Shown one piece after another: positions 1-64,000 of a stretch of DNA of 64,000 nucleotides. Where the stretch lies: positions 5,969,001 to 6,033,000 of the forward strand of contig NZ_BLPG01000001.1 in NCBI RefSeq assembly GCF_011764445.1, read 5' to 3'. Under the pieces are notes generated by a model, which saw only the letters and a program-made list of their open reading frames with translations, had not been told where the DNA came from and made no database searches. Made by a program: the position numbers and the translations under genes. This DNA is from Phytohabitans rumicis. GTDB lineage: Bacteria; Actinomycetota; Actinomycetes; Mycobacteriales; Micromonosporaceae. How positions within the stretch are numbered: position 1 is the first letter of the stretch; each line of letters starts with the position of its first letter.

Positions 1-775
1 CCTTCTCCTCGGCCATGCCGATCGGGCCGACCCGCTGGGCGTTCAGGAACTGCCGGACCACCGGCTCCACACTGGACAGCAGCATCTCGCGCGGCCCGAA
101 CATGGCCAGGTGCCCGTGGTAGATGAGCCCGATGTTGTCCGGCACCGTGCGCGCTGTGTTGATGTCGTGCGTGACGATGAGGAACGTCGCGCCGGTCTGC
201 TGGTTGAGGTCGATGATGAGCTGGTTCAGGTACGCCGTGCGCACCGGGTCGAGACCCGAGTCCGGCTCGTCGAAGAGGATGATTTCCGGGTCGAGCACGA
301 GGGCCCGCGCCAGCCCGGCACGCTTGCGCATGCCGCCGGAGATCTGGCCCGGTAGCTTCTCCTCGGCGCCGACCAGGCCGACCATCTCCAGCTTCTGGTA
401 GACCACCGACCTGATCTGCGACTCAGTACGGCGGGTGTGCTCGCGCAGCGGGAAGGCCACGTTGTCGAAGATGTTCATCGAGCCGAAGAGCGCGCCGTCC
501 TGGAAGAGCACGCCGAAGAGCTTGCGCACCTCGTACAGCGCGCGCTCGGACAGCCGTGGCAGGTTCTGGCCCGCGATCCAGATGTCGCCGCGGTCCGGTT
601 TCAGCAGGCCGACGAGCGTCTTGAGGAAGACCGACTTGCCGGTCCCGGACGGGCCGAGGAGCACCGAGATCTCGCCCGCGGGCAGCGTCAACGTGACGTC
701 CGACCAGACCGGCTGCCCGCCGAAGGACTTCGTCAGCCCGTCGACCCGTACCTCGACTCCCACGCCCGTTGACAT
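1..775 (-). CDS. Mce/Mla-type ABC transporter ATP-binding protein (3' end outside the window)
   Basis: ATPase of an ABC system related to MlaF/Mkl, which in actinobacteria energises Mce lipid or sterol importers at the inner face of the membrane. The start is ATG at 775 (reverse strand); about 258 residues are present and the gene runs off the left edge. Walker A GPSGTGKS lies at residues 41-48, followed by the signature QISGGMRKRAGLARAL, Walker B ILFDEPDSGLDP and the switch histidine in LIVTHD. The stretch FPLREHTRRTE and the signature ISGGMRKR are typical of the Mce/Mla branch. The permease and Mce genes expected next to it are not in the window. Family assignment is firm; the transported lipid is unknown. 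Confidence 0.9.
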   Translation of the reverse strand, partial: MSTGVGVEVRVDGLTKSFGGQPVWSDVTLTLPAGEISVLLGPSGTGKSVFLKTLVGLLKPDRGDIWIAGQNLPRLSERALYEVRKLFGVLFQDGALFGSMNIFDNVAFPLREHTRRTESQIRSVVYQKLEMVGLVGAEEKLPGQISGGMRKRAGLARALVLDPEIILFDEPDSGLDPVRTAYLNQLIIDLNQQTGATFLIVTHDINTARTVPDNIGLIYHGHLAMFGPREMLLSSVEPVVRQFLNAQRVGPIGMAEEK

Positions 776-879
776 CGGGCGACGGCCGGCTGGCGTTACA
801 GCCGATTTTCCTCCGGTAGCCATTTGGGCTGGTCGCCGGTACGGTGCTGGAGTTAACTCGTCGGTAACGAAAGACCGGG

Positions 880-1458
880 ATGACCGCAACGATCGAGCCG
901 GAACTCGTCGCCCGAGCCGCCCAGCGCGACTCCCGGGCGACGGCTGCCCTGCTCGCCCAGCTTCGACCCGGTTTGGTGCGGTACTGCCGGGCTCGCCTGG
1001 GACGCATCGGCGGGGCGTACACGACGGCCGACGACGTCGCGCAGGAGGTCTGCCTCGGCGTGCTCCGCGCGCTACCGCGATACCGGGACGAGGGCCGGCC
1101 GTTCTCCGCGTTCGTGTACGCGATCGCCGCGAACAAGGTGGCCGACGCGCAGCGGGCGGCGATCCGCGACGCGGCGACGCCCACCGACGCCGTGGTCGAC
1201 CGGCCGGACGACGGGCCCGGTCCCGAGCAACAGGCGGTCGCCACCGACCTGGCCCGCCGGCTGTCCGCGCTGCTCGACCGCCTACCGCCGGCCCAGCGGG
1301 AGATTGTCCTGCTGCGGGTGGCGGTGGGCATGTCGGCCGAGGAGGTCGGCGCGGCGATGGGCATGACGGCGGCCGCCGTACGGGTCGCACAGTCCCGCGG
1401 GCTGGCCCGCCTGCGGACCCTGGCCGGCAGCGCACTGGACGAGGTGACGGCGGCATGA
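880..1458 (+). CDS. RNA polymerase sigma-70 factor, SigD/ShbA-like
   Basis: Group 4-type sigma factor of 192 aa with only regions 2 and 4. Region 2 covers about residues 25-100 and includes ADDVAQEVCLGVLRALPRYRD; region 4 covers about 125-185 with LPPAQREIVLLRVAVGMSAEEVGAAMGMTAAAVR cut here into its HTH. RYCRARLG, PRYRDEGRPF and YAIAANKVAD match what is known of mycobacterial SigD and streptomycete ShbA. The start is ATG 880. Its stop overlaps the ATG of the next gene by 4 bp, which encodes the probable anti-sigma factor, so the pair is translationally coupled. It is transcribed divergently from the Mce-type ATPase across about 100 bp. The target regulon cannot be inferred from the window. 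Confidence 0.92.
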   Translation: MTATIEPELVARAAQRDSRATAALLAQLRPGLVRYCRARLGRIGGAYTTADDVAQEVCLGVLRALPRYRDEGRPFSAFVYAIAANKVADAQRAAIRDAATPTDAVVDRPDDGPGPEQQAVATDLARRLSALLDRLPPAQREIVLLRVAVGMSAEEVGAAMGMTAAAVRVAQSRGLARLRTLAGSALDEVTAA

Positions 1459-2222
1459 CCGGGCCAGAGCAGCCCATCGGGTTGGACCAGATCGCGGCGG
1501 ACGACCTGCTGCTCGACGCCCTGGGACGCGGTGACTCCCCAAGTGGGGATTCCGTGGTGTCGATGCTTGCCGCCTGGCGGGCGGACCTCTCCGAAGGTGT
1601 CCCGGAGGCCGCCCGGCCCGCGCCCGAAAAGCGGCGGCAAAAGCGGCTCACCCGCATGGTGCTCGGCGCCGCCGCCGCGGCCGCCATCCTCGTGGCCGGG
1701 CTGGGCGTCTCCGCGCACCAGGCCGAGCCGGGCAGTCCACTGTGGCCGGTATCGAAGGTGGTCTACCCGGAGCGGTCCGAGGTGGTGGCCGCCGAGAAGG
1801 CCATCGCGGACGCCCGCGCCGCGGTGGCCGCCGGCCGGGACGCCGACGCGCGCCGGCTGCTCGGCGTCGCCTCGACCCACGTCGCCCGCGTCGATGACCG
1901 CACGGTAGTCGACCGGCTACGCAAGGAGATTCAGGCTCTCCTGAGCTCGCTGGCGTCGCCACCACCCGCGTCGCCGCAGGCATCGTCTCCCCGGCCGTCG
2001 ACCGCCCCGACCACGCCGGCTCCCGGGCAACCGCCGTCCGCCCCGGCTCCGACGCCTTCCCCTCGCCCTCCCCGTCCCAGGGCGGCCTCCTGCCCGACCT
2101 TCCCCTCCTCCCGCTCCCGTCCATCATCCCCGGATAGGCGCGGCTCACCAGCGCAGGAGCGAAACGACGCACGCGGTGTGCGACTGGAACGGGCGTGCCC
2201 ACGGTGTCATTCCCCCCGGTGA
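1455..2222 (+). CDS. Anti-sigma-D factor, RsdA-like (3' end probably frameshifted)
   Basis: The N-terminal segment LDQIAADDLLLDALGRG (about residues 10-26) resembles the sigma-binding motif of RsdA, the membrane-anchored anti-sigma factor of SigD. One transmembrane helix follows at about residues 70-88 (MVLGAAAAAAILVAGLGV). After it come an Ala/Arg-rich segment and a Pro/Ser/Thr-rich tail, presumably extracytoplasmic. The gene overlaps the sigma gene by ATGA. As written it ends at 2222 (255 aa) with an Arg/Cys-rich tail of poor character. If one C is added to the CCCC run at 2059-2062, the tail becomes a clean PSPSQGGLLPDLPLLPLP-type end stopping at 2137, which I think is the true C-terminus. 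Confidence 0.83.
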   Translation: MTGPEQPIGLDQIAADDLLLDALGRGDSPSGDSVVSMLAAWRADLSEGVPEAARPAPEKRRQKRLTRMVLGAAAAAAILVAGLGVSAHQAEPGSPLWPVSKVVYPERSEVVAAEKAIADARAAVAAGRDADARRLLGVASTHVARVDDRTVVDRLRKEIQALLSSLASPPPASPQASSPRPSTAPTTPAPGQPPSAPAPTPSPRPPRPRAASCPTFPSSRSRPSSPDRRGSPAQERNDARGVRLERACPRCHSPR

Positions 2223-2250
2223 TCTAGGCCGGAACGAAGGAGATGACCCC

Positions 2251-2505
2251 ATGCCACAGGAGACGTCCGCCGCCCGACTGCGTGCGCTCGCGGCCGAGGT
2301 GTTCGAGGTACAGCCGGAGGAGGTCACCGACCGGGCCTCGTTCTACGAGGACCTCGGCGTCGACTCGCTGCAGAAGGTCGAACTCGTGGTGCGGATCGAG
2401 CGGCAGCTCGGTGTGAAGCTGACCGACGACGAGGCGGCCGGCATGCGGGACATCGGCGACGCGTTCGCCGTACTCAGAAGCCGGGGGCTCAGCGTTGGAC
2501 CGTGA
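2251..2505 (+). CDS. Acyl carrier protein
   Basis: Free-standing carrier protein of 84 aa with the phosphopantetheine attachment motif LGVDSLQKVEL; the serine is at about residue 40. The start is ATG 2251, supported by the ribosome binding site GAAGGAG eight bases upstream. It opens a tightly packed operon with two ketosynthase-like genes and an acyl-AMP ligase-thioesterase, so it probably carries the acyl chain for that pathway and not for housekeeping fatty acid synthesis. The next gene starts inside its 3' end. No phosphopantetheinyl transferase, acyltransferase or reductase lies nearby; these would have to come from elsewhere in the genome. Confidence 0.9.
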   Translation: MPQETSAARLRALAAEVFEVQPEEVTDRASFYEDLGVDSLQKVELVVRIERQLGVKLTDDEAAGMRDIGDAFAVLRSRGLSVGP

Positions 2506-3700
2506 CGGCGTCGTGGTCTCCGGCGTCGGGGCGGTATCGCCGGCCGGACTCGGCGCGGACGCCCTCTGGCGCGCCATTGTGGACCGTCGGGTGGTCACCG
2601 GTCCGGTGACCCGGTTCGACGTGTCCGGGTACCCGACGGGGCGGGCCGGCGAGGTCCCCCCGGGTGCGATCGCCGCGCTCGAATCGCTGGTGCCGGCGCA
2701 CGAGTCCCTCGCCGCGCGCTACCTGGCCACGGCCGTGCTGGAGGCGCTCGGCGACGCCGGGCTGCCCGCCCACCGCCGGCGCGGGCGGATCGGCGTGTTC
2801 GTCGGCACCGTGATGGGCACCCGGCCGATCCTCGACCGCGTGATCGGCGACGGGCCGCTCGGCGTACCGGATCGGGCCTGGGCCCGGCCGGACGAGCTGC
2901 TGTCGGTGGTCCGCCAGGTTATCGACGTGGACGGGCCGGCCATTGTGCTGTCGCCCGGCTGCTCGGCCGGCAACGAGGCGATCGCCGCCGGCCGCGCGGC
3001 GGTCGTGTCCGGCGAGGTGGACGTGGCCATCTGCGGCGGGGCGGACGAGCTCTCCCTGGAGGTGTTCGCGTTCTTCACCTCGCTGCGGGCGCTCGCCACC
3101 GACGTGATCCGCCCGTTCGACGTGGGCCGGCGCGGCACGATGCCCGGCGAGGGCGCCGCCGTCCTCGTCCTGGAACGCGCCGACCGCGTCGCCGCCCGGG
3201 GCCGGCGCCCGCTCGCGGACGTGCTCGCGTGCGCCTCCGCGGCCGACGCGTACAGCCTCACCCAGCCGCACCCGGACGGCGCCGGTCTCATCGCGACCAT
3301 CCAGACCTGCCTCGACCGGGCCGGCATCGAGCCCGACGACATCGACTGGGTCTGCGCGCACGGCACCGGCACGCCGGCGAACGACGCCGTCGAGGCGCGC
3401 GCCGTCGCCAAGGCGCTCGCCGGCCGCCGCCGGCCGGTCCTTTCCTCCGTGAAGGGTCAGCTCGGCCACGCGGAGGGCGCGGCCGCCGTGCTGGAGGCCG
3501 TGATCGGGGTACGGGCGTTGGCGCACGATTTCATCCCCGGCAACCTGACCCTGCTGGACCCGGATCCGGAGTGTGCCGGCGTGGACCTGGTCGAGGCGGC
3601 CGGCCGCCCGGCGCCGGTGCGCAAGGTGCTGAGCCAGGCGTACGGCTTCGGCGGCGGAGTGTGCACGGTGCTCCTCGCCAAAAGCGGCGCCCATGCCTAG
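2495..3700 (+). CDS. Beta-ketoacyl-ACP synthase (KS-alpha/FabF-like)
   Basis: Decarboxylating condensing enzyme of 401 aa with the complete active site: nucleophile Cys156 in SPGCSAGNEAI, His289 in CAHGTGT, Lys320 and His325 in SSVKGQLGHAEGAA. FGGG near the C-terminus closes the thiolase fold. The start is taken as TTG 2495, overlapping the carrier protein by 11 bp; GTG 2513 is an alternative that would remove six residues. The gene ends inside the start of a second, degenerate ketosynthase. An active/inactive KS pair beside an ACP matches the minimal set of type II polyketide or fatty-acyl systems. The substrate is unknown. Confidence 0.9.
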   Translation: MDRDGVVVSGVGAVSPAGLGADALWRAIVDRRVVTGPVTRFDVSGYPTGRAGEVPPGAIAALESLVPAHESLAARYLATAVLEALGDAGLPAHRRRGRIGVFVGTVMGTRPILDRVIGDGPLGVPDRAWARPDELLSVVRQVIDVDGPAIVLSPGCSAGNEAIAAGRAAVVSGEVDVAICGGADELSLEVFAFFTSLRALATDVIRPFDVGRRGTMPGEGAAVLVLERADRVAARGRRPLADVLACASAADAYSLTQPHPDGAGLIATIQTCLDRAGIEPDDIDWVCAHGTGTPANDAVEARAVAKALAGRRRPVLSSVKGQLGHAEGAAAVLEAVIGVRALAHDFIPGNLTLLDPDPECAGVDLVEAAGRPAPVRKVLSQAYGFGGGVCTVLLAKSGAHA

Positions 3701-4691
3701 CGTCGCCGTACGCGGCGTGGGCCTGCGCCTGTCCGGGGCGACCGGCCTGGACGACCTGGCCCGGCAGCTCGGCGCCGAGCCGCCGCCGGTGACCATGCGG
3801 CGGTTCGCGGCACCCGACAGCGCACTGGTGCCGGTCGAGCGGCCGGTGCACGGCCCGGTCGAGCCGGACATGCCGGACAGCGTCGGCAAGCGGGGACTGC
3901 GCAGCCTGCCGTACGAGTCGCTGCTGGCCCTGGCGGCGGCCGCGGACACGCCGGTGCTGCCGTCCGTGGACGGGCCGGCGGCGGACCGAACCGCCGTCGT
4001 CTGGGCCAGCTCGACCGCCGGCCTGCACGAGTACGCCACGGTCTGCACCGAGGCGTCCACATTGGAGCCCGGCCTGGTCAGTCCGGCGCTCGGTCCCGCC
4101 TCGGCGTACAACGGCCCGGCGTCGACGGTTTCCATCCGGCTCGGCCTGACCGGGCCGAACCTGAGCCTCACCGGAGGCGCCACGGCCGGCATGTCCGCGA
4201 TCGCCGAGGCGATGCGACTCATCGCGGGCGGGGACGCGAGTGCCGCGCTCGTCGGGGCCTCGTCCAGCCTGACCCGCTGGAGCCTGACGGTGGCCCCGTA
4301 CCACCTCGTGCCGGCGGAAGGTGCCGCCTGCCTCACGCTCCACCCCCGGGCCGACGGCCAGGACGGCGTCACGCTCGGGGAGTGCCGCCGCACCGACCTG
4401 GTGCGCGCGACCGTCCACATCATCCAGTCCGCCGCCCGGCCGGAGACCCGCCCGGACGGGCTGGTCGTCTCCGCGCTCGACAGCGGAGTCGTCGATGCCC
4501 TGTCGGCCAACCAGCCGTTTCCGGTGTGGCACGTGGAGAAGGCGATCGGCGACTTCGGCGCGGCGGGCGGCTTTCTCGCGGTGGTGTGCGCCGCCGCGCT
4601 GTGCGCCCGGGCCACCGAGCCCACCACCATCCTCGCCGTCGCGGTAGAGCCGTGCGGAAGCACCGCCACCATGGAGGTTTCGTCATTGTGA
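3693..4691 (+). CDS. Ketosynthase-like subunit lacking catalytic residues (chain-length-factor-like)
   Basis: Thiolase-fold protein of 332 aa, shorter than a normal ketosynthase (about 400 aa). The stretch GPNLSLTGGATAGMSAI aligns with the nucleophile loop of the preceding enzyme, but the Cys is Ala163. The HGTGT motif is absent, and the GHAEGAA loop has become GDFGAAG, so the second His is lost too. It therefore cannot condense by itself. By analogy with chain length factors of type II polyketide synthases it probably forms a heterodimer with the upstream enzyme; this is inference. It overlaps the upstream stop by 8 bp and the downstream GTG start by 4 bp. Confidence 0.83.
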   Translation: MPSVAVRGVGLRLSGATGLDDLARQLGAEPPPVTMRRFAAPDSALVPVERPVHGPVEPDMPDSVGKRGLRSLPYESLLALAAAADTPVLPSVDGPAADRTAVVWASSTAGLHEYATVCTEASTLEPGLVSPALGPASAYNGPASTVSIRLGLTGPNLSLTGGATAGMSAIAEAMRLIAGGDASAALVGASSSLTRWSLTVAPYHLVPAEGAACLTLHPRADGQDGVTLGECRRTDLVRATVHIIQSAARPETRPDGLVVSALDSGVVDALSANQPFPVWHVEKAIGDFGAAGGFLAVVCAAALCARATEPTTILAVAVEPCGSTATMEVSSL

Positions 4692-6774
4692 ACACGAACA
4701 TCGCCGAGCACCTGCTCGCTGCCGGCGACCCGGAGTCGACGGCCTATGTGGACGCCGACGGGCAGATCACGTACGCCGGCCTGAAGCAGGCGGCCCAGGC
4801 GTACGCGGGGCACCTCGTGGACGCCGGGTTCAAGCCGGGCTCGAACGCGCTGATCGTGGCGGACGACTCGATCGCGACCGTGGTGGCCATCCTGGGCGTC
4901 TGGTGGGTGGGCGGCGTGCCCGTCCCGGTGAGCCCGATGCTGACCCCGGCCGAGATCGAGTTCATCGCCGAGGACTGCTCGGCGGCGTACCGCCACGTCG
5001 AAGGGCAGGAAATCAAGGGCGGCGAGCCGCCGGAGGTCGCTGTCCAGGAACCGTCCGACGTGGTGCTTATCCAGTACACGTCCGGCAGCACCGGTACCCC
5101 CAAGGGCGTCCTGCACACCCGCGCCGGGATCGACAGCGTCCTGCAGGGATTCGGCCGGGTGCTCGCGCTGACGCCGGCCGACACCGTGCTGTCCACGGCG
5201 AAGCTCTCCTTCGGGTACGGCTTCGGCAACTCCCTGCTCTTCCCGCTGACCGCCGGCGCGCGTACGGTGCTCAGCGCCGGCCCGCCGGACGTCTTCCGGG
5301 TCGGCGCCGCACTCTCCGCGCACCAGCCGACCGTGCTCTTCTCGGTGCCCCGCGTGTACGCCGCCCTGCTCGAACGGATCCGCGACGGCGAGGCGCCCGG
5401 CCTCGGCTCGCTGCGGCTGGCCGTGTCCGCCGGTGAGCACCTGCCCGCTCCGATGTGCGGGGAGTTCGCCAAGGTGTGCAGCGCCCCGCTGGTCAACGGC
5501 CTGGGCGCGACCGAGGTGCTGCACATCGTGGTGGCCACCAACGGCAGCCGGCCGGGGTCGACCGGCATCCCGGTGCCGGGCGTACGCATCACCGTCCGGG
5601 ACGACGCGGGTGACGCGGTGCCCGACGGGGTCGAGGGCCGGCTGCACGTGGCGGGAGGCTCGGTCGCGGCCGGCTACCTCGATCGCCCCGACGCGACCGC
5701 GCGCACCTTCGCGGACGGCGGCGCGTACACCGGGGACATCGTGCGCAGGGCCGCCGACGGTGACCTGGAGTACGTCTGCCGGCGCGACGACGTCATCAAC
5801 GTGGGCGGCTTCAAGGTCTCCCCTTTCGAGGTGGAGGCCGCCGCACGCGATGTCGACGGGCTGGCGCAGTGTGCCGTCGTTGGCGCCCGTGACCACAGTG
5901 GACTGGAGCAGGCCGTCGCGTACGTCGTACCCGCGAACGGGGTGGACCCGCTCGCGCTGCGGGCGCTGACCCGGCGGGCGTTCAAGGAGCGGCTGCCGGC
6001 CTTCAAGCGGCCCTCCGTCATCGAGATCGTCGACCAGTTGCCGGTCACCTCGACGGGCAAGCTGGCCCGGTTCAAGCTGCGCGCGCCCGAGGTCACCGTG
6101 GCACTGCGGGTGCTGCGCGAGGGGCGCGGACGCACCCTCGTCTGCATCCCGTACGCGGGCGGCTCGGCCGGCTCGTTCACCCGGCTGGCGCGGCAGCTGC
6201 CCGCGTCCTGGCGGGTGGTGGCCGGCGAGGCCAGCATGCGCGGCGCGGTCTCCGTGGCCGACGTGGCCGACGCGTGGTGGAAGGCCATCACCCCGTACCT
6301 GACCGACGGCACAGTCCTGTTCGGACACAGCCTGGGCGCCGTGCTGGCCGCCGAGGTCGCCAACCGGGCCGGCGCGGGGCTGGAGCCGGCGCACGTGGTG
6401 CTCTCCGCGCCGCCGATGTCGGCCGGGCCGGCGCGTGCGCTGCGAGCGATCGACGACGCCGAGCTGGTCGCCGAGCTGAAGCGCAGCGGCCTCATGCCCC
6501 GACGACGCTGACCGCGGACGAGGTGGGCCGGCTGCTGCTGCCGCGGTTCCGGCGGGACCTGGCGCTGGTGCCGGAGGAGTGGGCCGGCGCGCTGGAGACG
6601 CCCGTGCACGTGCTGGTGGGCGCCGACGATTCGCTGTGCACCCTCCAGTCGGTCGCGGCCCGGCTGCGCACCGACCGGGTGGTCAGCACGCACGTGGTCG
6701 ACGGCGGGCACTACTTCGTCGTCACGAACGCGGCGCAGACGGCAGCCGTACTCGCTGATCTTTTTAAGGGTTAA
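4688..6774 (+). pseudogene. Acyl/aryl-AMP ligase fused to a type II thioesterase, interrupted by an apparent -1 frameshift
   Basis: Starts at GTG 4688, overlapping the preceding stop (GTGA). The AMP-forming ligase part has core motif YTSGSTGTPKGV from about residue 129, NGLGATEVLHIVVATN, which resembles benzoate-CoA ligases, and the C-terminal lysine in TSTGKLARFKL near residue 457. An alpha/beta-hydrolase of the type II thioesterase kind follows, with CIPYAGGSAGSF and GHSLGA (Ser near 547). The written frame stops at 6511, but the rest of the thioesterase continues in the next frame to 6774, including VLVGADD and the catalytic-His region DGGHYF. Adding one C at the CCCC run 6497-6500 restores a single protein of about 695 aa. 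It probably activates an aryl or acyl acid and loads it onto the neighbouring ACP. Confidence 0.82.
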
Positions 6775-7415
6775 GCATTGAGATAAGCGATCACCGCGAG
6801 CACCCGGCGGTTGTCGTCGTCGGACTGCGACAGACCCAGCTTGCTGAAGATGTTGTTGATGTGCTTTCCGACCGCCTTTTCGGTGACGAAGAGGCGGCCC
6901 GCGATGGCGTTGTTGGAGCGGCCCTCGGCCATCAGGCCGAGCACCTCGCGCTCGCGCGGCGTGAGCGCCTTCAGCGGCTCCTCGGCCGAGCGCCGGGCCA
7001 GCAGCTGGGCGACCACCTCAGGGTCGAGGGCCGTGCCGCCGGTCGCGACCCGGCGCACCGCGTCGACGAACTGGCTCACGTGCGAGACGCGGTCCTTGAG
7101 CAGGTAGCCGACGCCGCCGGTGCGGTCGGAGAGCAGCTCGCGGGCGTACAACTGCTCGACGTGCTGGGAAAGGACGAGCACCGGCAGGCCGGGGATCTGG
7201 GCGCGGGCGGCGATGGCCGCCTGCAGCCCTTCGTCGGTGAACGTCGGCGGCAGCCGGACGTCCACGACGGCGACGTCCGGCCGGTGCTTGAGCAGCGCGG
7301 GCAGCAGCGACGGTCCATTGTCGACGGCCTCGACGACCTCGAATTCGTACGCCGTCAGCAGCCGGATCAGCCCGTCCCTGAGGAGGGCGAGGTCTTCGGC
7401 GATGACAACTCGCAC
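6771..7415 (-). CDS. NarL/LuxR-family response regulator
   Basis: Response regulator of 214 aa. The receiver domain spans residues 1-120, with acidic residues in AED near the N-terminus and phospho-acceptor Asp52 in VVDVRLP. The LuxR-type HTH begins at about residue 148 (LTPREREVLGLMAEGRSN). The start is GTG 7415, inside the 3' end of the upstream kinase gene (about 49 bp overlap), so the two are co-translated. It converges tail to tail with the ligase-thioesterase gene, overlapping it by four bases. It may or may not control that operon; only the position suggests it. Confidence 0.9.
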   Translation of the reverse strand: MRVVIAEDLALLRDGLIRLLTAYEFEVVEAVDNGPSLLPALLKHRPDVAVVDVRLPPTFTDEGLQAAIAARAQIPGLPVLVLSQHVEQLYARELLSDRTGGVGYLLKDRVSHVSQFVDAVRRVATGGTALDPEVVAQLLARRSAEEPLKALTPREREVLGLMAEGRSNNAIAGRLFVTEKAVGKHINNIFSKLGLSQSDDDNRRVLAVIAYLNA

Positions 7416-8650
7416 GGCAGCTCCATGGTCACGACGGTCGGTCCGCCGTGCGGACTGCTCACGGCGACGGTCCCGTCGAATGCTGCCAGGCGCCGCTCGA
7501 TTCCGCGCAACCCGGTGCCGCGGCCCGGGTTGGCGCCGCCGACGCCGTCGTCGCTGACCGTCATGCCGAGGCCGGTGCCGTCGTGCCGGACCAGCACCCA
7601 CGCCCGGGTCGCGTGGCTGTGCTTGACCACGTTGGTCAGCGCCTCGGCGATGGCGAAGTAGCCGGCCGACTCGACCGGCGCCTGCGGCCGCCTGGCCAGG
7701 TCGATGTCCACCTCGACCGGGATCGGCAGGCTCAGCGCGAGCGCCCGCACGGCACCGTCGAGGCCGCGCTCGGCCAGCACCGGCGGATGGATGCCGCGGA
7801 CCAGGTCGCGCAGCTCGGACAGCGCCACGTCGCTGGCGTCCCGGGCCTCGGCGAGCAGCTTCTGCGCCGCGGCGGGGTCGCGGACGACCAGGTCCTCGGC
7901 CATCCCGAGGCTCATGCCGAGGGCGACCAGCCGGGCCTGCGCGCCGTCGTGCAGGTCGCGCTCGATCCGGCGCAGCTCGGCCGCCTGGGCGTCGACCGTC
8001 TCGGCCCGGCTCCGGGTCAGGGCCTGGACCCGCCGGTCCAGCTCCGCCTGGCGGGTGGGGCCGAGCAGCGCGCGGCTGAAGAGGCTGTGCGCCCGGAGCA
8101 GGGCCGGGGCGACCGCCAGCCCGAGCACCAGGATCAGGACGCCTTGCGGGATCGCGAAAAGACCCTCCAGCGGGTAGCGGATCAGCCAGCCCGGGCCGTA
8201 GTGGTAGCCGTCGACGAACGGCAGCAGCACCGGCATCAGGAAGATGCCCTCCAGGCCGTACGCCACCAGGGCTGCGGGCAGGATGCCCAGCACGAGCGTG
8301 ACCGGCGCGGCGAGCAGCCACAGCGCGTCCCGCCAGGTCGCCGGGTCGGTGACCATCCAGCGGAAGCGCTGCCACCCACCCACGACCCCGATCGGCTCCA
8401 TCGGCGGGCGCGGCCGGTACGGCACGGGAATCTCCACGCCCGTCCACTGTTTGGCCAGCCGCCGCCGCTCGTTGGCCAGCGCGCGCACCGCGACCACCAC
8501 CAGCGGAAACAGCAGGATGCCGACGCCGAAGACGCTGATGAGCGAGAGCGAAACGATCGACAGGACCAGCAGCACGACGCCACCGGCGTGGAACAGCACG
8601 CCCACCAGCAGCCCCTGGCCGGCGGCGACGAGTCTGTGGCGGATGTTCAT
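7367..8650 (-). CDS. Sensor histidine kinase, HisKA_3 (LiaS/DesK type)
   Basis: Membrane sensor kinase of about 427 aa. The N-terminal half holds several hydrophobic segments with basic loops (for example LLVGVLFHAGGVVLLVLSIV and two helices in the 150-210 region). The dimerisation/phospho-acceptor box is ERDLHDGAQARLVALGMSL, and a HATPase with ALTNVVKHS and DDGVGG follows. The start is ATG 8650; an in-frame ATG at 8659 would add three residues and neither has an ideal ribosome binding site. It forms a two-component pair with the overlapping regulator downstream and is transcribed divergently from the MMPL exporter across about 110 bp. The stimulus is unknown. Confidence 0.9.
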   Translation of the reverse strand: MNIRHRLVAAGQGLLVGVLFHAGGVVLLVLSIVSLSLISVFGVGILLFPLVVVAVRALANERRRLAKQWTGVEIPVPYRPRPPMEPIGVVGGWQRFRWMVTDPATWRDALWLLAAPVTLVLGILPAALVAYGLEGIFLMPVLLPFVDGYHYGPGWLIRYPLEGLFAIPQGVLILVLGLAVAPALLRAHSLFSRALLGPTRQAELDRRVQALTRSRAETVDAQAAELRRIERDLHDGAQARLVALGMSLGMAEDLVVRDPAAAQKLLAEARDASDVALSELRDLVRGIHPPVLAERGLDGAVRALALSLPIPVEVDIDLARRPQAPVESAGYFAIAEALTNVVKHSHATRAWVLVRHDGTGLGMTVSDDGVGGANPGRGTGLRGIERRLAAFDGTVAVSSPHGGPTVVTMELPCELSSPKTSPSSGTG

Positions 8651-8760
8651 GCTCCCCATTGTGTCGGGGTCGGTGGCCGTTGCCGGTAGGGCTAGGCCCA
8701 CCCCGGTCGGGGGTCTGCGACCCGTGTTCTTCGGTCCGGCCGGCCGAAGGATTCCAGGGC

Positions 8761-10869
8761 ATGAGGGCTTTGAAGTTTCTGGTGTTAGCACTGTGGATCG
8801 GGCTCGCGTCCGTCGTCGGCCCGATGGCCGTCAAGCTCGCCGACGTGGTCACCGACGACGCCGTGGCCTGGCTGCCGCAGAGCGCCGAGGCCACCGCGGC
8901 GTACGAGCGCGCCAAGGCGGCCTTCCCGGGCTCCGACCGGCTCGTCGCGGTCGCGGTCTACGCCCGCGAGGGCGGGCTCACGCCCGCCGACCGGGTCAAG
9001 GTGGAGGCGGACCGCACGGTCTTTTCCGAGTACGCCGAGGGCGGTTCCGTGCCAACCCCGGTTGCCAGCGCGGACGGTCAGGCCCTGTTGGTGTCCTTCC
9101 CGCTGGCCGGTGACAAGGATCAGCAGTCGGACGCGGCCGGTGATATCAAGGATCGGCTGGCGAACGCGCCACCCGCCGGCCTGCGCACCGCCCTGACCGG
9201 GTCCGCGGGCGCCGAGCACGACCTCTTCGACGCGTTCGGTGGCATGGACCTCACGCTGGTGCTGGTCACCGCCGGGGTGGTGGCGCTGTTGCTGCTGTTC
9301 ACCTACCGCAGCCCGGTGCTGTGGCTGATCCCGCTGATCTGCGTGGGCGTGGCCAGCCAGGTGGCGAGCGCCGTGGTTTACCTGCTCGCCAGGCACGCCG
9401 GCCTCACCGTGGACTTCCAGGGCCAGAGCGTGCTCACCGTGCTCGTCTTCGGGGTCGGCGTGGACTACGCGCTGCTGCTCATCGCCCGGTACCGCGAGGA
9501 ACTGCGCCGGCACCGCGACCGGCACCGGGCGATGGCGGTCGCGCTGCGCCGCTCGTTCCCGGCGATCCTCGCCTCGGCGGCCACCGTGGCGATCGGCCTG
9601 CTCTGCCTGCTCGCCGCCGACCTCAACTCCACCCGCAGCCTCGGCCCGGTAGGCGCCGTGGGCATCGCGGCCGCGTTCCTGGCCATGACCACGCTGCTGC
9701 CCGCCATTCTCGTCCTGTGTGGACGGTGGCTCTTCTGGCCGTTCGTGCCGCGCTACACGGAGTCGGCGGTCGGGCACGACGTCGCGGAGGACCACGGTGT
9801 GTGGGCGAAGGTGGCCGGCGGCGTTGGCCGGCGCCCCCGCCTGGTCTGGATCGGAACGGCGGTCGCCTTGGTCGCGCTGACCCTCGGCATCGGCAACCTG
9901 AGCCTGGGCCTGCCGGCGTCGGAGACGTTCACCAAGGAGGTCGGCTCGGTCACCGGGCAGCGACTGATCGAGCGGCACTTCCCGGATGGCGCGGCTTCGC
10001 CGGCGCTGATCCTCGCGACGGCCGGTACGTCGGATCAGGTGGTCGCGGCGGCACGGGGCGCCGCGGGCATCGCCGACGTACCGGCGCCGCGGCTGTCGGC
10101 GGACGGAGCGTGGGTGCGGATCGACGCGGTCCTGACTGACGCGCCAGACAGCGACGCGGCGAAGGACACGGTGGACCGGCTGCGCGCCGCGGTGCACGCG
10201 GTGCCCGGCGCCCAGGCCGTGGTCGGCGGCGACACGGCGACCGAGCTGGACACCCAGCGCGCCGCCAATCGCGACAACCTGGTGGTGATCCCGCTGATCC
10301 TGGGCGTGGTCTTCCTGATCCTGGTGGTGCTGCTGCGGGCCCTGGTCGCGCCGCTGCTGCTGATCGGGAGCGTGGTGCTGTCGTACGCGGCGGCCATGGG
10401 AGCGGCCGGGTTCGTGCTGGACGCGATGGGCTACACCAAGCTCTTCTACGGCCTGCCGCTGCAGACGTTCCTCTTCCTGGTCGCGCTCGGCGTGGACTAC
10501 ACGATCTTCCTGATGACCCGGGCGCGGGAGGAGGTCCGCCAGGTGGGCCACGAGCCGGGCATGCTGCGCGCGCTGACGGTCACCGGCGGCGTGATCACCA
10601 GCGCCGGGCTGGTGCTGGCGGCCACGTTCGCGGCGCTGGGCGTGCTGCCGCTGGTGCCGTCCGTGCAGACCGGCGTGATCGTGGCGGCCGGCATCCTGCT
10701 GGACACCTTCCTGATCCGCAGCCTCCTGATCCCCGCCCTGGTCCTCCACGTAGGCCCCGGGTGTGGTGGCCCCTTGCTCTCACTTGACATCGGGAGCGCT
10801 CCCATCGAGCATGTTCACTGCCCCTTCCTGTCCGGGCCTGGATCCGGGGCTCCTGTTGTCGACATCTGA
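8761..10869 (+). CDS. MMPL/RND-family membrane exporter (3' end probably frameshifted)
   Basis: Large exporter of about 700 aa with duplicated RND architecture: an N-terminal helix, a soluble loop, a five- to six-helix MMPL block with GVGVDYALLLIARYREEL, then a second loop and block with LGVDYTIFLMTRAREEV. Family members export lipids or hydrophobic metabolites using the proton gradient. The start is ATG 8761 (MRALKFLVLALWIGL). As written, the end reads through into the promoter of the next gene and stops at 10869. One extra C at the CCCC run 10755-10758 gives a conventional GPRVWWPLALT end with a stop at 10785-10787, immediately before that promoter, so I believe 10787 is the true end. Confidence 0.88.
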   Translation: MRALKFLVLALWIGLASVVGPMAVKLADVVTDDAVAWLPQSAEATAAYERAKAAFPGSDRLVAVAVYAREGGLTPADRVKVEADRTVFSEYAEGGSVPTPVASADGQALLVSFPLAGDKDQQSDAAGDIKDRLANAPPAGLRTALTGSAGAEHDLFDAFGGMDLTLVLVTAGVVALLLLFTYRSPVLWLIPLICVGVASQVASAVVYLLARHAGLTVDFQGQSVLTVLVFGVGVDYALLLIARYREELRRHRDRHRAMAVALRRSFPAILASAATVAIGLLCLLAADLNSTRSLGPVGAVGIAAAFLAMTTLLPAILVLCGRWLFWPFVPRYTESAVGHDVAEDHGVWAKVAGGVGRRPRLVWIGTAVALVALTLGIGNLSLGLPASETFTKEVGSVTGQRLIERHFPDGAASPALILATAGTSDQVVAAARGAAGIADVPAPRLSADGAWVRIDAVLTDAPDSDAAKDTVDRLRAAVHAVPGAQAVVGGDTATELDTQRAANRDNLVVIPLILGVVFLILVVLLRALVAPLLLIGSVVLSYAAAMGAAGFVLDAMGYTKLFYGLPLQTFLFLVALGVDYTIFLMTRAREEVRQVGHEPGMLRALTVTGGVITSAGLVLAATFAALGVLPLVPSVQTGVIVAAGILLDTFLIRSLLIPALVLHVGPGCGGPLLSLDIGSAPIEHVHCPFLSGPGSGAPVVDI
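10785..10815 (+). promoter_or_regulatory. Promoter -35 element with an overlapping CebR-like operator
   Basis: TTGACA at 10785-10790 is a consensus -35. It is followed directly by CGGGAGCGCTCCCA at 10791-10804, a 14-bp site centred on a perfect 12-bp palindrome. The known binding site of the LacI-family cellulose regulator CebR in Streptomyces is TGGGAGCGCTCCCA, so 13 of 14 bases agree. A weak -10 candidate CATGTT lies at 10810-10815. The site is about 75 bp upstream of a secreted gene with a cellulose-binding module. A repressor bound here would block the promoter. Confidence 0.75.
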
Positions 10870-10877
10870 GGAGTGCC

Positions 10878-13067
10878 ATGAGTCACCGGACAGGGTGGCG
10901 TCGCCGCGTGGTCGTCGCGCTCGCCCTTCTCGGGCTGGGCGCCGCACCCGTCGTGGTCCCGGAGCTGGTACCGCCGGCCCAGGCCGCCGCCAAGACCCTC
11001 TACATCCCCAGCCGCTGGCAGAGCACCGGCGAGGTGCCCTGGGCGCAGGACCGGACCAAGGAGTCGGCCAACTTCATCCTGCTATGGGGGGAGAAGTCCG
11101 GCACCAACCCGCTGACCGCGCCGACCGAGTTCCGCTTCGACCCGGACAACATCCTCAGCCAGCTGGAGACCCTGTACTCGTACTACGTGAACACGATGCG
11201 GTTCACGCCGGAGACCGGCCTGCTGTCCCAGTACAAGATCGTTGTGATCATCACGCGGACGTGGAACCGGACCGCGCTGGACGCCTGGGCGACCGGCGGC
11301 TCGGTGGACGGCACGGTCGGGGTCATCAACGTGGCGCCCGGCGCCGCGCAGCCCGGCTCGTGGGGGCTGGCACACGAACTGGGCCACGTGTTCCAGAACT
11401 ACACGTTCCTCGGCCGCTCCGGGATGGGTTTCACGCACGCCTCGGCGGGCACGTTCTGGGAGGCCAGCGCCGAGTTCATGGCGATGCAGGTGTACCCGCG
11501 GACGGCCGCCGGCGACCTGACCCGCTGGCTGCGTACCGAGAACCTCTACTACTCCTCGTCGCGGCACCACTATGGCGCCTGGATGCTCCTGCAATACATC
11601 AAGGACCGCGACGGCATCGAGATGTTCAACCGGATCTGGAACGAGGCCCGCAACACCGAGCACCCGCTCGAGGTGTACCGGCGGATCACCGGCATCACCC
11701 AGGCCGAGCTCAACCGGCGGATCGGTGAGTACGCCCAGCACAACGTCACCTGGGACTACAGCAACCGGGCCGACTTCATGCCGTTCATCAACAACGTGTA
11801 CGGCGCGGGCTTCCTCAACGCGTACAAGGGGGTGCCGGTCGAGGCGGTCAACGCGTCGCTGCGCCACTACCGCATCTCGGACGCGATGGCGCCCTCGGAC
11901 TACGGGTACAACAAGGTCAAGATGGTGCCCGACAGCGACGGGGCGCTGGTCCGGCTGCACCTCAAGGGCCACGCCGAGACCGGGGCCACCGGCTGGACGT
12001 ACGGGCTCGTGGCGGTGCGCAACGGCAGCACCCCGCGGTACAGCCCGCTGTCCCAAGGCACCGACGGGCAGATCAGCTTCCAGCTCCAGCCCGGCGAGAA
12101 CGAGGTGTACCTCGTCGTGACGGGCACGCCGAACACGGTGCCGAAGTACGCGTTCCTCGACGGCTGGCCGAAGAACCGCCGCTACCCGTACGAGTTCCGC
12201 GTCTCCGGGGCGATCCCGGACGGGCACCAGGCCGGGTACCAGAAGCCGGCGGCCACCAACGGCGGGCGCTGGCACGCCAACGGTGGTGGCTGGGTCGCCG
12301 GCAACGCCAACGTGGCCTCCACCGCGTACGTCGGCCCGCGTGCCGCCGTCTACAGCGGCAGCGTCACCGGAAACGCCCGCATCGAGGACCTCGCCTGGGT
12401 CAACGGCGGCACCGTCACCGGCAACGCGATCGTCCGCGGCAACGCGATCGTCCAAGGTGGAGCCACCATCGGCGGCAGCGCCATCGTCGGCGGCGACGCC
12501 GAACCGCCGGCCGGACCGACCGGCGCCAACTGCTCCGCCGGGACGTACCTGCTGTTCAACCCCAGCCGGGGCTGTGACGGTGGTGGGGCCGAGGCGGACG
12601 TGAACCCCGCGCACGGCACGTTCAGCAGCACCGAACTCGCGCTGGACGGGGTGGTTCCGACGCCGACGCCCACGGTGTCGCCGACCCCCTCGGCCTCGCC
12701 CACCCCGGGCACGTCACCGTCTCCCTCGGTGTCGCCCACCGCGTCGCCAACCGGTGGCACCGGCGGCCGGACCTGCACCGCCACGTACGCCGTGGTCGGC
12801 TCGTGGCAGGGCGGCTTCCAGGGTGAGGTGACGGTGCGGGCCGGCACCGCGGCCATCACCGGCTGGACGGTGACCTGGACGTACGCCAACGGCCAGACCA
12901 TCTCCCAGTCCTGGGGGACGACCCTGACCAGCAGCGGCGCCAGCGTCAGCGCGCAGAACGCCGCGTACAACGGCTCGCTCGGGGCCAACGCGACGACGAC
13001 GTTCGGCTTCATCGCGTCGTACACCAGCGCCAACACCAACCCCACCCCGACCTGCACGGCGCGTTAG
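10878..13067 (+). CDS. Secreted DUF6055-like protein with HExxH motif, beta-helix repeats and C-terminal CBM2
   Basis: Secreted protein of 729 aa with a signal peptide in residues 1-37 (cleavage near AQAAA). The large N-terminal domain contains LAHELGHVFQNY with His166, Glu167 and His170, a zinc-peptidase-like motif, and resembles proteins annotated DUF6055. Around residues 470-545 lie short imperfect repeats (NANVASTAYVGPRAAVY, TGNARIEDLAWVNG, TGNAIVRGNAIV), as in a left-handed beta helix. A Pro/Thr/Ser linker leads to a family 2 carbohydrate-binding module beginning CTATYAVVGSWQGGF, which binds cellulose or chitin. The ribosome binding site GAGGAG precedes ATG 10878. The CebR-like operator upstream supports a role in plant-polymer use; the catalytic activity is unknown. 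Confidence 0.87.
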   Translation: MSHRTGWRRRVVVALALLGLGAAPVVVPELVPPAQAAAKTLYIPSRWQSTGEVPWAQDRTKESANFILLWGEKSGTNPLTAPTEFRFDPDNILSQLETLYSYYVNTMRFTPETGLLSQYKIVVIITRTWNRTALDAWATGGSVDGTVGVINVAPGAAQPGSWGLAHELGHVFQNYTFLGRSGMGFTHASAGTFWEASAEFMAMQVYPRTAAGDLTRWLRTENLYYSSSRHHYGAWMLLQYIKDRDGIEMFNRIWNEARNTEHPLEVYRRITGITQAELNRRIGEYAQHNVTWDYSNRADFMPFINNVYGAGFLNAYKGVPVEAVNASLRHYRISDAMAPSDYGYNKVKMVPDSDGALVRLHLKGHAETGATGWTYGLVAVRNGSTPRYSPLSQGTDGQISFQLQPGENEVYLVVTGTPNTVPKYAFLDGWPKNRRYPYEFRVSGAIPDGHQAGYQKPAATNGGRWHANGGGWVAGNANVASTAYVGPRAAVYSGSVTGNARIEDLAWVNGGTVTGNAIVRGNAIVQGGATIGGSAIVGGDAEPPAGPTGANCSAGTYLLFNPSRGCDGGGAEADVNPAHGTFSSTELALDGVVPTPTPTVSPTPSASPTPGTSPSPSVSPTASPTGGTGGRTCTATYAVVGSWQGGFQGEVTVRAGTAAITGWTVTWTYANGQTISQSWGTTLTSSGASVSAQNAAYNGSLGANATTTFGFIASYTSANTNPTPTCTAR

Positions 13068-13099
13068 TGGGGTAGGCGCGGCGGGCGTCAGCGTCGATA

Positions 13100-13624
13100 A
13101 TGTTCGACATGACACCGGACCCGGAGCAGTTGCGGGCATCGCACCGCGACCGGCTCCGGGCCATCCGGGCCCTGCGTAGCAGTGCCCGCGAGGGGCGGCT
13201 GTCGGAGATCACCTTCGTCAGCCGGGTGCGCATGGCGCTCGACGCCCGCCGCCGCGGTGAGCTCGACGCGGTGGTCGGCGACCTGCCGCCGCGCGGGTTC
13301 TGGGCACGCGCGGACGTGGCGATCCAGCGCTGGTGGGAGAGCATCGTCGGCCCGCGGGCGGCGGCACCGATCGACCTACGGCTGCCGCCGGCCCCGGGCT
13401 TTTACGTGATCGGTCGGGACACCCATTGTGACCTGCGGCTGACCGATGATTCCGTGTCCCGCCGGCACGCCATGCTGACCTCGGTGGACGGCCAATGGAT
13501 GGTGGTCGACCTCGGCTCGACCAACGGCACCCGGGTCAACGGCTGGCGGCTCCAGGTCCAGACCCCGCTACGCCCCGGCGACGTCCTAGACCTGGGCCTA
13601 CAACGCCTCCGCATCGTCTCCTAA
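13100..13624 (+). CDS. FHA-domain protein with an N-terminal DUF1707-like segment
   Basis: Cytoplasmic protein of 174 aa. Residues 1-55 (LRASHRDRLRAIRALRSSAREGRLS cut to its core ASHRDR and AREGRL) look like the short DUF1707/SHOCT-type helical module common in actinobacteria. The C-terminal FHA domain, about residues 95-174, has the phosphothreonine-binding signatures FYVIGRDTHCDLRL, VSRRHAML and DLGSTNGTRVNG, with conserved Gly-Arg, Ser, His and Asn. It is therefore predicted to bind a protein phosphorylated by a Ser/Thr kinase, but none is encoded nearby. The start is ATG 13100; ATG 13109 is also in frame and equally plausible. Confidence 0.85.
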   Translation: MFDMTPDPEQLRASHRDRLRAIRALRSSAREGRLSEITFVSRVRMALDARRRGELDAVVGDLPPRGFWARADVAIQRWWESIVGPRAAAPIDLRLPPAPGFYVIGRDTHCDLRLTDDSVSRRHAMLTSVDGQWMVVDLGSTNGTRVNGWRLQVQTPLRPGDVLDLGLQRLRIVS

Positions 13625-13680
13625 CCCGTCGCCCTTTTGCCCCCCTTCTTCCCCGTCGCTCCTTGCGCCCCCTTCTTCCC

Positions 13681-13762
13681 GTCGATCAAGGGCAAATGGT
13701 CGTGCTTTGATCTCCGATCCACGGCCGTTTGCCCTTGATCGACGGGCTTTCCCTTGATCGGC
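13681..13762 (+). repeat. Intergenic palindromic repeat, copy 1 (about 80 bp)
   Basis: Inverted repeat with outer arms GTCGATCAAGGGCAAATGG and GTTTGCCCTTGATCGAC around the asymmetric centre TTTGATCTCCGATCC, followed by a partial extra arm CCCTTGATCGGCG. The same element occurs at 13936, 28144 and 47025. It sits just downstream of the FHA gene, between genes. Confidence 0.88.
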
Positions 13763-13935
13763 GCAGGAGGGCTGCGGGCGCGGGGTGGGCGAGCTCCAAC
13801 AGGGGGCCCTGCTGGGTGCTCCGGCGACCCAGGAGGGGTCCCCTACTCACGGGTCACCGCGACGCGGGCGCCACGCTGCTCGTCGCCGTACCGGGAGCGG
13901 GCCCTCGCGGGCCGCGGGCCGTCGGGCCCGGGCAC
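13763..13935. other. Intergenic stretch without a recognisable gene
   Basis: Between two copies of the palindromic repeat. Short GC-rich self-complementary words are present (for example CAGGGGGCCCTG at 13799-13810), but I see no coding pattern, ribosome binding site or RNA gene. Any open frames here are chance products of the GC content. Confidence 0.6.
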
Positions 13936-14020
13936 CGTCGATCAAGGACTTTCGCGTCGATCAAGGGCATTTGGTCGTGGATTGGAGATCGAACCACGAC
14001 CATATGCCCTTGATCGACGA
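13936..14020 (-). repeat. Intergenic palindromic repeat, copy 2 (inverted orientation)
   Basis: Second copy of the intergenic element, in reverse orientation relative to copy 1: its centre reads GGATTGGAGATCGAA, the complement of the TTTGATCTCC centre of the others. Arms are TCGATCAAGGGCATTTGGTC and GACCATATGCCCTTGATCGA, with an additional TCGATCAAGGAC arm on the left. It lies upstream of the 3' end of the phytase-like gene. Confidence 0.88.
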
Positions 14021-14024
14021 AGAA

Positions 14025-14057
14025 GCCCCGAGGAGGCCCCGAGGAGGCCCCGCGGAG
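14025..14057. repeat. 11-bp tandem repeat, three copies
   Basis: GCCCCGAGGAG is repeated three times head to tail at 14025-14057 (the third copy has one change), directly after copy 2 of the palindromic repeat and before the 3' end of the phytase-like gene. It is non-coding and its role is unknown. Confidence 0.8.
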
Positions 14058-14084
14058 GCCCGCGGGGCCTGGTGATGGGGTGGG

Positions 14085-16280
14085 TTAGCGCAGGGTGGGG
14101 ATTTGGAGGACGATTAGTTCGGTGTCGTCGGGCTTGCCGGGGATGCGGCCGTCGTTGCCGGGGAAGTTGTTGTCGTTGGCCACCAGGACCTTGTCGCCAC
14201 CGAGCGGCAGGACCGTCTCCACCGACTGCAGCGGGAACGAGAACAGCGGGCCCACGCCGTACTCGCCGGGGCGGGCCGGGGTGGAGACGCCGTCCGGGTC
14301 GGCGATGCGCATCAGGTCCGCGGCCGTACGCCGGGGCAGGTAGCCGTCCGCGCCCACCGCGTCGAGGTCGGTGACCACGAGCTTCTTCACCCGCGTCTGC
14401 GGGCCCATCGCGTTGTCCCGCTCGATCAGCAGCAGCCGCCGGCCGTCGAGCACCGCGGCGTCACCGACCACGAGGGACGGGTCGTCGACGCGGAACGACC
14501 AGGTGCGGCCGGTGTAGCGGTTGGCGGGCACGCTGAACTCGTACACGATGCGGCGCCGCTGATCGGCGTCGTCGGTCCGGGCGCCCTCCAGGATGGGGTA
14601 GAGCGTCTTCCCGTCCGGGCTGGTGGCCATCGCCTCGAAGCCGCGGCTGGCCGGCACGGTCGGGGTCTCGCCGGGGGCGAGGTCCGGCGACTGCGGCGAC
14701 TTTCCACCGTCGGGCAACGGGATCGGGGCCTGCAGCACCTTGCCTGTCTTGTCGGTGCGGATCAGGTACGGCCCGAACTCGTCGCCGATCCACAGGTCAC
14801 CGCGCGCGTCCCGGGCCAGCGACTCGATGTCGAGGTCGGCCCCGGTCAGCAGCCGGTCGGTGGTGTTTTCGTTGACGATCGGGAAAGGCACCTTGTGGTC
14901 CGGGTCGCGGAAGCTGATGAACCCGCGCACCGCCACCTCGTGGCTGTCGTACCGAGGCTCCACGGTGTATGCCCGGAGCAGGAAGTCGGCCGAGTTGGTC
15001 TTCGCGCCGAAGCCGTTGTCGGGCATGGCGAGCAGGCGTCCGGCCTTGTCCCGGATGATGGCCGAGAAGCCCGGGATCGGCTGGCCCGGGAATGGCGGCG
15101 TGATCCCGTTGACGGTGGTTGGCGCGAGCTGCGTGCCGGACACCGGCCCCGGCTGGTACGCGGTGGCCGACAGCAGCGCCCGGCTCTTGAGCGTCGGCTC
15201 AGGGCGCAGCTTGACGGACAGCCGGTACACGCGGGTGATCTGGGTGGCGCTGCCGTTGTCGTCGGACAGCAGGTAGAGCAGGCGGCGCCCACCGGGCAGC
15301 GGACCGCCGAGCGCCGCGCCCTCGATGTTGTCCAGCAACGGGTTCGGCTGCGGCTGCTTGGCGGTGGCCCCGGAGGGCGGGCAGTTGGCGATGTCGACGA
15401 GCAGTTCCTTGCCGAGCCACGAACGCGGATCGGTCACAGTGGACAGCGAGGCGATGCCGGAGACGTCGGGGGCGCCGGTCGCCGAGACGCGGTAGACGCG
15501 GACCGTGTTGCCGACGCCGGCGGTGAAGCCGCGCTCCACGGAGAGGAACTGGTCGTCCCCGAGCGCCACCAACTCCACCAGACCCAGGGCGGGATCGGTC
15601 CGGTAGGCGTACTGGGCGATCGGCGCGTACCCGGAGCCCTCGCGGCCGTCGTACCGGATGATGCGTTGCAGGCCACGGCCCTCGGCGTCGCGGCCGTCCG
15701 CGGACAGCGGCCCCTCCATCCCGGCGTAGAGCCGGCGGTGGTCCGGGGTGGCGGTGAGCGCCTCGAAGGTCTGGTTGACGGCGGCCTCGCCGGCGGGGGT
15801 GACCGCGAAGCGCGCGGGCACCGGGAGGCTGGCGATCTCGCGGCCGTCGGAGAGGCGGAAGCGCCGGATCGACGGCTCGCGTTCCGAGCTGGCCAGCACG
15901 GTGCCGCCGCGCTCCGCGATCAGGCCCTCGCCGTCGAAGTCGGCACCGGTGTACGGGGTGCCGTCCGGCCGGGTGAGGAGCGTGACGCCGCGGACCTGGG
16001 TCTTGCGCAGGTCCACGTCGTAGATCCGGGCGGGAGTCGTGCCGATGTTGTCGACGAGCGCGAGGGCCCGTGACGGGCCGGTGAGCGCCAGCGCGGACAG
16101 TCCGGCCACCGGCGTACCCGCGAAGGTGGTCTTGTCGAGGGCGTCGGAGAAGCCGAGCAGTGACGCGTCCGGGGAGCAAAACGCCCCTGGCGTCGATGCT
16201 GCGGACGCTGGAATCGCCGGAAGGATCGAGATCGTGACGGCCGCGACCGTGGCGGCTCTCATCGCTTTCGTGAGGTTCAC
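14085..16280 (-). CDS. Secreted esterase-like-phytase family protein, duplicated domain
   Basis: Exported protein of about 731 aa with signal peptide (AVTISILPAIPASAAS). Two tandem copies of the esterase-like-phytase beta-propeller domain are visible: the first half has NQTFEALTATPDHRRLYAGM, and the second has SRGFEAMATSPDGKTLYPIL with DLDIESLARDARGDLWIGDE. Proteins of this family are linked with release of phosphate from organic phosphate esters, though activity is rarely proven. The start is taken as GTG 16280; TTG 16292 in the same frame would add four residues. It is the third gene of an operon with two solute-binding proteins, behind a PHO box, which fits a phosphate-scavenging role. Confidence 0.85.
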   Translation of the reverse strand: MNLTKAMRAATVAAVTISILPAIPASAASTPGAFCSPDASLLGFSDALDKTTFAGTPVAGLSALALTGPSRALALVDNIGTTPARIYDVDLRKTQVRGVTLLTRPDGTPYTGADFDGEGLIAERGGTVLASSEREPSIRRFRLSDGREIASLPVPARFAVTPAGEAAVNQTFEALTATPDHRRLYAGMEGPLSADGRDAEGRGLQRIIRYDGREGSGYAPIAQYAYRTDPALGLVELVALGDDQFLSVERGFTAGVGNTVRVYRVSATGAPDVSGIASLSTVTDPRSWLGKELLVDIANCPPSGATAKQPQPNPLLDNIEGAALGGPLPGGRRLLYLLSDDNGSATQITRVYRLSVKLRPEPTLKSRALLSATAYQPGPVSGTQLAPTTVNGITPPFPGQPIPGFSAIIRDKAGRLLAMPDNGFGAKTNSADFLLRAYTVEPRYDSHEVAVRGFISFRDPDHKVPFPIVNENTTDRLLTGADLDIESLARDARGDLWIGDEFGPYLIRTDKTGKVLQAPIPLPDGGKSPQSPDLAPGETPTVPASRGFEAMATSPDGKTLYPILEGARTDDADQRRRIVYEFSVPANRYTGRTWSFRVDDPSLVVGDAAVLDGRRLLLIERDNAMGPQTRVKKLVVTDLDAVGADGYLPRRTAADLMRIADPDGVSTPARPGEYGVGPLFSFPLQSVETVLPLGGDKVLVANDNNFPGNDGRIPGKPDDTELIVLQIPTLR

Positions 16281-16320
16281 GGCCCGATGCAAACATGCCT
16301 GCCCGAACGCCGCGTGAACA

Positions 16321-17940
16321 TCACTGGTACCCGCGAATCTCCTTGAAGACGCCGGTCAGGGAACCGCTGCGCGCGTCGAACGTCCGGCCGCCGGACAGCG
16401 TCGCGATCTGGGTCATCTCGCCCACGTGGCTCTCGCCGAAGAGCACCGTGAAGACCGGGATCGCCTTGATCTTCGCAGGCAGCTTGGCGTGCCAGGAGCG
16501 GAAACCCGCCAGGGTACGGCCGACCGTCCGCTCACCGTCGGTCAGCAACACCACCGACGTGAAGCGGCCCGGGTCGGCGGCGTCCAGTTGGCGGGCCAGA
16601 TCCAGGCCGCGGACGAGCGCCTCGTAGATGGCGGTGTCGCCGCTCGCGGCCAGCCCGCGGACGTACCCGCGGATCTGGCCCGTCACCGCCTGCCTGCCGG
16701 TCTCCGGCAGGTCGAAGCGGCGTGGCGCCTTCGGCGTCGTGCTGAACGGCAGCATGATCACCTGCTCCCGTCCGTTGAAGCGGGTCAGCGAACCGGACAG
16801 TGACGTGTCCGCACCGGACAGTCCAAGTAGGGCGGTCTGCAAGCCCTTGATGCGGGCGCCCTTCATCGAGCCGGACACGTCGAGCAGGTAGATGGTGCGG
16901 GCCGGCTTGCGCAGCGTGTCGCCGAATCCGGTCACGAGCGCCGTCGCCGCCTCGTACCGCGACGGGAACGGCAGCTCGACCAAACCGCCATCCGCCGGGC
17001 CGAACGCCTTCGCGAGCGTGATTCCGGGTACGGCCGGCCGGCGGAACGTCGACTCCATGAGCTTTCGCTGGGTGGACGGCCGGCGCAGGAAGTCGGCGAC
17101 CGCAGCGTAGTTGGTGCGCGCCTGTTCGGAGGCGCCGGCCAGCAGCGTCAGCGGGTAGTCGGCGGTCACGACGCCGTCCGCCGGATAGACCACGGTCAGC
17201 GGCTCCGGCAGGCGCTTGCCCGCGTTGACCGACAGCAGGACGGACTCGTAGTTGATGAGGCCGTCCACCGGGGCGTCGCCGGCCTGCCGCTTGACGTACG
17301 CGTCGGCGAGCCAGCCGGACGAGCCCGCCGTCAGCGACTGCCCGGCGAAGAAGGACTGGAGCCGTGGGGTCAGCGCGGTGATCTCGTTGGTGGTCAGCGC
17401 CCGGCCGGTGCCGGCCAGCGCGGCGGCGACGCTGACCAGCGCGGAGTAGCCGGAGTTGGAGGCGGCGGGATTCGTCATGCCGTACGTGAACCGGCCCTCG
17501 CCGGCGGCCGTCGCGATCTCGCTCCACGTAGGACGGTGCTTGTCCCAGCCGAGCTGCTTGGCGACCGAGGCGCGCAGCCCGAGTACGACGGGGGAGTTCG
17601 CCACCTTGGTGCTCACGTCGATCCGCCCGGCGGCGTCCGGGTGCAGCTCCAGGTAGCGGTTGCTGGAGAACCAGATCGCGTCCTGGTCGCGCCCGGCGGT
17701 GCCGGCGGCCACCCGCTCGATGCCGTCCAGCGTGCCGATCTCGGTGAGCTTGACGGTGACGCCGGTGGCGGCCTTCGCCTCCTCCAGGATCGGCTGGAGG
17801 TCGGTCAGCTCGCTGCCGGCCAGCACCCGCAGCGTGCCTGAACCCCGCTTGAACGGGCCTTCGGAGGCGTTCGGCTCGGGCTTGCCGGTGCAGCCGGCCG
17901 CCAGCGCCAGCACCACCGCGAGAGCAAGAGTCTTCTTCAT
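16321..17940 (-). CDS. Lipoprotein with solute-binding domain fused to a VWA domain
   Basis: Lipoprotein of 539 aa, starting ATG 17940 with signal and lipobox LAAGC at about residues 14-18. The first part is a type II periplasmic binding fold (GTLRVLAGSELTDLQPILEEA cut to LRVLAGSELTDLQPILEEA; GMTNPAASNSGYSALVS is typical of PstS-like or molybdate-like binders). From about residue 345 a von Willebrand A domain follows, with a complete MIDAS: DVSGSMKG, then a Thr in SGDTAIYEAL and LLTDGE. It would act on the outer face of the membrane. Its ATG overlaps the stop of the upstream binding protein (ATGA). The ligand is unknown; the PHO box ahead of the operon suggests phosphate-related use. Confidence 0.87.
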   Translation of the reverse strand: MKKTLALAVVLALAAGCTGKPEPNASEGPFKRGSGTLRVLAGSELTDLQPILEEAKAATGVTVKLTEIGTLDGIERVAAGTAGRDQDAIWFSSNRYLELHPDAAGRIDVSTKVANSPVVLGLRASVAKQLGWDKHRPTWSEIATAAGEGRFTYGMTNPAASNSGYSALVSVAAALAGTGRALTTNEITALTPRLQSFFAGQSLTAGSSGWLADAYVKRQAGDAPVDGLINYESVLLSVNAGKRLPEPLTVVYPADGVVTADYPLTLLAGASEQARTNYAAVADFLRRPSTQRKLMESTFRRPAVPGITLAKAFGPADGGLVELPFPSRYEAATALVTGFGDTLRKPARTIYLLDVSGSMKGARIKGLQTALLGLSGADTSLSGSLTRFNGREQVIMLPFSTTPKAPRRFDLPETGRQAVTGQIRGYVRGLAASGDTAIYEALVRGLDLARQLDAADPGRFTSVVLLTDGERTVGRTLAGFRSWHAKLPAKIKAIPVFTVLFGESHVGEMTQIATLSGGRTFDARSGSLTGVFKEIRGYQ

Positions 17941-18992
17941 GATCGCAATCGTTGATTGAGGGTGGTGAGGAGGGACTCGACGACCCCCGGGTCGGGGGAA
18001 TCGACGAGGTCGGTCAGGTGGGTGGGCAGCGCCGCGCCGCCGGCCGGCACCCGCGCCAGCACCGGTGCGAAGACCGACTCGTCGGCTGTGCGGAAGCCGT
18101 GCTCGGCGGCGAGCCGGACGAGCTCCGGGTCGGTGGTCAGCAGCCGGCCGACCTCGCCGCCGCGGCCGTCGAAGGCGACCACCGTGTGCGTGCTGCTCGT
18201 GGTGGGGGAGAGGTAGACCAGGGTGGCGCCCAGCGGCAGCGTGCCGGACAGCGCCGCATCGACGTACTGGGCCTCGTAGGCGAGCACCAGCGGGGCGTAG
18301 TTGAGGCCCTGTGCGAGGTACTTCTCGAAGGGATCCTCTGTGGACCTCTCCAGGCCGCCCTGGTCGGCGAAGAGCTTGACCACCTGTTCGACCGCGCCCG
18401 CACCACCGCCCAGGCGCATGAGGGCGAGCCATGCGTAGACGGCGGCGGAGTTGGAGTCGCCCGGATGCGTGGTGGTCAGCAGGATGTCCCGGCGGGCCGG
18501 GTAGGCCACGTTGCCCGGCAGTTGGTCCCAGCGCTTGTCCTGGTGCGCCAGTTCGAGGAGCTTGGTCAGGTCGAGCACCCAGTGGCCCTCCGGCGCCCGC
18601 CGCGCCACCCCCTGCGCGGCCAGCAGGTCGGCGACCGGGGTGAACGTCGCGACCGCCAGCGGCGATCGGAACGGCGCGTAGGAACCGGTGGCCGGGCGCG
18701 CCTGCCGTACCCGATCGGCCGCCTGCTCGCTGCCGGGGAACGCGAAGTCGTACCGTCCCAACGGGACGGTCGTGGCCATCTCCCGCGAACCGCGCGGGTC
18801 GGTCTCCACCCGGAGCCCGTGCCGGGCGAACGCCTCCTGGACCCGGCGGTCGGCGAAGAACGGCGCCTTCTCCGAACCGACCACGCCGCGGACCGGGTCC
18901 AGATGGTCGGCGCCGAGGTACCAGCCGAGCCCGGCGCCGATCGCGGCCAGGACGACGGCGGTTACCAGGATGGTCCAGGGGCGGCGTCTCAC
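17937..18992 (-). CDS. Membrane-anchored solute-binding-like protein, first gene of the PHO-box operon
   Basis: Protein of about 351 aa: a basic N-terminus (VRRRPW), one transmembrane helix (TILVTAVVLAAIGAGLGWYL) and a large extracytoplasmic domain resembling extracellular solute-binding proteins (SEKAPFFADRRVQEAFARHG, TTTHPGDSNSAAVYAWLAL). The start is set at GTG 18992, directly before the basic segment and helix; the longer upstream frame would run through the PHO box and has no ribosome binding site. It is coupled by ATGA to the VWA lipoprotein. Transcribed divergently from phoD. Without a close relative I recognise, the ligand remains open. Confidence 0.8.
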   Translation of the reverse strand: MRRRPWTILVTAVVLAAIGAGLGWYLGADHLDPVRGVVGSEKAPFFADRRVQEAFARHGLRVETDPRGSREMATTVPLGRYDFAFPGSEQAADRVRQARPATGSYAPFRSPLAVATFTPVADLLAAQGVARRAPEGHWVLDLTKLLELAHQDKRWDQLPGNVAYPARRDILLTTTHPGDSNSAAVYAWLALMRLGGGAGAVEQVVKLFADQGGLERSTEDPFEKYLAQGLNYAPLVLAYEAQYVDAALSGTLPLGATLVYLSPTTSSTHTVVAFDGRGGEVGRLLTTDPELVRLAAEHGFRTADESVFAPVLARVPAGGAALPTHLTDLVDSPDPGVVESLLTTLNQRLRS

Positions 18993-19033
18993 GGCCCGAT
19001 GGTGGGTGCGGTCCAGGTCGCTTACAGTGCACG

Positions 19034-19055
19034 GAAGGTGAATAGTGGGTGAACG
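19034..19055 (-). promoter_or_regulatory. Putative PHO box (PhoP binding site) between divergent genes
   Basis: On the reverse strand the sequence reads GTTCACCCACT then ATTCACCTTCC: two adjacent 11-nt direct repeat units that follow the actinobacterial PhoP consensus (GTTCACC-type unit every 11 nt). It lies 42-63 bp upstream of GTG 18992 and 56-77 bp upstream of ATG 19111, so it could serve both divergent promoters. The downstream products, an alkaline phosphatase D and a phytase-like protein, fit the PhoP regulon. Confidence 0.75.
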
Positions 19056-19110
19056 GATATTTCGACAAGAGCTGTTGTGCTGGTCGTGCCGTTGCCGAAA
19101 TAGTTGCCCG

Positions 19111-20691
19111 ATGGAGATCCCAAACCGGAACGGGCTCACGATCAATAGGCGTCAAATACTGACCGGCGCCGCCGCGGTGGCGGGCGCGTCGACGCTGGCG
19201 ATTGGGGGACCGGCGCGGGCGGCCGACACGGCGGCGCCGTTCCTCCTCGGGGTGGCCAGCGGTGATCCGCTTCCCGACGCGGTGGTCCTCTGGACCCGAC
19301 TGATGGGCAACACCCGCCCGGTGCAGGTGGGCTGGCAGGTGGCGCGGGATGAGCGGTTCCGGCGGGTGGTGCGTTCCGGCACCGCCTGGGCGCGGCCCGA
19401 ACTGGCGCATTCCGTACACGTGGACGCGCGCGGGCTCGAGCCCGGACACGAATACTTCTACCGGTTCCGGGCGCACGGACACGTCAGCCCGGTGGGGCGT
19501 ACCCGGACGGCCCCGCACCGTTTCGCCCGGCCGCACCGGCTCCGCTTCGGCGTCGCGAGCTGTCAGGACATGCAAAATGGCTATTGGCCCGCGTACTGGG
19601 GGCTCGCCGATGAAGATTTCGACGTCGTCTTCCACCTCGGCGACTACATCTACGAGTACGACCCGGACAGTCGATTTCCGGACCGGTCACACACCACGCC
19701 GGCGACGCTTGGCCTGGACCAACTGCGCACATTGGACGATTACCGCAATCGGCACGCGCAGTACAAGAGCGATCCGGCCCTGCGCGCCGCGCACGCCGCC
19801 GGCGCCTGGGTGGTCACGTGGGACGACCACGAGACCGAAAACAACTACGCCGGCTTCGTCGACGAGCTCGACTCCGGAGCGGCGCACCAGACGGCCGAGG
19901 AGTTCGCCCGGCAGCGGGCGGCCGCCTACCAGGCGTACTACGAGCACATGCCGATCCGCGCCCACCTGCGCCCCGGCAGCGACGGGATGCGGATCTACCG
20001 CCGCTTCGACTTCGGCCTACTGGCCCGGGTGAACGTCCTCGACACCCGGCAGTACCGGACCGACCAGCCCGGCCCGGTCGACCTCGGCCCCGAACCGTTC
20101 GGGCGGAACAACACCACCGGCACCCTCACCGGCGACGCCCAGGAGCAGTGGCTGGCGCACGGCCTGACCCACTCGCCCGCCCGCTGGAACGTGATCGCCC
20201 AGCAGGTGATGATGAGCAGGACCCGATTCCCCAATCCCGGTGGACCCGTGCCGCCCACGATCGTCAACCTGGACCAGTGGGACGGCTACATGCCGCAACG
20301 CGACCGGCTGCTCGGGCTGCTGCACGAGGCGCAGGTGGCCAACCCGGTGGTCCTCGCCGGCGACATCCACTCCACCTGGATCAGCGACCTCAAGCTCAAC
20401 TTCGACGACCCGGCCTCGCCGGTGGTCGCGGCCGAATTCGTGGGTACGTCGATCAGCTCCGACTTCCCGCTCGCGTTCGACGCGCCGATCAAGCAGGCCA
20501 ACCCGCTGCTGAACCCGCACGTGCGCTACTTCGACGGGCTCAAGCGGGGATACCTGCGGTGCGACGTCGAGCGCGGCTCCTGGCGTACCGACGTCCGCGT
20601 GGTCGACACCATCGACGTACGCGAGGCGCCGGTGCGCACGGCGGCCTCGTTCGCGGTCGAAGCCGGCCGCCCGGGGGTGGTCGCGGCCTGA
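19111..20691 (+). CDS. phoD: Alkaline phosphatase D (PhoD)
   Basis: Secreted phosphodiesterase/phosphatase of about 526 aa. The N-terminus carries a twin-arginine signal (NRRQILTGAAAVAG, then ARAAD near the cleavage site), as known for PhoD, which is folded with Fe/Ca before Tat export. Metal-site motifs are present: RFGVASCQDMQNGYW, VFHLGDYIYEYD, TWDDHETENNY and VLAGDIHSTW. The start is ATG 19111, which places the Tat motif close to the N-terminus; a GTG further upstream would overlap the PHO box. It is the plus-strand half of a divergon sharing that box and should be induced by phosphate starvation. Confidence 0.93.
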   Translation: MEIPNRNGLTINRRQILTGAAAVAGASTLAIGGPARAADTAAPFLLGVASGDPLPDAVVLWTRLMGNTRPVQVGWQVARDERFRRVVRSGTAWARPELAHSVHVDARGLEPGHEYFYRFRAHGHVSPVGRTRTAPHRFARPHRLRFGVASCQDMQNGYWPAYWGLADEDFDVVFHLGDYIYEYDPDSRFPDRSHTTPATLGLDQLRTLDDYRNRHAQYKSDPALRAAHAAGAWVVTWDDHETENNYAGFVDELDSGAAHQTAEEFARQRAAAYQAYYEHMPIRAHLRPGSDGMRIYRRFDFGLLARVNVLDTRQYRTDQPGPVDLGPEPFGRNNTTGTLTGDAQEQWLAHGLTHSPARWNVIAQQVMMSRTRFPNPGGPVPPTIVNLDQWDGYMPQRDRLLGLLHEAQVANPVVLAGDIHSTWISDLKLNFDDPASPVVAAEFVGTSISSDFPLAFDAPIKQANPLLNPHVRYFDGLKRGYLRCDVERGSWRTDVRVVDTIDVREAPVRTAASFAVEAGRPGVVAA

Positions 20692-20711
20692 CCTTGCGGC
20701 AGGATGTACCC

Positions 20712-22559
20712 ATGGCTGGGCGGATCCGGGACGAGGATATTGCGCTCGTGCGGGAGCGCACGGCGATCGCTGACGTGATCTCCGAGCACGTCACGCTCAA
20801 GTCGGCGGGCGGTGGCAACCTCAAGGGCCTGTGCCCGTTCCACGACGAGAAGACGGCGTCGTTCACGGTCGCTCCGGCCCGAAATGTGTACTTTTGTCAT
20901 GGGTGTGGGCAGGGTGGGGACGCCATCAAGTTCCTCATGGACATCGACCACCTCTCGTTCGTGGAGTCGGTCGAGCGGCTGGCCGCCCGCGCCGGCATCC
21001 AGCTGCGGTACGCCGAAGCTGGCCCCGCCCCGGTGCGCCAGAATCAAGGCCAGCGGCAGCGCCTCGTGGCTGCCCACGCCGCCGCCCTCGAGTTCTACGC
21101 CGACCAGCTTCGTACCGCGCCGGCCCACAAGGCGCGCGAGTTTCTCGCCGAGCGCGGCTTCGACCGAGCGACGGCTCAGCAGTATGCCTGCGGCTTCGCC
21201 CCGGACGCGTGGGACCACCTGGCCAAGCATCTGCGGCAGAAGGGGTTCACCCCGCAGGAGATGATCACCGCAGGACTGGCCCGGGAGGCGCGGTCCGGCT
21301 CGCTGATCGACCGCTTCCGGCGCCGGCTGCTGTGGCCCATCAAGGACCTGACCGGTGATGTGATCGGATTCGGCGCGCGCAAGCTCTTCGACGACGATGA
21401 CGGGCCGAAGTACCTCAACACCCCCGAGACCCCTCTGTACAAGAAATCCCATGTGCTCTATGGGGTCGACCAGGCCAAGCGGGAGATCGCCAAGCAGGGT
21501 CGGGTGGTCATCGTCGAGGGCTACACCGACGTGATGGCCTGCCACCTCGCGGACGTGCCGACCGCGGTGGCGACGTGCGGCACGTCGTTCGGCACCGACC
21601 ACATCGGAGTGCTGCGCCGGCTGCTGATGGACACGGACGGCTTCGCCGGCGAGATCATCTTCACCTTCGACGGGGACGCGGCCGGCCAGAAGGCCGCGCT
21701 GCGGGCGTTCGAGGAGGACCAGAAGTTCGTCGGCCGCACGTTCATCGCGATCTCACCGGACAACATGGACCCCTGCGAACTGCGGCTCGCCAAGGGGGAC
21801 ATGGCGGTCCGGGACCTGGTCGCGCGGCGCGAGCCACTCGTCGACTTCGCGCTGCGCCAGGTGCTTTCGCGGCACGACCTGGACACCGTCGAGGGCCGGG
21901 TGGACGCGATGCGCCGGGCCGCGCCGCTGGTCGCGAAGATCAAAGACCGGGAAAAGCGCCCCGAGTACGTCCGGAAGCTCGCCGGCGACCTCGGCATGGA
22001 GATCGAGCCGGTGCAGCGGGCGGTGGCGGCGGCGCTCGGTAGGACCGAGGCCGCGAATGGCCCCGCCGCGGTTCAGGCGTCTGTGGACAGTCCACAGTCG
22101 ATGGTCGAGCGGGAGTGCCTGAAGCTGGCGTTGCAGATGCCGGCCCTGGCGGGCCCGATGTTCGACGCGCTGGGCCCGGAGGTCTACCGGCACCCCGTAC
22201 ACGCGGTGGTCCGGGAGGCCATCGCCGCGGCGGGCGGCGCGGCGTCCGCGGCGGCCGGGGCCGTCTGGATCGAGGGGGTACGCGACGCCTGCGCCGACCT
22301 GGCCGCGAAGGCGCTCGCCGGGGAGCTGGCCGTCGAGCCCCTTCAGCTCGAGATGGAGCCGGACATGCGGTATCTGTCGATGCAGCTCGCCCAGTTGCAA
22401 CTTCCCGGCGTGATGCAGCGAATCGGCGAGATCAAGTCGAAGGTTCAACGCATCAATCCCGTGTCGAACGCCGATGATCACTTGCGTCTCTTTAGCGAGC
22501 TGCTGCCCTTGGAGCAGAAGGCGCGGGCGCTGCGCGAGCAGGCGGTGGGTGGCCTATGA
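20712..22559 (+). CDS. dnaG: DNA primase DnaG
   Basis: Replicative primase of 615 aa, which lays RNA primers at the fork. The N-terminal CHC2 zinc finger has Cys41, His44, Cys62 and Cys65 (CPFHDE ... YFCHGCGQGGD). The catalytic core has DRFRRRLLWPIKD and FGARKL, and the Toprim domain has VIVEGYTDVMA and FDGDAAGQKA. The C-terminal 150 residues form the helicase-binding region. Length is normal for actinobacteria. It starts at ATG 20712, 20 bp after phoD, and its stop overlaps the next gene by 4 bp. Confidence 0.97.
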   Translation: MAGRIRDEDIALVRERTAIADVISEHVTLKSAGGGNLKGLCPFHDEKTASFTVAPARNVYFCHGCGQGGDAIKFLMDIDHLSFVESVERLAARAGIQLRYAEAGPAPVRQNQGQRQRLVAAHAAALEFYADQLRTAPAHKAREFLAERGFDRATAQQYACGFAPDAWDHLAKHLRQKGFTPQEMITAGLAREARSGSLIDRFRRRLLWPIKDLTGDVIGFGARKLFDDDDGPKYLNTPETPLYKKSHVLYGVDQAKREIAKQGRVVIVEGYTDVMACHLADVPTAVATCGTSFGTDHIGVLRRLLMDTDGFAGEIIFTFDGDAAGQKAALRAFEEDQKFVGRTFIAISPDNMDPCELRLAKGDMAVRDLVARREPLVDFALRQVLSRHDLDTVEGRVDAMRRAAPLVAKIKDREKRPEYVRKLAGDLGMEIEPVQRAVAAALGRTEAANGPAAVQASVDSPQSMVERECLKLALQMPALAGPMFDALGPEVYRHPVHAVVREAIAAAGGAASAAAGAVWIEGVRDACADLAAKALAGELAVEPLQLEMEPDMRYLSMQLAQLQLPGVMQRIGEIKSKVQRINPVSNADDHLRLFSELLPLEQKARALREQAVGGL

Positions 22560-23068
22560 AGCTGTTTCGGCGCAAGGCGAAGCTGCCGGCCGACCGGCGT
22601 CCCGCTCTGGAGGCGGACGAGCGGATCCTCTCCTGGGCGGAGTCGTCCGACGGCGACGTGGTCGCGACCAACCTCGGGCTGTGGCTGCCCGGCCGGGCGC
22701 GGCTGGGCTGGCACGAGATCCACAAGGCGGTCTGGTCGGGGCGGGAGCTGACCGTCACGCCGGCCGGCGTGGTGCGGGAGCGCCCCGAGTACGCCGTGGT
22801 CGCCGACGAGCCGCTCCTGACGTACCTCCTGCTGGAGCCCGGCGACGTGCCGCACCAGGTGCGCGCGAGGGTGACCCGTTCGGTGGCGTACACCGAACAC
22901 CACCCGCTGCCCGACGGCGGCGGAGTGCGGGTGGTGGCGCGGCGGGTGAGCGGCGTGGACGGCCTGACCTGGACGGCCCGGTACGACGCGGGCGCCGCGC
23001 CGGCGGAGGAGACGGTCGACGAGTTGGTCGCGGCCGCCAGGGCGACCGCGGGTGTTGTCAGCCCGTGA
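22556..23068 (+). CDS. Conserved actinobacterial protein of unknown function, coupled to dnaG
   Basis: Small protein of 170 aa starting at ATG 22556 over the dnaG stop (ATGA). It begins with a basic stretch (MKLFRRKAKLP), then a mixed alpha/beta region with repeated Gly-Trp and Val-rich strands (WLPGRARLGWHEIHKAVWSG) that could be a small beta-barrel or PH-like fold. There is no signal peptide, membrane helix or catalytic motif that I recognise. Its 3' end overlaps the convergent ROK gene by 11 bp. Coupling with dnaG suggests co-expression but gives no function. Confidence 0.8.
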   Translation: MKLFRRKAKLPADRRPALEADERILSWAESSDGDVVATNLGLWLPGRARLGWHEIHKAVWSGRELTVTPAGVVRERPEYAVVADEPLLTYLLLEPGDVPHQVRARVTRSVAYTEHHPLPDGGGVRVVARRVSGVDGLTWTARYDAGAAPAEETVDELVAAARATAGVVSP

Positions 23069-24239
23069 AGACGTGGTCGCTGATCAGGCGGGCCGCTCCG
23101 ACGAGCCCGGCCTGATCGCCCATCTCGGACAGCGCGATCGGCATGTCGCCGGTGGCTAGCGGCAGCGACTTGCGGTAGACGACGGCGCGGATCTCGGCGA
23201 GCAGCGCGTGCCCCATGCCGGCGACGCCGCCGCCGATGACGACCAGGCCGGGGTTGAAGAAGCTCACCAGGCCGGCGAGGACCTGACCGACGCGGCGCGC
23301 GCCGTCGCGGACCAGTCCCATCGCGTACGGGTCGCCGTCCGTCGCCGCCGTGGACACGTCGACCGGGGTGACCGCGCCGGCCTCGCGCAGCCGGTCGGCG
23401 AGGTGCGGCGACCGCCCGGAGCGGGCCGCGACGAGGGCGTCCCGGGTCAGCGCGGCCCCGCCGAAGAACGCCTCCAGGCAGCCGGTGTTGCCGCAGACGC
23501 AGATCGGGCCGTGCGGGTCGACGGAGGTGTGGCCGATGTCGCCGGCGCTGCCGGTGGCGCCGCGGTAGACCTGGCCGCCGGCGACGATGCCGCAGCCGAT
23601 GCCCGCGCCGATCTTGACGAACAGGAAGTCGTCGAAGGTGCGCGCGATGCCGGCGTGCATCTCGCCGAGCGCCATGATGTTGACGTCGTTGTCGACGAGC
23701 ACCGGGCAGCCCAGTTCGGTGGCGAGCGTCTCGCGCAGCGGAAAGCGGTGCCAGCCGGGCATGAACGGCGGCGAGACGGGCACCCCCTCGCGAAAGCTCA
23801 CCGGGCCGGGCACGCCCACGCCGGCCCCGGTGAAGCGGGTGGTGCCGGTGTCGGCGCGCAGCTTGTTGACCAGTTCGAGGGCCTGGCTGATCACGGCGGC
23901 CGGCCCGCGCCGCAGGTCGGTGTGCTCGGTGACCCGGGCCAGCACGCGCATCTCGCCGTCGGTGACGGCGAGGTCGAGCGTGGTGGCGCCGATGTCGATG
24001 CCGAGGAAGCGGGTGGCCTCGGCGATCTGGACCAGCGACGAACGCCGGCCGCCTCGGGAGGCGGCCGGTCCGACGGTGTCGACGAGTCCTCGTTCGATGA
24101 GGCGGTCGATGTCGACCGAGAGCTTGGATCGGGACAGTCCCACCGCGTCGACCAGTTCGGCGCGCGAGCGAGGCCCGCCGTCGCGCAGGAGGCGAAGCAC
24201 CGCCGCCTGGTGCCGATTGTCGGGCCACACTCCAACCAT
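23058..24239 (-). CDS. ROK-family transcriptional regulator (NagC/XylR type)
   Basis: Regulator of 393 aa. The N-terminal winged HTH (residues 8-60; RSRAELVDAVGLSRSKLSVD) is followed by a ROK sugar-kinase fold with the phosphate loop IDIGATTLDLAV, the catalytic-type Asp in DNDVNIMALGE and the zinc motif CVCGNTGCLE. Such proteins sense a sugar and control uptake or catabolic genes. The start is ATG 24239. It is divergent from an ABC-2 exporter; AAAGTTTG-like words in the shared promoter (24254-24264 and 24273-24286) may be its operators. A close paralogue lies at 28419-29596, and this intact copy was used to locate the frameshift in that one. Confidence 0.92.
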   Translation of the reverse strand: MVGVWPDNRHQAAVLRLLRDGGPRSRAELVDAVGLSRSKLSVDIDRLIERGLVDTVGPAASRGGRRSSLVQIAEATRFLGIDIGATTLDLAVTDGEMRVLARVTEHTDLRRGPAAVISQALELVNKLRADTGTTRFTGAGVGVPGPVSFREGVPVSPPFMPGWHRFPLRETLATELGCPVLVDNDVNIMALGEMHAGIARTFDDFLFVKIGAGIGCGIVAGGQVYRGATGSAGDIGHTSVDPHGPICVCGNTGCLEAFFGGAALTRDALVAARSGRSPHLADRLREAGAVTPVDVSTAATDGDPYAMGLVRDGARRVGQVLAGLVSFFNPGLVVIGGGVAGMGHALLAEIRAVVYRKSLPLATGDMPIALSEMGDQAGLVGAARLISDHVFTG

Positions 24240-24253
24240 TCGGCCAAGATAGC

Positions 24254-24286
24254 GCAAAGTTTGCTCGTGTTGGAGACAACTTTCTC
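24254..24286. promoter_or_regulatory. Possible ROK operator words in a divergent promoter
   Basis: GCAAAGTTTGC at 24254-24264 is a palindrome around a central G. GAGACAACTTTCTC at 24273-24286 contains a related AAAGTT core on the other strand. Similar words occur at 26857-26866 (CAAAAGTTTG) and 28298-28311 (AAAAAAGTTGTGC), each upstream of carbohydrate-related genes. ROK regulators are known to bind A/T-rich inverted motifs of this kind, so a shared operator is plausible but unproven. Confidence 0.4.
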
Positions 24287-24349
24287 CCGGACATGCAAAA
24301 GTCGAGAAACCCGGTTGGGGTTGTCGTACCCCGGCGCTACGGTTCGCGG

Positions 24350-25270
<921 letters not shown>

Positions 25271-25272
25271 CG

Positions 25273-26022
25273 ATGACCGCCGTCTTCGAGTACCACCTGG
25301 TCACCTACCGGCGGGTGTGGCGCGGCAGCGCGCTGTCGACGTTCATCCTGCCGCTGCTGACCATGCTCGGCTTCGGCGTGGGCGTCGGGGCGTACGTCGA
25401 CAACGGCGTGGGCGGCGTGCCCTACCTCGACTGGATCGTGCCCGGACTGATCGCCTCGACGGTGATGCAGGTGGCCATCTTCGAGTCCACCTGGCCGGTG
25501 CTGAGCGGCTTCAACTGGGTCCGGACGTTCGAGGGGCAGGCGGCCACGCCGGTGCGCCTCGACGACATCCTCGGCGGCAACCTGCTGTACGTGCTCTTCC
25601 GGGCGCTGACCGGCGCGGTGGCGTTCCTGATCGTCGCGCTGGCCTTCGGCGCGCTGCACTCGCCGTGGGCGCTGGCCGTGCTGCCGATCTCGCTCCTGCT
25701 CGCGCTCGCCGTGGCGGCGCCGACGTTCGCGTACAGCTCGTCGGTCCGCAGCGACAGCTACCTGGCGCTGCTCTTCCGGTTCGCGGTGATCCCGATGTCG
25801 CTGTTCGCGGGGGTGTTCTTCCCGGTCGAGTCGCTGCCGGTGGGGCTGCGCTGGCTGGCGTACGCGTCGCCGCTGTGGCACGGCGTCGACCTGTCCCGGG
25901 CGGCCACGCTCGGCGTCGCACCGGACTGGTCGGCCGCCGGGCACGTGCTCTACCTGGCCCTCTGGGCGGGTGCCGGCTACGCGCTGGCCCGCGTCCGGTT
26001 CCGCAAGCGGTTGGTGGTCTAG
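25273..26022 (+). CDS. ABC-2 type permease subunit 1
   Basis: Integral membrane protein of 249 aa with six predicted helices, for example LSTFILPLLTMLGFGVGVGA, ALTGAVAFLIVALAFGAL and LAVLPISLLLALAVAAPTF. The ABC-2 pattern FAVIPMSLFAGVFFPVESLP and LAYASPLWHGVDLSRA near the C-terminus is diagnostic for DrrB/NodJ-type exporter subunits. It starts 2 bp after the ATPase stop and ends 2 bp before the start of the second permease, so the three are one operon. Confidence 0.9.
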   Translation: MTAVFEYHLVTYRRVWRGSALSTFILPLLTMLGFGVGVGAYVDNGVGGVPYLDWIVPGLIASTVMQVAIFESTWPVLSGFNWVRTFEGQAATPVRLDDILGGNLLYVLFRALTGAVAFLIVALAFGALHSPWALAVLPISLLLALAVAAPTFAYSSSVRSDSYLALLFRFAVIPMSLFAGVFFPVESLPVGLRWLAYASPLWHGVDLSRAATLGVAPDWSAAGHVLYLALWAGAGYALARVRFRKRLVV

Positions 26023-26024
26023 AC

Positions 26025-26834
26025 ATGGTGGCTCTCGTCCTGCCCCGGCTGATCAGCTTCGAGGGCGCGGGTCGGCGGTCGGCGTCGGTGGCCGAGCGCA
26101 ACGTCGCCGCGCTCAAGTCGGCGTACTGGATCGTGCTGATCTCGGGCTTCTTCGAGCCGCTGCTCTACCTGCTGTCGATCGGCGTCGGCGTGGGCGACCT
26201 GGTCGGCGACCTCACCCTGCCCGGCGGCCGGGTCGTGGAGTATGCCGCGTTCGTCGCCCCGGCCATGCTCGCCTCGGCCGCCATGTCCGGCGCCTTGTCG
26301 GAAACGACCTTCAACTTCTTCGGGAAGATGAAGTACATGAAGCTCTACGACGGGATCCTCGCGACGCCCGTCAAGCCCTTCGAGATCGCGCTGGGCGAGC
26401 TGATGTGGGCGATGGTGCGCGGCTCGCTCTACTCCGCGGCCTTCCTGGTCGTCATGGTGGCGCTGGACCTGACCACCGGGCCGCGGGCGCTGGCCGCGTT
26501 CCCCGCCGCCGTGCTGGTCGGCTTCGCGTTCGGTGGGATCGGCATGGCGCTGTCCACCTTCATGCGCGGCTGGCAAGACTTCGACCTGGTCGGCTCCGTC
26601 CAGTTCGCGCTCTTCCTCTTCTCCGGCACGTTCGTGCCCGCCGAGTCGTACCCGGCGGCGCTGCGGTGGGTGGTCGAGGTGACCCCGCTCTACCGCGCGG
26701 TCGACCTGATCCGCGGCATCAGCACCGGCGCGTTCGGCGCGGTGCAGTGGCTCGACATCGCGTACCTGCTCGTGGTCATGGGCCTCGGGCTGGCCGTCGC
26801 GGCTCGCCGGATGACAAAGCTCTTGTGCAAGTGA
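26025..26834 (+). CDS. ABC-2 type permease subunit 2
   Basis: Integral membrane protein of 269 aa with six predicted helices. It has the same ABC-2 signature as the preceding subunit (FALFLFSGTFVPAESYPAAL and VTPLYRAVDLIRGISTG) but a longer cytoplasmic N-terminus (RRSASVAERNVAALKSAYW). The start is ATG 26025, 2 bp after the previous stop. The two permeases are diverged from each other, so they probably form a heterodimer with the upstream ATPase. Nothing in the 200 bp downstream looks like a strong terminator. Confidence 0.9.
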   Translation: MVALVLPRLISFEGAGRRSASVAERNVAALKSAYWIVLISGFFEPLLYLLSIGVGVGDLVGDLTLPGGRVVEYAAFVAPAMLASAAMSGALSETTFNFFGKMKYMKLYDGILATPVKPFEIALGELMWAMVRGSLYSAAFLVVMVALDLTTGPRALAAFPAAVLVGFAFGGIGMALSTFMRGWQDFDLVGSVQFALFLFSGTFVPAESYPAALRWVVEVTPLYRAVDLIRGISTGAFGAVQWLDIAYLLVVMGLGLAVAARRMTKLLCK

Positions 26835-27034
26835 GACCAGCTTTCGTCGGCACAGTCAAAAGTTTGTAGCTTCAGGGCCTTTCTTTCGGCGAGATCTCGG
26901 TCTAGCGTCTGCTTTCAGGCGTAACACGCTCGACACATCCAGCGCTTCGGCGGCGCTGGACCGTTTGTTCACCTCACTTCTCCCTCTGTCTCGTCGACGG
27001 CGGCTCCCCGGCCGCTGCTGAAAGGTGGGAACAA
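26835..27034 (+). promoter_or_regulatory. Promoter region of the TIM-barrel isomerase gene
   Basis: 200-bp gap without a gene. It holds CAAAAGTTTG (26857-26866), a word shared with the ROK promoters, the near-palindrome CCAGCGCttcggcgGCGCTGG (arms at 26939-26945 and 26953-26959) and, just before the start codon, the ribosome binding site GAAAGGTGG. No convincing -10/-35 pair is visible. Confidence 0.45.
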
Positions 27035-28099
27035 ATGTCGCTCAACCGTCGCAAGGTGCTCGCTGCCTCTGCCGGCGCGGCCGCCGCACTTGCCGCCGCC
27101 GGCCTCCCGGTCCTACAGACCGCGACCCCCGCGATCAGCCACGGCAAGCTCCGCGCCGAGCCGCTCATCCCGCACAAGAACCGCGGGATCATCCTGTACG
27201 CCGTGCGCGACCGGATCGGCGCGGCGCCCGACGAGTCCGGCATCCCGTACGGCTTCGAGCGGGTGCTCGCCCGGCTGGCCGAGATCGGCTACAAGGAGAT
27301 CGAGTTCGCCGGGTACAACCAGCACACGTCGATCCTGGGCCGGCAGATCACGGCCAAGGAGATCCGCAAGATCCTGGACGACAACGGGCTGGTGGCCAAC
27401 GGCACCCACACCCAGATCCGGGCGGACACCTTCACCCAGCAGCTCGACATCGCCGAGGAGCTGGGCATGAAGCACATCGGCACGGGCAGCGACCCGACCG
27501 GCAGCGCGTACAAGGCGGACTGGGACGTGGCCGCCGACCTGTGGAACGAGCTCGGCCGGCAGGCGCGCAAGCGGGGCATGAAGCTCTACACGCACAACCA
27601 CGACGCCGCGTACGGGTTCCTACTGGACACCGGGCCGCTGGACGACCTGGGCCGGCCCACCCGCTCGTCCGGCACCCGCAAGCTGGAGTACTTCTTCACC
27701 AAGGCCGACGCGCGGTACGTCTTCTTCGAGATGGACATCTACTGGGCGTACGTCGCGCGGTTCAAGCACAAGACGTACACCGACAAGTGGGGCCAGACGC
27801 GCACCGACCTCTTCGACCCGATCCTGACCGTGGCGCCGCGGACCGACCGGTTCCCGCTCTTCCACGCCAAGGACGGCGACCGGGCGCCCGAGCAGGCGAA
27901 CGGCCACGTGATGGTGCCGCTGGGCGAAGGCGACATCAACTTCCAGCAGTTCTTCGAGGAGATCGGGGAGCAGAACTACCACCACGCCAACTGGGAGCAG
28001 GACACCGCCCCCGGTGGCGCGGCCAACCCCGGCCAGTCGTTGAACTTCGCCGCCATCAGCTACCAGAACATGAGCGACCTCGTCATCTACCGCCACTAG
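27035..28099 (+). CDS. Tat-exported sugar phosphate isomerase/epimerase-like TIM-barrel protein
   Basis: Protein of 354 aa. It begins with a Tat-type signal (NRRKVLAASAGAAAALAAAG), so the enzyme is predicted outside the cytoplasm. The rest is a xylose-isomerase-like TIM barrel: YGFERVLARLAEIGYKEIEF, NGLVANGTHTQ, GMKLYTHNHDAAYGF, YVFFEMDIYWAY and FPLFHAKDGDR, whose His, Glu and Asp residues can form the usual divalent-metal site. Exported members often occur with Gfo/Idh/MocA oxidoreductases and ThuA proteins, both of which are present within 7 kb. The substrate is probably a sugar or cyclitol derivative; this is inference. Confidence 0.88.
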   Translation: MSLNRRKVLAASAGAAAALAAAGLPVLQTATPAISHGKLRAEPLIPHKNRGIILYAVRDRIGAAPDESGIPYGFERVLARLAEIGYKEIEFAGYNQHTSILGRQITAKEIRKILDDNGLVANGTHTQIRADTFTQQLDIAEELGMKHIGTGSDPTGSAYKADWDVAADLWNELGRQARKRGMKLYTHNHDAAYGFLLDTGPLDDLGRPTRSSGTRKLEYFFTKADARYVFFEMDIYWAYVARFKHKTYTDKWGQTRTDLFDPILTVAPRTDRFPLFHAKDGDRAPEQANGHVMVPLGEGDINFQQFFEEIGEQNYHHANWEQDTAPGGAANPGQSLNFAAISYQNMSDLVIYRH

Positions 28100-28143
28100 C
28101 GGTCGTTCGCGCCCCCGTGGCCCCGCCGCCCGCGCGGCGCCGC

Positions 28144-28245
28144 GCCGATCAAGGACCTGCCCGTCGATCAAGGGCGAATGGTCGTGCTTTGATCTCCGAT
28201 CCACGACCGTTTGCCCTTGATCGACGCAGTTGTCCTTGATCGGCG
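28144..28245 (+). repeat. Intergenic palindromic repeat, copy 3 (about 100 bp)
   Basis: Most complete copy: an outer left arm GATCAAGGAC, inner arms GTCGATCAAGGGCGAATGG and CGTTTGCCCTTGATCGAC, the centre TTTGATCTCCGATCC and an outer right arm TCCTTGATCGGCG, giving a nested inverted repeat. It starts 45 bp after the isomerase stop, a position suited to a transcription terminator or a REP-like element. Confidence 0.9.
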
Positions 28246-28418
28246 GGGCGGCGGATGGGCCGCGCAGGGTGGTCCGCAAGGCCACTTCTGCTCAGTTAGA
28301 AAAAAGTTGTGCATCGGATCGCGTAAAGGTCTGGACATCGGGAGCGGAAGGCTCCTAGTGTGTCGGACACGACACGCCGACGTTGCGTCGATGTGAACCG
28401 CTTCTGAGGGAGGGTTCA
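28246..28418 (+). promoter_or_regulatory. Promoter region of the sugar-transport operon
   Basis: Non-coding, between the palindromic repeat and the ROK gene. It includes an A-rich stretch with AAAAAAGTTGTGC (28298-28311), which resembles the AAAGTTTG words of the other ROK promoter, and a TGTCGGACA palindrome. The ribosome binding site GAGGGAGG lies just before GTG 28419. No clear -10/-35 pair. Confidence 0.4.
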
Positions 28419-29596
28419 GTGCGTACGGCCGAACCTCTGCATCTGCGGCTTCTCCGCCTTTTGCGCGATCACGGCACGGTTTCCCGCGCCGAGCTGGCGG
28501 ACCGCCTGGAGATCCCGCGGCCCCGCCTGCTGGCCGAGCTGGAGCGACTGGTCGGGCTCGGCTACGTGGCCGAGGCCGGCATGGCCGCCTCGCGGGGCGG
28601 CCGCCGCTCGACGCTGGTCGAGCTCAACCCCAACCTCCGGTTCGCGGCCGTCGACCTGGGCGCCAGCTCGGTCGACGTCGAGGTGACCAACGGGCGGCTG
28701 GAGCCGGTCGCCGCGTACGCCGAGGCGGCCGACATCCGCTCCGGCCCCAAGGTGATCCTGCACCGGGTCAACGAGCTGCTCGCCAAGGCCAAAGTGGACG
28801 GTGCGTACGAGAAGCTGGACGCGGTCGGCATCGGGGTGCCGGGGCCGGTGAGCTTCCGCGACGGCGTGCCCGTCTCGCCGCCCATCATGCCCGGCTGGGA
28901 CCGCTTTCCGGTGCGCGAGCTGCTCACCCGCGAGCACGGTTGCCCGGCGGTCGTCGACAACGACGTCAACATCATGGCGGTGGGGGAGCGGCACGGGGGC
29001 GTCGCGCACTCGGTCGACGACTTCCTCTTCGTCAAGATCGGTACGGGCATCGGCTGCGGGATCTACCTGACCGGCGACGTCTACCGGGGCACCGACGGGT
29101 GCGCCGGGGACATCGGCCACATCCAGGTCGACTCGCACGGCCCGATGTGCTCGTGCGGCAACGTAGGCTGCCTGGAGGCGCTCTTCAGCGGCGCAGCCCT
29201 GGCCAAGGACGCCACGCTCGCGGCGCGCAACGGCACGTCGCCAGCGCTGGCCGACCGCCTCGCGGCGAACGGGGTCGTCACGGCCCGCGACGTCGCCGAG
29301 GCGGCCAGCGAGGGGGACGTCACCTGCATCCGTCTCATCCGGGACGGGGGAGGCGGGTGGGTGGCGTGCTGGCCGGCCTGGTCAGCTTCGCCAATCCCTC
29401 GATGATCGTGATCGGCGGCGGGCTGGCCCACCTCGGCCACATCCTCCTCGCCGAGATCCGCAGCGTGGTCTACCGGCGCTCGCTCCCGCTGGCCACCGGC
29501 AATCTCCCGGTGGTGCTCTCCGAACTGGGCCCGCGTGCCGGCGTCACCGGCGCCGCTGTGCTGGCCAGCGACGTGGCGTTCGAGCAGGCGTCATGA
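28419..29596 (+). pseudogene. ROK-family transcriptional regulator interrupted by an apparent -1 frameshift
   Basis: Starts at GTG 28419 behind a strong ribosome binding site. It has an N-terminal HTH (GTVSRAELADRLEIPRPRL) and ROK fold (VDLGASSVDVEV, DNDVNIMAVGERH, CSCGNVGCLEALFSG). The written frame turns into a Trp/Ser-rich tail after IRLIRDGG and stops at 29405. The true continuation (RRVGGVLAGLVSFANP, then IVIGGG) lies in the next frame and ends at 29596, exactly overlapping the ATG of the transporter ATPase. One extra G at the GGGGG run 29346-29350 restores about 392 residues, matching the intact paralogue at 23058-24239. It would be the local regulator of the sugar operon. Confidence 0.85.
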
Positions 29597-31122
29597 CCGA
29601 GATGGGGGAGGTCGTCCTCGAGCTGACGGACGTCGTCAAGACGTTCCCGGGTGTCCGGGCGCTAGACGGCGTGCAGCTCGAGGTACGTGCCGGCGAGGTG
29701 CACTGCCTGCTTGGGCAGAACGGCGCGGGCAAGTCCACCCTCATCAAGGTGCTTTCCGGGGCGCACCGCCCGGACGAGGGCCGCATCCAGTGGCTCGGCG
29801 AGGACTTCGCGCCGGCCAACCCGCAGGCCGCGATGAAGGCCGGCATCGCCACCATCTACCAGGAGCTGGACCTCGTCGACGACCTGTCGGTCGCGGAGAA
29901 CGCCTTCCTCGGCCACGAGCCGCGCCGGTTCGGCTTCATCCGGCGTGGCCACATGGCCCGGCGTACCCGGGAGATCCTCGGCGGGCTCGGGCACGGCGAG
30001 ATCCCGCCGCGCCGCCTGGTGCGCTCGCTGCCGGCGGCGGGCAAGCAGGTCGTCAGCATGGCGCGGGCGCTCTCGCACGACGCCCGCCTCATCATCATGG
30101 ACGAGCCGAGCGCCGTCCTCGCCCACGACGAGGTCGGCAACCTCTTCCGGATCATCCGGGAGCTGACCGGCAAGGGCATCGCGGTCATCTACATCTCCCA
30201 CCGGCTGGAGGAGATCCGCGAGATCGGCGACCGGGTCACCGTGCTCAAGGACGGCCGGACCACCGCGGCGAACCTGCCGGCGCGTACCACGCCGACCCGC
30301 GACCTGGTCAGCCGCATGACCGGGCGGACCATCGAGTACGTCTTCCCCGAGCCGAGCACGAAGGACCGGGGCGAGCAGCTCCTGCGTGTCGAGGGACTGA
30401 CGCGTGCCAACGAGTTCGCCGACGTGTCACTCACCGTCCACAGTGGTGAGATCGTGGGCATCGCCGGCTTGGTCGGCTCGGGCCGGTCCGAGCTGCTGGA
30501 GACCATCTTCGGGGCGCGCCAGGCGGAATCCGGCACGGTGCGGATGGGTGGCCGGGCGCTGCGTCCGGGCAGCGTGCGCGCCGCCGTACGGGCCGGGCTC
30601 GGCATGGCGCCGGAAGAGCGCAAGAGCCAGGCGCTGCTGCTGGGCGAGCCGATCTACCGCAACATCACCCTGGCCACCTTCACCGGGTACGCCCGCGGCG
30701 GGTTCACCAACGCCGGCCGGGAGGTGGCCGAGGCGAACCGGATCGCGGACACGCTCGACCTGCGCCCCCGGGACGTACGGCGGCCGGTGCGCACGCTCTC
30801 CGGCGGCAACCAGCAGAAGGTCGTGGTCGGGCGGTGGCTGCTCGGCGGCACCAAGCTGCTGCTGCTGGACGAGCCCACCCGCGGCGTCGACGTCGGCGCC
30901 CGGGCGGAGCTCTACCAGGTGATCCACGACCTGGCCGCGCGCGGGGTCGGTGTGCTGCTGGTCTCCAGCGAGGTGCCCGAGGTGCTGGGCCTCGCCGACC
31001 GGGTCCTGGTCATGCGGGAGGGGCGGGTCGTCCGCGAGGCGCCGGCCGGAGAACTCGACGAAGACACCGTGCTCGACCTCGTGATGGCGGGTTCGTTGCA
31101 GGCTGAGGAGGTAACCCTATGA
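29593..31122 (+). CDS. Sugar ABC transporter ATP-binding protein, RbsA/XylG type (two ABC domains)
   Basis: Duplicated ATPase of 509 aa for a CUT2 sugar importer. The N-terminal half has Walker A GQNGAGKST, Walker B IIMDEPSAVL and a degenerate signature LPAAGKQVVSMA. The C-terminal half has a weak P-loop (GLVGSGRSE), the signature LSGGNQQK and LLLDEPTRGVDVG. One competent and one degenerate half is usual in the CUT2 family. The start is ATG 29593 overlapping the ROK stop (ATGA), and the stop overlaps the permease start. Together with the permease and binding protein it forms a complete importer. Confidence 0.93.
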   Translation: MTEMGEVVLELTDVVKTFPGVRALDGVQLEVRAGEVHCLLGQNGAGKSTLIKVLSGAHRPDEGRIQWLGEDFAPANPQAAMKAGIATIYQELDLVDDLSVAENAFLGHEPRRFGFIRRGHMARRTREILGGLGHGEIPPRRLVRSLPAAGKQVVSMARALSHDARLIIMDEPSAVLAHDEVGNLFRIIRELTGKGIAVIYISHRLEEIREIGDRVTVLKDGRTTAANLPARTTPTRDLVSRMTGRTIEYVFPEPSTKDRGEQLLRVEGLTRANEFADVSLTVHSGEIVGIAGLVGSGRSELLETIFGARQAESGTVRMGGRALRPGSVRAAVRAGLGMAPEERKSQALLLGEPIYRNITLATFTGYARGGFTNAGREVAEANRIADTLDLRPRDVRRPVRTLSGGNQQKVVVGRWLLGGTKLLLLDEPTRGVDVGARAELYQVIHDLAARGVGVLLVSSEVPEVLGLADRVLVMREGRVVREAPAGELDEDTVLDLVMAGSLQAEEVTL

Positions 31123-32180
31123 CGGCCCAAGCGGCGCCCGCACCCGTGAAGGAACCGGAGAAGCCGGCGGAGAAGCGGAGCTGGTGGCGCGACGACGCGA
31201 CCGAGCCCCTGCGGCGGAATCTGGGTCTCGTCGCGGTGCTGATCGCGTTGATCATCATCGGGATCATCACCAGGCCGGACCTCTACAGCGACGGCACCTG
31301 GGTGCGCAACAACATCTTCACGATCCTGGAGCTGGCGTCCGTCATCGGCGTGGTCACGGTCGGCATGACCTTTGTGATCATCGGTGGCGGCATCGACCTC
31401 TCGGTCGGCGCGATCATCGCGCTCGCCGGCGTGTGGAGCACCACGCTCGCCACCCAGGACTACGGTGCCGGCGGCATGATCTTCTGCGCGCTCGCGGTCG
31501 GCATCGGGGTAGGCGTCGTCAACGGCATCCTCATCTCGTACGGCCGGCTGGTCGCCTTCATCGCGACGCTCGCCATGCTCGTGGCGGCCCGCGGCCTGGC
31601 GGCACAGATCTCCGGCAAGCAGACCCAGGTCTCCGGCAACACGTTCATCAACGACATCGCGGCGAACGACTTCCTCGGTGTGCCGCTGCTGGTCTACATC
31701 CTCGCCGCGGTCGTCGCGGGCGGCTGGGTGCTGCTCAACCGCACCACGTTCGGTCGGCGCACGGTCGCGGTCGGCGGCAACGTCGAGGCGGCCCGGCTGG
31801 CCGGCATCAACGTCAAGCGGCACACCCTGCTGCTCTACGCGCTGTCCGGCCTGTGCTGCGGCATCGCCGCCATCATGCTCACCTCGCAGGCGAACTCCGC
31901 CCAGGCGGCCATGGCCAACCTCTACGAACTCGACGCGATCGCCGCGGCGATCATCGGTGGCACGCTGCTCAGTGGCGGCCGCGGCACGATCATCGGCTCG
32001 CTCCTGGGCGTGATCGTGTTCTCCACCATCACCAACCTGTTCGCCATCAACAACCTCTCCACCGAGGTCCAGAACATGGTCAAGGGCGGCATCATCGTCG
32101 CCGCCGTCCTGGTACAGCAGGTGCAGTTCAAGTCGCTGAGCCTGTTCATCTCCCGCAACAAGCTCACCACGAGCAACTAG
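31119..32180 (+). CDS. Sugar ABC transporter permease, RbsC type
   Basis: Membrane protein of 353 aa with a hydrophilic Pro/Glu/Lys-rich N-terminus of about 40 residues and then eight to ten helices. Family signatures are MTFVIIGGGIDLSVGAIIAL, GRLVAFIATLAMLVAARGLA, FGRRTVAVGGNVEAARLAGI and IIGGTLLSGGRGTIIGSLLG. CUT2 transporters use a homodimer of this single permease. The start is ATG 31119 overlapping the ATPase stop. Eighty bases separate it from the binding-protein gene; they include the stem-loop CCGTCC-atacg-GGACGG (32203-32219), which may set the higher level of the binding protein. Confidence 0.93.
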   Translation: MTAQAAPAPVKEPEKPAEKRSWWRDDATEPLRRNLGLVAVLIALIIIGIITRPDLYSDGTWVRNNIFTILELASVIGVVTVGMTFVIIGGGIDLSVGAIIALAGVWSTTLATQDYGAGGMIFCALAVGIGVGVVNGILISYGRLVAFIATLAMLVAARGLAAQISGKQTQVSGNTFINDIAANDFLGVPLLVYILAAVVAGGWVLLNRTTFGRRTVAVGGNVEAARLAGINVKRHTLLLYALSGLCCGIAAIMLTSQANSAQAAMANLYELDAIAAAIIGGTLLSGGRGTIIGSLLGVIVFSTITNLFAINNLSTEVQNMVKGGIIVAAVLVQQVQFKSLSLFISRNKLTTSN

Positions 32181-32259
32181 CGCTCCATACACACATTGGT
32201 GACCGTCCATACGGGACGGCCGCCGGATCCCTTGCACCCCCCAATGACCGGAGGTCGTC

Positions 32260-33312
32260 ATGAAGAATGCGTCCGACCTGTCCCGCCGCCGGCTGCTGCT
32301 CGGCGGGGCTGCCCTCGGCGCGGGAGCCCTGCTCACCGCCTGCACCAGCAACGAGGAGGACGAGCCGACCGGCGCCCAGACCGTCGCGGCGGGCGGCAAC
32401 GCCAACGCGGCGCCGGGCACGAAGGTCACCATCGGCTTCTCCGCGCCGGCCGCCGACCACGGCTGGATCGCGGCGATCACCAACAACGCCAAGGCGCAGG
32501 CCGCCTCGTACTCCGACGTGGAGTTCAAGACGGTCGAGGCCGGCGCCGACGCCGCCGCCCAGCGCGCCGCGCTGCAGACCCTCATCGCCGAGAAGCCCAA
32601 TGTGATCGTGCTGCTGCCGCACGACGGCAAGGAGCTGAACTCGTTCGGCCTGTCGGCGATGCAGGCCGGCATCCCGGTGGTCAACCTGGACCGGGCGTTC
32701 CCCGACGCCAAGGCGTACCGCCTGCAGATCAAGGGGGACAATTACGGCATGGGGGTGTCCGCGGCGAACTACGTCATCGCCCAGATGAAGGCCAAGGGTG
32801 TCAGTGCTCCGGTGATCGGTGAAATCGCCGGGATGGACGAGTTGGAGCTGACCCAGGAGCGGTCGAAGGGCTTCTCCGACACCCTCGCCCAAGCTGGCTT
32901 CCGGGTGGCCAACCGGCGTGCCGCCCGGTTCACCGCGGACACCGGCCAGCAGGAGGCCGCCAGCCTGTTGCAGGCGCTGCCGAAGATGGACGCGCTGTGG
33001 AACCACGACGATGACCAGGGCATCGGCGTGCTCGCCGCGATCACCCAGGCCAACCGGAAAGAGTTCTTCATGGTCGGCGGCGCCGGCTCGAAGGCCGCGA
33101 TCGAGGCCATCCAGGCCGACAGCGGCGTGCTGAAGGCTACGGTCACGTACAGCCCCTCGATGGCCTCGTCGGCGATCTCGCTGGCCCGGCTGATCGGCCA
33201 GAACAAGGGCATGTCCGATCTGGTCGAGCTGCAGGTCCCCAAGGAGATCACCCTCGCCTCGGAGACCATCACCAAGGAGAACGCGAGCAACTACCTCAAG
33301 CTCGGGTTCTGA
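32260..33312 (+). CDS. Sugar ABC transporter substrate-binding lipoprotein, RbsB-like
   Basis: Lipoprotein of 350 aa. The signal combines a twin-arginine motif (SRRRLLLGGAALGAGALL) with lipobox LTAC at about residues 25-28, so it is probably Tat-exported and lipid-anchored. The mature part is a type I periplasmic binding fold: TIGFSAPAADHGWIAAITNN, VIVLLPHDGKEL, VVNLDRAF, and NHDDDQGIGVLAAI near the hinge. Ribosome binding site GGAGG precedes ATG 32260. It is the capture component for the RbsAC-like transporter upstream. The sugar cannot be named from the sequence. Confidence 0.92.
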   Translation: MKNASDLSRRRLLLGGAALGAGALLTACTSNEEDEPTGAQTVAAGGNANAAPGTKVTIGFSAPAADHGWIAAITNNAKAQAASYSDVEFKTVEAGADAAAQRAALQTLIAEKPNVIVLLPHDGKELNSFGLSAMQAGIPVVNLDRAFPDAKAYRLQIKGDNYGMGVSAANYVIAQMKAKGVSAPVIGEIAGMDELELTQERSKGFSDTLAQAGFRVANRRAARFTADTGQQEAASLLQALPKMDALWNHDDDQGIGVLAAITQANRKEFFMVGGAGSKAAIEAIQADSGVLKATVTYSPSMASSAISLARLIGQNKGMSDLVELQVPKEITLASETITKENASNYLKLGF

Positions 33313-33332
33313 CGTACGGGGGGAGACCCACC

Positions 33333-34535
33333 TTGTCCACTGTGGAAAATGAGCTGCGGGTCGGCATGATCGGCTACGCGTTCATGGGGGCCGCGCACTC
33401 GCAGGCGTGGCGCACCGTGAACCGCGTGTACGATCTGCCGGCACGCGCCCGCATGTCCGTCATCTGCGGTCGGGACGAAGCGAAGGTGGCCGAGGCCGCC
33501 ACCCGGCTCGGCTGGGACGCGTACACGACCGACTGGCGCACGCTGATCGACCGGGACGACATCGACGTCATCGACGTCTGTACGCCGGGCGACAGCCACG
33601 CCGAGATCGCGATCGCGGCACTGGCGGCGGGCAAGCACGTCCTGTGCGAGAAGCCACTCGCCAACACGGTCGACGAAGCGCGTGCCATGGTCGCCGCGGC
33701 GACCAAGGCCCAGGCGGCCGGCGTGCGGTCCATGTGCGGGTTCAACTACCGCCGGGTGCCCGCCGTTGCCCTGATGCGCCACCTGGTCGACAGTGGACGC
33801 CTCGGCGTGCTCCGGCACGTCCGGGCGGCGTACCTGCAGGACTGGATAGTGGATCCGCAGTTTCCGCTGGTCTGGCGGCTACAGAAGGACAAGGCGGGCT
33901 CCGGTGCGCTCGGCGACATCGGCGCGCACATCATCGACCTGACCCAGTGGGTCACCGGGCAGCGCATCACCGGCGTCAGCGGGCTGACCGAGACGTTCAT
34001 CAAGCAACGCCCGCTGCCGTCGGCGGCCTCCGGGTTGGCCGCCTCGGCGGACGGCACCGCTACCGGACCGGTCACAGTGGACGACGCCGCGCTCTTCCTG
34101 GCCCGGCTCGACGGCGGGGCGGTGGCCACGTACGAGGCCACCCGCTTCGCCACCGGGCGCAAGAACGGCGTACGGGTCGAGCTCAACGGCTCGCTCGGCT
34201 CGGTGGCGTTCGACTTCGAGCGGATGAACGAACTGGAGTTCTACGACGCCACGGCGCCGGGATCGGAGCAGGGCTTCACCCGGATCCTGGTCACCGAGGC
34301 GGACCACCCGTACCTGTCGGCGTGGTGGCCCCCCGGCCACATCATCGGGTACGAGCACACGTTCACCCACGAGATGCGTGACTTCCTGGAGGCGGTCGGC
34401 ACCGGCGCGGACCCCACGCCGTCGTTCGTCGACGCGCTCCAGGTGCAGCTCGTCATGGACGCCGTGACCCGCTCGGCGGAGCGCGACTCGGCCTGGACCG
34501 AGGTGGCTCCGGTGCTCGCCGAGGTCGCCGTCTAA
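33333..34535 (+). CDS. Gfo/Idh/MocA-family oxidoreductase
   Basis: NAD(P)-dependent oxidoreductase of 400 aa acting on sugars or cyclitols. The Rossmann domain begins LRVGMIGYAFMGAAHSQAW; the EKP motif is present as CEKPLANTVDEA, and the C-terminal substrate domain has SGALGDIGAHIIDLTQWVTG, whose Asp and His are the usual catalytic pair. The start is TTG 33333, about seven bases after GGGGGAG; GTG 33342 is an in-frame alternative. It follows the binding-protein gene by 20 bp and probably oxidises the imported compound. Confidence 0.92.
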   Translation: MSTVENELRVGMIGYAFMGAAHSQAWRTVNRVYDLPARARMSVICGRDEAKVAEAATRLGWDAYTTDWRTLIDRDDIDVIDVCTPGDSHAEIAIAALAAGKHVLCEKPLANTVDEARAMVAAATKAQAAGVRSMCGFNYRRVPAVALMRHLVDSGRLGVLRHVRAAYLQDWIVDPQFPLVWRLQKDKAGSGALGDIGAHIIDLTQWVTGQRITGVSGLTETFIKQRPLPSAASGLAASADGTATGPVTVDDAALFLARLDGGAVATYEATRFATGRKNGVRVELNGSLGSVAFDFERMNELEFYDATAPGSEQGFTRILVTEADHPYLSAWWPPGHIIGYEHTFTHEMRDFLEAVGTGADPTPSFVDALQVQLVMDAVTRSAERDSAWTEVAPVLAEVAV

Positions 34536-34691
34536 CCCAACCCCCGGTGGGCGCGGTGGCGCGCGCCCACTTCTCACTCCTCGGGCCCGCCCGCGAGGGT
34601 CCGGACGCGGTTGCGCCCCGCGTCCGGAATGGACGGTCCCGGGGCGGCCGTCCGGTGCGGTCTCGAACAAGTCTTCAGGCCGCGCCGGACG

Positions 34692-34739
34692 ACCAGCACC
34701 AGCACCAGCACCAGCACCAGCACCAGCACCAGCACCAGC
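34692..34739 (+). repeat. Hexanucleotide tandem repeat (ACCAGC)x8
   Basis: Eight perfect copies of ACCAGC at 34692-34739 in the 285-bp gap between the oxidoreductase gene and the large ThuA protein gene, ending 81 bp before the ATG. The gap shows no gene. Perfect repeats of this length can gain or lose units by slippage. Confidence 0.95.
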
Positions 34740-34820
34740 ACAGGCGCGCTCGCACGACCTTGGCGGGCATGGCACCGCGCCAGGGGTAGGGACCCACGCT
34801 CCAGACCCCGGAGGACCTTC

Positions 34821-37800
34821 ATGGCTCGATCCGCTAGACGCTGGCTCGCGCTCATCGCCGCATCAGCGTTGTCCATCCCGCTGGCCGCCACCGTGCCGGC
34901 AAGCGCCGCACCCGCCCCCTCGCCCGCTACCGATGAGTCCCTGGCGGCTCAGGAGAACGGGCCGGCGGCCCTGCACTCCGACGCCCGCAAGCCGCACTCG
35001 TACAAGGTGCTCGTGTTCACCAAGACCGCCGGCGCCCGCCGTCCGTCCATCCAGGACGGCGTGAACACCATCAAGGACCTCGGCAAGGCCAACGGCTTCA
35101 CCGTGACCGTGACGCAGGACGCCGGCGCGTTCACCGCCGCCAACCTCGCCCGCTACCGCGCGGTGGTCTTCCTCAACACCACCGGCGACGTGCTCAACGC
35201 CGCCCAGGAGGGCGCGTTCGAGGCGTACTTCCGGGCCGGCGGCGGCTACGTCGGCGTACACGCGGCCGCCGAGACGGAGGCCGACTGGACCTTCTACCGC
35301 AACGTGGTCGGCACCGGCGTGGCCTCGGCGTCCCCGGTGGCCCAGTCCGCCGTGAAGGTCGCCGACCGGGCGCACCCGTCCACCGAGACGGTGCCGCGGG
35401 AGGTGACGCTGACCGAGGAGTGGTACAACTACGCCACCAACGTCCGGGGCACCTCGCACGTGCTCGCCACCGTGGAGGAGTCCGGCTATACCGGCGGCAC
35501 CATGGGCTTCGACCACCCGGTGGCCTGGTGCAAGGACTACCAGGGCGGCCGCTCGTGGTACACCGGGCTCGGCCACTCCATCGAGTCGTACCGCAGCGGG
35601 AACTTCAAGAAGCACCTGCTGGGCGGCATCCAGTGGTCGGCCGGCGTGGTCGAGGGCGACTGCGGCGCCACCGTGCTCGCCAACTACGAGAAGGTGACCC
35701 TCAACGACGAGCCGGGCGAGCCGATGTCGCTGTCCGTCCTGCCCGACGGCCGGGTGCTGCACAACACCCGCGGCGGCGAGATCCGGATGTACGACCCGGC
35801 GACCGGCGCCAGCCCGGTCATCACCACGGTCCCGGTCTACACCCACGACGAGGACGGCCTGCAGACCCTGGCGATCGACCCGAACTTCGCCACCAACAAG
35901 TGGGTGTACGTCTACTACTCGCCGAAGCTCACCACCCCGGTCGACGACCCGGCCACGCCCGGCGTCAACGAGGGCGACGCGCCGGCGACCAGCACCGACC
36001 CCACCGTGTGGGACAAGTTCAAGGGCTACAACCAGCTTTCCCGGTTCAAGTTCGTGGAGACGCCCACCCCGCACCTGGATCTGGCCAGCGAGCAGCAGAT
36101 CATCCGGGTCGACGTGGACCGCGGCATCTGCTGCCACGTCGCCGGCAAGGTGAAGTTCGACGGCAAGGGCAACACCTACCTGATCACCGGTGACGACACC
36201 AACGCCGGCGGCTCGGACGGGTTCGTGCCGATCAACGAGTCGCCCACCCAGGGCCCCGGCTACGACGCGCAGCGCTCCGCGGCCAACACCAACGACCTGC
36301 GCGGCAAGGTGCTCCGGATCAAGGTGAAGGCGAACGGGACGTACACCGTCCCGGACGGCAACCTCTTCCCGGAGTGGAAGGACCGCGACAACAAGACCCG
36401 TCCGGAGATCTTCCTGATGGGCCTGCGGAACCCGTTCCGCTTCGACGTGGACGCCAAGGGCATGCTCTACATCGGCGACTACTCGCCGGACTCCCGGGTG
36501 CCCAACGCCGCCCGCGGGCCGGAGGGCACCGGCCGGTGGTTCGCCACCAACAAGGCCGGCAACTACGGCTGGCCGTACTGCTACTCGCCGTCCCTGCCGT
36601 ACATCGACTTCGACTTCGTCACCCGGACGTCCGGCCAGCCGTTCAACTGCGGCGCACCGGTCAACAACTCGCCGCGCAACACCGGCCTGACGACGCTGCC
36701 GGCGGTGCAGCAGCCGCAGTTCTGGTACACGTACAACGCCCTCACCCCGTGCCCCGGGGCGTACCTGTCGACCCCGCCGACCACGTGCGACTTCAAGTGG
36801 CCGGTGATCGGCACGGGCGGCGTCGGCCCGCACGGCGGCCCCATCTACAAGTACGACAAGGACCTGGCCTCCGAGACGAAGCTGCCGGAGTACTACAACA
36901 ACGCGGTGTTCTTCGGTGAGTTCACCCGGGACAAGATGTTCGTGATGCGCACGGACGGCAAGGGCAACCTCGTCGGCGTCGAGCAGTTCCTGCCCGGGTT
37001 CGTCTTCGACAACCTGATGGAGATGGAGATCGGGCCGGAAGGCAACATCTACTTCCTGGAGTACGGCGACGGCTTCTTCCGGGCCAACCCGGACGCCCAG
37101 CTCGCGGTCATCCGGTACGTCAAGGGGACCCGGGCGCCGGTGGCGAAGCTGGCGGCGACCCCGACGTCCGGCCAGGCGCCGCTGACGGTGCAGTTCTCCA
37201 GCGCCGGCACGTTCGACCCGGACCCGGGCGAGTCCATCTCGTACGCCTGGGACTTCACCAGCGACGGCACCGTCGACTCCGCCGACCCGAACCCGTCGCA
37301 CACGTACACGGCCAACGGGGTCTTCACCGCCAAGCTGACGGTGACCGACTCGACCGGCAAGACGGCGGTGCTGACCCGGGAGATCGTGGTGGGCAACACC
37401 GCGCCGACCGTGGCGGTCTCGTCGCCGCTGTCCGGCACGTTCTTCGAGTGGGGCGACCAGATCCCGTTCACGGTGACGGTGACCGACCCGGAGGACGGCG
37501 CCATCGACTGCAGCCGGGTGACCGTGACGTTCGTGCTCGGCCACGACACCCACGGCCACGGCGACACCTCCACCACCGGGTGCACCGGCGTGCTGCCGTC
37601 GCCGGCCGACGGCGCCGACCACGCCGGCGGCTACCTGTACGGCGGGATCAGCGCGTCGTACACCGACCTGGGCGGCAACGGGCAGCCGGTGCTGACCACG
37701 GTCGGCCAGGCCACCATCCAGGTCCGCCGGCAGCAGGCCGAGTTCGCCCAGGTGAGGCAGGGCGTCACGGTGGCCAACACCGGCGACACCGGCGGCGGGC

Positions 37801-38144
37801 AGCACGTGACCGGCGTGGACACCGGGGAGTACGTCGCGTTCGACCCGGTCAACCTCGGCGGGATCGGCGCGGTCACGCTCCGGTACGCCAGCGGCGCGAC
37901 CGCCACCGCGGGCACCCCGCGGGCCACGGTCGAGCTGCGGTCCGGCTCGCCGACCGGCCCGGTGGTGGCCACGGCGACGCTCAACGCCACCAGCGGCACG
38001 AACTCCTGGGCCAGCCAGAGCATCCCGGTCAGCTACCCGGCCGGCACGCAGCAGCTCTACCTGGTGTTCACCGCGGTGTCGGGCGGCCCGACCACCAACC
38101 TGGTCAACCTGAACTGGGTTGAGTTCGGCGCGGCCGCGCCGTAA
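34821..38144 (+). CDS. Secreted multidomain ThuA / sugar dehydrogenase / PKD / carbohydrate-binding protein
   Basis: Exported protein of 1107 aa starting at ATG 34821 behind GGAGGA. Order: signal peptide (1-32); ThuA-like domain (about 55-285; VLVFTKTAGARRPSIQDGV, GGYVGVHAAAETE, EEWYNY, MGFDHPVAWCKDYQGGRSWY cut at 20); PQQ-type glucose/sorbosone dehydrogenase beta-propeller (about 300-765; EDGLQTLAIDPNFATNKWVY, FLMGLRNPFRFDVD, GPEGNIYFLEYGDG); PKD domain (about 771-860; FDPDPGESISYAWDF); a beta-sandwich region; and a C-terminal CBM6-like module (about 970-1107). The combination fits extracellular breakdown or oxidation of a carbohydrate. Codon use matches its neighbours. Confidence 0.9.
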   Translation: MARSARRWLALIAASALSIPLAATVPASAAPAPSPATDESLAAQENGPAALHSDARKPHSYKVLVFTKTAGARRPSIQDGVNTIKDLGKANGFTVTVTQDAGAFTAANLARYRAVVFLNTTGDVLNAAQEGAFEAYFRAGGGYVGVHAAAETEADWTFYRNVVGTGVASASPVAQSAVKVADRAHPSTETVPREVTLTEEWYNYATNVRGTSHVLATVEESGYTGGTMGFDHPVAWCKDYQGGRSWYTGLGHSIESYRSGNFKKHLLGGIQWSAGVVEGDCGATVLANYEKVTLNDEPGEPMSLSVLPDGRVLHNTRGGEIRMYDPATGASPVITTVPVYTHDEDGLQTLAIDPNFATNKWVYVYYSPKLTTPVDDPATPGVNEGDAPATSTDPTVWDKFKGYNQLSRFKFVETPTPHLDLASEQQIIRVDVDRGICCHVAGKVKFDGKGNTYLITGDDTNAGGSDGFVPINESPTQGPGYDAQRSAANTNDLRGKVLRIKVKANGTYTVPDGNLFPEWKDRDNKTRPEIFLMGLRNPFRFDVDAKGMLYIGDYSPDSRVPNAARGPEGTGRWFATNKAGNYGWPYCYSPSLPYIDFDFVTRTSGQPFNCGAPVNNSPRNTGLTTLPAVQQPQFWYTYNALTPCPGAYLSTPPTTCDFKWPVIGTGGVGPHGGPIYKYDKDLASETKLPEYYNNAVFFGEFTRDKMFVMRTDGKGNLVGVEQFLPGFVFDNLMEMEIGPEGNIYFLEYGDGFFRANPDAQLAVIRYVKGTRAPVAKLAATPTSGQAPLTVQFSSAGTFDPDPGESISYAWDFTSDGTVDSADPNPSHTYTANGVFTAKLTVTDSTGKTAVLTREIVVGNTAPTVAVSSPLSGTFFEWGDQIPFTVTVTDPEDGAIDCSRVTVTFVLGHDTHGHGDTSTTGCTGVLPSPADGADHAGGYLYGGISASYTDLGGNGQPVLTTVGQATIQVRRQQAEFAQVRQGVTVANTGDTGGGQHVTGVDTGEYVAFDPVNLGGIGAVTLRYASGATATAGTPRATVELRSGSPTGPVVATATLNATSGTNSWASQSIPVSYPAGTQQLYLVFTAVSGGPTTNLVNLNWVEFGAAAP

Positions 38145-38367
38145 CGCACAGACGTGGCGGGTAGGGGCGGACGCCGACCGGCCCTACCCGCCACAGCCCC
38201 GTCCGCCTCGCCGGTCGAGCCCGGGACGGCGTCGTTGCCGCCGAACTTCGGCGCTGTCGCGGTGGTGCCATCTCGCTCGGCGGGTGGACGGGGCCCAATG
38301 GTTGTGAAATTGGCGCGGTGTGCCCGATTCGCACCAGACGCTGGTATCAATCAAGGGGGAGGTCAAC

Positions 38368-39504
38368 ATGGCGACTGGCATTTGGCTCGTGGGCGCGCGC
38401 GGCTCGGTCGCCGTGACGAGCATGGTGGGCGCGACGGCACTGCGGGCGGGGCTCGCCGAGCCGACCGGCTGCGTGACGGAGCTGTCCCAACTGCGCAGCC
38501 CCGCGCTGCCCGCCCTCGGCGACCTGGTCTTCGGCGGCCACGACCCGGTCGCCACGCCGCTGGCCAAGAAGGCCGACGCGCTCGCCGCCGCCGGCGTGGT
38601 CCCGGCGCGGCTGGTCGCCGCGCTGTCCGACGAGCTGGCGGCCATGGAGCCGGAGGTACGCCCGGTGCCGGCCGCCCCGAGCCAGCGGGAGACCGCGGCC
38701 ATCATCGCCAGCGACATCGCGGCCTTCCGGCAGCGCCATGGGCTGGAGCGCGTCGTTGTAGTGAACGTGTCCTCGACCGAGCCGGCCGCGCCCCCGCATC
38801 CGGCCCACGCCGACCCCGACGCGCTCGAGCGCGCCCTCGCGGGGCCCGACCCGGTGCTACCGTCCAGTTCCCTGTACGCGTACGCCGCCTTCACCACCGG
38901 CTGCTCCTACGTGGACTTCACCCCGTCGACCGGCGCCCGCCTGCCGGCGTTGGACGCGCTCGCGCACCGGCACGCCGTGCCGTACGCCGGGCACGACGGC
39001 AAGACCGGGGAGACGCTGGTGAAGTCGGTGCTCGCCCCGATGTTCGCGATGCGGAACCTGCGGGTGCGGACCTGGTCGGGCACCAACCTGCTGGGCGGCG
39101 GCGACGGCGCCAACCTCGCCGAGCCGGGCGCCAACGCGGCCAAGTCGAGCAGCAAGCAGCGTGTCCTGGGCGAGACGCTCGGGTACGAGCCGCAGGGCAC
39201 CACCCGGATCGAGTACGTCGACGACATCGGCGACTTCAAGACCGCCTGGGACCTGATCACGTTCTCCGGCTTCCTCGGCACCGCGATGCGAATGGAGTTC
39301 ACCTGGCACGGCTGCGACTCGGCCCTCGCCGCGCCGCTCGTACTGGACCTGGCCCGGCTGACCGCCGCCGCCCACCGGGCCGGGCGCACCGGCCCGCTGC
39401 CCGAGCTGGCGTTTTTCTTCAAGGATCCACTCGGGACCGTGCCGCATTCGCTGCCCGAGCAGTGGGCCGCGCTGAGCGCGTTCGTGCGTGGACTGTCCTC
39501 GTGA
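38368..39504 (+). CDS. Inositol-3-phosphate-synthase-family protein heading the Ebo-type cluster
   Basis: Protein of 378 aa related to myo-inositol-1-phosphate synthase, which isomerises glucose 6-phosphate with NAD. The N-terminus IWLVGARGSVAVT is a Rossmann loop. The central SGTNLLGGGDGANLAEPG, SKQRVLGETLGY and FLGTAMRMEFTWHGCDSALA match the synthase core. ATG 38368 follows GGGGGAGG. It overlaps the UbiA-like gene by GTGA and begins an eight-gene coupled operon. Ebo clusters elsewhere have a dehydroquinate-synthase-like EboD; none is present here, so this enzyme may supply the polar precursor instead (inference). Confidence 0.88.
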   Translation: MATGIWLVGARGSVAVTSMVGATALRAGLAEPTGCVTELSQLRSPALPALGDLVFGGHDPVATPLAKKADALAAAGVVPARLVAALSDELAAMEPEVRPVPAAPSQRETAAIIASDIAAFRQRHGLERVVVVNVSSTEPAAPPHPAHADPDALERALAGPDPVLPSSSLYAYAAFTTGCSYVDFTPSTGARLPALDALAHRHAVPYAGHDGKTGETLVKSVLAPMFAMRNLRVRTWSGTNLLGGGDGANLAEPGANAAKSSSKQRVLGETLGYEPQGTTRIEYVDDIGDFKTAWDLITFSGFLGTAMRMEFTWHGCDSALAAPLVLDLARLTAAAHRAGRTGPLPELAFFFKDPLGTVPHSLPEQWAALSAFVRGLSS

Positions 39505-40337
39505 GACTCGCCGATCTGGTACGCCTCGTCCGGGCGCCCGCCGCGCTCTCCGTACCAGGGGATGTCGTGGCGGGTGCGGCCGCGGCCGGCGATCTGGGCC
39601 CGCGCACGGCGGGCCTGGCCGCCGCGTCGGTGTGCCTGTACTGGTCCGGCATGGCCGCCAACGACTGGGCCGACCGCGAACTGGACGCCGTCGAGCGGCC
39701 GGAGCGGCCGATCCCGTCCGGCCGGGTGTCGCCGGGGCAGGCGGTGGGCATCGCCGCCGGGCTCACCGCGGCGGGCGTGGCGCTGGCCGCCCTCGCCGGT
39801 GGCCGGCGTGCCCTCGCCGTCGCGCTGCCGCTGGCCGGCGCGGTGTGGGCGTACGACCTGAAGGCGAAGAACACCCCGGCCGGCCCGGCGGTGATGGCCG
39901 CCTGCCGGGGGCTCGACGTGCTGCTGGGCGCGTCCGGCGGGCGGGTGGCCCGGGCGCTGCCGGCGGCGCTCACGGTGGCCGCGCACACGTACACCGTGAC
40001 CGAGCTGTCCCGCCGCGAGGTGTCCGGCGCCGGCCGGACGCTGCCCGCGGCGACGCTCGCCGGGACGGCGGGGGTGGCGGTGGCCGCCGGGGGCCGGCGC
40101 GTCACCTCCGGTGCGCTCGCGGTCTGGTACGCCGCGGCGTACGGCGGCGCGCAGGTGCGGGTGGCCGCTGATCCGTCCGCGGCCATGGTGCGTGCCGCCG
40201 TCGGTGCCGGCATCACCGGGCTCCCGTCGTTGCAGGGCGCGCTCACCGCCCGCGCCGGCCAGCCGCTCGCCGGCTTGGCAGTCGCCGCCATCGCGCCCCT
40301 CGCGCGCGTCCTCGCCCGGAAGGTGTCCCCGACATGA
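39501..40337 (+). CDS. eboC: EboC-like UbiA-family prenyltransferase
   Basis: Membrane enzyme of 278 aa with about seven helices. The prenyl-diphosphate binding motif is NDWADRELDAVERPERPIPS, the NDxxDxxxD type of UbiA enzymes with the ERPERPIPSG extension characteristic of EboC. The second Asp motif is weak (VWAYDLKAKNT). It starts at GTG 39501 over the previous stop and is itself overlapped by ATGA. It probably transfers a prenyl chain, perhaps made by the polyprenyl synthase at the end of the same operon, onto an aromatic or cyclitol acceptor. Confidence 0.88.
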   Translation: MRLADLVRLVRAPAALSVPGDVVAGAAAAGDLGPRTAGLAAASVCLYWSGMAANDWADRELDAVERPERPIPSGRVSPGQAVGIAAGLTAAGVALAALAGGRRALAVALPLAGAVWAYDLKAKNTPAGPAVMAACRGLDVLLGASGGRVARALPAALTVAAHTYTVTELSRREVSGAGRTLPAATLAGTAGVAVAAGGRRVTSGALAVWYAAAYGGAQVRVAADPSAAMVRAAVGAGITGLPSLQGALTARAGQPLAGLAVAAIAPLARVLARKVSPT

Positions 40338-41170
40338 GATCACCCCACAGCATGCGCTTCGGATACGGCACGAACGGCTTCGCCAACCACCGGCTGGCCG
40401 ACGCGCTGTCCGTCATCGCCGACCTCGGGTACGAGGGCGTGGCGCTCACCCTCGACCACGACCACCTCGACCCGTTCGCGCCCGACCTGGCCCGGCGTAC
40501 GGCCGAGGTGGCGTCCATGGTGGACCGGCTCGGGCTGGCGGTCGTCATCGAGACCGGCGCCCGCTACCTGCTCGACCCGTGGCGCAAGCACGCACCTACG
40601 CTGCTCGACGACGACCCGGCCAAGCGGCTGGAGTTCCTGCGGCTGGCCGTCCAGATAGGAGCGGACCTGGGCGCCGAGGCGGTCTCGTTCTGGTCCGGCG
40701 TGGCGCTGGCCGGAACCCCTGACCCCTGGGACCGGCTCGTCCGGGGCTGTGCGGCCATTGTCGACGTCGCGGCCGGCGCCGGCGTGACGCTAGGCTTCGA
40801 GCCCGAACCGGGCATGCTCGTGTCCGACATCGCCGACTGGCGGCGGCTGCGCGCCGACCTCGGCGACCCGCCCGGCTTCGGCATCACCCTCGACATCGGA
40901 CACTGCCGGTGCCTGGAGCCGTTGCCGGTGCCGGACTGCGTGACGGCCGTCGCCGAGCATCTGGTCAACGTGCAGATCGACGACATGCGCCGGGGCGTGC
41001 ACGAGCACCTGGAGTTCGGTACCGGCGAGATCGACTTCCCGCCGGTGCTCCGCGCGCTGACCGAAGCCGGCTACCGCGGGCTCGTCGCCGTGGAGTTGCC
41101 CCGGCACTCCCACGCCGCCCCGTCGGTGGCCGCCGAGTCGATTGAGTTTCTGCGGAAGGCTCAACCATGA
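40334..41170 (+). CDS. Sugar phosphate isomerase/epimerase-family TIM-barrel protein in the Ebo cluster
   Basis: Cytoplasmic TIM barrel of 278 aa. Motifs: GYGTNGFANHRLADALSVIA, GYEGVALTLDHDH, FEPEPGMLVSD, ITLDIGHCRC, VQIDDMRRGVHEHLEFGTGE and VAVELPRHSH; the Glu, Asp and His residues give a probable divalent-metal site. The start is ATG 40334, overlapping the UbiA-like gene. It is related to, but distinct from, the longer TIM barrel EboE three genes downstream. The substrate is unknown. Confidence 0.87.
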   Translation: MRSPHSMRFGYGTNGFANHRLADALSVIADLGYEGVALTLDHDHLDPFAPDLARRTAEVASMVDRLGLAVVIETGARYLLDPWRKHAPTLLDDDPAKRLEFLRLAVQIGADLGAEAVSFWSGVALAGTPDPWDRLVRGCAAIVDVAAGAGVTLGFEPEPGMLVSDIADWRRLRADLGDPPGFGITLDIGHCRCLEPLPVPDCVTAVAEHLVNVQIDDMRRGVHEHLEFGTGEIDFPPVLRALTEAGYRGLVAVELPRHSHAAPSVAAESIEFLRKAQP

Positions 41171-41769
41171 CCGTTGAGGCGTTGCGAGTGGCCGCACCCC
41201 GGGATGGGTGGCTGGGGGAGGCGCTGGAGCGCGTCGCGGCCGACCCGGACGCGATCGCGCGGCTCTTTCCCGCGGCCGGGCGCCGGTGCGGGCGGGCGCC
41301 GCTGCCGGAAGCGCCCGGCTGGACGGCGGACGAGGCGGCGCGGGCGCTGCTGCTCGCCGCGCTGCCCGCCGACCATGCCGTCGCGCAGGCCGAGGCCGCC
41401 TACCGGTACGGCGACGCGGCCGAGAAGCGGGCCGTGCTCAAGGCGTTGCCGCTCCTGCCCATCGGCGACGCGGCCGTCCTGCTGCTGCACGACGCCATCC
41501 GCACCAACGACACCCGGCTGGTGAGCGCCGCGCTCGGCCCGTACGCCCGGCACCTCGACGCCGCCGCCTGGCGGCAGGCCGTGCTCAAGTGCGTCTTCAT
41601 GGGCGTGCCGTTGGCCACTGTGGACCGCCTCGACGAGCGTGCCGACGCCGAGCTCGCCACGATGCTGGCCGGGCTCGCCGACGAGCGGTACGCCGCCGGC
41701 CGGGACATGCCGCCCGATGCGGTGGCTCTGCTGGATCGTCTACTGAGCCGCCGAGAACAGGGGGCGTGA
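41167..41769 (+). CDS. eboA: EboA-domain protein
   Basis: Mostly helical protein of 200 aa, with repeated Ala/Leu-rich helix pairs (DEAARALLLAALPADHAVAQ, AEAAYRYGDAAEKRAVLKAL, LPIGDAAVLLLHDAIRTND) followed by the diagnostic ending LDAAAWRQAVLKCVFMGVPL. This matches EboA, an Ebo-cluster protein without a known biochemical role. ATG 41167 overlaps the previous gene and its TGA overlaps the EboB ATG. No signal peptide or membrane helix. Confidence 0.87.
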   Translation: MTVEALRVAAPRDGWLGEALERVAADPDAIARLFPAAGRRCGRAPLPEAPGWTADEAARALLLAALPADHAVAQAEAAYRYGDAAEKRAVLKALPLLPIGDAAVLLLHDAIRTNDTRLVSAALGPYARHLDAAAWRQAVLKCVFMGVPLATVDRLDERADAELATMLAGLADERYAAGRDMPPDAVALLDRLLSRREQGA

Positions 41770-42616
41770 TGCGCATCTTCGACCCGCACATCCACATGAC
41801 CTCGCGCACCACCGACGACTACGAGCGGATGGCGGCGGCCGGCGTACGGGCCGTGGTGGAGCCGGCGTTCTGGCTGGGCCAGCCGCGCACCAACGCCGGC
41901 GCGTTCACCGATTACTTCGACTCGCTGGTCGGGTGGGAGCCGTTCCGGGCCAGCCAGTTCGGCGTACGGCACCACGCCACGATCGCGCTCAACCCGAAGG
42001 AGGCCAACGATCCCCGCTGCCGGGAGGTGCTCGGCCTGCTGCCCCGGTACCTGGAGAAGGACGGTGTGGTCGCGGTCGGCGAGGTCGGGTACGACTCGAT
42101 GACGCCCGAGGAGGACGAGGTATTCGCCGCCCAACTCGCCCTCGCGGTCGACCACGAGCTGCCCGCGCTGGTGCACACACCGCACCGGGACAAGGCCCGG
42201 GGCACCGAGCGGAGCCTCGCCGTGGTGGCCGAGTCCGGCCTCGAACCGGGCCGGGTCGCCATCGACCACCTCAACGAGGTGACCGTCAAGCTGGTCCGGG
42301 ACACCGGGTGTTGGCTGGGCTTCTCCATCTACCCAGACACGAAGATGTCGCCGCCGCGGATGGTGAGGATATTGCAGGAGTACGGCCTGGAGCGGATGCT
42401 GGTCAACTCCGCCGCCGACTGGGGCCGCTCCGACCCGCTGCTGACCCGCGAGACAGCCGACGCGATGCTGGCCGCCGGGTTCACCGAGGACGACGTCGAC
42501 CTCGTGCTGTGGCGCAACCCCGTCGAGTTCTACAGCCAGTCCGGGCGGCTCGACTTGTCCTCCGCTTCTTCGGGGGCACATTCGAGGGCAACTCGATCCT
42601 GCGAGGTGGTAGCTGA
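41769..42616 (+). pseudogene. eboB: EboB, TatD-family metal hydrolase, 3' end interrupted by an apparent -1 frameshift
   Basis: Metal-dependent hydrolase of about 282 aa. The N-terminal metal ligands are DPHIHM; further sites are AVGEVGYDS, LVHTPHRDKARGT, AIDHLNE and NSAADWGRSDPL. The written frame leaves the family pattern after SGRLDLSSASS and would run on to 43070. One extra G at the GGGGG run 42572-42576 gives GGTFEGNSILRGGS and a stop at 42614-42616, where TGATG couples to the EboE start. The Ebo-like ending and the junction both support the repaired reading. ATG 41769 overlaps the EboA stop. Confidence 0.87.
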
Positions 42617-43704
42617 TGCACCTGAGCTACTGCACCAACGTGCATCCGGCCGAAGACCTCGACGGCATCATCGGGCAGTTCGACACGTACGCCACCGCGA
42701 TCCGCCGGCACCTGGACGCCGACGTGCTGGGCCTCGGGCTGTGGCTGGCCGCGCCGGTGGCCGCCGAGCTGGCCGCGGACCCGGCGGCACGCCGGCGACT
42801 GCGCCGGGAGCTGGACGCCCGGGGCCTGGAAGTGGTGACGCTGAACGGGTTCCCGTACGAGGCGTTCCAGGCGCCGGTCGTGAAGCACGCCGTCTACCAC
42901 CCGGACTGGACCGACCGGCGGCGCCTGGACTACACATTGGACCTCGCCCGGGTGCTCGTCGACCTGCTGCCCGAGACCGCCGCCCGGGGCTCGGTCTCGA
43001 CGCTGCCGCTGGCGTGGCGGGAGCCGTGGGACGCCGACCGCTCGTCCGCCGCCGGACGCCTGCTCGATGAGCTCGCGCGTGGGCTCGCCCTTCTTGAGCG
43101 GCCGATCAGGGTCGGGTTCGAGCCGGAGCCCGGCTGCGTCGTCGAGAACACCACGCAGGCCGCCGCGCTGCTGTCCGATGTGGATACCTCGCGGCTCGGC
43201 GTGTGCCTCGACCTCGCCCACCTCGCGTGCGCCTGGGAGGACCCCGCCGAGGCGCTGGCCCGGCTGCGGGCGGCCGGCCTGCCGGTGGTGAAGGTCCAGG
43301 TGTCCGCCGCGCTCGAGACCGCGGACCCGGTTGGCGCCGATTCGGTGCTGCGCACTTATGTGGAGCCCCGCTTCCTGCACCAGACCCGCTCGGCGGCCGG
43401 GCCGGCGGCCGACGACCTGGACGAGGCGCTGGACCGGCGCATCCCCGGCCCGTGGCGGGTGCACTACCACGTGCCGCTGCACGCCGAGCCGGTCGCCCCG
43501 CTGACGTCGACGGTGCCTGTGCTGCGGGCCGCGCTGCGCGAGCTGATCCGGCAGGACGCGTGCGACCACTTCGACGTCGAGACGTACACCTGGGGTGTGC
43601 TGCCCGAGGAGATCCGCCCGCGGACGGACGCCGATGTGGCCGCGGGCATCGCGGCCGAGCTGGCGTTCGCCCGCGCAGAGCTGTTGACGGAGGTCACGCC
43701 ATGA
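42616..43704 (+). CDS. eboE: EboE, metabolite-traffic TIM-barrel protein
   Basis: TIM-barrel protein of 362 aa. LSYCTNVHPAEDLDGIIGQF at the N-terminus is characteristic of EboE. Further motifs are TLNGFPYEAF, VKHAVYHPDW, VGFEPEPGCVVEN, VCLDLAHLACAWEDP, VKVQVSAALE and VHYHVPLHAEP, with His, Glu and Asp residues arranged as in xylose-isomerase-like enzymes. Ebo proteins in cyanobacteria are implicated in moving a metabolite precursor to the periplasm. The start is ATG 42616 in the TGATG junction, and ATGA joins it to EboF. Confidence 0.9.
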   Translation: MHLSYCTNVHPAEDLDGIIGQFDTYATAIRRHLDADVLGLGLWLAAPVAAELAADPAARRRLRRELDARGLEVVTLNGFPYEAFQAPVVKHAVYHPDWTDRRRLDYTLDLARVLVDLLPETAARGSVSTLPLAWREPWDADRSSAAGRLLDELARGLALLERPIRVGFEPEPGCVVENTTQAAALLSDVDTSRLGVCLDLAHLACAWEDPAEALARLRAAGLPVVKVQVSAALETADPVGADSVLRTYVEPRFLHQTRSAAGPAADDLDEALDRRIPGPWRVHYHVPLHAEPVAPLTSTVPVLRAALRELIRQDACDHFDVETYTWGVLPEEIRPRTDADVAAGIAAELAFARAELLTEVTP

Positions 43705-45086
43705 CCACGAAGCTGGTCGTCATCGACGTGGTGGGGCTGACCCCCCGGCTGCTGGCGCACATGCCGCGGCTGCGCGCGGTCGCCGACGCCGGCTTCCACG
43801 CCTCGCTGGGCACCGTGCTGCCGGCGGTCACGTGCACCGTGCAGTCCACGTTCCTGACCGGGGCGCTGCCCGCGGAGCACGGCATCGTGGGCAACGGCTG
43901 GTACTTCCGCGACGTCGGCGAGGTGCTGTTGTGGCGGCAGCACAACGCGCTCGTCGGCGGCGAAAAGCTGTGGCAGGCCGCGCGCAAGGCGCGTCCCGGC
44001 TACACGGTCGCCAACGTCTGCTGGTGGTACGCCATGGGCGCCGACGTGGACTGGACCGTCACGCCCCGCCCGATCTACTACGCCGACGGCCGCAAGGAGC
44101 CCGACTGCTACACGGATCCACCGTCGCTGCACGACGAGCTCACCGGGACGTTGGGCGGCTTCCCGCTCTTCACGTACTGGGGGCCGGGCGCGGGGCTGCC
44201 GTCCTCGCGCTGGATCTGCCAGGCCGCCCAGCAGATCATGGCCACCCACGACCCCGACCTGACCCTGGTGTACGTCCCGCACCTCGACTACGACCTGCAG
44301 CGCTTCGGGCCGTCCGCGCCCGAGGCGGCGGCCGCGGCGCAGGCGCTGGACGGCGTGCTCGGCCCGTTGCTGGACGCCGCCAACGCCCGCGGGGCGACCA
44401 CGGTCGTGCTGTCCGAGTACGGCATCACCGAGGCCCGCCGCCCGGTCGACGTCAACCGCATGCTGCGCATCGAAGGGCTGCTGCGGGTGTACACACAGGA
44501 CGGTATGGAGTATCTGGACCCGTGGACGTCCCGGGCGTTCGCCGTCGCCGACCACCAGATCGCCCACGTGTACGTCAAGGATCCGGCCGACGTCGCCGCC
44601 GTCGCCAAGCTGTGCGCCGCGCTGCCCGGCGTGGCGGAGGTGCTCGACGAGGGTGGCAAGGCGGCCCACGGCCTGAGCCACGAACGCGCCGGCGAGCTGG
44701 TGCTCGTGGCCGAGCCGGACGCCTGGTTCACGTACTACTACTGGCTCGACGACGCGCGGGCCCCCGACTTCGCCCGCCTCGTCGAGATCCATCGCAAGCC
44801 GGGGTACGACCCGGCCGAGCTGTTCTTCGACCCGGCCGGCCCGGGTGCGGCCAAGCGGCGGGCGGCCACCGCGCTGGCCCGCAAGAAGCTGGGCATGCGC
44901 TACCTGATGAACGTCGTCGGGCTGGACGCCGGGGCGCAGGCGGTACGCGGCTCGCACGGGCGCCTGCCGGGGCACCCCAACGACGCTCCGGTCCTGCTCT
45001 GCTCGGACCGCGCGGCGGCCCGCCCGCACATCGCCGCGACAGAGGTCAAGCGCTTCCTGCTCGGCCTGGCCGGGCTGAGACCATGA
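43701..45086 (+). CDS. eboF: EboF, alkaline phosphatase / nucleotide pyrophosphatase-family protein
   Basis: Protein of 461 aa in the nucleotide pyrophosphatase/phosphodiesterase fold: IDVVGLTPRLLAHMPRL, catalytic threonine region LPAVTCTVQSTFLTG, EHGIVGNGWYFRD, VYVPHLDYDLQRFGP, LSEYGITE and the C-terminal metal His region GSHGRLP. It hydrolyses a phosphodiester or phosphomonoester of unknown identity. There is no obvious signal peptide, so it would act in the cytoplasm unless exported by another route. ATGA overlaps both the previous and the next gene. Confidence 0.9.
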   Translation: MTTKLVVIDVVGLTPRLLAHMPRLRAVADAGFHASLGTVLPAVTCTVQSTFLTGALPAEHGIVGNGWYFRDVGEVLLWRQHNALVGGEKLWQAARKARPGYTVANVCWWYAMGADVDWTVTPRPIYYADGRKEPDCYTDPPSLHDELTGTLGGFPLFTYWGPGAGLPSSRWICQAAQQIMATHDPDLTLVYVPHLDYDLQRFGPSAPEAAAAAQALDGVLGPLLDAANARGATTVVLSEYGITEARRPVDVNRMLRIEGLLRVYTQDGMEYLDPWTSRAFAVADHQIAHVYVKDPADVAAVAKLCAALPGVAEVLDEGGKAAHGLSHERAGELVLVAEPDAWFTYYYWLDDARAPDFARLVEIHRKPGYDPAELFFDPAGPGAAKRRAATALARKKLGMRYLMNVVGLDAGAQAVRGSHGRLPGHPNDAPVLLCSDRAAARPHIAATEVKRFLLGLAGLRP

Positions 45087-46153
45087 CGATCGAGGTCGCC
45101 AGAGAGTCCGAACTGGACGAACTGCGCAGGCGGTTCGACTCGGCGCTGGCGGCGTTCATCGACCGGCAGGACCCGGAGTGGCCGGACGGCGCACCCCGCG
45201 GCGTCCTGGCGACGCTCCGCCGGTTCGTGCTCATGGGCGGCAAGCGGCTGCGCCCCATGTTCTGCTACTGGGGCTGGCGCGGCGCCGGCGGTGCGGACTG
45301 CGCCGAGGTGGTCGTCGCTGGGGCTGCGCTGGAGCTCTTTCACGCGTTCGCGCTCATCCACGACGACATCATGGACGGCAGCGACCGGCGCCGGGGCGAG
45401 CCGTCCGTCCACCGGGTCTTCGCCGAGTTGCACGCCCGGTCCGCGTGGCGCGGCGACCCCGCCTCGTTCGGCCGCAACACCGCGCTGCTCTGCGGCGACC
45501 TGTGTGCGGCCTGGGCCGACCAGATGTTTCACGAGTGCGGGCTGCCCGCCGCACAGATCCACCAGGGGTACGGCGTCTTCGCGCACATGCGTACCGAGGT
45601 GATCGCCGGGCAGTACCTGGACCTCGTCTCCGGCGTCGGCGACGGCTCGGTGGCCAGCGCCCTCACGGTGATCCGGATGAAGGCCGCCCGCTACACCGTC
45701 ACCCGCCCGCTGCAGATCGGTGCCGGGCTGGCCGGGGGCGGCGACGAGCTGCACGCCGCGTACGCCGCGTTCGGCGACCCGCTCGGCGACGCGTTCCAGC
45801 TGCGTGACGACGTGCTGGGCGTCTTCGGCGACCCGGCGCTCACCGGAAAGTCCATCCTGGACGATCTGCGCGAGGGCAAGCCGACCGTGATGATGGCGCT
45901 GGCCCGCAGCGGCGCCGACCGGGCGCAGACGGGCCGGCTGCGTGACCTCTTCGGCAATCCCGATCTGGACGCCGGCGGCGCCGAGGAGCTGCGCCGGATC
46001 ATTGTGGACACCGGCGCGCTGGAGCGGATCGAGCAGATGATCCGGGTACGCGCCGGCGCCGCCGTCGCGGCCCTCGCCGACGCCCCGCTCCCCGGCCCCG
46101 CCCGGGACGCGCTGGTGGCCCTCGCCGGATCAGCGGTCAACCGGCAGCGATAA
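45083..46153 (+). CDS. Polyprenyl diphosphate synthase (isoprenyl transferase, trans type) with altered second Asp motif
   Basis: Protein of 356 aa that condenses isopentenyl diphosphate with an allylic diphosphate. GGKRLRPMF precedes the first Asp-rich motif DDIMD (Asp94, Asp95, Asp98), followed by RRRGEPSVH. GQYLDL and the Lys in IRMKAARYT are in place. The second motif is DDVLG (Asp242, Asp243, Gly246) instead of DDxxD, a change that can affect Mg binding or chain length, although some actinobacterial relatives share it. It closes the Ebo-type operon and probably makes the prenyl donor for EboC. Confidence 0.9.
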   Translation: MTIEVARESELDELRRRFDSALAAFIDRQDPEWPDGAPRGVLATLRRFVLMGGKRLRPMFCYWGWRGAGGADCAEVVVAGAALELFHAFALIHDDIMDGSDRRRGEPSVHRVFAELHARSAWRGDPASFGRNTALLCGDLCAAWADQMFHECGLPAAQIHQGYGVFAHMRTEVIAGQYLDLVSGVGDGSVASALTVIRMKAARYTVTRPLQIGAGLAGGGDELHAAYAAFGDPLGDAFQLRDDVLGVFGDPALTGKSILDDLREGKPTVMMALARSGADRAQTGRLRDLFGNPDLDAGGAEELRRIIVDTGALERIEQMIRVRAGAAVAALADAPLPGPARDALVALAGSAVNRQR

Positions 46154-46181
46154 CGGAGTGTGGTGTGGCACACTCTGAGCC

Positions 46182-47009
46182 GTGACCCGTCGGCCCGCGG
46201 TTGACACGGTGCGCCGAGTGGTGCGCAGCACCCGGGCGTGGGCCCGGGCGGTCGCACCCGGCGCCTTGCCCGACTTTCTGATCATCGGTGCGCAGCGCTG
46301 CGGCACCACATCCATGCACCGCTACCTGGCGGCCCACCCGCAGGTGCGCGCCGCCACGGGCAAGGAGGTCCAGTTCTTCAGCATCCACTATGGACGCGGT
46401 GAGCGCTGGTACCGCGGCCACTTCCCGGCGCCGATGGCCGGGCGGCTCAGCTTCGAGGCGAGCCCGTACTACCTCTTCCACCCGCGGGCGGCGGAGCGGG
46501 CCGCGGCCACCCTGCCGTACGGGCGGTTCATCGCGCTGCTGCGGAACCCTGTGGAGCGGGCCTACTCGCACTACCTGCAGAGCCGGTCGGCCGGCGTGGA
46601 GCCGCTGACCTTCGCCGAGGCGATCGCCGCCGAGCACGACCGGCTGGCGTGGGCGCTGCGGGCCGGTCCGGACAGCCGGGCGGCGCACACCGTCCTGCGC
46701 CGGCACTCGTACGCCGCCCGCGGCCGGTACGCGGAGCAGTTGGAGCGTTGGTTCCGGCACGTGCCCCGGGAGCGGATCCACGTGGTGCGCAGCGAGGACT
46801 TCTACGCCGACCCCGCCTCGACGTACGCCGACCTGCTCGCGTTCCTCGACCTAGAACCGTTCCTGCCGCCGAGGTTCGCCCAGCACACAAGGCGACTGGA
46901 GCAGGGCGGCCCACCGCCAGACGTACGCGAGTCGCTCCGCGATTACTTCGTACCCCACAACGCCCGCTTGGCCGAGCTCCTGGGTTGGCACAACCCCTGG
47001 CCCGCCTGA
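46182..47009 (+). CDS. PAPS-dependent sulfotransferase
   Basis: Sulfotransferase of 275 aa. The 5'-phosphosulfate loop is IIGAQRCGTTSMHRYLAAHP at about residues 33-52 and the 3'-phosphate binding motif is LLRNPVERAYSHYLQ. Both are needed to bind PAPS; HYGRGERWYRGHF is typical of heparan-type sulfotransferases. The start is GTG 46182, 28 bp after the polyprenyl synthase stop, so it could belong to the same transcript and sulfate the Ebo product; the gap leaves this open. Copy 4 of the palindromic repeat follows directly. Confidence 0.9.
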   Translation: MTRRPAVDTVRRVVRSTRAWARAVAPGALPDFLIIGAQRCGTTSMHRYLAAHPQVRAATGKEVQFFSIHYGRGERWYRGHFPAPMAGRLSFEASPYYLFHPRAAERAAATLPYGRFIALLRNPVERAYSHYLQSRSAGVEPLTFAEAIAAEHDRLAWALRAGPDSRAAHTVLRRHSYAARGRYAEQLERWFRHVPRERIHVVRSEDFYADPASTYADLLAFLDLEPFLPPRFAQHTRRLEQGGPPPDVRESLRDYFVPHNARLAELLGWHNPWPA

Positions 47010-47024
47010 CCCCGCGGCGCGTAC

Positions 47025-47125
47025 CCGATCAAGGAGATCCCCGCCGATCAAGGCCGAATGGCCGTGGTTTGATCTCCAAACCGCGACCTTTTGTCCTTGA
47101 TCGGCGAGAAGGTCCTTGGTCGGCT
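47025..47125 (+). repeat. Intergenic palindromic repeat, copy 4 (diverged)
   Basis: Same nested architecture as copy 3: left arm GATCAAGGAG, inner arms CGATCAAGGCCGAATGG and CTTTTGTCCTTGATCGGCG, centre TTTGATCTCC, right arm TCCTTGGTCGG. More diverged, but most arm changes are in matching places. It fills the gap between two convergent genes and reaches the stop codon of the minus-strand one, the position expected for a bidirectional terminator. Confidence 0.87.
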
Positions 47126-47981
47126 AGCTGGCCTGGAGGTCGGCGCAGCTGGACTCGTCGGGCAGGAGGGGGCGCAGCATGACCGTCCAGCGCTTCCCGC
47201 CCGACGACCACGGGGTGATCGCGTTGGCCTTGGCGGCCGCGGTCAGCACCTTCGCGGTGTCCGCACCGGTCACCGTGACGCAGCCGGTGTCGAGGCCGCT
47301 GCCGACCGCGGTGCCCGGCAGTTGCGGGCCGGGCCAGGCGATCTCGGGCTGCTTGCCGGGTGCGCCGTCGGCGGCCACCCACGGGGAGGCGATGGCGGCC
47401 AGCGCGGTCACCGGGTACGTCTCCGCGTTGGTCGCCGGCACGGTCAGCGAGTCGATCAGGTCACGCAGCTTGGCGCGGGCGGCGTTCTGCTGCTCGGTCA
47501 GGCCGGACGCGGCGGCGTTGGCCTCGTTGAGCGCGTACACCTCGGTGGTCTTGGTGCCGCCGTCGGTGAGCACCGTGATGCGGGTCGAGGGGGCGTCGGA
47601 TACCGGCGGTTGGCCGAAGTCGGTGGCGGCGCCCACCCCGGCGGCCGTGGCGCGCTCGACGAGGCTGTCGACCTCGGCGGAGGAGATGCGCCGGACCTGG
47701 ATGTTGGGCAGGGCCGGGCCGGGGTATATCGCGACCACCGGGCCCTCGGTGATGACCCGCCCGTCGCCGTACACGCTGACGACCGGGAACCGGCCGGCGA
47801 GCATGGCGGGGGTCACAAAGCCACCGGTGTACTCCACCCGGAACGCCACCGTGGAGGGGTCGGCTGCCGAGCCGCCACCCGGTGCGGAGGTGCTGGGGGT
47901 TTCCTGGGCGCACGCCGCGACCAGGAAAAACATCGATGCGGCGGCGGCCGCGCGAGCACCACGTGCGATCGTCATCTCCAT
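47124..47981 (-). CDS. Lipoprotein of unknown function
   Basis: Lipoprotein of about 285 aa. Signal peptide with lipobox LVAAC near residue 25, then a Ser/Pro/Gly linker. The mature part is beta-rich (VAFRVEYTGGFVTPAMLAGR cut at 20, VSVYGDGRVITEGPVVAIYP, IQVRRISSAEVDSLVERATA) with one conserved Cys pair candidate (TGCVTV, SSCADLQ). Such proteins are common in actinobacteria with no assigned role. The start is ATG 47981, with ATG 47975 in the same frame. Converges with the sulfotransferase gene across repeat copy 4. Confidence 0.8.
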   Translation of the reverse strand: MEMTIARGARAAAAASMFFLVAACAQETPSTSAPGGGSAADPSTVAFRVEYTGGFVTPAMLAGRFPVVSVYGDGRVITEGPVVAIYPGPALPNIQVRRISSAEVDSLVERATAAGVGAATDFGQPPVSDAPSTRITVLTDGGTKTTEVYALNEANAAASGLTEQQNAARAKLRDLIDSLTVPATNAETYPVTALAAIASPWVAADGAPGKQPEIAWPGPQLPGTAVGSGLDTGCVTVTGADTAKVLTAAAKANAITPWSSGGKRWTVMLRPLLPDESSCADLQAS

Positions 47982-48028
47982 CTGACGGTGGCCGGGCCGA
48001 TCCGGTTCCGCTGGGGTAACGTGAACGA

Positions 48029-48316
48029 ATGTTGCGGGCACGGCTGGGGATCGGTGTCGCCGTCCTCGCTGTGCTGCTCGGCTTGAGCTGGTCGGCGCCG
48101 GCGGAGTTCGCCGCGCCGGTGTCCACGATGGCCGCCGCCGAGTCCCGAGTGTCCGCCGAGGTCGACGCGGCGATCGTGGTCGATACGCCGGCCGTCCCGG
48201 TGCCGGTCGACGTGGTGCCGAGCCGAGCCACCGTGCCACTGCCGGCCGCACCGGCCGCCGCGCGCAGCGCCGAGCGGTCGGCGACCGCCGGCCGCGCGCC
48301 GCCGCTGTCGCGCTGA
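48029..48316 (+). CDS. Small exported or membrane-anchored protein, unknown
   Basis: Predicted protein of 95 aa: a hydrophobic N-terminal helix (GIGVAVLAVLLGLSWSAPA) that could be a signal peptide or anchor, then an Ala/Val/Pro/Ser-rich tail without motifs. Third codon positions are mostly G or C in this frame. It is divergent from the lipoprotein gene across 47 bp and has no clear ribosome binding site, so I hold it as probable only. Confidence 0.55.
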   Translation: MLRARLGIGVAVLAVLLGLSWSAPAEFAAPVSTMAAAESRVSAEVDAAIVVDTPAVPVPVDVVPSRATVPLPAAPAAARSAERSATAGRAPPLSR

Positions 48317-48351
48317 CCGCTCAGTCAGTTTCCTTCCCAACCCCTCCATCC

Positions 48352-49140
48352 GTGGGTGAGGTGTATCTGGTGGAATTCGCCGTTCACGAACTGTTGCTGG
48401 ACATGCGGGGCGCGGCCCTGATCTGGCTCCTGCTGATCGCCGTCGGCGTCACACCGTTCATCGTCGTGGCGGCGCCACGACGCCGCGAAAAGCGGTCGCG
48501 GCCGCCGCGCCGGGAAAGGCCGCGGCGCGAGTCGTCCATCGTGCGGCAGGAGGAGCTTCTCCGGTACGCCGAAGAGGTCGCCGTTGCGGCGGGACGGGCT
48601 GCGGTGACGGCGGAGCGGCGGCGTGCCGAGTGGGCGGCCGTGTTGCGCACGCAGGAGGCCGCCTGGCGGGCGTACGACGAGGCCGAAGTCACCGCGCGAC
48701 GTGCTATTCGAGCGGAGGCGTTCGGACTGCCGGATACACCAGGCACAGTGGACGACCTGGCGGGCCGGCGTCGTTATCTTGAGCGGGCGGCCACGGCCGC
48801 GTACCGGCGGGGTGACCTGACGGTGGAGCAGTTCGGCGACGTGCTGTCCAATCGCGACGGTTGGGACCCACGCCGGCACCCGTTCGAGCAGGAGACCAAA
48901 CTGTGCGTGGCCCGGCGAGACCGGCTGCGCCGCGCCTGCGAAACACTGTCCGACGTGGAGCGTGCCGCGTGGCGTGCCGCCGAGGTGGCGGTGGCGGCGA
49001 AGCGCAGCCTGGACGAGGAGGCGTTGGCCGCCGGGCTGCGCGCACGGGACGTGCGCCGTCCGGTGCGCCGGCCGGTCCCCGTGCCGCGCCCGCTGCCGGC
49101 CTGGAACGCCGATACGGCCCCCATCCCGAGACTGGTTTAG
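48352..49140 (+). CDS. Single-pass membrane protein with long helical cytoplasmic domain, unknown
   Basis: Protein of 262 aa starting at GTG 48352 (GTG 48361 is an alternative). One transmembrane helix at about residues 18-40 (MRGAALIWLLLIAVGVTPFI), then a very basic stretch (RRREKRSRPPRRERPRRE) that would keep the rest in the cytoplasm. The remainder is Ala/Arg/Glu-rich and likely a coiled coil (AEEVAVAAGRAAVTAERRRA). No family recognised. It converges with the PucR gene, overlapping by 4 bp. Confidence 0.75.
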   Translation: MGEVYLVEFAVHELLLDMRGAALIWLLLIAVGVTPFIVVAAPRRREKRSRPPRRERPRRESSIVRQEELLRYAEEVAVAAGRAAVTAERRRAEWAAVLRTQEAAWRAYDEAEVTARRAIRAEAFGLPDTPGTVDDLAGRRRYLERAATAAYRRGDLTVEQFGDVLSNRDGWDPRRHPFEQETKLCVARRDRLRRACETLSDVERAAWRAAEVAVAAKRSLDEEALAAGLRARDVRRPVRRPVPVPRPLPAWNADTAPIPRLV

Positions 49141-50360
49141 GCCCAGTCGCCGGTCAGCCGGCCCAGCTTGAGCGCCAGGTGCAGGCAGAGCCGCTCGTTG
49201 CCGTCCTTGAGGTCGGTCTCGGCGAGTTGCTCGACGCGCTGCAGCCGGTAGTAGAGCGTGGTGCGGTGCAGGCGCAGCCGCTCGGCCGTGGCGTGCGCGT
49301 TGCCGGCCAGATCCAGGTAGGTCTCCAGCGTCTCCAGCAGCAGCTTGTTGGCCTCGTCGCGGAGCAGCCGCTCCAGCCCGGGATGCACGCCGCCCACGTC
49401 CAGGTGCCGACCGTCCAAACGGGACAGCACGCGGTAGATGCCGAGACCCGACCAGGCGACCACCCGGCCGAGCGCGGGCAGCTGCACGGCGACCCGCGCC
49501 GACTGCAGCGCCTCGTCGTACGACCGGGCGCCCTCGGCCAGGCTCGGGTACGTCTGCCCGACGCCCACGACCGTACGGCTGACCGAGGGGAGCCCGCGGG
49601 TGGCCGCCCGCAGCGCCTCGTCCAGCTGTGCCGCGGCGGTCTCGGGCGTGGGCCGGCCGGCACCCCCCGGCCCGCACAGCAGCACCACGCCGTGGTCGTG
49701 CCGCATCAGCTGCAGCGCGTCCCGGGGGCCGAGCCAGCGGCGGGTCAGCACCAGGGACTGCTCCAGCGCGATGCGGGCCACCTCGTCGGGGCCCTGGCCG
49801 GGCGGCGTGACGAGCTGCGCCACCAGCGCGGTGGTGGGCCCGTCACCACCGATGACGCCGTCCTCCAGCAGCGCCCGTACGGCGTGCGCGCGGCTGTCCG
49901 GGGCGTCCACGAGGAGCGTGCGGGCGGCCTCGGTCTCCCGCTGCGAGCTGAGCTCGCCGAGCAGGTTCTCCCGGTAGAGGGCGAGCTCCAGGTCCTCCAT
50001 CGCACCCGTCGCGGCCTCCACGTCGGCGTCGCTCATCGAGCCGTCGGCGTCGATGAACCAGACGAACCCCAGCAGCAGGTCGTCGTGCCAGACCGGCAGG
50101 CACAGCCGGGGCAACAGGTCGAGATCCGGGCAGGCCGGCGTCCGTACCGGCTTGCGGGCCCGCATGATGCCCGCCTCCCGGAACCAGGCGATGACCTCGG
50201 GCGTGGTGTGCCGGCGCAGGATCGAGGCGCGGCGCACGCCATCGATCGGCTCGGCGTGCTCGCTGTAGACGACGACCCGCTGCCGCCTGTCTTCGATCAG
50301 CGCCGGCTTTCCTACGCGGGCGGCGACCGTGTCTACGATCCGCTGTAGCTCACCTCGCAC
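49137..50360 (-). CDS. PucR-family transcriptional regulator, probable controller of the hydroxyproline operon
   Basis: Regulator of 407 aa. The N-terminal half is a GAF-like sensor region, the middle a GGDEF-like CdaR segment (VVGVGQTYPSLAEGARSYDE), and the C-terminal PucR HTH is LDLAGNAHATAERLRLHRTT followed by LYYRLQRVEQL. PucR proteins usually activate adjacent catabolic operons. The start is GTG 50360. The gene is divergent from the hydroxyproline dehydrogenase operon, separated by 401 bp that hold three large hairpins. Assignment as regulator of that operon rests on position. Confidence 0.88.
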   Translation of the reverse strand: MRGELQRIVDTVAARVGKPALIEDRRQRVVVYSEHAEPIDGVRRASILRRHTTPEVIAWFREAGIMRARKPVRTPACPDLDLLPRLCLPVWHDDLLLGFVWFIDADGSMSDADVEAATGAMEDLELALYRENLLGELSSQRETEAARTLLVDAPDSRAHAVRALLEDGVIGGDGPTTALVAQLVTPPGQGPDEVARIALEQSLVLTRRWLGPRDALQLMRHDHGVVLLCGPGGAGRPTPETAAAQLDEALRAATRGLPSVSRTVVGVGQTYPSLAEGARSYDEALQSARVAVQLPALGRVVAWSGLGIYRVLSRLDGRHLDVGGVHPGLERLLRDEANKLLLETLETYLDLAGNAHATAERLRLHRTTLYYRLQRVEQLAETDLKDGNERLCLHLALKLGRLTGDWA

Positions 50361-50374
50361 TGACTCACTGTAGG

Positions 50375-50449
50375 GGTTTTGGGGGCCGGGGTGCCCTGCG
50401 AAGCCCGTCAGGCTTGATGTCTTCGCAGGTCACCCCGGCCCCCAAAACC
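50375..50449 (-). repeat. Large hairpin element A (29-bp stem, 17-nt loop)
   Basis: Arms 50375-50403 and 50421-50449 pair over 29 positions with a single mismatch (50394 with 50430). The 17-nt loop is 50404-50420. Element B at 50600-50674 is an inverted copy with an identical loop; the two differ at four positions per arm, each matched by the partner change that keeps pairing. The element begins 14 bp upstream of the PucR start codon, so it lies in its 5' leader or promoter. Confidence 0.92.
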
Positions 50450-50485
50450 TGACGGGGGCACCCAGTCACAAGAGGGCAGGCAGGC

Positions 50486-50565
50486 TTTAAACCACTCGGG
50501 AGTCCCCGCCGGGGTCTGAGTCCCCGGGGACTCGAAGGTCGGCGGGGACTCCAGAGTGTTTTAAA
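50486..50565. repeat. Large hairpin element C with an inner palindrome
   Basis: Arms 50486-50511 and 50540-50565 pair over 26 positions with two mismatches; the outer part is TTTAAA/TTTAAA-like and the inner part GC-rich. The 28-nt loop contains the perfect 16-nt palindrome GAGTCCCCGGGGACTC (50518-50533), whose GAGTCCCC half also occurs in the outer arms, so alternative folds are possible. It sits between elements A and B and is unrelated to them in sequence. Confidence 0.88.
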
Positions 50566-50599
50566 AAGCGTGACCGTCTGTGTTTGCCCGACCAGGTCA

Positions 50600-50674
50600 G
50601 GGTTTGGGGGCCAGGGTGACTCGCGAAGACATCAAGCCTGACGGGCTTCGCGAGGCACCCTGGCCCCCAAACCC
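50600..50674 (+). repeat. Large hairpin element B, inverted copy of A
   Basis: Arms 50600-50628 and 50646-50674 form 29 positions of stem with one A.G mismatch (50619 with 50655), at the same place as the mismatch in element A. The 17-nt loop 50629-50645 is the exact reverse complement of the loop of A. It is preceded by GTCAGG, as is A in its own orientation. It lies 88 bp upstream of the dehydrogenase start. Confidence 0.92.
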
Positions 50675-50761
50675 CCCACCCCAGCCCCGACAGAAGGTCC
50701 AGCCACCGAGCCATCAAGTTCCAGCACATGTCCGAAGACCACCACATAGACAGTCCTTAAC

Positions 50762-51922
50762 GTGTGGACCGTGGCCGACGTAGTAGTGATCGGCGCGGGG
50801 ATAGTGGGCGCCGCGTGCGCACTGGAGTGCGCGAGGCGCGGCCTGTCCGTGGAGGTGCTGGAGCGGGGCGGGCTGGTTGCCGGTACCACCGGGTCCGGCG
50901 AGGGCAACCTGCTGGTCTCCGACAAGCCGCCCGGCCCGGAGCTGGACCTCGCTCTGCTCAGCCTGCGGCTGTGGCGGCGGATCGGCGCCGAGCTGCCCGA
51001 ACGGTACGGCGACATCGAGTTGGACCCCAAGGGCGGCCTGATCGTCACCCGTTCGGAGCCGGGGCTGGCCGCCCTGCGGGACACCGCCGAGCGGCAGGCC
51101 GCCGCCGGGGTGCTCGCCGAGCCGCTGGACGCGGCCGGCGTGCGCGTGCGCGAGCCGGCCATCGCGGATGGCCTCGCGGGCGGCGTGTTCTACCCGCAGG
51201 ACATGCAGGTGCAGCCGGCCCGGGCCACCGCGGTCATGCTGGCCGCCGCCCGGGACCATGGCGCCCGGGTACGGCTGCGCACGCCGGTGACCGCGATGCG
51301 GCTGGACCGGCGGGGGCGGGTGGCGGGGGTGGACACCGCGGAAGGCCCGGTCGCCGCGGCGCACGTCGTCAACGCCGCCGGCGCCTGGGCGGCCGAGGTC
51401 GCCGGGCCGGCCGGGGCCCTCGTACCGGTCCTGCCGCGGCGCGGGTTCGTCCTGGTCACCGAGCCGGTCGGGCCGCTGGTCCGGCACAAGGTGTACGCGG
51501 CCGACTACCTGGACAACGTGGCGTCCGGGGAGGCGACCCTGCAGGCGTCGACGGTGGTGGAGGGCACGCCGAGCGGCACGATCCTGATCGGCGCCACCCG
51601 GGAGCTCGTCGGGTTCGACCGCGGCGTCAACGGCGCCGCCGTCCGGGCGCTCGCCCGCGGCGCCATCGATCTCTTCCCGGCCCTCGCCCGGGTCCGGGCC
51701 ATGCGCCTGTACCACGGGTTCCGGCCGTTCTCGCCGGACCACCTGCCGGTCATCGGGCCGGACCCGCGGGTGCCCGGCCTGGTGCACGCGCATGGCCACG
51801 AGGGCGCCGGCATCGGGCTCGCCCCGGCCACCGGCCGGCTGGTCGCCCAGGCGGTCGCGGGGGAGCCGCCCGAACTGGACCTGACTCCCTTCGCGCCGGA
51901 ACGCTTCGGGGTGCCGCAATGA
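50762..51922 (+). CDS. FAD-dependent amino-acid oxidoreductase (DadA type), probable D-hydroxyproline dehydrogenase beta subunit
   Basis: Flavoprotein of 386 aa. The FAD-binding loop is DVVVIGAGIVGAACALECAR at residues 6-25. GSGEGNLLVSDK near residue 45, VVNAAGAWA, and RVRAMRLYHGFRPFSPDHLP with HGHEGAGIGLAPATG at the C-terminus are typical of the DAO/DadA family. The start is GTG 50762. It overlaps the next gene (51919), which encodes the partner ferredoxin/pyridine-nucleotide oxidoreductase subunit. With the epimerase and deaminase downstream it fits oxidation of cis-4-hydroxy-D-proline. Confidence 0.9.
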   Translation: MWTVADVVVIGAGIVGAACALECARRGLSVEVLERGGLVAGTTGSGEGNLLVSDKPPGPELDLALLSLRLWRRIGAELPERYGDIELDPKGGLIVTRSEPGLAALRDTAERQAAAGVLAEPLDAAGVRVREPAIADGLAGGVFYPQDMQVQPARATAVMLAAARDHGARVRLRTPVTAMRLDRRGRVAGVDTAEGPVAAAHVVNAAGAWAAEVAGPAGALVPVLPRRGFVLVTEPVGPLVRHKVYAADYLDNVASGEATLQASTVVEGTPSGTILIGATRELVGFDRGVNGAAVRALARGAIDLFPALARVRAMRLYHGFRPFSPDHLPVIGPDPRVPGLVHAHGHEGAGIGLAPATGRLVAQAVAGEPPELDLTPFAPERFGVPQ

Positions 51923-53305
51923 GCCTTTTCTGCGGCATCGGTGTCTGCTTCGCCTGCGTCTCCGAGACGGGGGACCGCACCTGCCTGCCGGAGGCCGCCG
52001 AACCCGGCGCCGCGCCAGGAGAGCCGGACGTCGCCGTGGTCGGGGCGGGGCCGGCGGGGTTGAGCGCGGCGGTGGCGGCCGCGGACGCCGGGGCGGACGT
52101 CACGGTCGTCGACATGGGGCGCACCCCGGCGGGCAGTACCTGCGCGGCCAGGCGGACGCCCCACTGGTACGCCGGGCGACCGGCCACGCTCGGGTCCGGT
52201 TCCTGTCCGGGCACGAGGTGTGGCGGGTCACGCCTGAGCGGGAGATCAGGGCGGGCCGGCACACGCTCCGCCCCGGTGCGGTGGTGCTGGCGCCCGGCGC
52301 GTACGACCGGGTGGTGCCGTTTCCGGGCTGGGACCTGCCGGGCGTCGTCACGGCCGGGGGCGCCCAGGCACACGCCAAGAACAGCGGTGTACCGGTCGGC
52401 CAGCGGGTGCTCGTCGCCGGCACCGGCCCGTTCCTGCTCGCGGTCGCCGCCACCCTCGCCGGGGTCGGTGCCGACGTGGTGGCCGTGGTCGAGGCGGCGC
52501 GGCTGTCCCGGTGGCTGCGCCATCCCGGCGCGGTGCTGCGCTCGCCCGGCCGCGTGCTGGAGGCCGGCCGGTACCTGAGCCGGCGGATCCCGCTCTGGCA
52601 GGGCAGCGCGGTCACCGCGGTCGAGCCGTACGGCGCCGCGCTCAGAGCCACTGTGGACGGTCACGGCACCGTCGACGTGGACGCCGTCTGCGTGGGGCAC
52701 GGCTTCACCCCGTCGGTGGAGCTGGCCCTGGCGTTCGGGTGCGCGACGCGTACCGACCCGCGCGACGGCAGCCTCGTGGTAGCCGTCGACGACGACCAGC
52801 GGACCACCGTCCCGGGGTGCTGGCCGCCGGGGAGGCGACCGGGATCGGTGGCGCCGCCCTCGCCGTGGCCGAGGGCACCATCGCCGGGTACGCCGCGGCA
52901 CACCACATCGGACTGATCGACGACTCAACCCTGGCCCGCGCGGTGTCGCCGTACCAGCGCAGGCGCGCGGCCCGGCGGCGTTTCGCGGACGCCCTGCACG
53001 CGGTGTATCCGGCACCGGCGGCGGCGCTGGACGACGCCACCACGCTGTGCCGCTGCGAACGGGTGACGGCTGGCCGGGCCCGCGCCGACATCCACCGGTA
53101 CGGCATCGACGACGCGCGCGCCCTCAAGCTGCTGACCCGGGTCGGGATGGGCCGGTGCCAGGGCCGGATGTGCGGACGCGCCGCGCTCGACCTGCTCGAA
53201 GCGGAGACCGGGCGGGCCCAGGATCCGGCCGGCTTCGCCAACCGCACCATCGCCATGCCCGTGCCGTTGGGCATTGTGGCCGAAGAAAGGAATCAAACAC
53301 CGTGA
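51919..53305 (+). pseudogene. Iron-sulfur/FAD/NAD oxidoreductase subunit (HcnAB/OoxA-like) with two apparent -1 frameshifts
   Basis: Starts at ATG 51919 with a short 2Fe-2S remnant (FCGIGVCFACV), then the FAD loop VAVVGAGPAGLSAAVAAADA. After VVDMG the frame breaks at the GGGG run 52116-52119; the family pattern HPGGQYLRGQAD continues in the next frame, through VVLAPGAYDRVVPFPG and AGTGPFLLAVAATLAGVG. It breaks again at the GGGG run 52814-52817, where VLAAGEATGIGG continues in the third frame to 53305. The C-terminal BFD-like cluster has CRCERV and GRCQGRMCG. Adding one G at each run gives one protein of about 462 aa that overlaps the next gene by GTGA. Confidence 0.85.
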
Positions 53306-54186
53306 ACAAGCCCTGGCGCGGCGTCGTGGTGGCCATCGCCACGCCGTTCCGCGACGACCTGTCCGTCGACATCGACCGCCTCCAGGAGCACGTGCGCTGG
53401 CTCGCGGCCGAGGGCTGCCACGGCGTCACGCCGAACGGCTCGCTCGGCGAGTACCAGACGCTCAGCGACGGCGAGCGCGCGGACATCGTCCGGGCCGCGG
53501 TCGAGGCCGCGCCGCCGGGCCTCGCGGTGGTGCCGGGCGTCAGCGCGTACGGCGGCCACCAGTCCCGCCGCTGGGCCGAGCAGGCCGCCGAGGCGGGCGC
53601 CCACGCGGTGCTCTGCCTGCCGCCCAACGCCTACCGGGCCCGTCCGTCCGAAGTGGTGGAACACTTCCGCGCGGTCGCCGGCGCCGGCCTACCCGTGGTG
53701 GCGTACAACAACCCGTACGACACCCGGGTGGATCTCACCCCGGAGCTGGTCGCCACCCTCGCCGAGATCGACGGCATCGTGGCGGTGAAGGAGTTCAGCG
53801 GCGACGTGCGGCGCCTGCACCGCATCCGTGACCTGTGCCCGCACGTGGACGTGCTCGCCGGCGCGGACGACGTGCTGCTGGAACTGATGGCGTGCGGCGC
53901 CACCGGGTGGATCGCCGGCTTTCCCAACGCGCTGCCCCGGGTGTCGCTGCGGCTGTACGAGCTGTGCGCGGCCGGCGACCTGGCCCGCGCGCTGCCGCTC
54001 TACGCCGAGCTGCATCCGATGTTCGGCTGGGACTCCCGGTCCGAGTTCATCCAGGCCATCAAGCTGGCGATGGAGATCGTCGGCCGGTACGGCGGGCCCT
54101 GCCGGCTACCCCGCTTGCCGCTGCCGCCCGACCTGACCGCGCAGGTACGCAAGGACGTCGCCCGCGCGGTGGTAGCCGATGCGTAG
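53302..54186 (+). CDS. Dihydrodipicolinate-synthase-family enzyme, probable pyrroline-4-hydroxy-2-carboxylate deaminase
   Basis: Class I aldolase-fold enzyme of 294 aa. The Schiff-base lysine is Lys163 in GIVAVKEFSGD and the tyrosine is Tyr135 in VVAYNNPYDTR. TPNGSLGEYQTLSDGER is the pyruvate-binding GTTGE-like loop, here NGSLGE, as in the hydroxyproline-pathway branch. It would convert 1-pyrroline-4-hydroxy-2-carboxylate to 2-oxoglutarate semialdehyde and ammonia. The start is GTG 53302 over the preceding stop, and its 3' end overlaps the epimerase gene by 8 bp. Confidence 0.88.
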   Translation: MNKPWRGVVVAIATPFRDDLSVDIDRLQEHVRWLAAEGCHGVTPNGSLGEYQTLSDGERADIVRAAVEAAPPGLAVVPGVSAYGGHQSRRWAEQAAEAGAHAVLCLPPNAYRARPSEVVEHFRAVAGAGLPVVAYNNPYDTRVDLTPELVATLAEIDGIVAVKEFSGDVRRLHRIRDLCPHVDVLAGADDVLLELMACGATGWIAGFPNALPRVSLRLYELCAAGDLARALPLYAELHPMFGWDSRSEFIQAIKLAMEIVGRYGGPCRLPRLPLPPDLTAQVRKDVARAVVADA

Positions 54187-55180
54187 CCGCCTGGTCCTGC
54201 ACGCCGTCGACTCGCACACCGAGGGCATGCCGACCCGGGTGGTCACCGGCGGCGTGGGCGTGCTGCCGGGGGCGACGATGTTCGAGCGCAAGCAGCTCTT
54301 CGAGCGCGACCGGGAGGGCCTGCTTCGGTTTCTGATGTACGAGCCGCGCGGGCACTCGGCGATGTCCGGCGCGATCCTGCAGCCGCCGACCCGGCCGGAC
54401 GCGGACTTCGGCGTGCTCTTCATCGAGGTGTCCGGCTGCCTGCCGATGTGCGGGCACGGCACGATCGGGGTGGCCACCGTGCTCGTCGAGACCGGCATGG
54501 TCGCCGTCGAGGAGCCGGTCACCACGATCCGCCTGGACACCCCGGCCGGGCTGGTCACCGCCGAGGTCGAGGTCGCGGACGGGCGGGCCCGCTCGGTGAC
54601 CATCCGCAACGTGCCGTCGTTTCTGCTCGCCGCCGACCAGTGCGTCGAGGTGGCCGGCATTGGGCCGGTGCGGTACGACATGGCGTTCGGCGGCAACTTC
54701 TACGCCATTGTGGACGCCGCCATGTTGGGCCTGCCGGTGCGCCCGCACGCTGTGCGGGAACTGATCCGGCGGGGCCTGGCGGTGATGGACACCATCAACG
54801 AGCGCGCCCGACCGGTGCACCCGGCCAACGCGGCGATCGACGACTGCCGGCACGTGCAGGTGGTCGAGGCCGGCCGGGACGGCGCGGACGCCCGCAACGC
54901 GGTCGTCATCCACCCCGGCTGGGTGGACCGCTCCCCGTGTGGCACCGGTACGTCCGCCCGGATGGCCCAACTACACGCGCGTGGCCTGCTGGCGCTGGAC
55001 ACCCCGTTCGTCAACGAGTCGGTGTTGGGCACCCGCTTCACCGGGCGGCTCGTCGACACCACCAGCGTGGCCGGCCTGCCCGCCGTCGTGCCGACGGTGA
55101 CCGGGCGGGCCTGGATCACCGGCACCGCGCAGTACCTGCTCGACCCGGAAGACCCCTTTCCCGAGGGGTTCCTCCTATAG
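54179..55180 (+). CDS. 4-Hydroxyproline 2-epimerase (proline racemase family)
   Basis: Enzyme of 333 aa. Both catalytic cysteines are present: Cys91 in PMCGHGTIG and Cys254 in DRSPCGTGTSAR. A Cys/Cys pair is the signature of racemases and 4-hydroxyproline epimerases, as against the Thr-containing dehydratases. DSHTEGMPTRVVTGG is the family N-terminus. It converts trans-4-hydroxy-L-proline to cis-4-hydroxy-D-proline, the first step of the pathway whose later enzymes lie directly upstream. The semialdehyde dehydrogenase that would finish the route is not in the window. Confidence 0.92.
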   Translation: MRSRLVLHAVDSHTEGMPTRVVTGGVGVLPGATMFERKQLFERDREGLLRFLMYEPRGHSAMSGAILQPPTRPDADFGVLFIEVSGCLPMCGHGTIGVATVLVETGMVAVEEPVTTIRLDTPAGLVTAEVEVADGRARSVTIRNVPSFLLAADQCVEVAGIGPVRYDMAFGGNFYAIVDAAMLGLPVRPHAVRELIRRGLAVMDTINERARPVHPANAAIDDCRHVQVVEAGRDGADARNAVVIHPGWVDRSPCGTGTSARMAQLHARGLLALDTPFVNESVLGTRFTGRLVDTTSVAGLPAVVPTVTGRAWITGTAQYLLDPEDPFPEGFLL

Positions 55181-55195
55181 AAAAGGGGAAAGCGC

Positions 55196-57187
55196 ATGAC
55201 CGTCCATGCCAGACGACTGGCCGCCGTGGCCGCCTTCGCGCTCATCGCGGGCCTCGCGGCCGTTCCCGTCTCCACCGTCCCGGCGTCGGCGACCGGCGAC
55301 GCCTTCCGGCCGATCGACCGGCAGCGCTGGGAAAACCCGGACGACATGACCCCCGCCGACTACCGCCGCCCACCGGGCACCAACTGGTCCGATCCGACCG
55401 CGACCGGATCGGTGCGCAACTTCAAGGTCGCGCTGGTCACGCTCGACTACCCGGACCAGCCGTTCGCCGTTACCCAGCCGGCCCACTCGACCATCTTCGG
55501 CAACCCCCAGCCGAGCGCCGCGAACATCCCCCGCGAGCAGGTGCCCGCCTTCTACCGCGACTTTCTCAACCAGCCCGGCACCCTCAACAACGGGCACACG
55601 CTGCACCAGTACTGGATGGAGGACTCCGGCGGGCGGTACGGCGTGGAGCTGACCGCGTTCGGCCCGTACCAGCTGCCGAACAAGTCGTACCAGTACGGCA
55701 TCACCAACGACATGAACCCGGGCATGTGCCCGACCGGCGAGACCTGCAACCGCAACATCCGTACCGATGGGCTGGGCCTGTGGCGCGCCGCGGTCGGCAC
55801 CGACGTGGCCGGCTCGTTCGAGCTTGCCTTCATCCTCAGCGCCGGCCAGGACGAGTCGTCGACCTGGCAGGAGTTCGGCCAGATGCGCTTCAACACCAAG
55901 GAGGACGTGCCCGACGAGTGGGGCCCGCCCGACCCGGCGATGAACAACTACGCCCGTACCCGGTACGTCGAGTGGACGTCGTGGAAGTCGGCGGCAACCA
56001 TCTGGCCGACCGCCGGCGGTGGCTCCTCCACCCAGGCGGAGAGCTCCGGCCTGGGCACGTACGCCCACGAGCTGACCCACCTGCTGGGCATCGGCGACAA
56101 CTACAACAACCCGTACGGCACGCCGCTGCGCCGGGCGTACACCGGGATCTGGAGCATGATGTCGCGCGGCTCGTTCAACGGTCCCGGCGGGCCGCACACC
56201 CGCTGGCTGATCCCGCCGGTCAACGGCGGCTCGATGGGCTCCCAGCACATGCTGCGCGACAAGGTGAAGCTCGGCATGGTCGACGAGGCCAACGTGCTGC
56301 GCCTGTCCCGGGAAGCGCTCGCCTCGTCCGGCATCGTGGTCGCCGACGTGACCGCCCGCGCGGTCAAGCCCGGCGCCAGCGAGCTGACCGGCGTGAACAT
56401 CGCGATGAACGCGGACCTGTCGCCGGCGTGCAGCACCAGCGCCGATCCGCTCTGCGACGGCGGCAACTTCAACAACTACACCGTCGAGGTGGTCGACCGG
56501 ATGGGTGCGGACTCGTTCACCCCGGACAGCGGCGTCCTGCTCAGCAAGACCAAGAACGCCGACGCCGCGCCGTTCGTCTGGGTCGTCGACGCCAACCCGC
56601 AGGACATCAACCTGGTCGACTTCGAGCGGCCGGACGGCACCGAGCAGATGATCACGATGGGCGACTACCGGCAGCTGTCCGACGCGCTCTTCCACGCCGG
56701 CGCCGACTCCGGCAGCGAGTACGAGTACGTCGACGCGGCGAACGGGCTGCACTTCTACGTCGTGAACGTCAAGCGCGACCGCAAGGGCGTGCTGTCGTAC
56801 ACGGTGGCGGTGCGGGCGGTGACCGGCGACGGCGGCCCGCAGGCGCGCGGCGTCGGGCTCTCGAAGGGCCGGGCCGACGGGGCCTCGTGCGCCTTCGAGC
56901 TGGCCAACACCGGTACGGCGGCGCCGGGTGGCGCGGCGCACCCCGAGGACGTCAGCGCCTACCTGGACTCGGACGTGTACCGGCTGTCGGCGACCGTGTC
57001 CGGCCAGGGCTGGGAGGCGTGGCTGCCGAACCAGCTGGCGACCGCCGAGTTCGGACAGTCCACAAGGGTCAAGGTGGCGGTCAAGTCCGCCCGCGGCGCC
57101 GCCCGTACGGCGACCGTGACCCTCACGGCCACCTCGGAGAGCGACCCGACCAAGACGGTCACCCGGCAGTGCAAGGTGTCCCGGTAA
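55196..57187 (+). CDS. Secreted M6-like zinc metalloprotease
   Basis: Exported protein of 663 aa: signal peptide (AAFALIAGLAAVPVSTVPAS, cleaved near ASATG), then a metalloprotease domain with HExxH in TYAHELTHLLGIGDNYNNPY at about residues 288-307 and YTGIWSMMSRGSFNGPGG, the Met-turn region that follows it in M6/immune-inhibitor-A-like enzymes. A beta-rich C-terminal region begins near residue 380 (TARAVKPGASELTGVNI). It starts 15 bp after the epimerase stop behind AAAAGGGGAA, so it may be co-transcribed, which would pair collagen or gelatin hydrolysis with hydroxyproline use (inference). Confidence 0.88.
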   Translation: MTVHARRLAAVAAFALIAGLAAVPVSTVPASATGDAFRPIDRQRWENPDDMTPADYRRPPGTNWSDPTATGSVRNFKVALVTLDYPDQPFAVTQPAHSTIFGNPQPSAANIPREQVPAFYRDFLNQPGTLNNGHTLHQYWMEDSGGRYGVELTAFGPYQLPNKSYQYGITNDMNPGMCPTGETCNRNIRTDGLGLWRAAVGTDVAGSFELAFILSAGQDESSTWQEFGQMRFNTKEDVPDEWGPPDPAMNNYARTRYVEWTSWKSAATIWPTAGGGSSTQAESSGLGTYAHELTHLLGIGDNYNNPYGTPLRRAYTGIWSMMSRGSFNGPGGPHTRWLIPPVNGGSMGSQHMLRDKVKLGMVDEANVLRLSREALASSGIVVADVTARAVKPGASELTGVNIAMNADLSPACSTSADPLCDGGNFNNYTVEVVDRMGADSFTPDSGVLLSKTKNADAAPFVWVVDANPQDINLVDFERPDGTEQMITMGDYRQLSDALFHAGADSGSEYEYVDAANGLHFYVVNVKRDRKGVLSYTVAVRAVTGDGGPQARGVGLSKGRADGASCAFELANTGTAAPGGAAHPEDVSAYLDSDVYRLSATVSGQGWEAWLPNQLATAEFGQSTRVKVAVKSARGAARTATVTLTATSESDPTKTVTRQCKVSR

Positions 57188-57209
57188 AAACCTACCTACC
57201 GAACATGAA

Positions 57210-57243
57210 GCGAGGGCACCCCGTGGCAGCGGGGTGCCCTCGC
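57210..57243. terminator. Bidirectional hairpin terminator
   Basis: GCGAGGGCACCCCG at 57210-57223 and CGGGGTGCCCTCGC at 57230-57243 form a perfect 14-bp stem with the 6-nt loop TGGCAG. It lies between the 3' ends of two convergent genes (57187 and 57255). There is no U-tract, as is common for actinobacterial terminators. Confidence 0.88.
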
Positions 57244-57254
57244 GACTTAGCGGG

Positions 57255-58472
57255 TCAGCGCACCTGGACGCGGACCGCGTCGAAGGCGGGTTGTTGGTTG
57301 GCTCGTTGCATCATGGGGATGCGGTGTGAGGCGTCGCCGGCCCAGGAGGCGCATTGGAAGGTGCCGCGTTGGGCGAGGCCGGGTACCCGGATTTCGATGG
57401 TGTCGGGTTGGGCGTTGCCGCCGCCGTCTTCGGTGGCGACGAAGAACGCGGGGGCGGGTGCGGGGTCGGGGGCGTTGTTGGTGTTGTTGAGCAGTCGGCA
57501 GCTGGTGTGGAAGTGGCCGCGGACCAGACCCTGGGCGTTGAGGATGGACATGTCGACGTAGTAGCCGCCTTGTCCGGCGGGTAGGAACCGGTCGCGGACC
57601 AGGTTGCGGGTGCTGACCCGGATGACGAATGGTTCGTTGACGCCGACGTTGCGGGGTGCGCTGGTGATCAGCAGGGAGGGGTTGGTGTCGGCGTTGCCGA
57701 CTTCGCCCATTTCGGTGTCGACGCAGCGGTTGCCGTTTTGGAAGCCGTCGTGGATTTGCAGGCCGTTGCCTTCGGAGCACTCGTCCGGGCCGAAGTCCAG
57801 GGGCGGCGGTGCGGTCGTCGGCGCGGTCGTCGCGGGCTGGTTGTTGCCCCCACCGTTGTTGCCGCCGTTGTTGTTGCCCGCGGCGAGCGTGCACGTGGCG
57901 AGCCCGTTGAGGTTGTTCGGCCGCTGCCCGACCCGCCCGATCGCGATGGCGATGCGGTCGATGGCCGCGGTGCGCTTGCTCGCCAGCGGGCCGAGGATCG
58001 CGTTCTGGACGAAGTTCGGGCCGCCCTGGCCGGCGCTTGTCGCCAGCCGCTGGTTGGCCTCGGCGATCTGCGTCTCGAGCAGAGCGAGGTTGCGGTCCAC
58101 CTCGGCCTGTGCGGCCGCGGGGACGTTCTGCAACCGGTCCTCGACGCTCGGGCAGACGATCGTCTGCGACGCCTGGGAGTTGGAGTTCTGGGCGGTGGTC
58201 TGGGCGCTCGTCGTGCACGCCTGCCCGTCGCCCCAGTAGTTACGGACAGTGCGCCCATTCTGCTGGGTGGTCGTCACGTTCTGCCCGTTGGGAGCCTGGC
58301 CCCCGGGTGCGGGCTGGCAACCCCGCGACGATGCCCGTCGCTCGCCCTCGGCCGAGGACACCTGGGTCACCGTGATGATTCCGCCGAACACGACCAGGGT
58401 GCCGACGACCGCGAGAATGCGCTTATGCCGCCCTGTCAAGTTCCACCTGCGTCTCTGCGCCGACCTGTACAT
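57255..58472 (-). CDS. Membrane-anchored protein with glycine/asparagine linker and conserved C-terminal domain, unknown
   Basis: Protein of 405 aa starting at ATG 58472 (MYRSAQRRRWNLTG). A basic N-terminus and one helix (ILAVVGTLVVFGGIITVTQV) anchor it; the rest is outside. The middle, about residues 50-195, is Gln/Ala/Asn-rich and helical; a linker of Asn, Gly, Thr and Pro follows (NNNGGNNGGGNNQPATTAPT). The C-terminal domain of about 170 residues (DECSEGNGLQIHDGFQNGNR cut at 20; YYVDMSILNAQGLVRGHFHT) has four cysteines likely in disulfides. The gene for this C-terminal domain uses CAA, GAA and C-ended codons much more than the 5' half, a sign of different origin. Confidence 0.8.
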   Translation of the reverse strand: MYRSAQRRRWNLTGRHKRILAVVGTLVVFGGIITVTQVSSAEGERRASSRGCQPAPGGQAPNGQNVTTTQQNGRTVRNYWGDGQACTTSAQTTAQNSNSQASQTIVCPSVEDRLQNVPAAAQAEVDRNLALLETQIAEANQRLATSAGQGGPNFVQNAILGPLASKRTAAIDRIAIAIGRVGQRPNNLNGLATCTLAAGNNNGGNNGGGNNQPATTAPTTAPPPLDFGPDECSEGNGLQIHDGFQNGNRCVDTEMGEVGNADTNPSLLITSAPRNVGVNEPFVIRVSTRNLVRDRFLPAGQGGYYVDMSILNAQGLVRGHFHTSCRLLNNTNNAPDPAPAPAFFVATEDGGGNAQPDTIEIRVPGLAQRGTFQCASWAGDASHRIPMMQRANQQPAFDAVRVQVR

Positions 58473-58522
58473 GGTGCTTGCCCTTTTCTCGAAGCCGAAG
58501 GCGGCTCTAGTTTGAGTGATCT

Positions 58523-58553
58523 CACCTAAGAGCAAACTTTGATCTGGCGTCAA
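58523..58553 (-). promoter_or_regulatory. Candidate promoter of the mosaic membrane protein gene
   Basis: On the reverse strand TTGACG (58553-58548) and TAGGTG (58528-58523) are 19 bp apart, or TTAGGT with 18 bp, inside an A/T-rich island (58500-58610) that is unusual for this genome. The word GCAAACTTTGATC lies in the spacer. The start codon is 50 bp downstream. Confidence 0.45.
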
Positions 58554-58613
58554 GCTGCAAATGATAATTTAAGCTTTCCCGCTTTTCCTTAAAAGAGATT
58601 TATGCCAGCGCAT

Positions 58614-59555
58614 TCATCGCCGTGTACTCATCCGATCGGCTGATGTCGGCGGTTCAACGTTTTTTTGTGATGTGCGCTCTAGCAGCGCGACCATGTCGGA
58701 GATCGGCGGCCGGGGCCGCGGGCGGTGCACGAGGAGGATCTCGCGCGCGATCGGCTCGGTCAGGTCGCGTACGGCGTGGCTGGCGGGGTCGACCGCACCC
58801 AGGCTCGTGTCCGGGATGAGCGCGACGCCGATTCCGGCACCGATGAGGGCGAGGGTAACCGCATAGTCGCGGGTTTCGTAAGCCACCCGCACCGACAATC
58901 CCGCTTCGCGGGCGGCCCAGTCCAGCGTAATCCGGTTATGTACGCCCGGTCCGCCGGAAATCCATTCTTCGTCGGCGAGCGCGGTGATCGTCAGCCGGCG
59001 GGTGCCCGCGTGCCGGTGGCCGGCGGGCAGGACGACGCGTAGCGGGTCGGTCATCAGGTGGGCGCGCACCAGCCCGGCGACGGGCGGCAGCGGTACGTCG
59101 GGGTAACGGTGCGTGATGAGCAGGTCGAGGTCGCCGGAGGTCACCAGGTCGTACCCGTCCGGTGGTTCGATATCCAGCAGGGACAGCCGCACGTGCGGAT
59201 GAGCGCCGCGGAAGGCGGCCAGCGCGGTCGGCACCAGCGCCTCCCCGGCGCTCGCGAACGTGCCCAGCGAGAGGTGCTCGCGCGGCAGCCCGCGGGCGTC
59301 GCGTACGGCGTCCTCGGCGTCCCGCAGCGCGCCGAGCACCCGTTCGCCGTGCCGGATCAGCACCTCCCCGGTGGCCGTCGGCCGTACGCCGGTCGGGCCG
59401 CGGTCGACGAGCCGGTCGCCGACCTCCCGCTCCAGCTTGGCGAGCTGCTGGGACAGCGCCGACGCGGTGAAGCCCATGCTCTTGGCGGCCGCGGCGATCG
59501 AGCCGGCGTGGGCGACCTCGACCAGTACCCGCAGCCGTTCGATGTCCAGAGCCAT
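58614..59555 (-). CDS. LysR-family transcriptional regulator
   Basis: Regulator of 313 aa. The N-terminal winged HTH is at residues 1-60 (LRVLVEVAHAGSIAAAAKSM and SALSQQLAKLEREVGDRLVD), with the LysR substrate-binding fold after it (GTFASAGEALVPTALAAFRG). The start is ATG 59555. It is divergent from a threonine/serine dehydratase-like gene over 70 bp, a normal layout for a LysR protein and its target. A perfect 12-nt inverted repeat spans the gap and includes the regulator's own start codon, so autoregulation is likely. Confidence 0.92.
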   Translation of the reverse strand: MALDIERLRVLVEVAHAGSIAAAAKSMGFTASALSQQLAKLEREVGDRLVDRGPTGVRPTATGEVLIRHGERVLGALRDAEDAVRDARGLPREHLSLGTFASAGEALVPTALAAFRGAHPHVRLSLLDIEPPDGYDLVTSGDLDLLITHRYPDVPLPPVAGLVRAHLMTDPLRVVLPAGHRHAGTRRLTITALADEEWISGGPGVHNRITLDWAAREAGLSVRVAYETRDYAVTLALIGAGIGVALIPDTSLGAVDPASHAVRDLTEPIAREILLVHRPRPRPPISDMVALLERTSQKNVEPPTSADRMSTRR

Positions 59556-59603
59556 AAGCTCTCCTTAACGCCATTTAGCAATTCCCGTTTCAGCTTATGG
59601 CTC
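59549..59603. promoter_or_regulatory. Inverted-repeat operator candidate for the LysR regulator
   Basis: GAGCCATAAGCT at 59549-59560 and AGCTTATGGCTC at 59592-59603 are perfect 12-nt inverted copies, 31 bp apart. One half overlaps the ATG of the LysR gene, the other lies 23 bp upstream of the dehydratase start. Two half sites on one helix face about four turns apart would suit a LysR tetramer. Confidence 0.65.
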
Positions 59604-59625
59604 GGGAGGGAGCAGAGTAAGCCTC

Positions 59626-60525
59626 ATGATCGGACACGACGACCTCACCCTGGCCGCCAAGCGCATCGCGCCGTACGTGCGCCGGACTCCCGTGCTGGAG
59701 GCGACGGTGGATGGGCGCCCGGTGACGCTGAAGCTCGAACACTTGCAGCTCACCGGCTCCTTCAAGGTCCGGGGCGCGCTCAACGCGCTGCTGAGTGGGG
59801 CACCGACCGACCGCGTGGTGACGGCCTCCGGCGGAAACCACGGGCTCGGCGTGGCCACCGCCGCGCGCCTGCTCGGCGTCCGCGCCACGATCTACGTACC
59901 CGAGAATGTGCCGCCGGACAAGGAGCGGCGGATCGCCGCGACCGGCGCGGACGTGGTCCGGCACGGCAGCCGGTACGCCGAGGCCGAGCGCGCCGCACGC
60001 GGGTACGCCGAAGAGGCGGCGCTGCGTTACCTGCCCGCGTACGACGACGCCGATGTGGTGGCCGGGCAGGGCACGGTGGGGATCGAGATCGCCGAGCAGG
60101 TGCCGGAGTGTGACGCCGTCGCGGTCGCGGTCGGCGGCGGCGGGCTGATCGCCGGGGTGAGCGTCGGCGTCGGGGAGCGCACCGTCGTCGGTGTCGAGCC
60201 GACCGGCTGCGCGAGCCTGCACGCCGCGATCGCCGCCGGGGCGCCCACCGACAGCCCGGTCCACTCGGTCGCCTCGTCGGCGCTGGGCGCGACCCGGGTC
60301 GGGCGCATCCCGTTCGACGTGCTCGGGGCGACGCCGGCCCTGCGACTCGCGCTCGTCGACGACGTCGAGATCCTGGCGGCCCGGGACCGGCTGTGGGACG
60401 AGTTCCGGCTGGCCGTCGAGCCGGCCGGCGCCGTGGCCTTCGCGGCCTGGCTGGCCGGGCGGGTTTCCGGTGACCACGCCTGCGTCGTGGTCTGCGGCGC
60501 AAACGCCGACTGGCGTCCACTGTGA
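59626..60525 (+). CDS. PLP-dependent threonine/serine dehydratase-family enzyme
   Basis: Fold-type II PLP enzyme of 299 aa. The Schiff-base lysine is Lys47 in LTGSFKVRGALNAL, the substrate loop is TASGGNHGLGVATAARLLGV, and the phosphate-binding glycine loop is VGGGGLIAG. Members deaminate serine or threonine to 2-oxo acids or act as racemases or hydroxyaspartate dehydratases. The start is ATG 59626. It faces a divergent LysR gene that probably controls it. Exact substrate not determined. Confidence 0.9.
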   Translation: MIGHDDLTLAAKRIAPYVRRTPVLEATVDGRPVTLKLEHLQLTGSFKVRGALNALLSGAPTDRVVTASGGNHGLGVATAARLLGVRATIYVPENVPPDKERRIAATGADVVRHGSRYAEAERAARGYAEEAALRYLPAYDDADVVAGQGTVGIEIAEQVPECDAVAVAVGGGGLIAGVSVGVGERTVVGVEPTGCASLHAAIAAGAPTDSPVHSVASSALGATRVGRIPFDVLGATPALRLALVDDVEILAARDRLWDEFRLAVEPAGAVAFAAWLAGRVSGDHACVVVCGANADWRPL

Positions 60526-60555
60526 ACTATCCTCGCGAAGCGGTAGCCTCTCTGC

Positions 60556-61437
60556 GTGCTGACGCTCGTCGTGGGGACCGGGCGGTGCGGGTCGACGCTG
60601 GTGCAGGAGGTGCTGGCCCGCCACCCGTCGGCCGGCTTCGTCTCCGGGCTGGACGACCGGCTGCCCCGGTTCAATCGCATCGGCCGGTTCAACGGCCCGA
60701 TCTACCGGCACCTGGCGCCTCGCCAGGGCGAATCGAGGGCGCGCGGCCAGCGGTGGATCGCGCCCACCGAGGCGTACCGGCTGCTTGACCGGCACGTGTT
60801 CGCGGGCTTCTCCGCCCCCTGTCGCGACCTCGTGGCCGACGACCTCTCGCCGATCATGGAACGGCGGGTCCGGTCGTTCTTCGACACCCGCGCCCGCCGG
60901 CAGGACTGCAAGGTCCTGTTCCAGCACCTGACCGGCTGGCCGCGCACCGGGTTCCTGCACGCGGCGTACCCGGAGCTGCGGGTGATCCACGTGGTGCGCG
61001 ACGGGCGCGCGGTGGCCAACTCGTGGCTCCAGACGCCGTGGTGGGACGGCTGGCGCGGCCCGGACGCCTGGCGGTACGGCCCGCTGCCGCCGCCGCTGCG
61101 GCACGAGTGGGAGGAGAGCGGCCGGTCCTTCGCCGTGCTCGCCGCGCTGTGCTGGAAGATGCTGATGGACGCCTACGCGCAGGCGCGGATGGTGCATCCG
61201 GGCGGCCAGTGGCTCGACGTCCGCTACGAGGAACTGGTCCGCGCGCCCAACGAGCAGGTCGCGCGGATGCTCAAGTTCCTCGGCCTGGAGTGGACGCCGC
61301 AGTTCGAGAAGGGCTTCGCGCGGCACCGCTTCCACACCGAGCGCGGCGGGGCGTACCGCTACGAGCTGACCGCCACCCAGGTCGCCGCCATCGAGCGGGT
61401 GCTGGACAAGCCGCTACGGCATTGGGCGTACGAATAG
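60556..61437 (+). CDS. Sulfotransferase-family protein
   Basis: Protein of 293 aa of the bacterial sulfotransferase family. The 5'-phosphosulfate loop is VVGTGRCGSTLVQEVLARHP at residues 5-24 and the 3'-phosphate motif is IHVVRDGRAVANSWL. Trp-rich stretches (TPWWDGWRGPDAWRYGP) may form the acceptor site. The start is GTG 60556, 30 bp after the dehydratase stop. It is only distantly similar to the sulfotransferase at 46182 (which has GAQRCGTTS and RNPVERAYSHY), so they probably have different acceptors. The acceptor is unknown. Confidence 0.87.
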   Translation: MLTLVVGTGRCGSTLVQEVLARHPSAGFVSGLDDRLPRFNRIGRFNGPIYRHLAPRQGESRARGQRWIAPTEAYRLLDRHVFAGFSAPCRDLVADDLSPIMERRVRSFFDTRARRQDCKVLFQHLTGWPRTGFLHAAYPELRVIHVVRDGRAVANSWLQTPWWDGWRGPDAWRYGPLPPPLRHEWEESGRSFAVLAALCWKMLMDAYAQARMVHPGGQWLDVRYEELVRAPNEQVARMLKFLGLEWTPQFEKGFARHRFHTERGGAYRYELTATQVAAIERVLDKPLRHWAYE

Positions 61438-61489
61438 GTACCGCGGCTGGATGACGCCCCGGCGGCCGTGGCCGACGTACGGTGAGCGC

Positions 61490-62677
61490 ATGGGCGGTGT
61501 TGCCAGGTTGCGCCAGGCCGCGCGGGCACACCCGCTGGCGGTCGACGGTGCGTTGGCGGCCGTCCTCTACGCCTTGAGCCTGCTCGCACCGATGCGCGGC
61601 GACGAGCGGCCCGAGCGGGTCTCGCTGAGTCTCGGCTTAGTCGTCGCGGCGACCGTGGTGTGCGCCGCGCTGGTCTTCCGGCGGCGCTGGCCGCTGCTCG
61701 TGCTCGCGGTAACCACGACCACCGTGGTCGTCATGATGATGACCATTCAGGCGCGGGCCGCCTTCGTGGCTGGCGTCATCATCGCGGCGTACACAGTGGC
61801 CACTCGGACCGACCGGGCCACGGCGTGGATCGCCGGCACGGCCTGCGCGCTCGCGTTCGGCGTCGCGGCCGCGGTCGGCTCCGACGAACCCTGGTACGAC
61901 CCGGGAAACCTCATATTCGTGGTGTGGGTCGGCATGGCGGTCGCGGCGGGAGACGCGGTGCGCAGCCGCCGCGCGTACGTCGCCGTGCTCGAAGAACGCG
62001 CCCGCCGCGCCGAGCAGAGCCGCGAGGGGGAGGCACGCCGCCGGGTCGCCGAGGAACGCCTGCGCATCGCCCGCGAATTGCACGACGTCGTCGCCCACCA
62101 CATCGCGCTGGTGAACGTGCAGGCGGGCGTCGCCAGCCACGTGCTGCGCGACCGGCCGGACCAGGCCGAGGAGGCGCTCACCCACGTACGGCGGGCGAGC
62201 GGGGCCGTCCTCGACGAGCTGGGCGCGATGCTCAGCGTGCTGCGGCAGTCCGGCGAGTCCGACTCGCCGACCGAGCCCGCGCCCAGCCTCGACCGCCTGG
62301 ACGCGCTCGTCGGCTCGTTCACCGCGGCCGGGCTCACCGTGGACTGGACGCTCTCCGGCCGTCCCCGCCCGCTGCCCGCCGCCGTCGACCTTGCCGCGTA
62401 CCGCATCGTGCAGGAGTCACTGACCAATGTGCACAAACACAGCGGGGGAGCGGCGGCGCGGGTCACCGTCGGCTACGCGGCGGACGGGCTCGTCATCGAC
62501 GTCCGGGACGACGGCCGTTCGGGCGCCGTCGTCCCCAACGGCACCGGACACGGCATCCTCGGGATGCGGGAGCGGGCGGCCGCCGCCGGGGGCGAGCTGC
62601 GCGCCGGCCCCCGGCCCGAGGGCGGATTCCGGGTGTACGCCAGGCTGCCGTTACCGTCTACTCAGGAGGATCGATGA
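61490..62677 (+). CDS. Sensor histidine kinase, HisKA_3 type
   Basis: Membrane sensor kinase of about 395 aa. Four to five N-terminal helices (including LGLVVAATVVCAALVF and LLVLAVTTTTVVVMMMTIQA) are followed by a short coiled coil, the phospho-acceptor box RIARELHDVVAHHIALVNVQ and an HATPase with ESLTNVHKHSGG and GHGILGMRERA. The start is ATG 61490; a further ATG upstream in the same frame (61451) lacks support. It overlaps the response regulator by ATGA-type coupling (4 bp). This kinase, its regulator and an ABC-2-like transporter form a common actinobacterial resistance or stress module. Confidence 0.9.
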   Translation: MGGVARLRQAARAHPLAVDGALAAVLYALSLLAPMRGDERPERVSLSLGLVVAATVVCAALVFRRRWPLLVLAVTTTTVVVMMMTIQARAAFVAGVIIAAYTVATRTDRATAWIAGTACALAFGVAAAVGSDEPWYDPGNLIFVVWVGMAVAAGDAVRSRRAYVAVLEERARRAEQSREGEARRRVAEERLRIARELHDVVAHHIALVNVQAGVASHVLRDRPDQAEEALTHVRRASGAVLDELGAMLSVLRQSGESDSPTEPAPSLDRLDALVGSFTAAGLTVDWTLSGRPRPLPAAVDLAAYRIVQESLTNVHKHSGGAAARVTVGYAADGLVIDVRDDGRSGAVVPNGTGHGILGMRERAAAAGGELRAGPRPEGGFRVYARLPLPSTQEDR

Positions 62678-63339
62678 TCCGGGTCCTGCTGGCCGACGAC
62701 CAGAAGCTCATCCGCGCCGGCTTTCGGGTGCTCATCGACTCCGCGCCGGACCTGGAGGTGGTCGGGGAGGCCGCTACCGGGCGGGAGGCGGTCGACCTGC
62801 TGCGCACCACGCGTGCCGACGTCGTCCTGATGGACATCCGGATGCCGGAGCTGGACGGGCTGGCCGCCACCCGAGAGATCACCGCCGACGAGGAGCTGGC
62901 CGGTGTGCGCGTGCTGATCCTGACCACATTCGAGGTCGACGAGTACGTCTTCCAGGCCCTGCGCGCCGGGGCGAGCGGGTTCCTCGGTAAGGGCGTCGAC
63001 CCGGCGGAGCTGCTGGACGCGATCCGGGTCGTGGCCGGCGGCGAGGCGCTGCTGTCGGCCAAGGCGACCCGCAGCCTCATCGAGCGCTTCCTCGCCCAGC
63101 CGGACGACTCCCCACAGGCGACACCCGAGGCGCTGCGGGCGCTGACCGACCGCGAGCGCGAGGTGCTCGGCCTCGTGGCCGCCGGACTGTCCAATGACGA
63201 CATCGCCGAGCGGCTCGTCCTGTCTCCGCTCACCGCCAAGACCCACGTGAACCGGGCGATGATGAAGCTCGGCGCGCGCGACCGGGCGCAGCTCGTCGTC
63301 ATCGCGTACCAGACGGGTCTGGCTCGGGGGCCGCAGTAG
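62674..63339 (+). CDS. NarL/LuxR-family response regulator
   Basis: Response regulator of 221 aa. The receiver has LLADDQKLIRAGFRVLID and phospho-acceptor Asp54 in VVLMDIRMPELDG; the conserved Thr and Lys are in ILTTFE and LGKG. The LuxR HTH starts near residue 150 (LTDREREVLGLVAAGLSNDD). The ribosome binding site AGGAGG precedes ATG 62674, inside the kinase 3' end. It likely controls the ABC transporter gene 90 bp downstream. Confidence 0.93.
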   Translation: MIRVLLADDQKLIRAGFRVLIDSAPDLEVVGEAATGREAVDLLRTTRADVVLMDIRMPELDGLAATREITADEELAGVRVLILTTFEVDEYVFQALRAGASGFLGKGVDPAELLDAIRVVAGGEALLSAKATRSLIERFLAQPDDSPQATPEALRALTDREREVLGLVAAGLSNDDIAERLVLSPLTAKTHVNRAMMKLGARDRAQLVVIAYQTGLARGPQ

Positions 63340-63429
63340 CGCGGCGGCCGGCCTACCGCGGATGTGGTAGGCCAAGGTGTCCGCGCCTGGCCGATGCCCT
63401 TTGCTTCCGGTCGCGCCAGGCTGGCCAGC

Positions 63430-64000
63430 ATGATTGAAGTGATCGATCTGACCAAGCGGTACGGCGACAAGGTCGCCGTCGACGGGCTCACCTTCACGGT
63501 GCGGCCCGGCGTGGTGACCGGCTTCCTCGGGCCAAACGGGGCCGGCAAGTCCACCACGATGCGGATGATCCTCGGCCTGGACCGCCCGTCGTCCGGGACG
63601 GTCACGGTCAACGGCCGCCCGTACGCCGGGCACGCCGCGCCGCTGTGCGAGCTGGGAGCGCTGCTGGAGGCGCGGGCGGTCCACACCGGACGGTCGGCGT
63701 ATCACCACCTGCTGGCGATGGCCGCCACCACAGGCATCCCGGCGAGCCGGGTCGACGAGGTCATCGACCTGGTCGGGCTGCGCGACGTGGCCGGCAAGCG
63801 GGCGGGCGGCTTCTCGCTGGGCATGGGACAGCGGCTCGGCATCGCCTCGGCGCTGCTCGGCGATCCGAAGGTGGTGATGCTCGACGAGCCGGTCAACGGG
63901 CTGGACCCGGAGGGCATCCTGTGGATCCGCAACCTGCTCAAGGGGCTGGCGGCGCGGGGCCGTACCGTCTTCGTCTCCTCGCACCTGATGAGCGAGATGG
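63430..64000 (+). CDS. ABC transporter ATP-binding protein (3' end outside the window)
   Basis: First 190 residues of an ABC-2-type exporter ATPase starting at ATG 63430. Walker A is GPNGAGKST, signature FSLGMGQRLGIASALL, Walker B VVMLDEPVNGLDP and H-loop VSSHLMSEM at the edge. This set, and EVIDLTKRYGDKVAVDGLTF at the N-terminus, match bacitracin/daunorubicin-like exporters common next to HisKA_3 two-component systems. The membrane subunit should lie just beyond the right edge. Confidence 0.92.
   Translation, partial: MIEVIDLTKRYGDKVAVDGLTFTVRPGVVTGFLGPNGAGKSTTMRMILGLDRPSSGTVTVNGRPYAGHAAPLCELGALLEARAVHTGRSAYHHLLAMAATTGIPASRVDEVIDLVGLRDVAGKRAGGFSLGMGQRLGIASALLGDPKVVMLDEPVNGLDPEGILWIRNLLKGLAARGRTVFVSSHLMSEM

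Follow-up and report, generated by a model that had tools for sequence, protein, structure and literature searches.

Closest described systems

MITEs are non-autonomous terminal-inverted-repeat elements. The element described here was found in a window of 64,000 nucleotides (the whole stretch of DNA that was analysed) from the actinomycete Phytohabitans rumicis. It resembles MITEs in its unit of ~280–310 bp, its long inverted ends, the existence of several diverged copies and its distinguishable ends, named alpha and beta. It differs from them in that its subunits also live as single hairpins in relatives; a consistent target-site duplication and an autonomous partner were not recognised in the copies and end-like patterns inspected.

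With REP, BIME and REPIN sequences the element shares the features of dispersed extragenic palindromes that occur in inverted pairs, often with non-identical partners. In passages of PMC3733652, non-identical partners are described as preferred in most of the families treated there, for a cause that is not obvious, and an excerpt of PMC3116915 presents compensatory changes in the spacer hairpins of REPINs as common. The stem is here ~28 bp long, whereas the same passages give 5–13 bp for GTAG and 8–9 bp for CGTC REPs (PMC3733652). A near-invariant loop on a hypervariable stem, present in at least 27 copies, is a further difference. The CGTC REPs also seem to be without a dedicated transposase according to these passages (PMC3733652), so that no difference exists on this point. 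As for enzymes acting on such structures, known single-strand transposases touch the loops and mismatches of hairpins (excerpt of PMC8266576).

I-shaped terminators are a class defined by shape (compare passages of PMC5335608). The hairpins reported here are similar to them in being strong, GC-rich, devoid of a U-tract and located in sense soon after stop codons, the latter as a tendency that the window copy does not follow. They are unlike them in belonging to a single sequence family whose 12-nt loop is constant and which has spread as a repeat. Transcription termination without a U-tract is a disputed matter; the same passages (PMC5335608) cite work in which a U-tract is required by the RNA polymerase of mycobacteria. 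Judged from sequence, the element would work most like a gene-end hairpin without U-tail and spread like a REP, and by the features tested it is not of the REPIN/RAYT type.

Structure and context of the element in the window

The element is located between a gene encoding a PucR-type regulator (49137–50360, minus strand; Pfam HTH_30 and GGDEF_2) and a gene encoding a FAD-dependent oxidoreductase (DAO; 50762–51922, plus strand). The composite element, an inverted pair of hairpins around a third one, spans positions 50370–50679 (no strand assigned), and eight full-length copies of it were aligned. As a whole, these 310 bp constitute one imperfect inverted repeat, with arms of 112 nt (50370–50481 and 50568–50679) agreeing at 80%.

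Hairpin A (50375–50449, plus strand) is of the alpha type, with the stem CCTGCGAAG...CTTCGCAGG formed by the arms 50375–50403 and 50421–50449. It was scored at 95.3 bits by a covariance model made from 47 distinct hairpins. Hairpin B (50600–50674, minus strand), of the beta type and inverted with respect to A, has the stem CTCGCGAAG...CTTCGCGAG (arms 50600–50628 and 50646–50674) and a score of 92.9 bits. In both hairpins the arms are 29 nt long and 97% complementary with a single C/T mismatch, and they enclose a 17-nt loop containing the near-invariant sequence GTCAGGCTTGAT (50407–50418, plus strand, in A; 50631–50642, minus strand, in B). The central hairpin C (50486–50565, no strand assigned) contains GAGTCCCCGGGGACTC and displays 40-nt arms with 83% complementarity. 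Folding energies of about −65 kcal/mol were predicted for each of A and B. In comparison with shuffled sequences, z-scores of −10.8 (A), −10.7 (B) and −7.1 (C) were obtained, and the entire 401-nt intergenic region reached −13.4 on the plus and −12.1 on the minus strand.

The original prediction had described two inverted 29-position stems with 17-nt loops and a third hairpin between them, and it was exact to the base. It was also right in claiming that A and B, put in the same orientation, have identical loops and differ at stem positions 3, 14, 22 and 23, each change being compensated in the opposite arm. Hairpin C, which it considered as unrelated, is found inside the full-length unit at other copies as well: BLAST matches were obtained in six of the seven other full-length units, and it can be aligned in all eight.

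The start codon of pucR, supported by the orthologues in L285 and L286, is situated 14 nt from hairpin A. The start codons of pucR and of the oxidase gene are separated by 401 bp in the window, compared to 47 bp in G057, a relative of the same genus, and 278 bp in G010. In the loci fetched for the orthologous divergons of G057, G010 and G009, no match to the model fell below E = 0.2. The hairpin is thus absent at the orthologous site in three relatives, which indicates that this lineage acquired the window unit. A block upstream of the oxidase gene (50688–50739, plus strand) is common to G010 by eye, and the upstream region of this gene therefore seems intact; the block is possibly the old promoter/operator left untouched by the element. 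Directly 5' of the GTG of pucR lies a TACAGT hexamer that might allow leaderless initiation. With its place between divergent genes the window copy is unusual, and a 3'-end signal has no obvious gene to end there.

The oxidase gene is followed on the same strand by a DHDPS-family gene and a proline racemase family gene, and the three together (50762–55180) are probably to be labelled a hydroxyproline catabolic cluster.

Copies in the genome of Phytohabitans rumicis

The 10.7-Mb genome was scanned with the covariance model by scoring the best 150 of 16,785 candidates, which revealed at least 27 hairpins arranged as 12 pairs, all of them inverted, and three solo hairpins. All 27 were scored at 82.9 bits or above; among the candidates scored, the next matches were readings of these hairpins on the antisense strand, followed by a single site at 20.3 bits. 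Such a search for further copies had been proposed in the original prediction, and it delivered many, with the pairs in inverted orientation. The genome contains 26 exact copies of the 12-mer GTCAGGCTTGAT, every one of them forming the loop of a hairpin, and the 27th hairpin has one base changed. The reversed 12-mer, used as a control pattern, does not occur in the genome.

BLAST analysis of the genome identified seven other full-length units in addition to shorter ones, giving eight A-C-B units including that of the window. All eight carry a CCTGCG-type stem at one end and a CTCGCG-type stem at the other, in either orientation (CCAGCG and CCTGAG variants being scored as CCTGCG-type). As the unit has two distinct ends in all eight copies, the difference between A and B was inherited and did not arise at the window site. 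Given how many copies lie elsewhere, one local template switch is excluded as the source of the symmetry of the arms. The units of L034 and L036 are 93% identical over 296 bp, with the similarity ending near the unit ends. On sequence grounds this speaks for copying, conversion between old copies being the alternative.

Distribution across genomes

Among 300 genomes of Micromonosporaceae (window genome included), 157 gave a model match at E ≤ 1e-6, and these carriers span 18 of 44 genera; the best 16 candidates per genome were scored, and copy numbers and absences in this and the other genome scans are not exhaustive. Across the phylum, two of 396 genomes matched when the best 12 candidates of each were scored, namely the window genome and another member of the Micromonosporaceae. 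A scan of named genomes with the loop pattern yielded at least 120 stretches, and 116 of the matches listed bear Micromonosporaceae names. One listed match, a metagenome bin designated 'Actinomycetes bacterium' (L248), contains a full hairpin of 50.8 bits. Three other listed matches belong to Pseudomonas (L254, L262, L278); the loop word lies within similar sequence in all three, and a model match, a weak one of 38.2 bits, was obtained in L254 alone. The Pseudomonas loop matches were taken as chance. The hairpin family thus appears to be spread through Micromonospora, Actinoplanes and relatives, and to be almost confined to one bacterial family in the sample analysed.

One pattern scan of viruses gave no match, and the search of plasmids gave one 22-base match at E = 1. 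With Rfam 15, 21 matches at E ≤ 1 were obtained in the window stretch, none of them reaching the gathering score and most of them to microRNA models; in seven other loci, the threshold was reached by rRNA only. No description of the hairpin family was found in searches of an open-access library, and it is apparently undescribed so far.

Covariation of the stem and constancy of the loop

The ~28-bp stem is variable yet covarying, and the 12-nt loop is nearly constant. The 47 sequences underlying the model were derived from 58 units, from which three mirror readings, one unit with three changes in the loop and then all exact duplicates were removed. In their alignment, 86.9% of the stem cells pair. 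Two-sided changes were detected in 23 of 32 pairs, compared to a shuffled mean of 17.0, and in 218 cells, compared to 66.0 (sd 5.9) after shuffling and at most 95 in controls with slid partners. A larger alignment was prepared from 129 aligned matches, of which 39 were dropped (antisense readings, duplicates, loop not matching). Its 90 distinct sense rows, fitted to the model and also selected for the loop, showed two-sided changes in 26 of 31 pairs, where shuffling gave a mean of 21.5 and a maximum of 25, and in 661 cells, where it gave a mean of 223 and a maximum of 253. Kinship of the sequences inflates such counts; the comparison with slid partners is more reliable.

All loop positions are invariant in the 47 rows with the exception of one G/A position. 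In a survey of 55 hairpin units from BLAST-found loci, in which loops with up to three changes were accepted, the loop was exact in 51 units, changed at one position in three and at three positions in one. The pattern scan is uninformative on loop constancy, as it used the loop as bait and is thus circular in this respect. According to these alignments, the structure is under constraint and the loop under stronger sequence constraint. In L146, a locus with 23S and 5S rRNA, words of 8–10 bases from the loop were found nowhere beyond the hairpin itself.

Position of the hairpins relative to genes

The genomic position was scored at 81 sites in at least 120 pattern-fetched loci, leaving out sites less than 700 nt from a locus end. 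Nine sites overlapping a called gene were removed, which left 72 (68 single and four paired). A sense stop codon within 30 nt on the 5' side was present for 34 of the 72 hairpins, compared to 10% of 3,160 random intergenic segments from the same loci; as a counterpoint, 38 of the 72 sites lack a called sense stop within 30 nt, and nine more overlap a called gene. In convergent gaps, the sense stop was the nearer one at 26 of 30 sites. Over the 81 scored sites, 50 of 57 upstream genes within 150 nt are directed towards the hairpin. Single hairpins in tandem gene contexts are in sense at 31 of 39 sites. Where a single hairpin is preceded by a sense gene (60 cases), the median distance from stop codon to hairpin is ~25 nt. 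In a separate set of loci, 62 of 81 resolved sites were in sense, and the count within 120 nt was 49 versus 9. The p-values obtained for the stop codon within 30 nt (1.6e-15), the convergent gaps (6e-5) and the tandem contexts (3e-4) are all too small, because the gene calls are crude (GC3-based) and orthologous sites were counted repeatedly; the direction of the effect is consistent.

In two rRNA operons (L146 and L150, checked with Rfam), the hairpin is located in sense 91–101 nt 3' of the 5S rRNA. By eye, an apparently good U-tailed terminator is already present between the 5S rRNA and the hairpin in L146, where the hairpin would thus be redundant as a terminator. A T-rich tail follows six of 207 hairpins.

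All 22 distinct intact pairs spaced by less than 2 kb are inverted and of one polarity, with the sense strands directed inward, as expected where the end signals of two convergent genes meet. A second, truncated copy in L234, in direct orientation at 175 bp from the intact one, failed the stem criterion and stands outside these 22 pairs. No pair with a spacer below 1.3 kb has identical arms in ungapped comparison, the closest agreement being 55 of 57 positions in a pair spaced by 983 bp; the sole pair with identical arms has a spacer of 1,356 bp. Selection may act against long perfect palindromes.

Gain, loss and ends of the unit

The 3' end of polA in Micromonospora offered a site to compare genomes with and without the hairpin. 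A hairpin in sense to polA is present in 13 of 41 genomes (one with a changed loop base), a proportion that is not a frequency, as the 41 genomes were those of 61 with both flanks resolved and were best matches or hand-picked. In two genomes the site holds a stub in which the loop and the inner stem are deleted, and other gaps are as short as 11 bp. The stubs in the polA 3' gap of L308 and L309, from two Micromonospora, consist of the outer stem only and represent a natural loop-less variant.

With a TA/CTAG target as a candidate, the ends of the units were compared: the outer ends of several (L030–L036, L040) adjoin CTAG or CTAA, which is partly the stop codon of the neighbouring gene, and some ends are without it. 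The L036 unit is bordered on either side by the 10-bp direct repeat CCTCTTCTAG, a candidate target-site duplication that belongs in part to the end of the element. No such duplication was obvious by eye around the seven remaining full-length copies, and hence no consistent one was recognised. The genes flanking the L036 unit have their matches ~1 Mb apart in G077, the sole relative of the same genus in which both were found, so this unit may mark a rearrangement junction.

Distant inverted pairs bracket stretches of 0.5–1.4 kb (L071 3107–4240, L082 3032–4165, L083 3195–3878 and L144 3806–5299). The stretches of L082 and L083 are largely self-complementary, with arms of 142 nt and 89 nt in the former and 237 nt in the latter. 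Open reading frames of up to 304 aa are contained in distant pairs, and the eight tested had no Pfam match. Repeats of 2.5–3.7 kb near identical-scoring hairpins (L146, L147 and L149; L150 and L152) were considered as a candidate transposon and rejected, both tested loci (L146 and L150) being rRNA operons. In a search of the own genome for end-like patterns, no transposon-like pair was recognised among the matches, of which those with a hairpin were inspected more closely.

Proposed function and alternative explanations

The explanation to which we give slightly better than even credit is a Micromonosporaceae-wide set of transcript 3'-end hairpins that was multiplied as a dispersed repeat. As RNA, the hairpin would end or protect the transcript, acting as a U-tail-less I-shaped terminator or as a 3'-end block. 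A trans-acting factor would make its contact at the constant loop and require no more of the stem than its shape, and a pair would be a bidirectional end signal serving two convergent genes. Two inverted hairpins and hairpin C would then have become the ~280–310-bp unit, copied to new sites in this genome. In the window, the unit would occupy the place of old sequence immediately upstream of pucR, where it would insulate pucR from the oxidase gene, and the promoters from each other and from read-through. A more specific version can be put forward tentatively: a new factor-dependent transcript-end signal, in which a protein or RNA of Micromonosporaceae would read the 12-nt loop on any 28-bp stem and end or mature transcripts, the signal having spread as a repeat. 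A transposase could equally be the reader of the loop.

An exclusively post-transcriptional role, in which the hairpin caps the 3'-UTR against exonucleases or is the target of a ribonuclease and termination occurs elsewhere, is possible, if doubtful; it overlaps with the transcript-end explanation, so that the probabilities of these readings do not add up to one. It would be in line with the very stable predicted fold of A and B, with the rarity of U-tails, with the sense placement after stop codons, and with the position 3' of an apparent terminator in one rRNA operon, but a plain exonuclease block needs no constant loop. We regard as rather unlikely that the family is purely selfish DNA, a REPIN- or MITE-like hairpin whose constant loop is read by a transposase and whose gene-end position reflects the least harmful insertion. 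The multi-copy composite unit, including two closely similar copies whose resemblance stops near the unit's ends, the lineage-specific gains, the single polarity of the 22 inverted pairs and the precedent for loop contacts in single-strand transposases (PMC8266576, in excerpt) would agree with it. Tolerance alone would be strand-neutral in convergent gaps, and from it the sense bias and the short distance to stop codons are unexpected. The lack of a consistent target-site duplication by eye and of Pfam matches for the eight reading frames of distant pairs also speaks against selfish DNA, as do the results for the Y1 transposase: PF01797 had no match in the own genome, and within Micromonosporaceae it was found in 41 of the 157 genomes that carry the hairpin and in 43 of the 143 that do not (p = 0.52), which is no association.

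Membership in the REPIN/RAYT systems was rejected on the Y1 transposase, the GTAG tag and the stem length. Among 207 hairpins, GTAG was found near the 5' end in six and CGTC in four, and CGTC near the 3' end in 31. GTGG, mentioned as the degenerate tag of one REP family in passages of PMC3733652, occurs close to the 5' end of 84 of the 207 hairpins, a raw count in a G-rich context. From the earlier suggestion of a REPIN or small mobile element, the repeat family is thus retained, with its 27 or more hairpins, eight units and a site unoccupied in relatives, and the REPIN/RAYT form is abandoned. A further suggestion was a regulatory structure serving the pucR/hydroxyproline divergon itself. The placement exactly between both genes and so near to the pucR start would fit, but the orthologous divergons in G057, G010 and G009 are without hairpin, and the same hairpins adjoin many unrelated genes, often after the stop codon, as well as rRNA operons. 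In view of these neighbours, a divergon-specific role as the reason for the element is unsupported, and we consider this reading as highly improbable; a local effect on pucR is possible.

If the factor-dependent version is true, the repeat would supply ready-made, paired and bidirectional gene ends. For the disputed ending of transcripts without U-tract in GC-rich actinobacteria (passages of PMC5335608), the hairpin family would be a concrete and testable handle, with ~200 distinct natural variants, orthologous sites both with and without the hairpin, and a defined bait with which to look for what binds it.

The flanks of 208 hairpins were also compared. TTGCGGT or TCGCGGT occurs 5' of the hairpin in 41 of them, and a word similar to GACCTGGTC occurs 3' of the hairpin in 46 (both raw counts). 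These recurrent, degenerate flank motifs suggest that the functional unit may exceed the hairpin.
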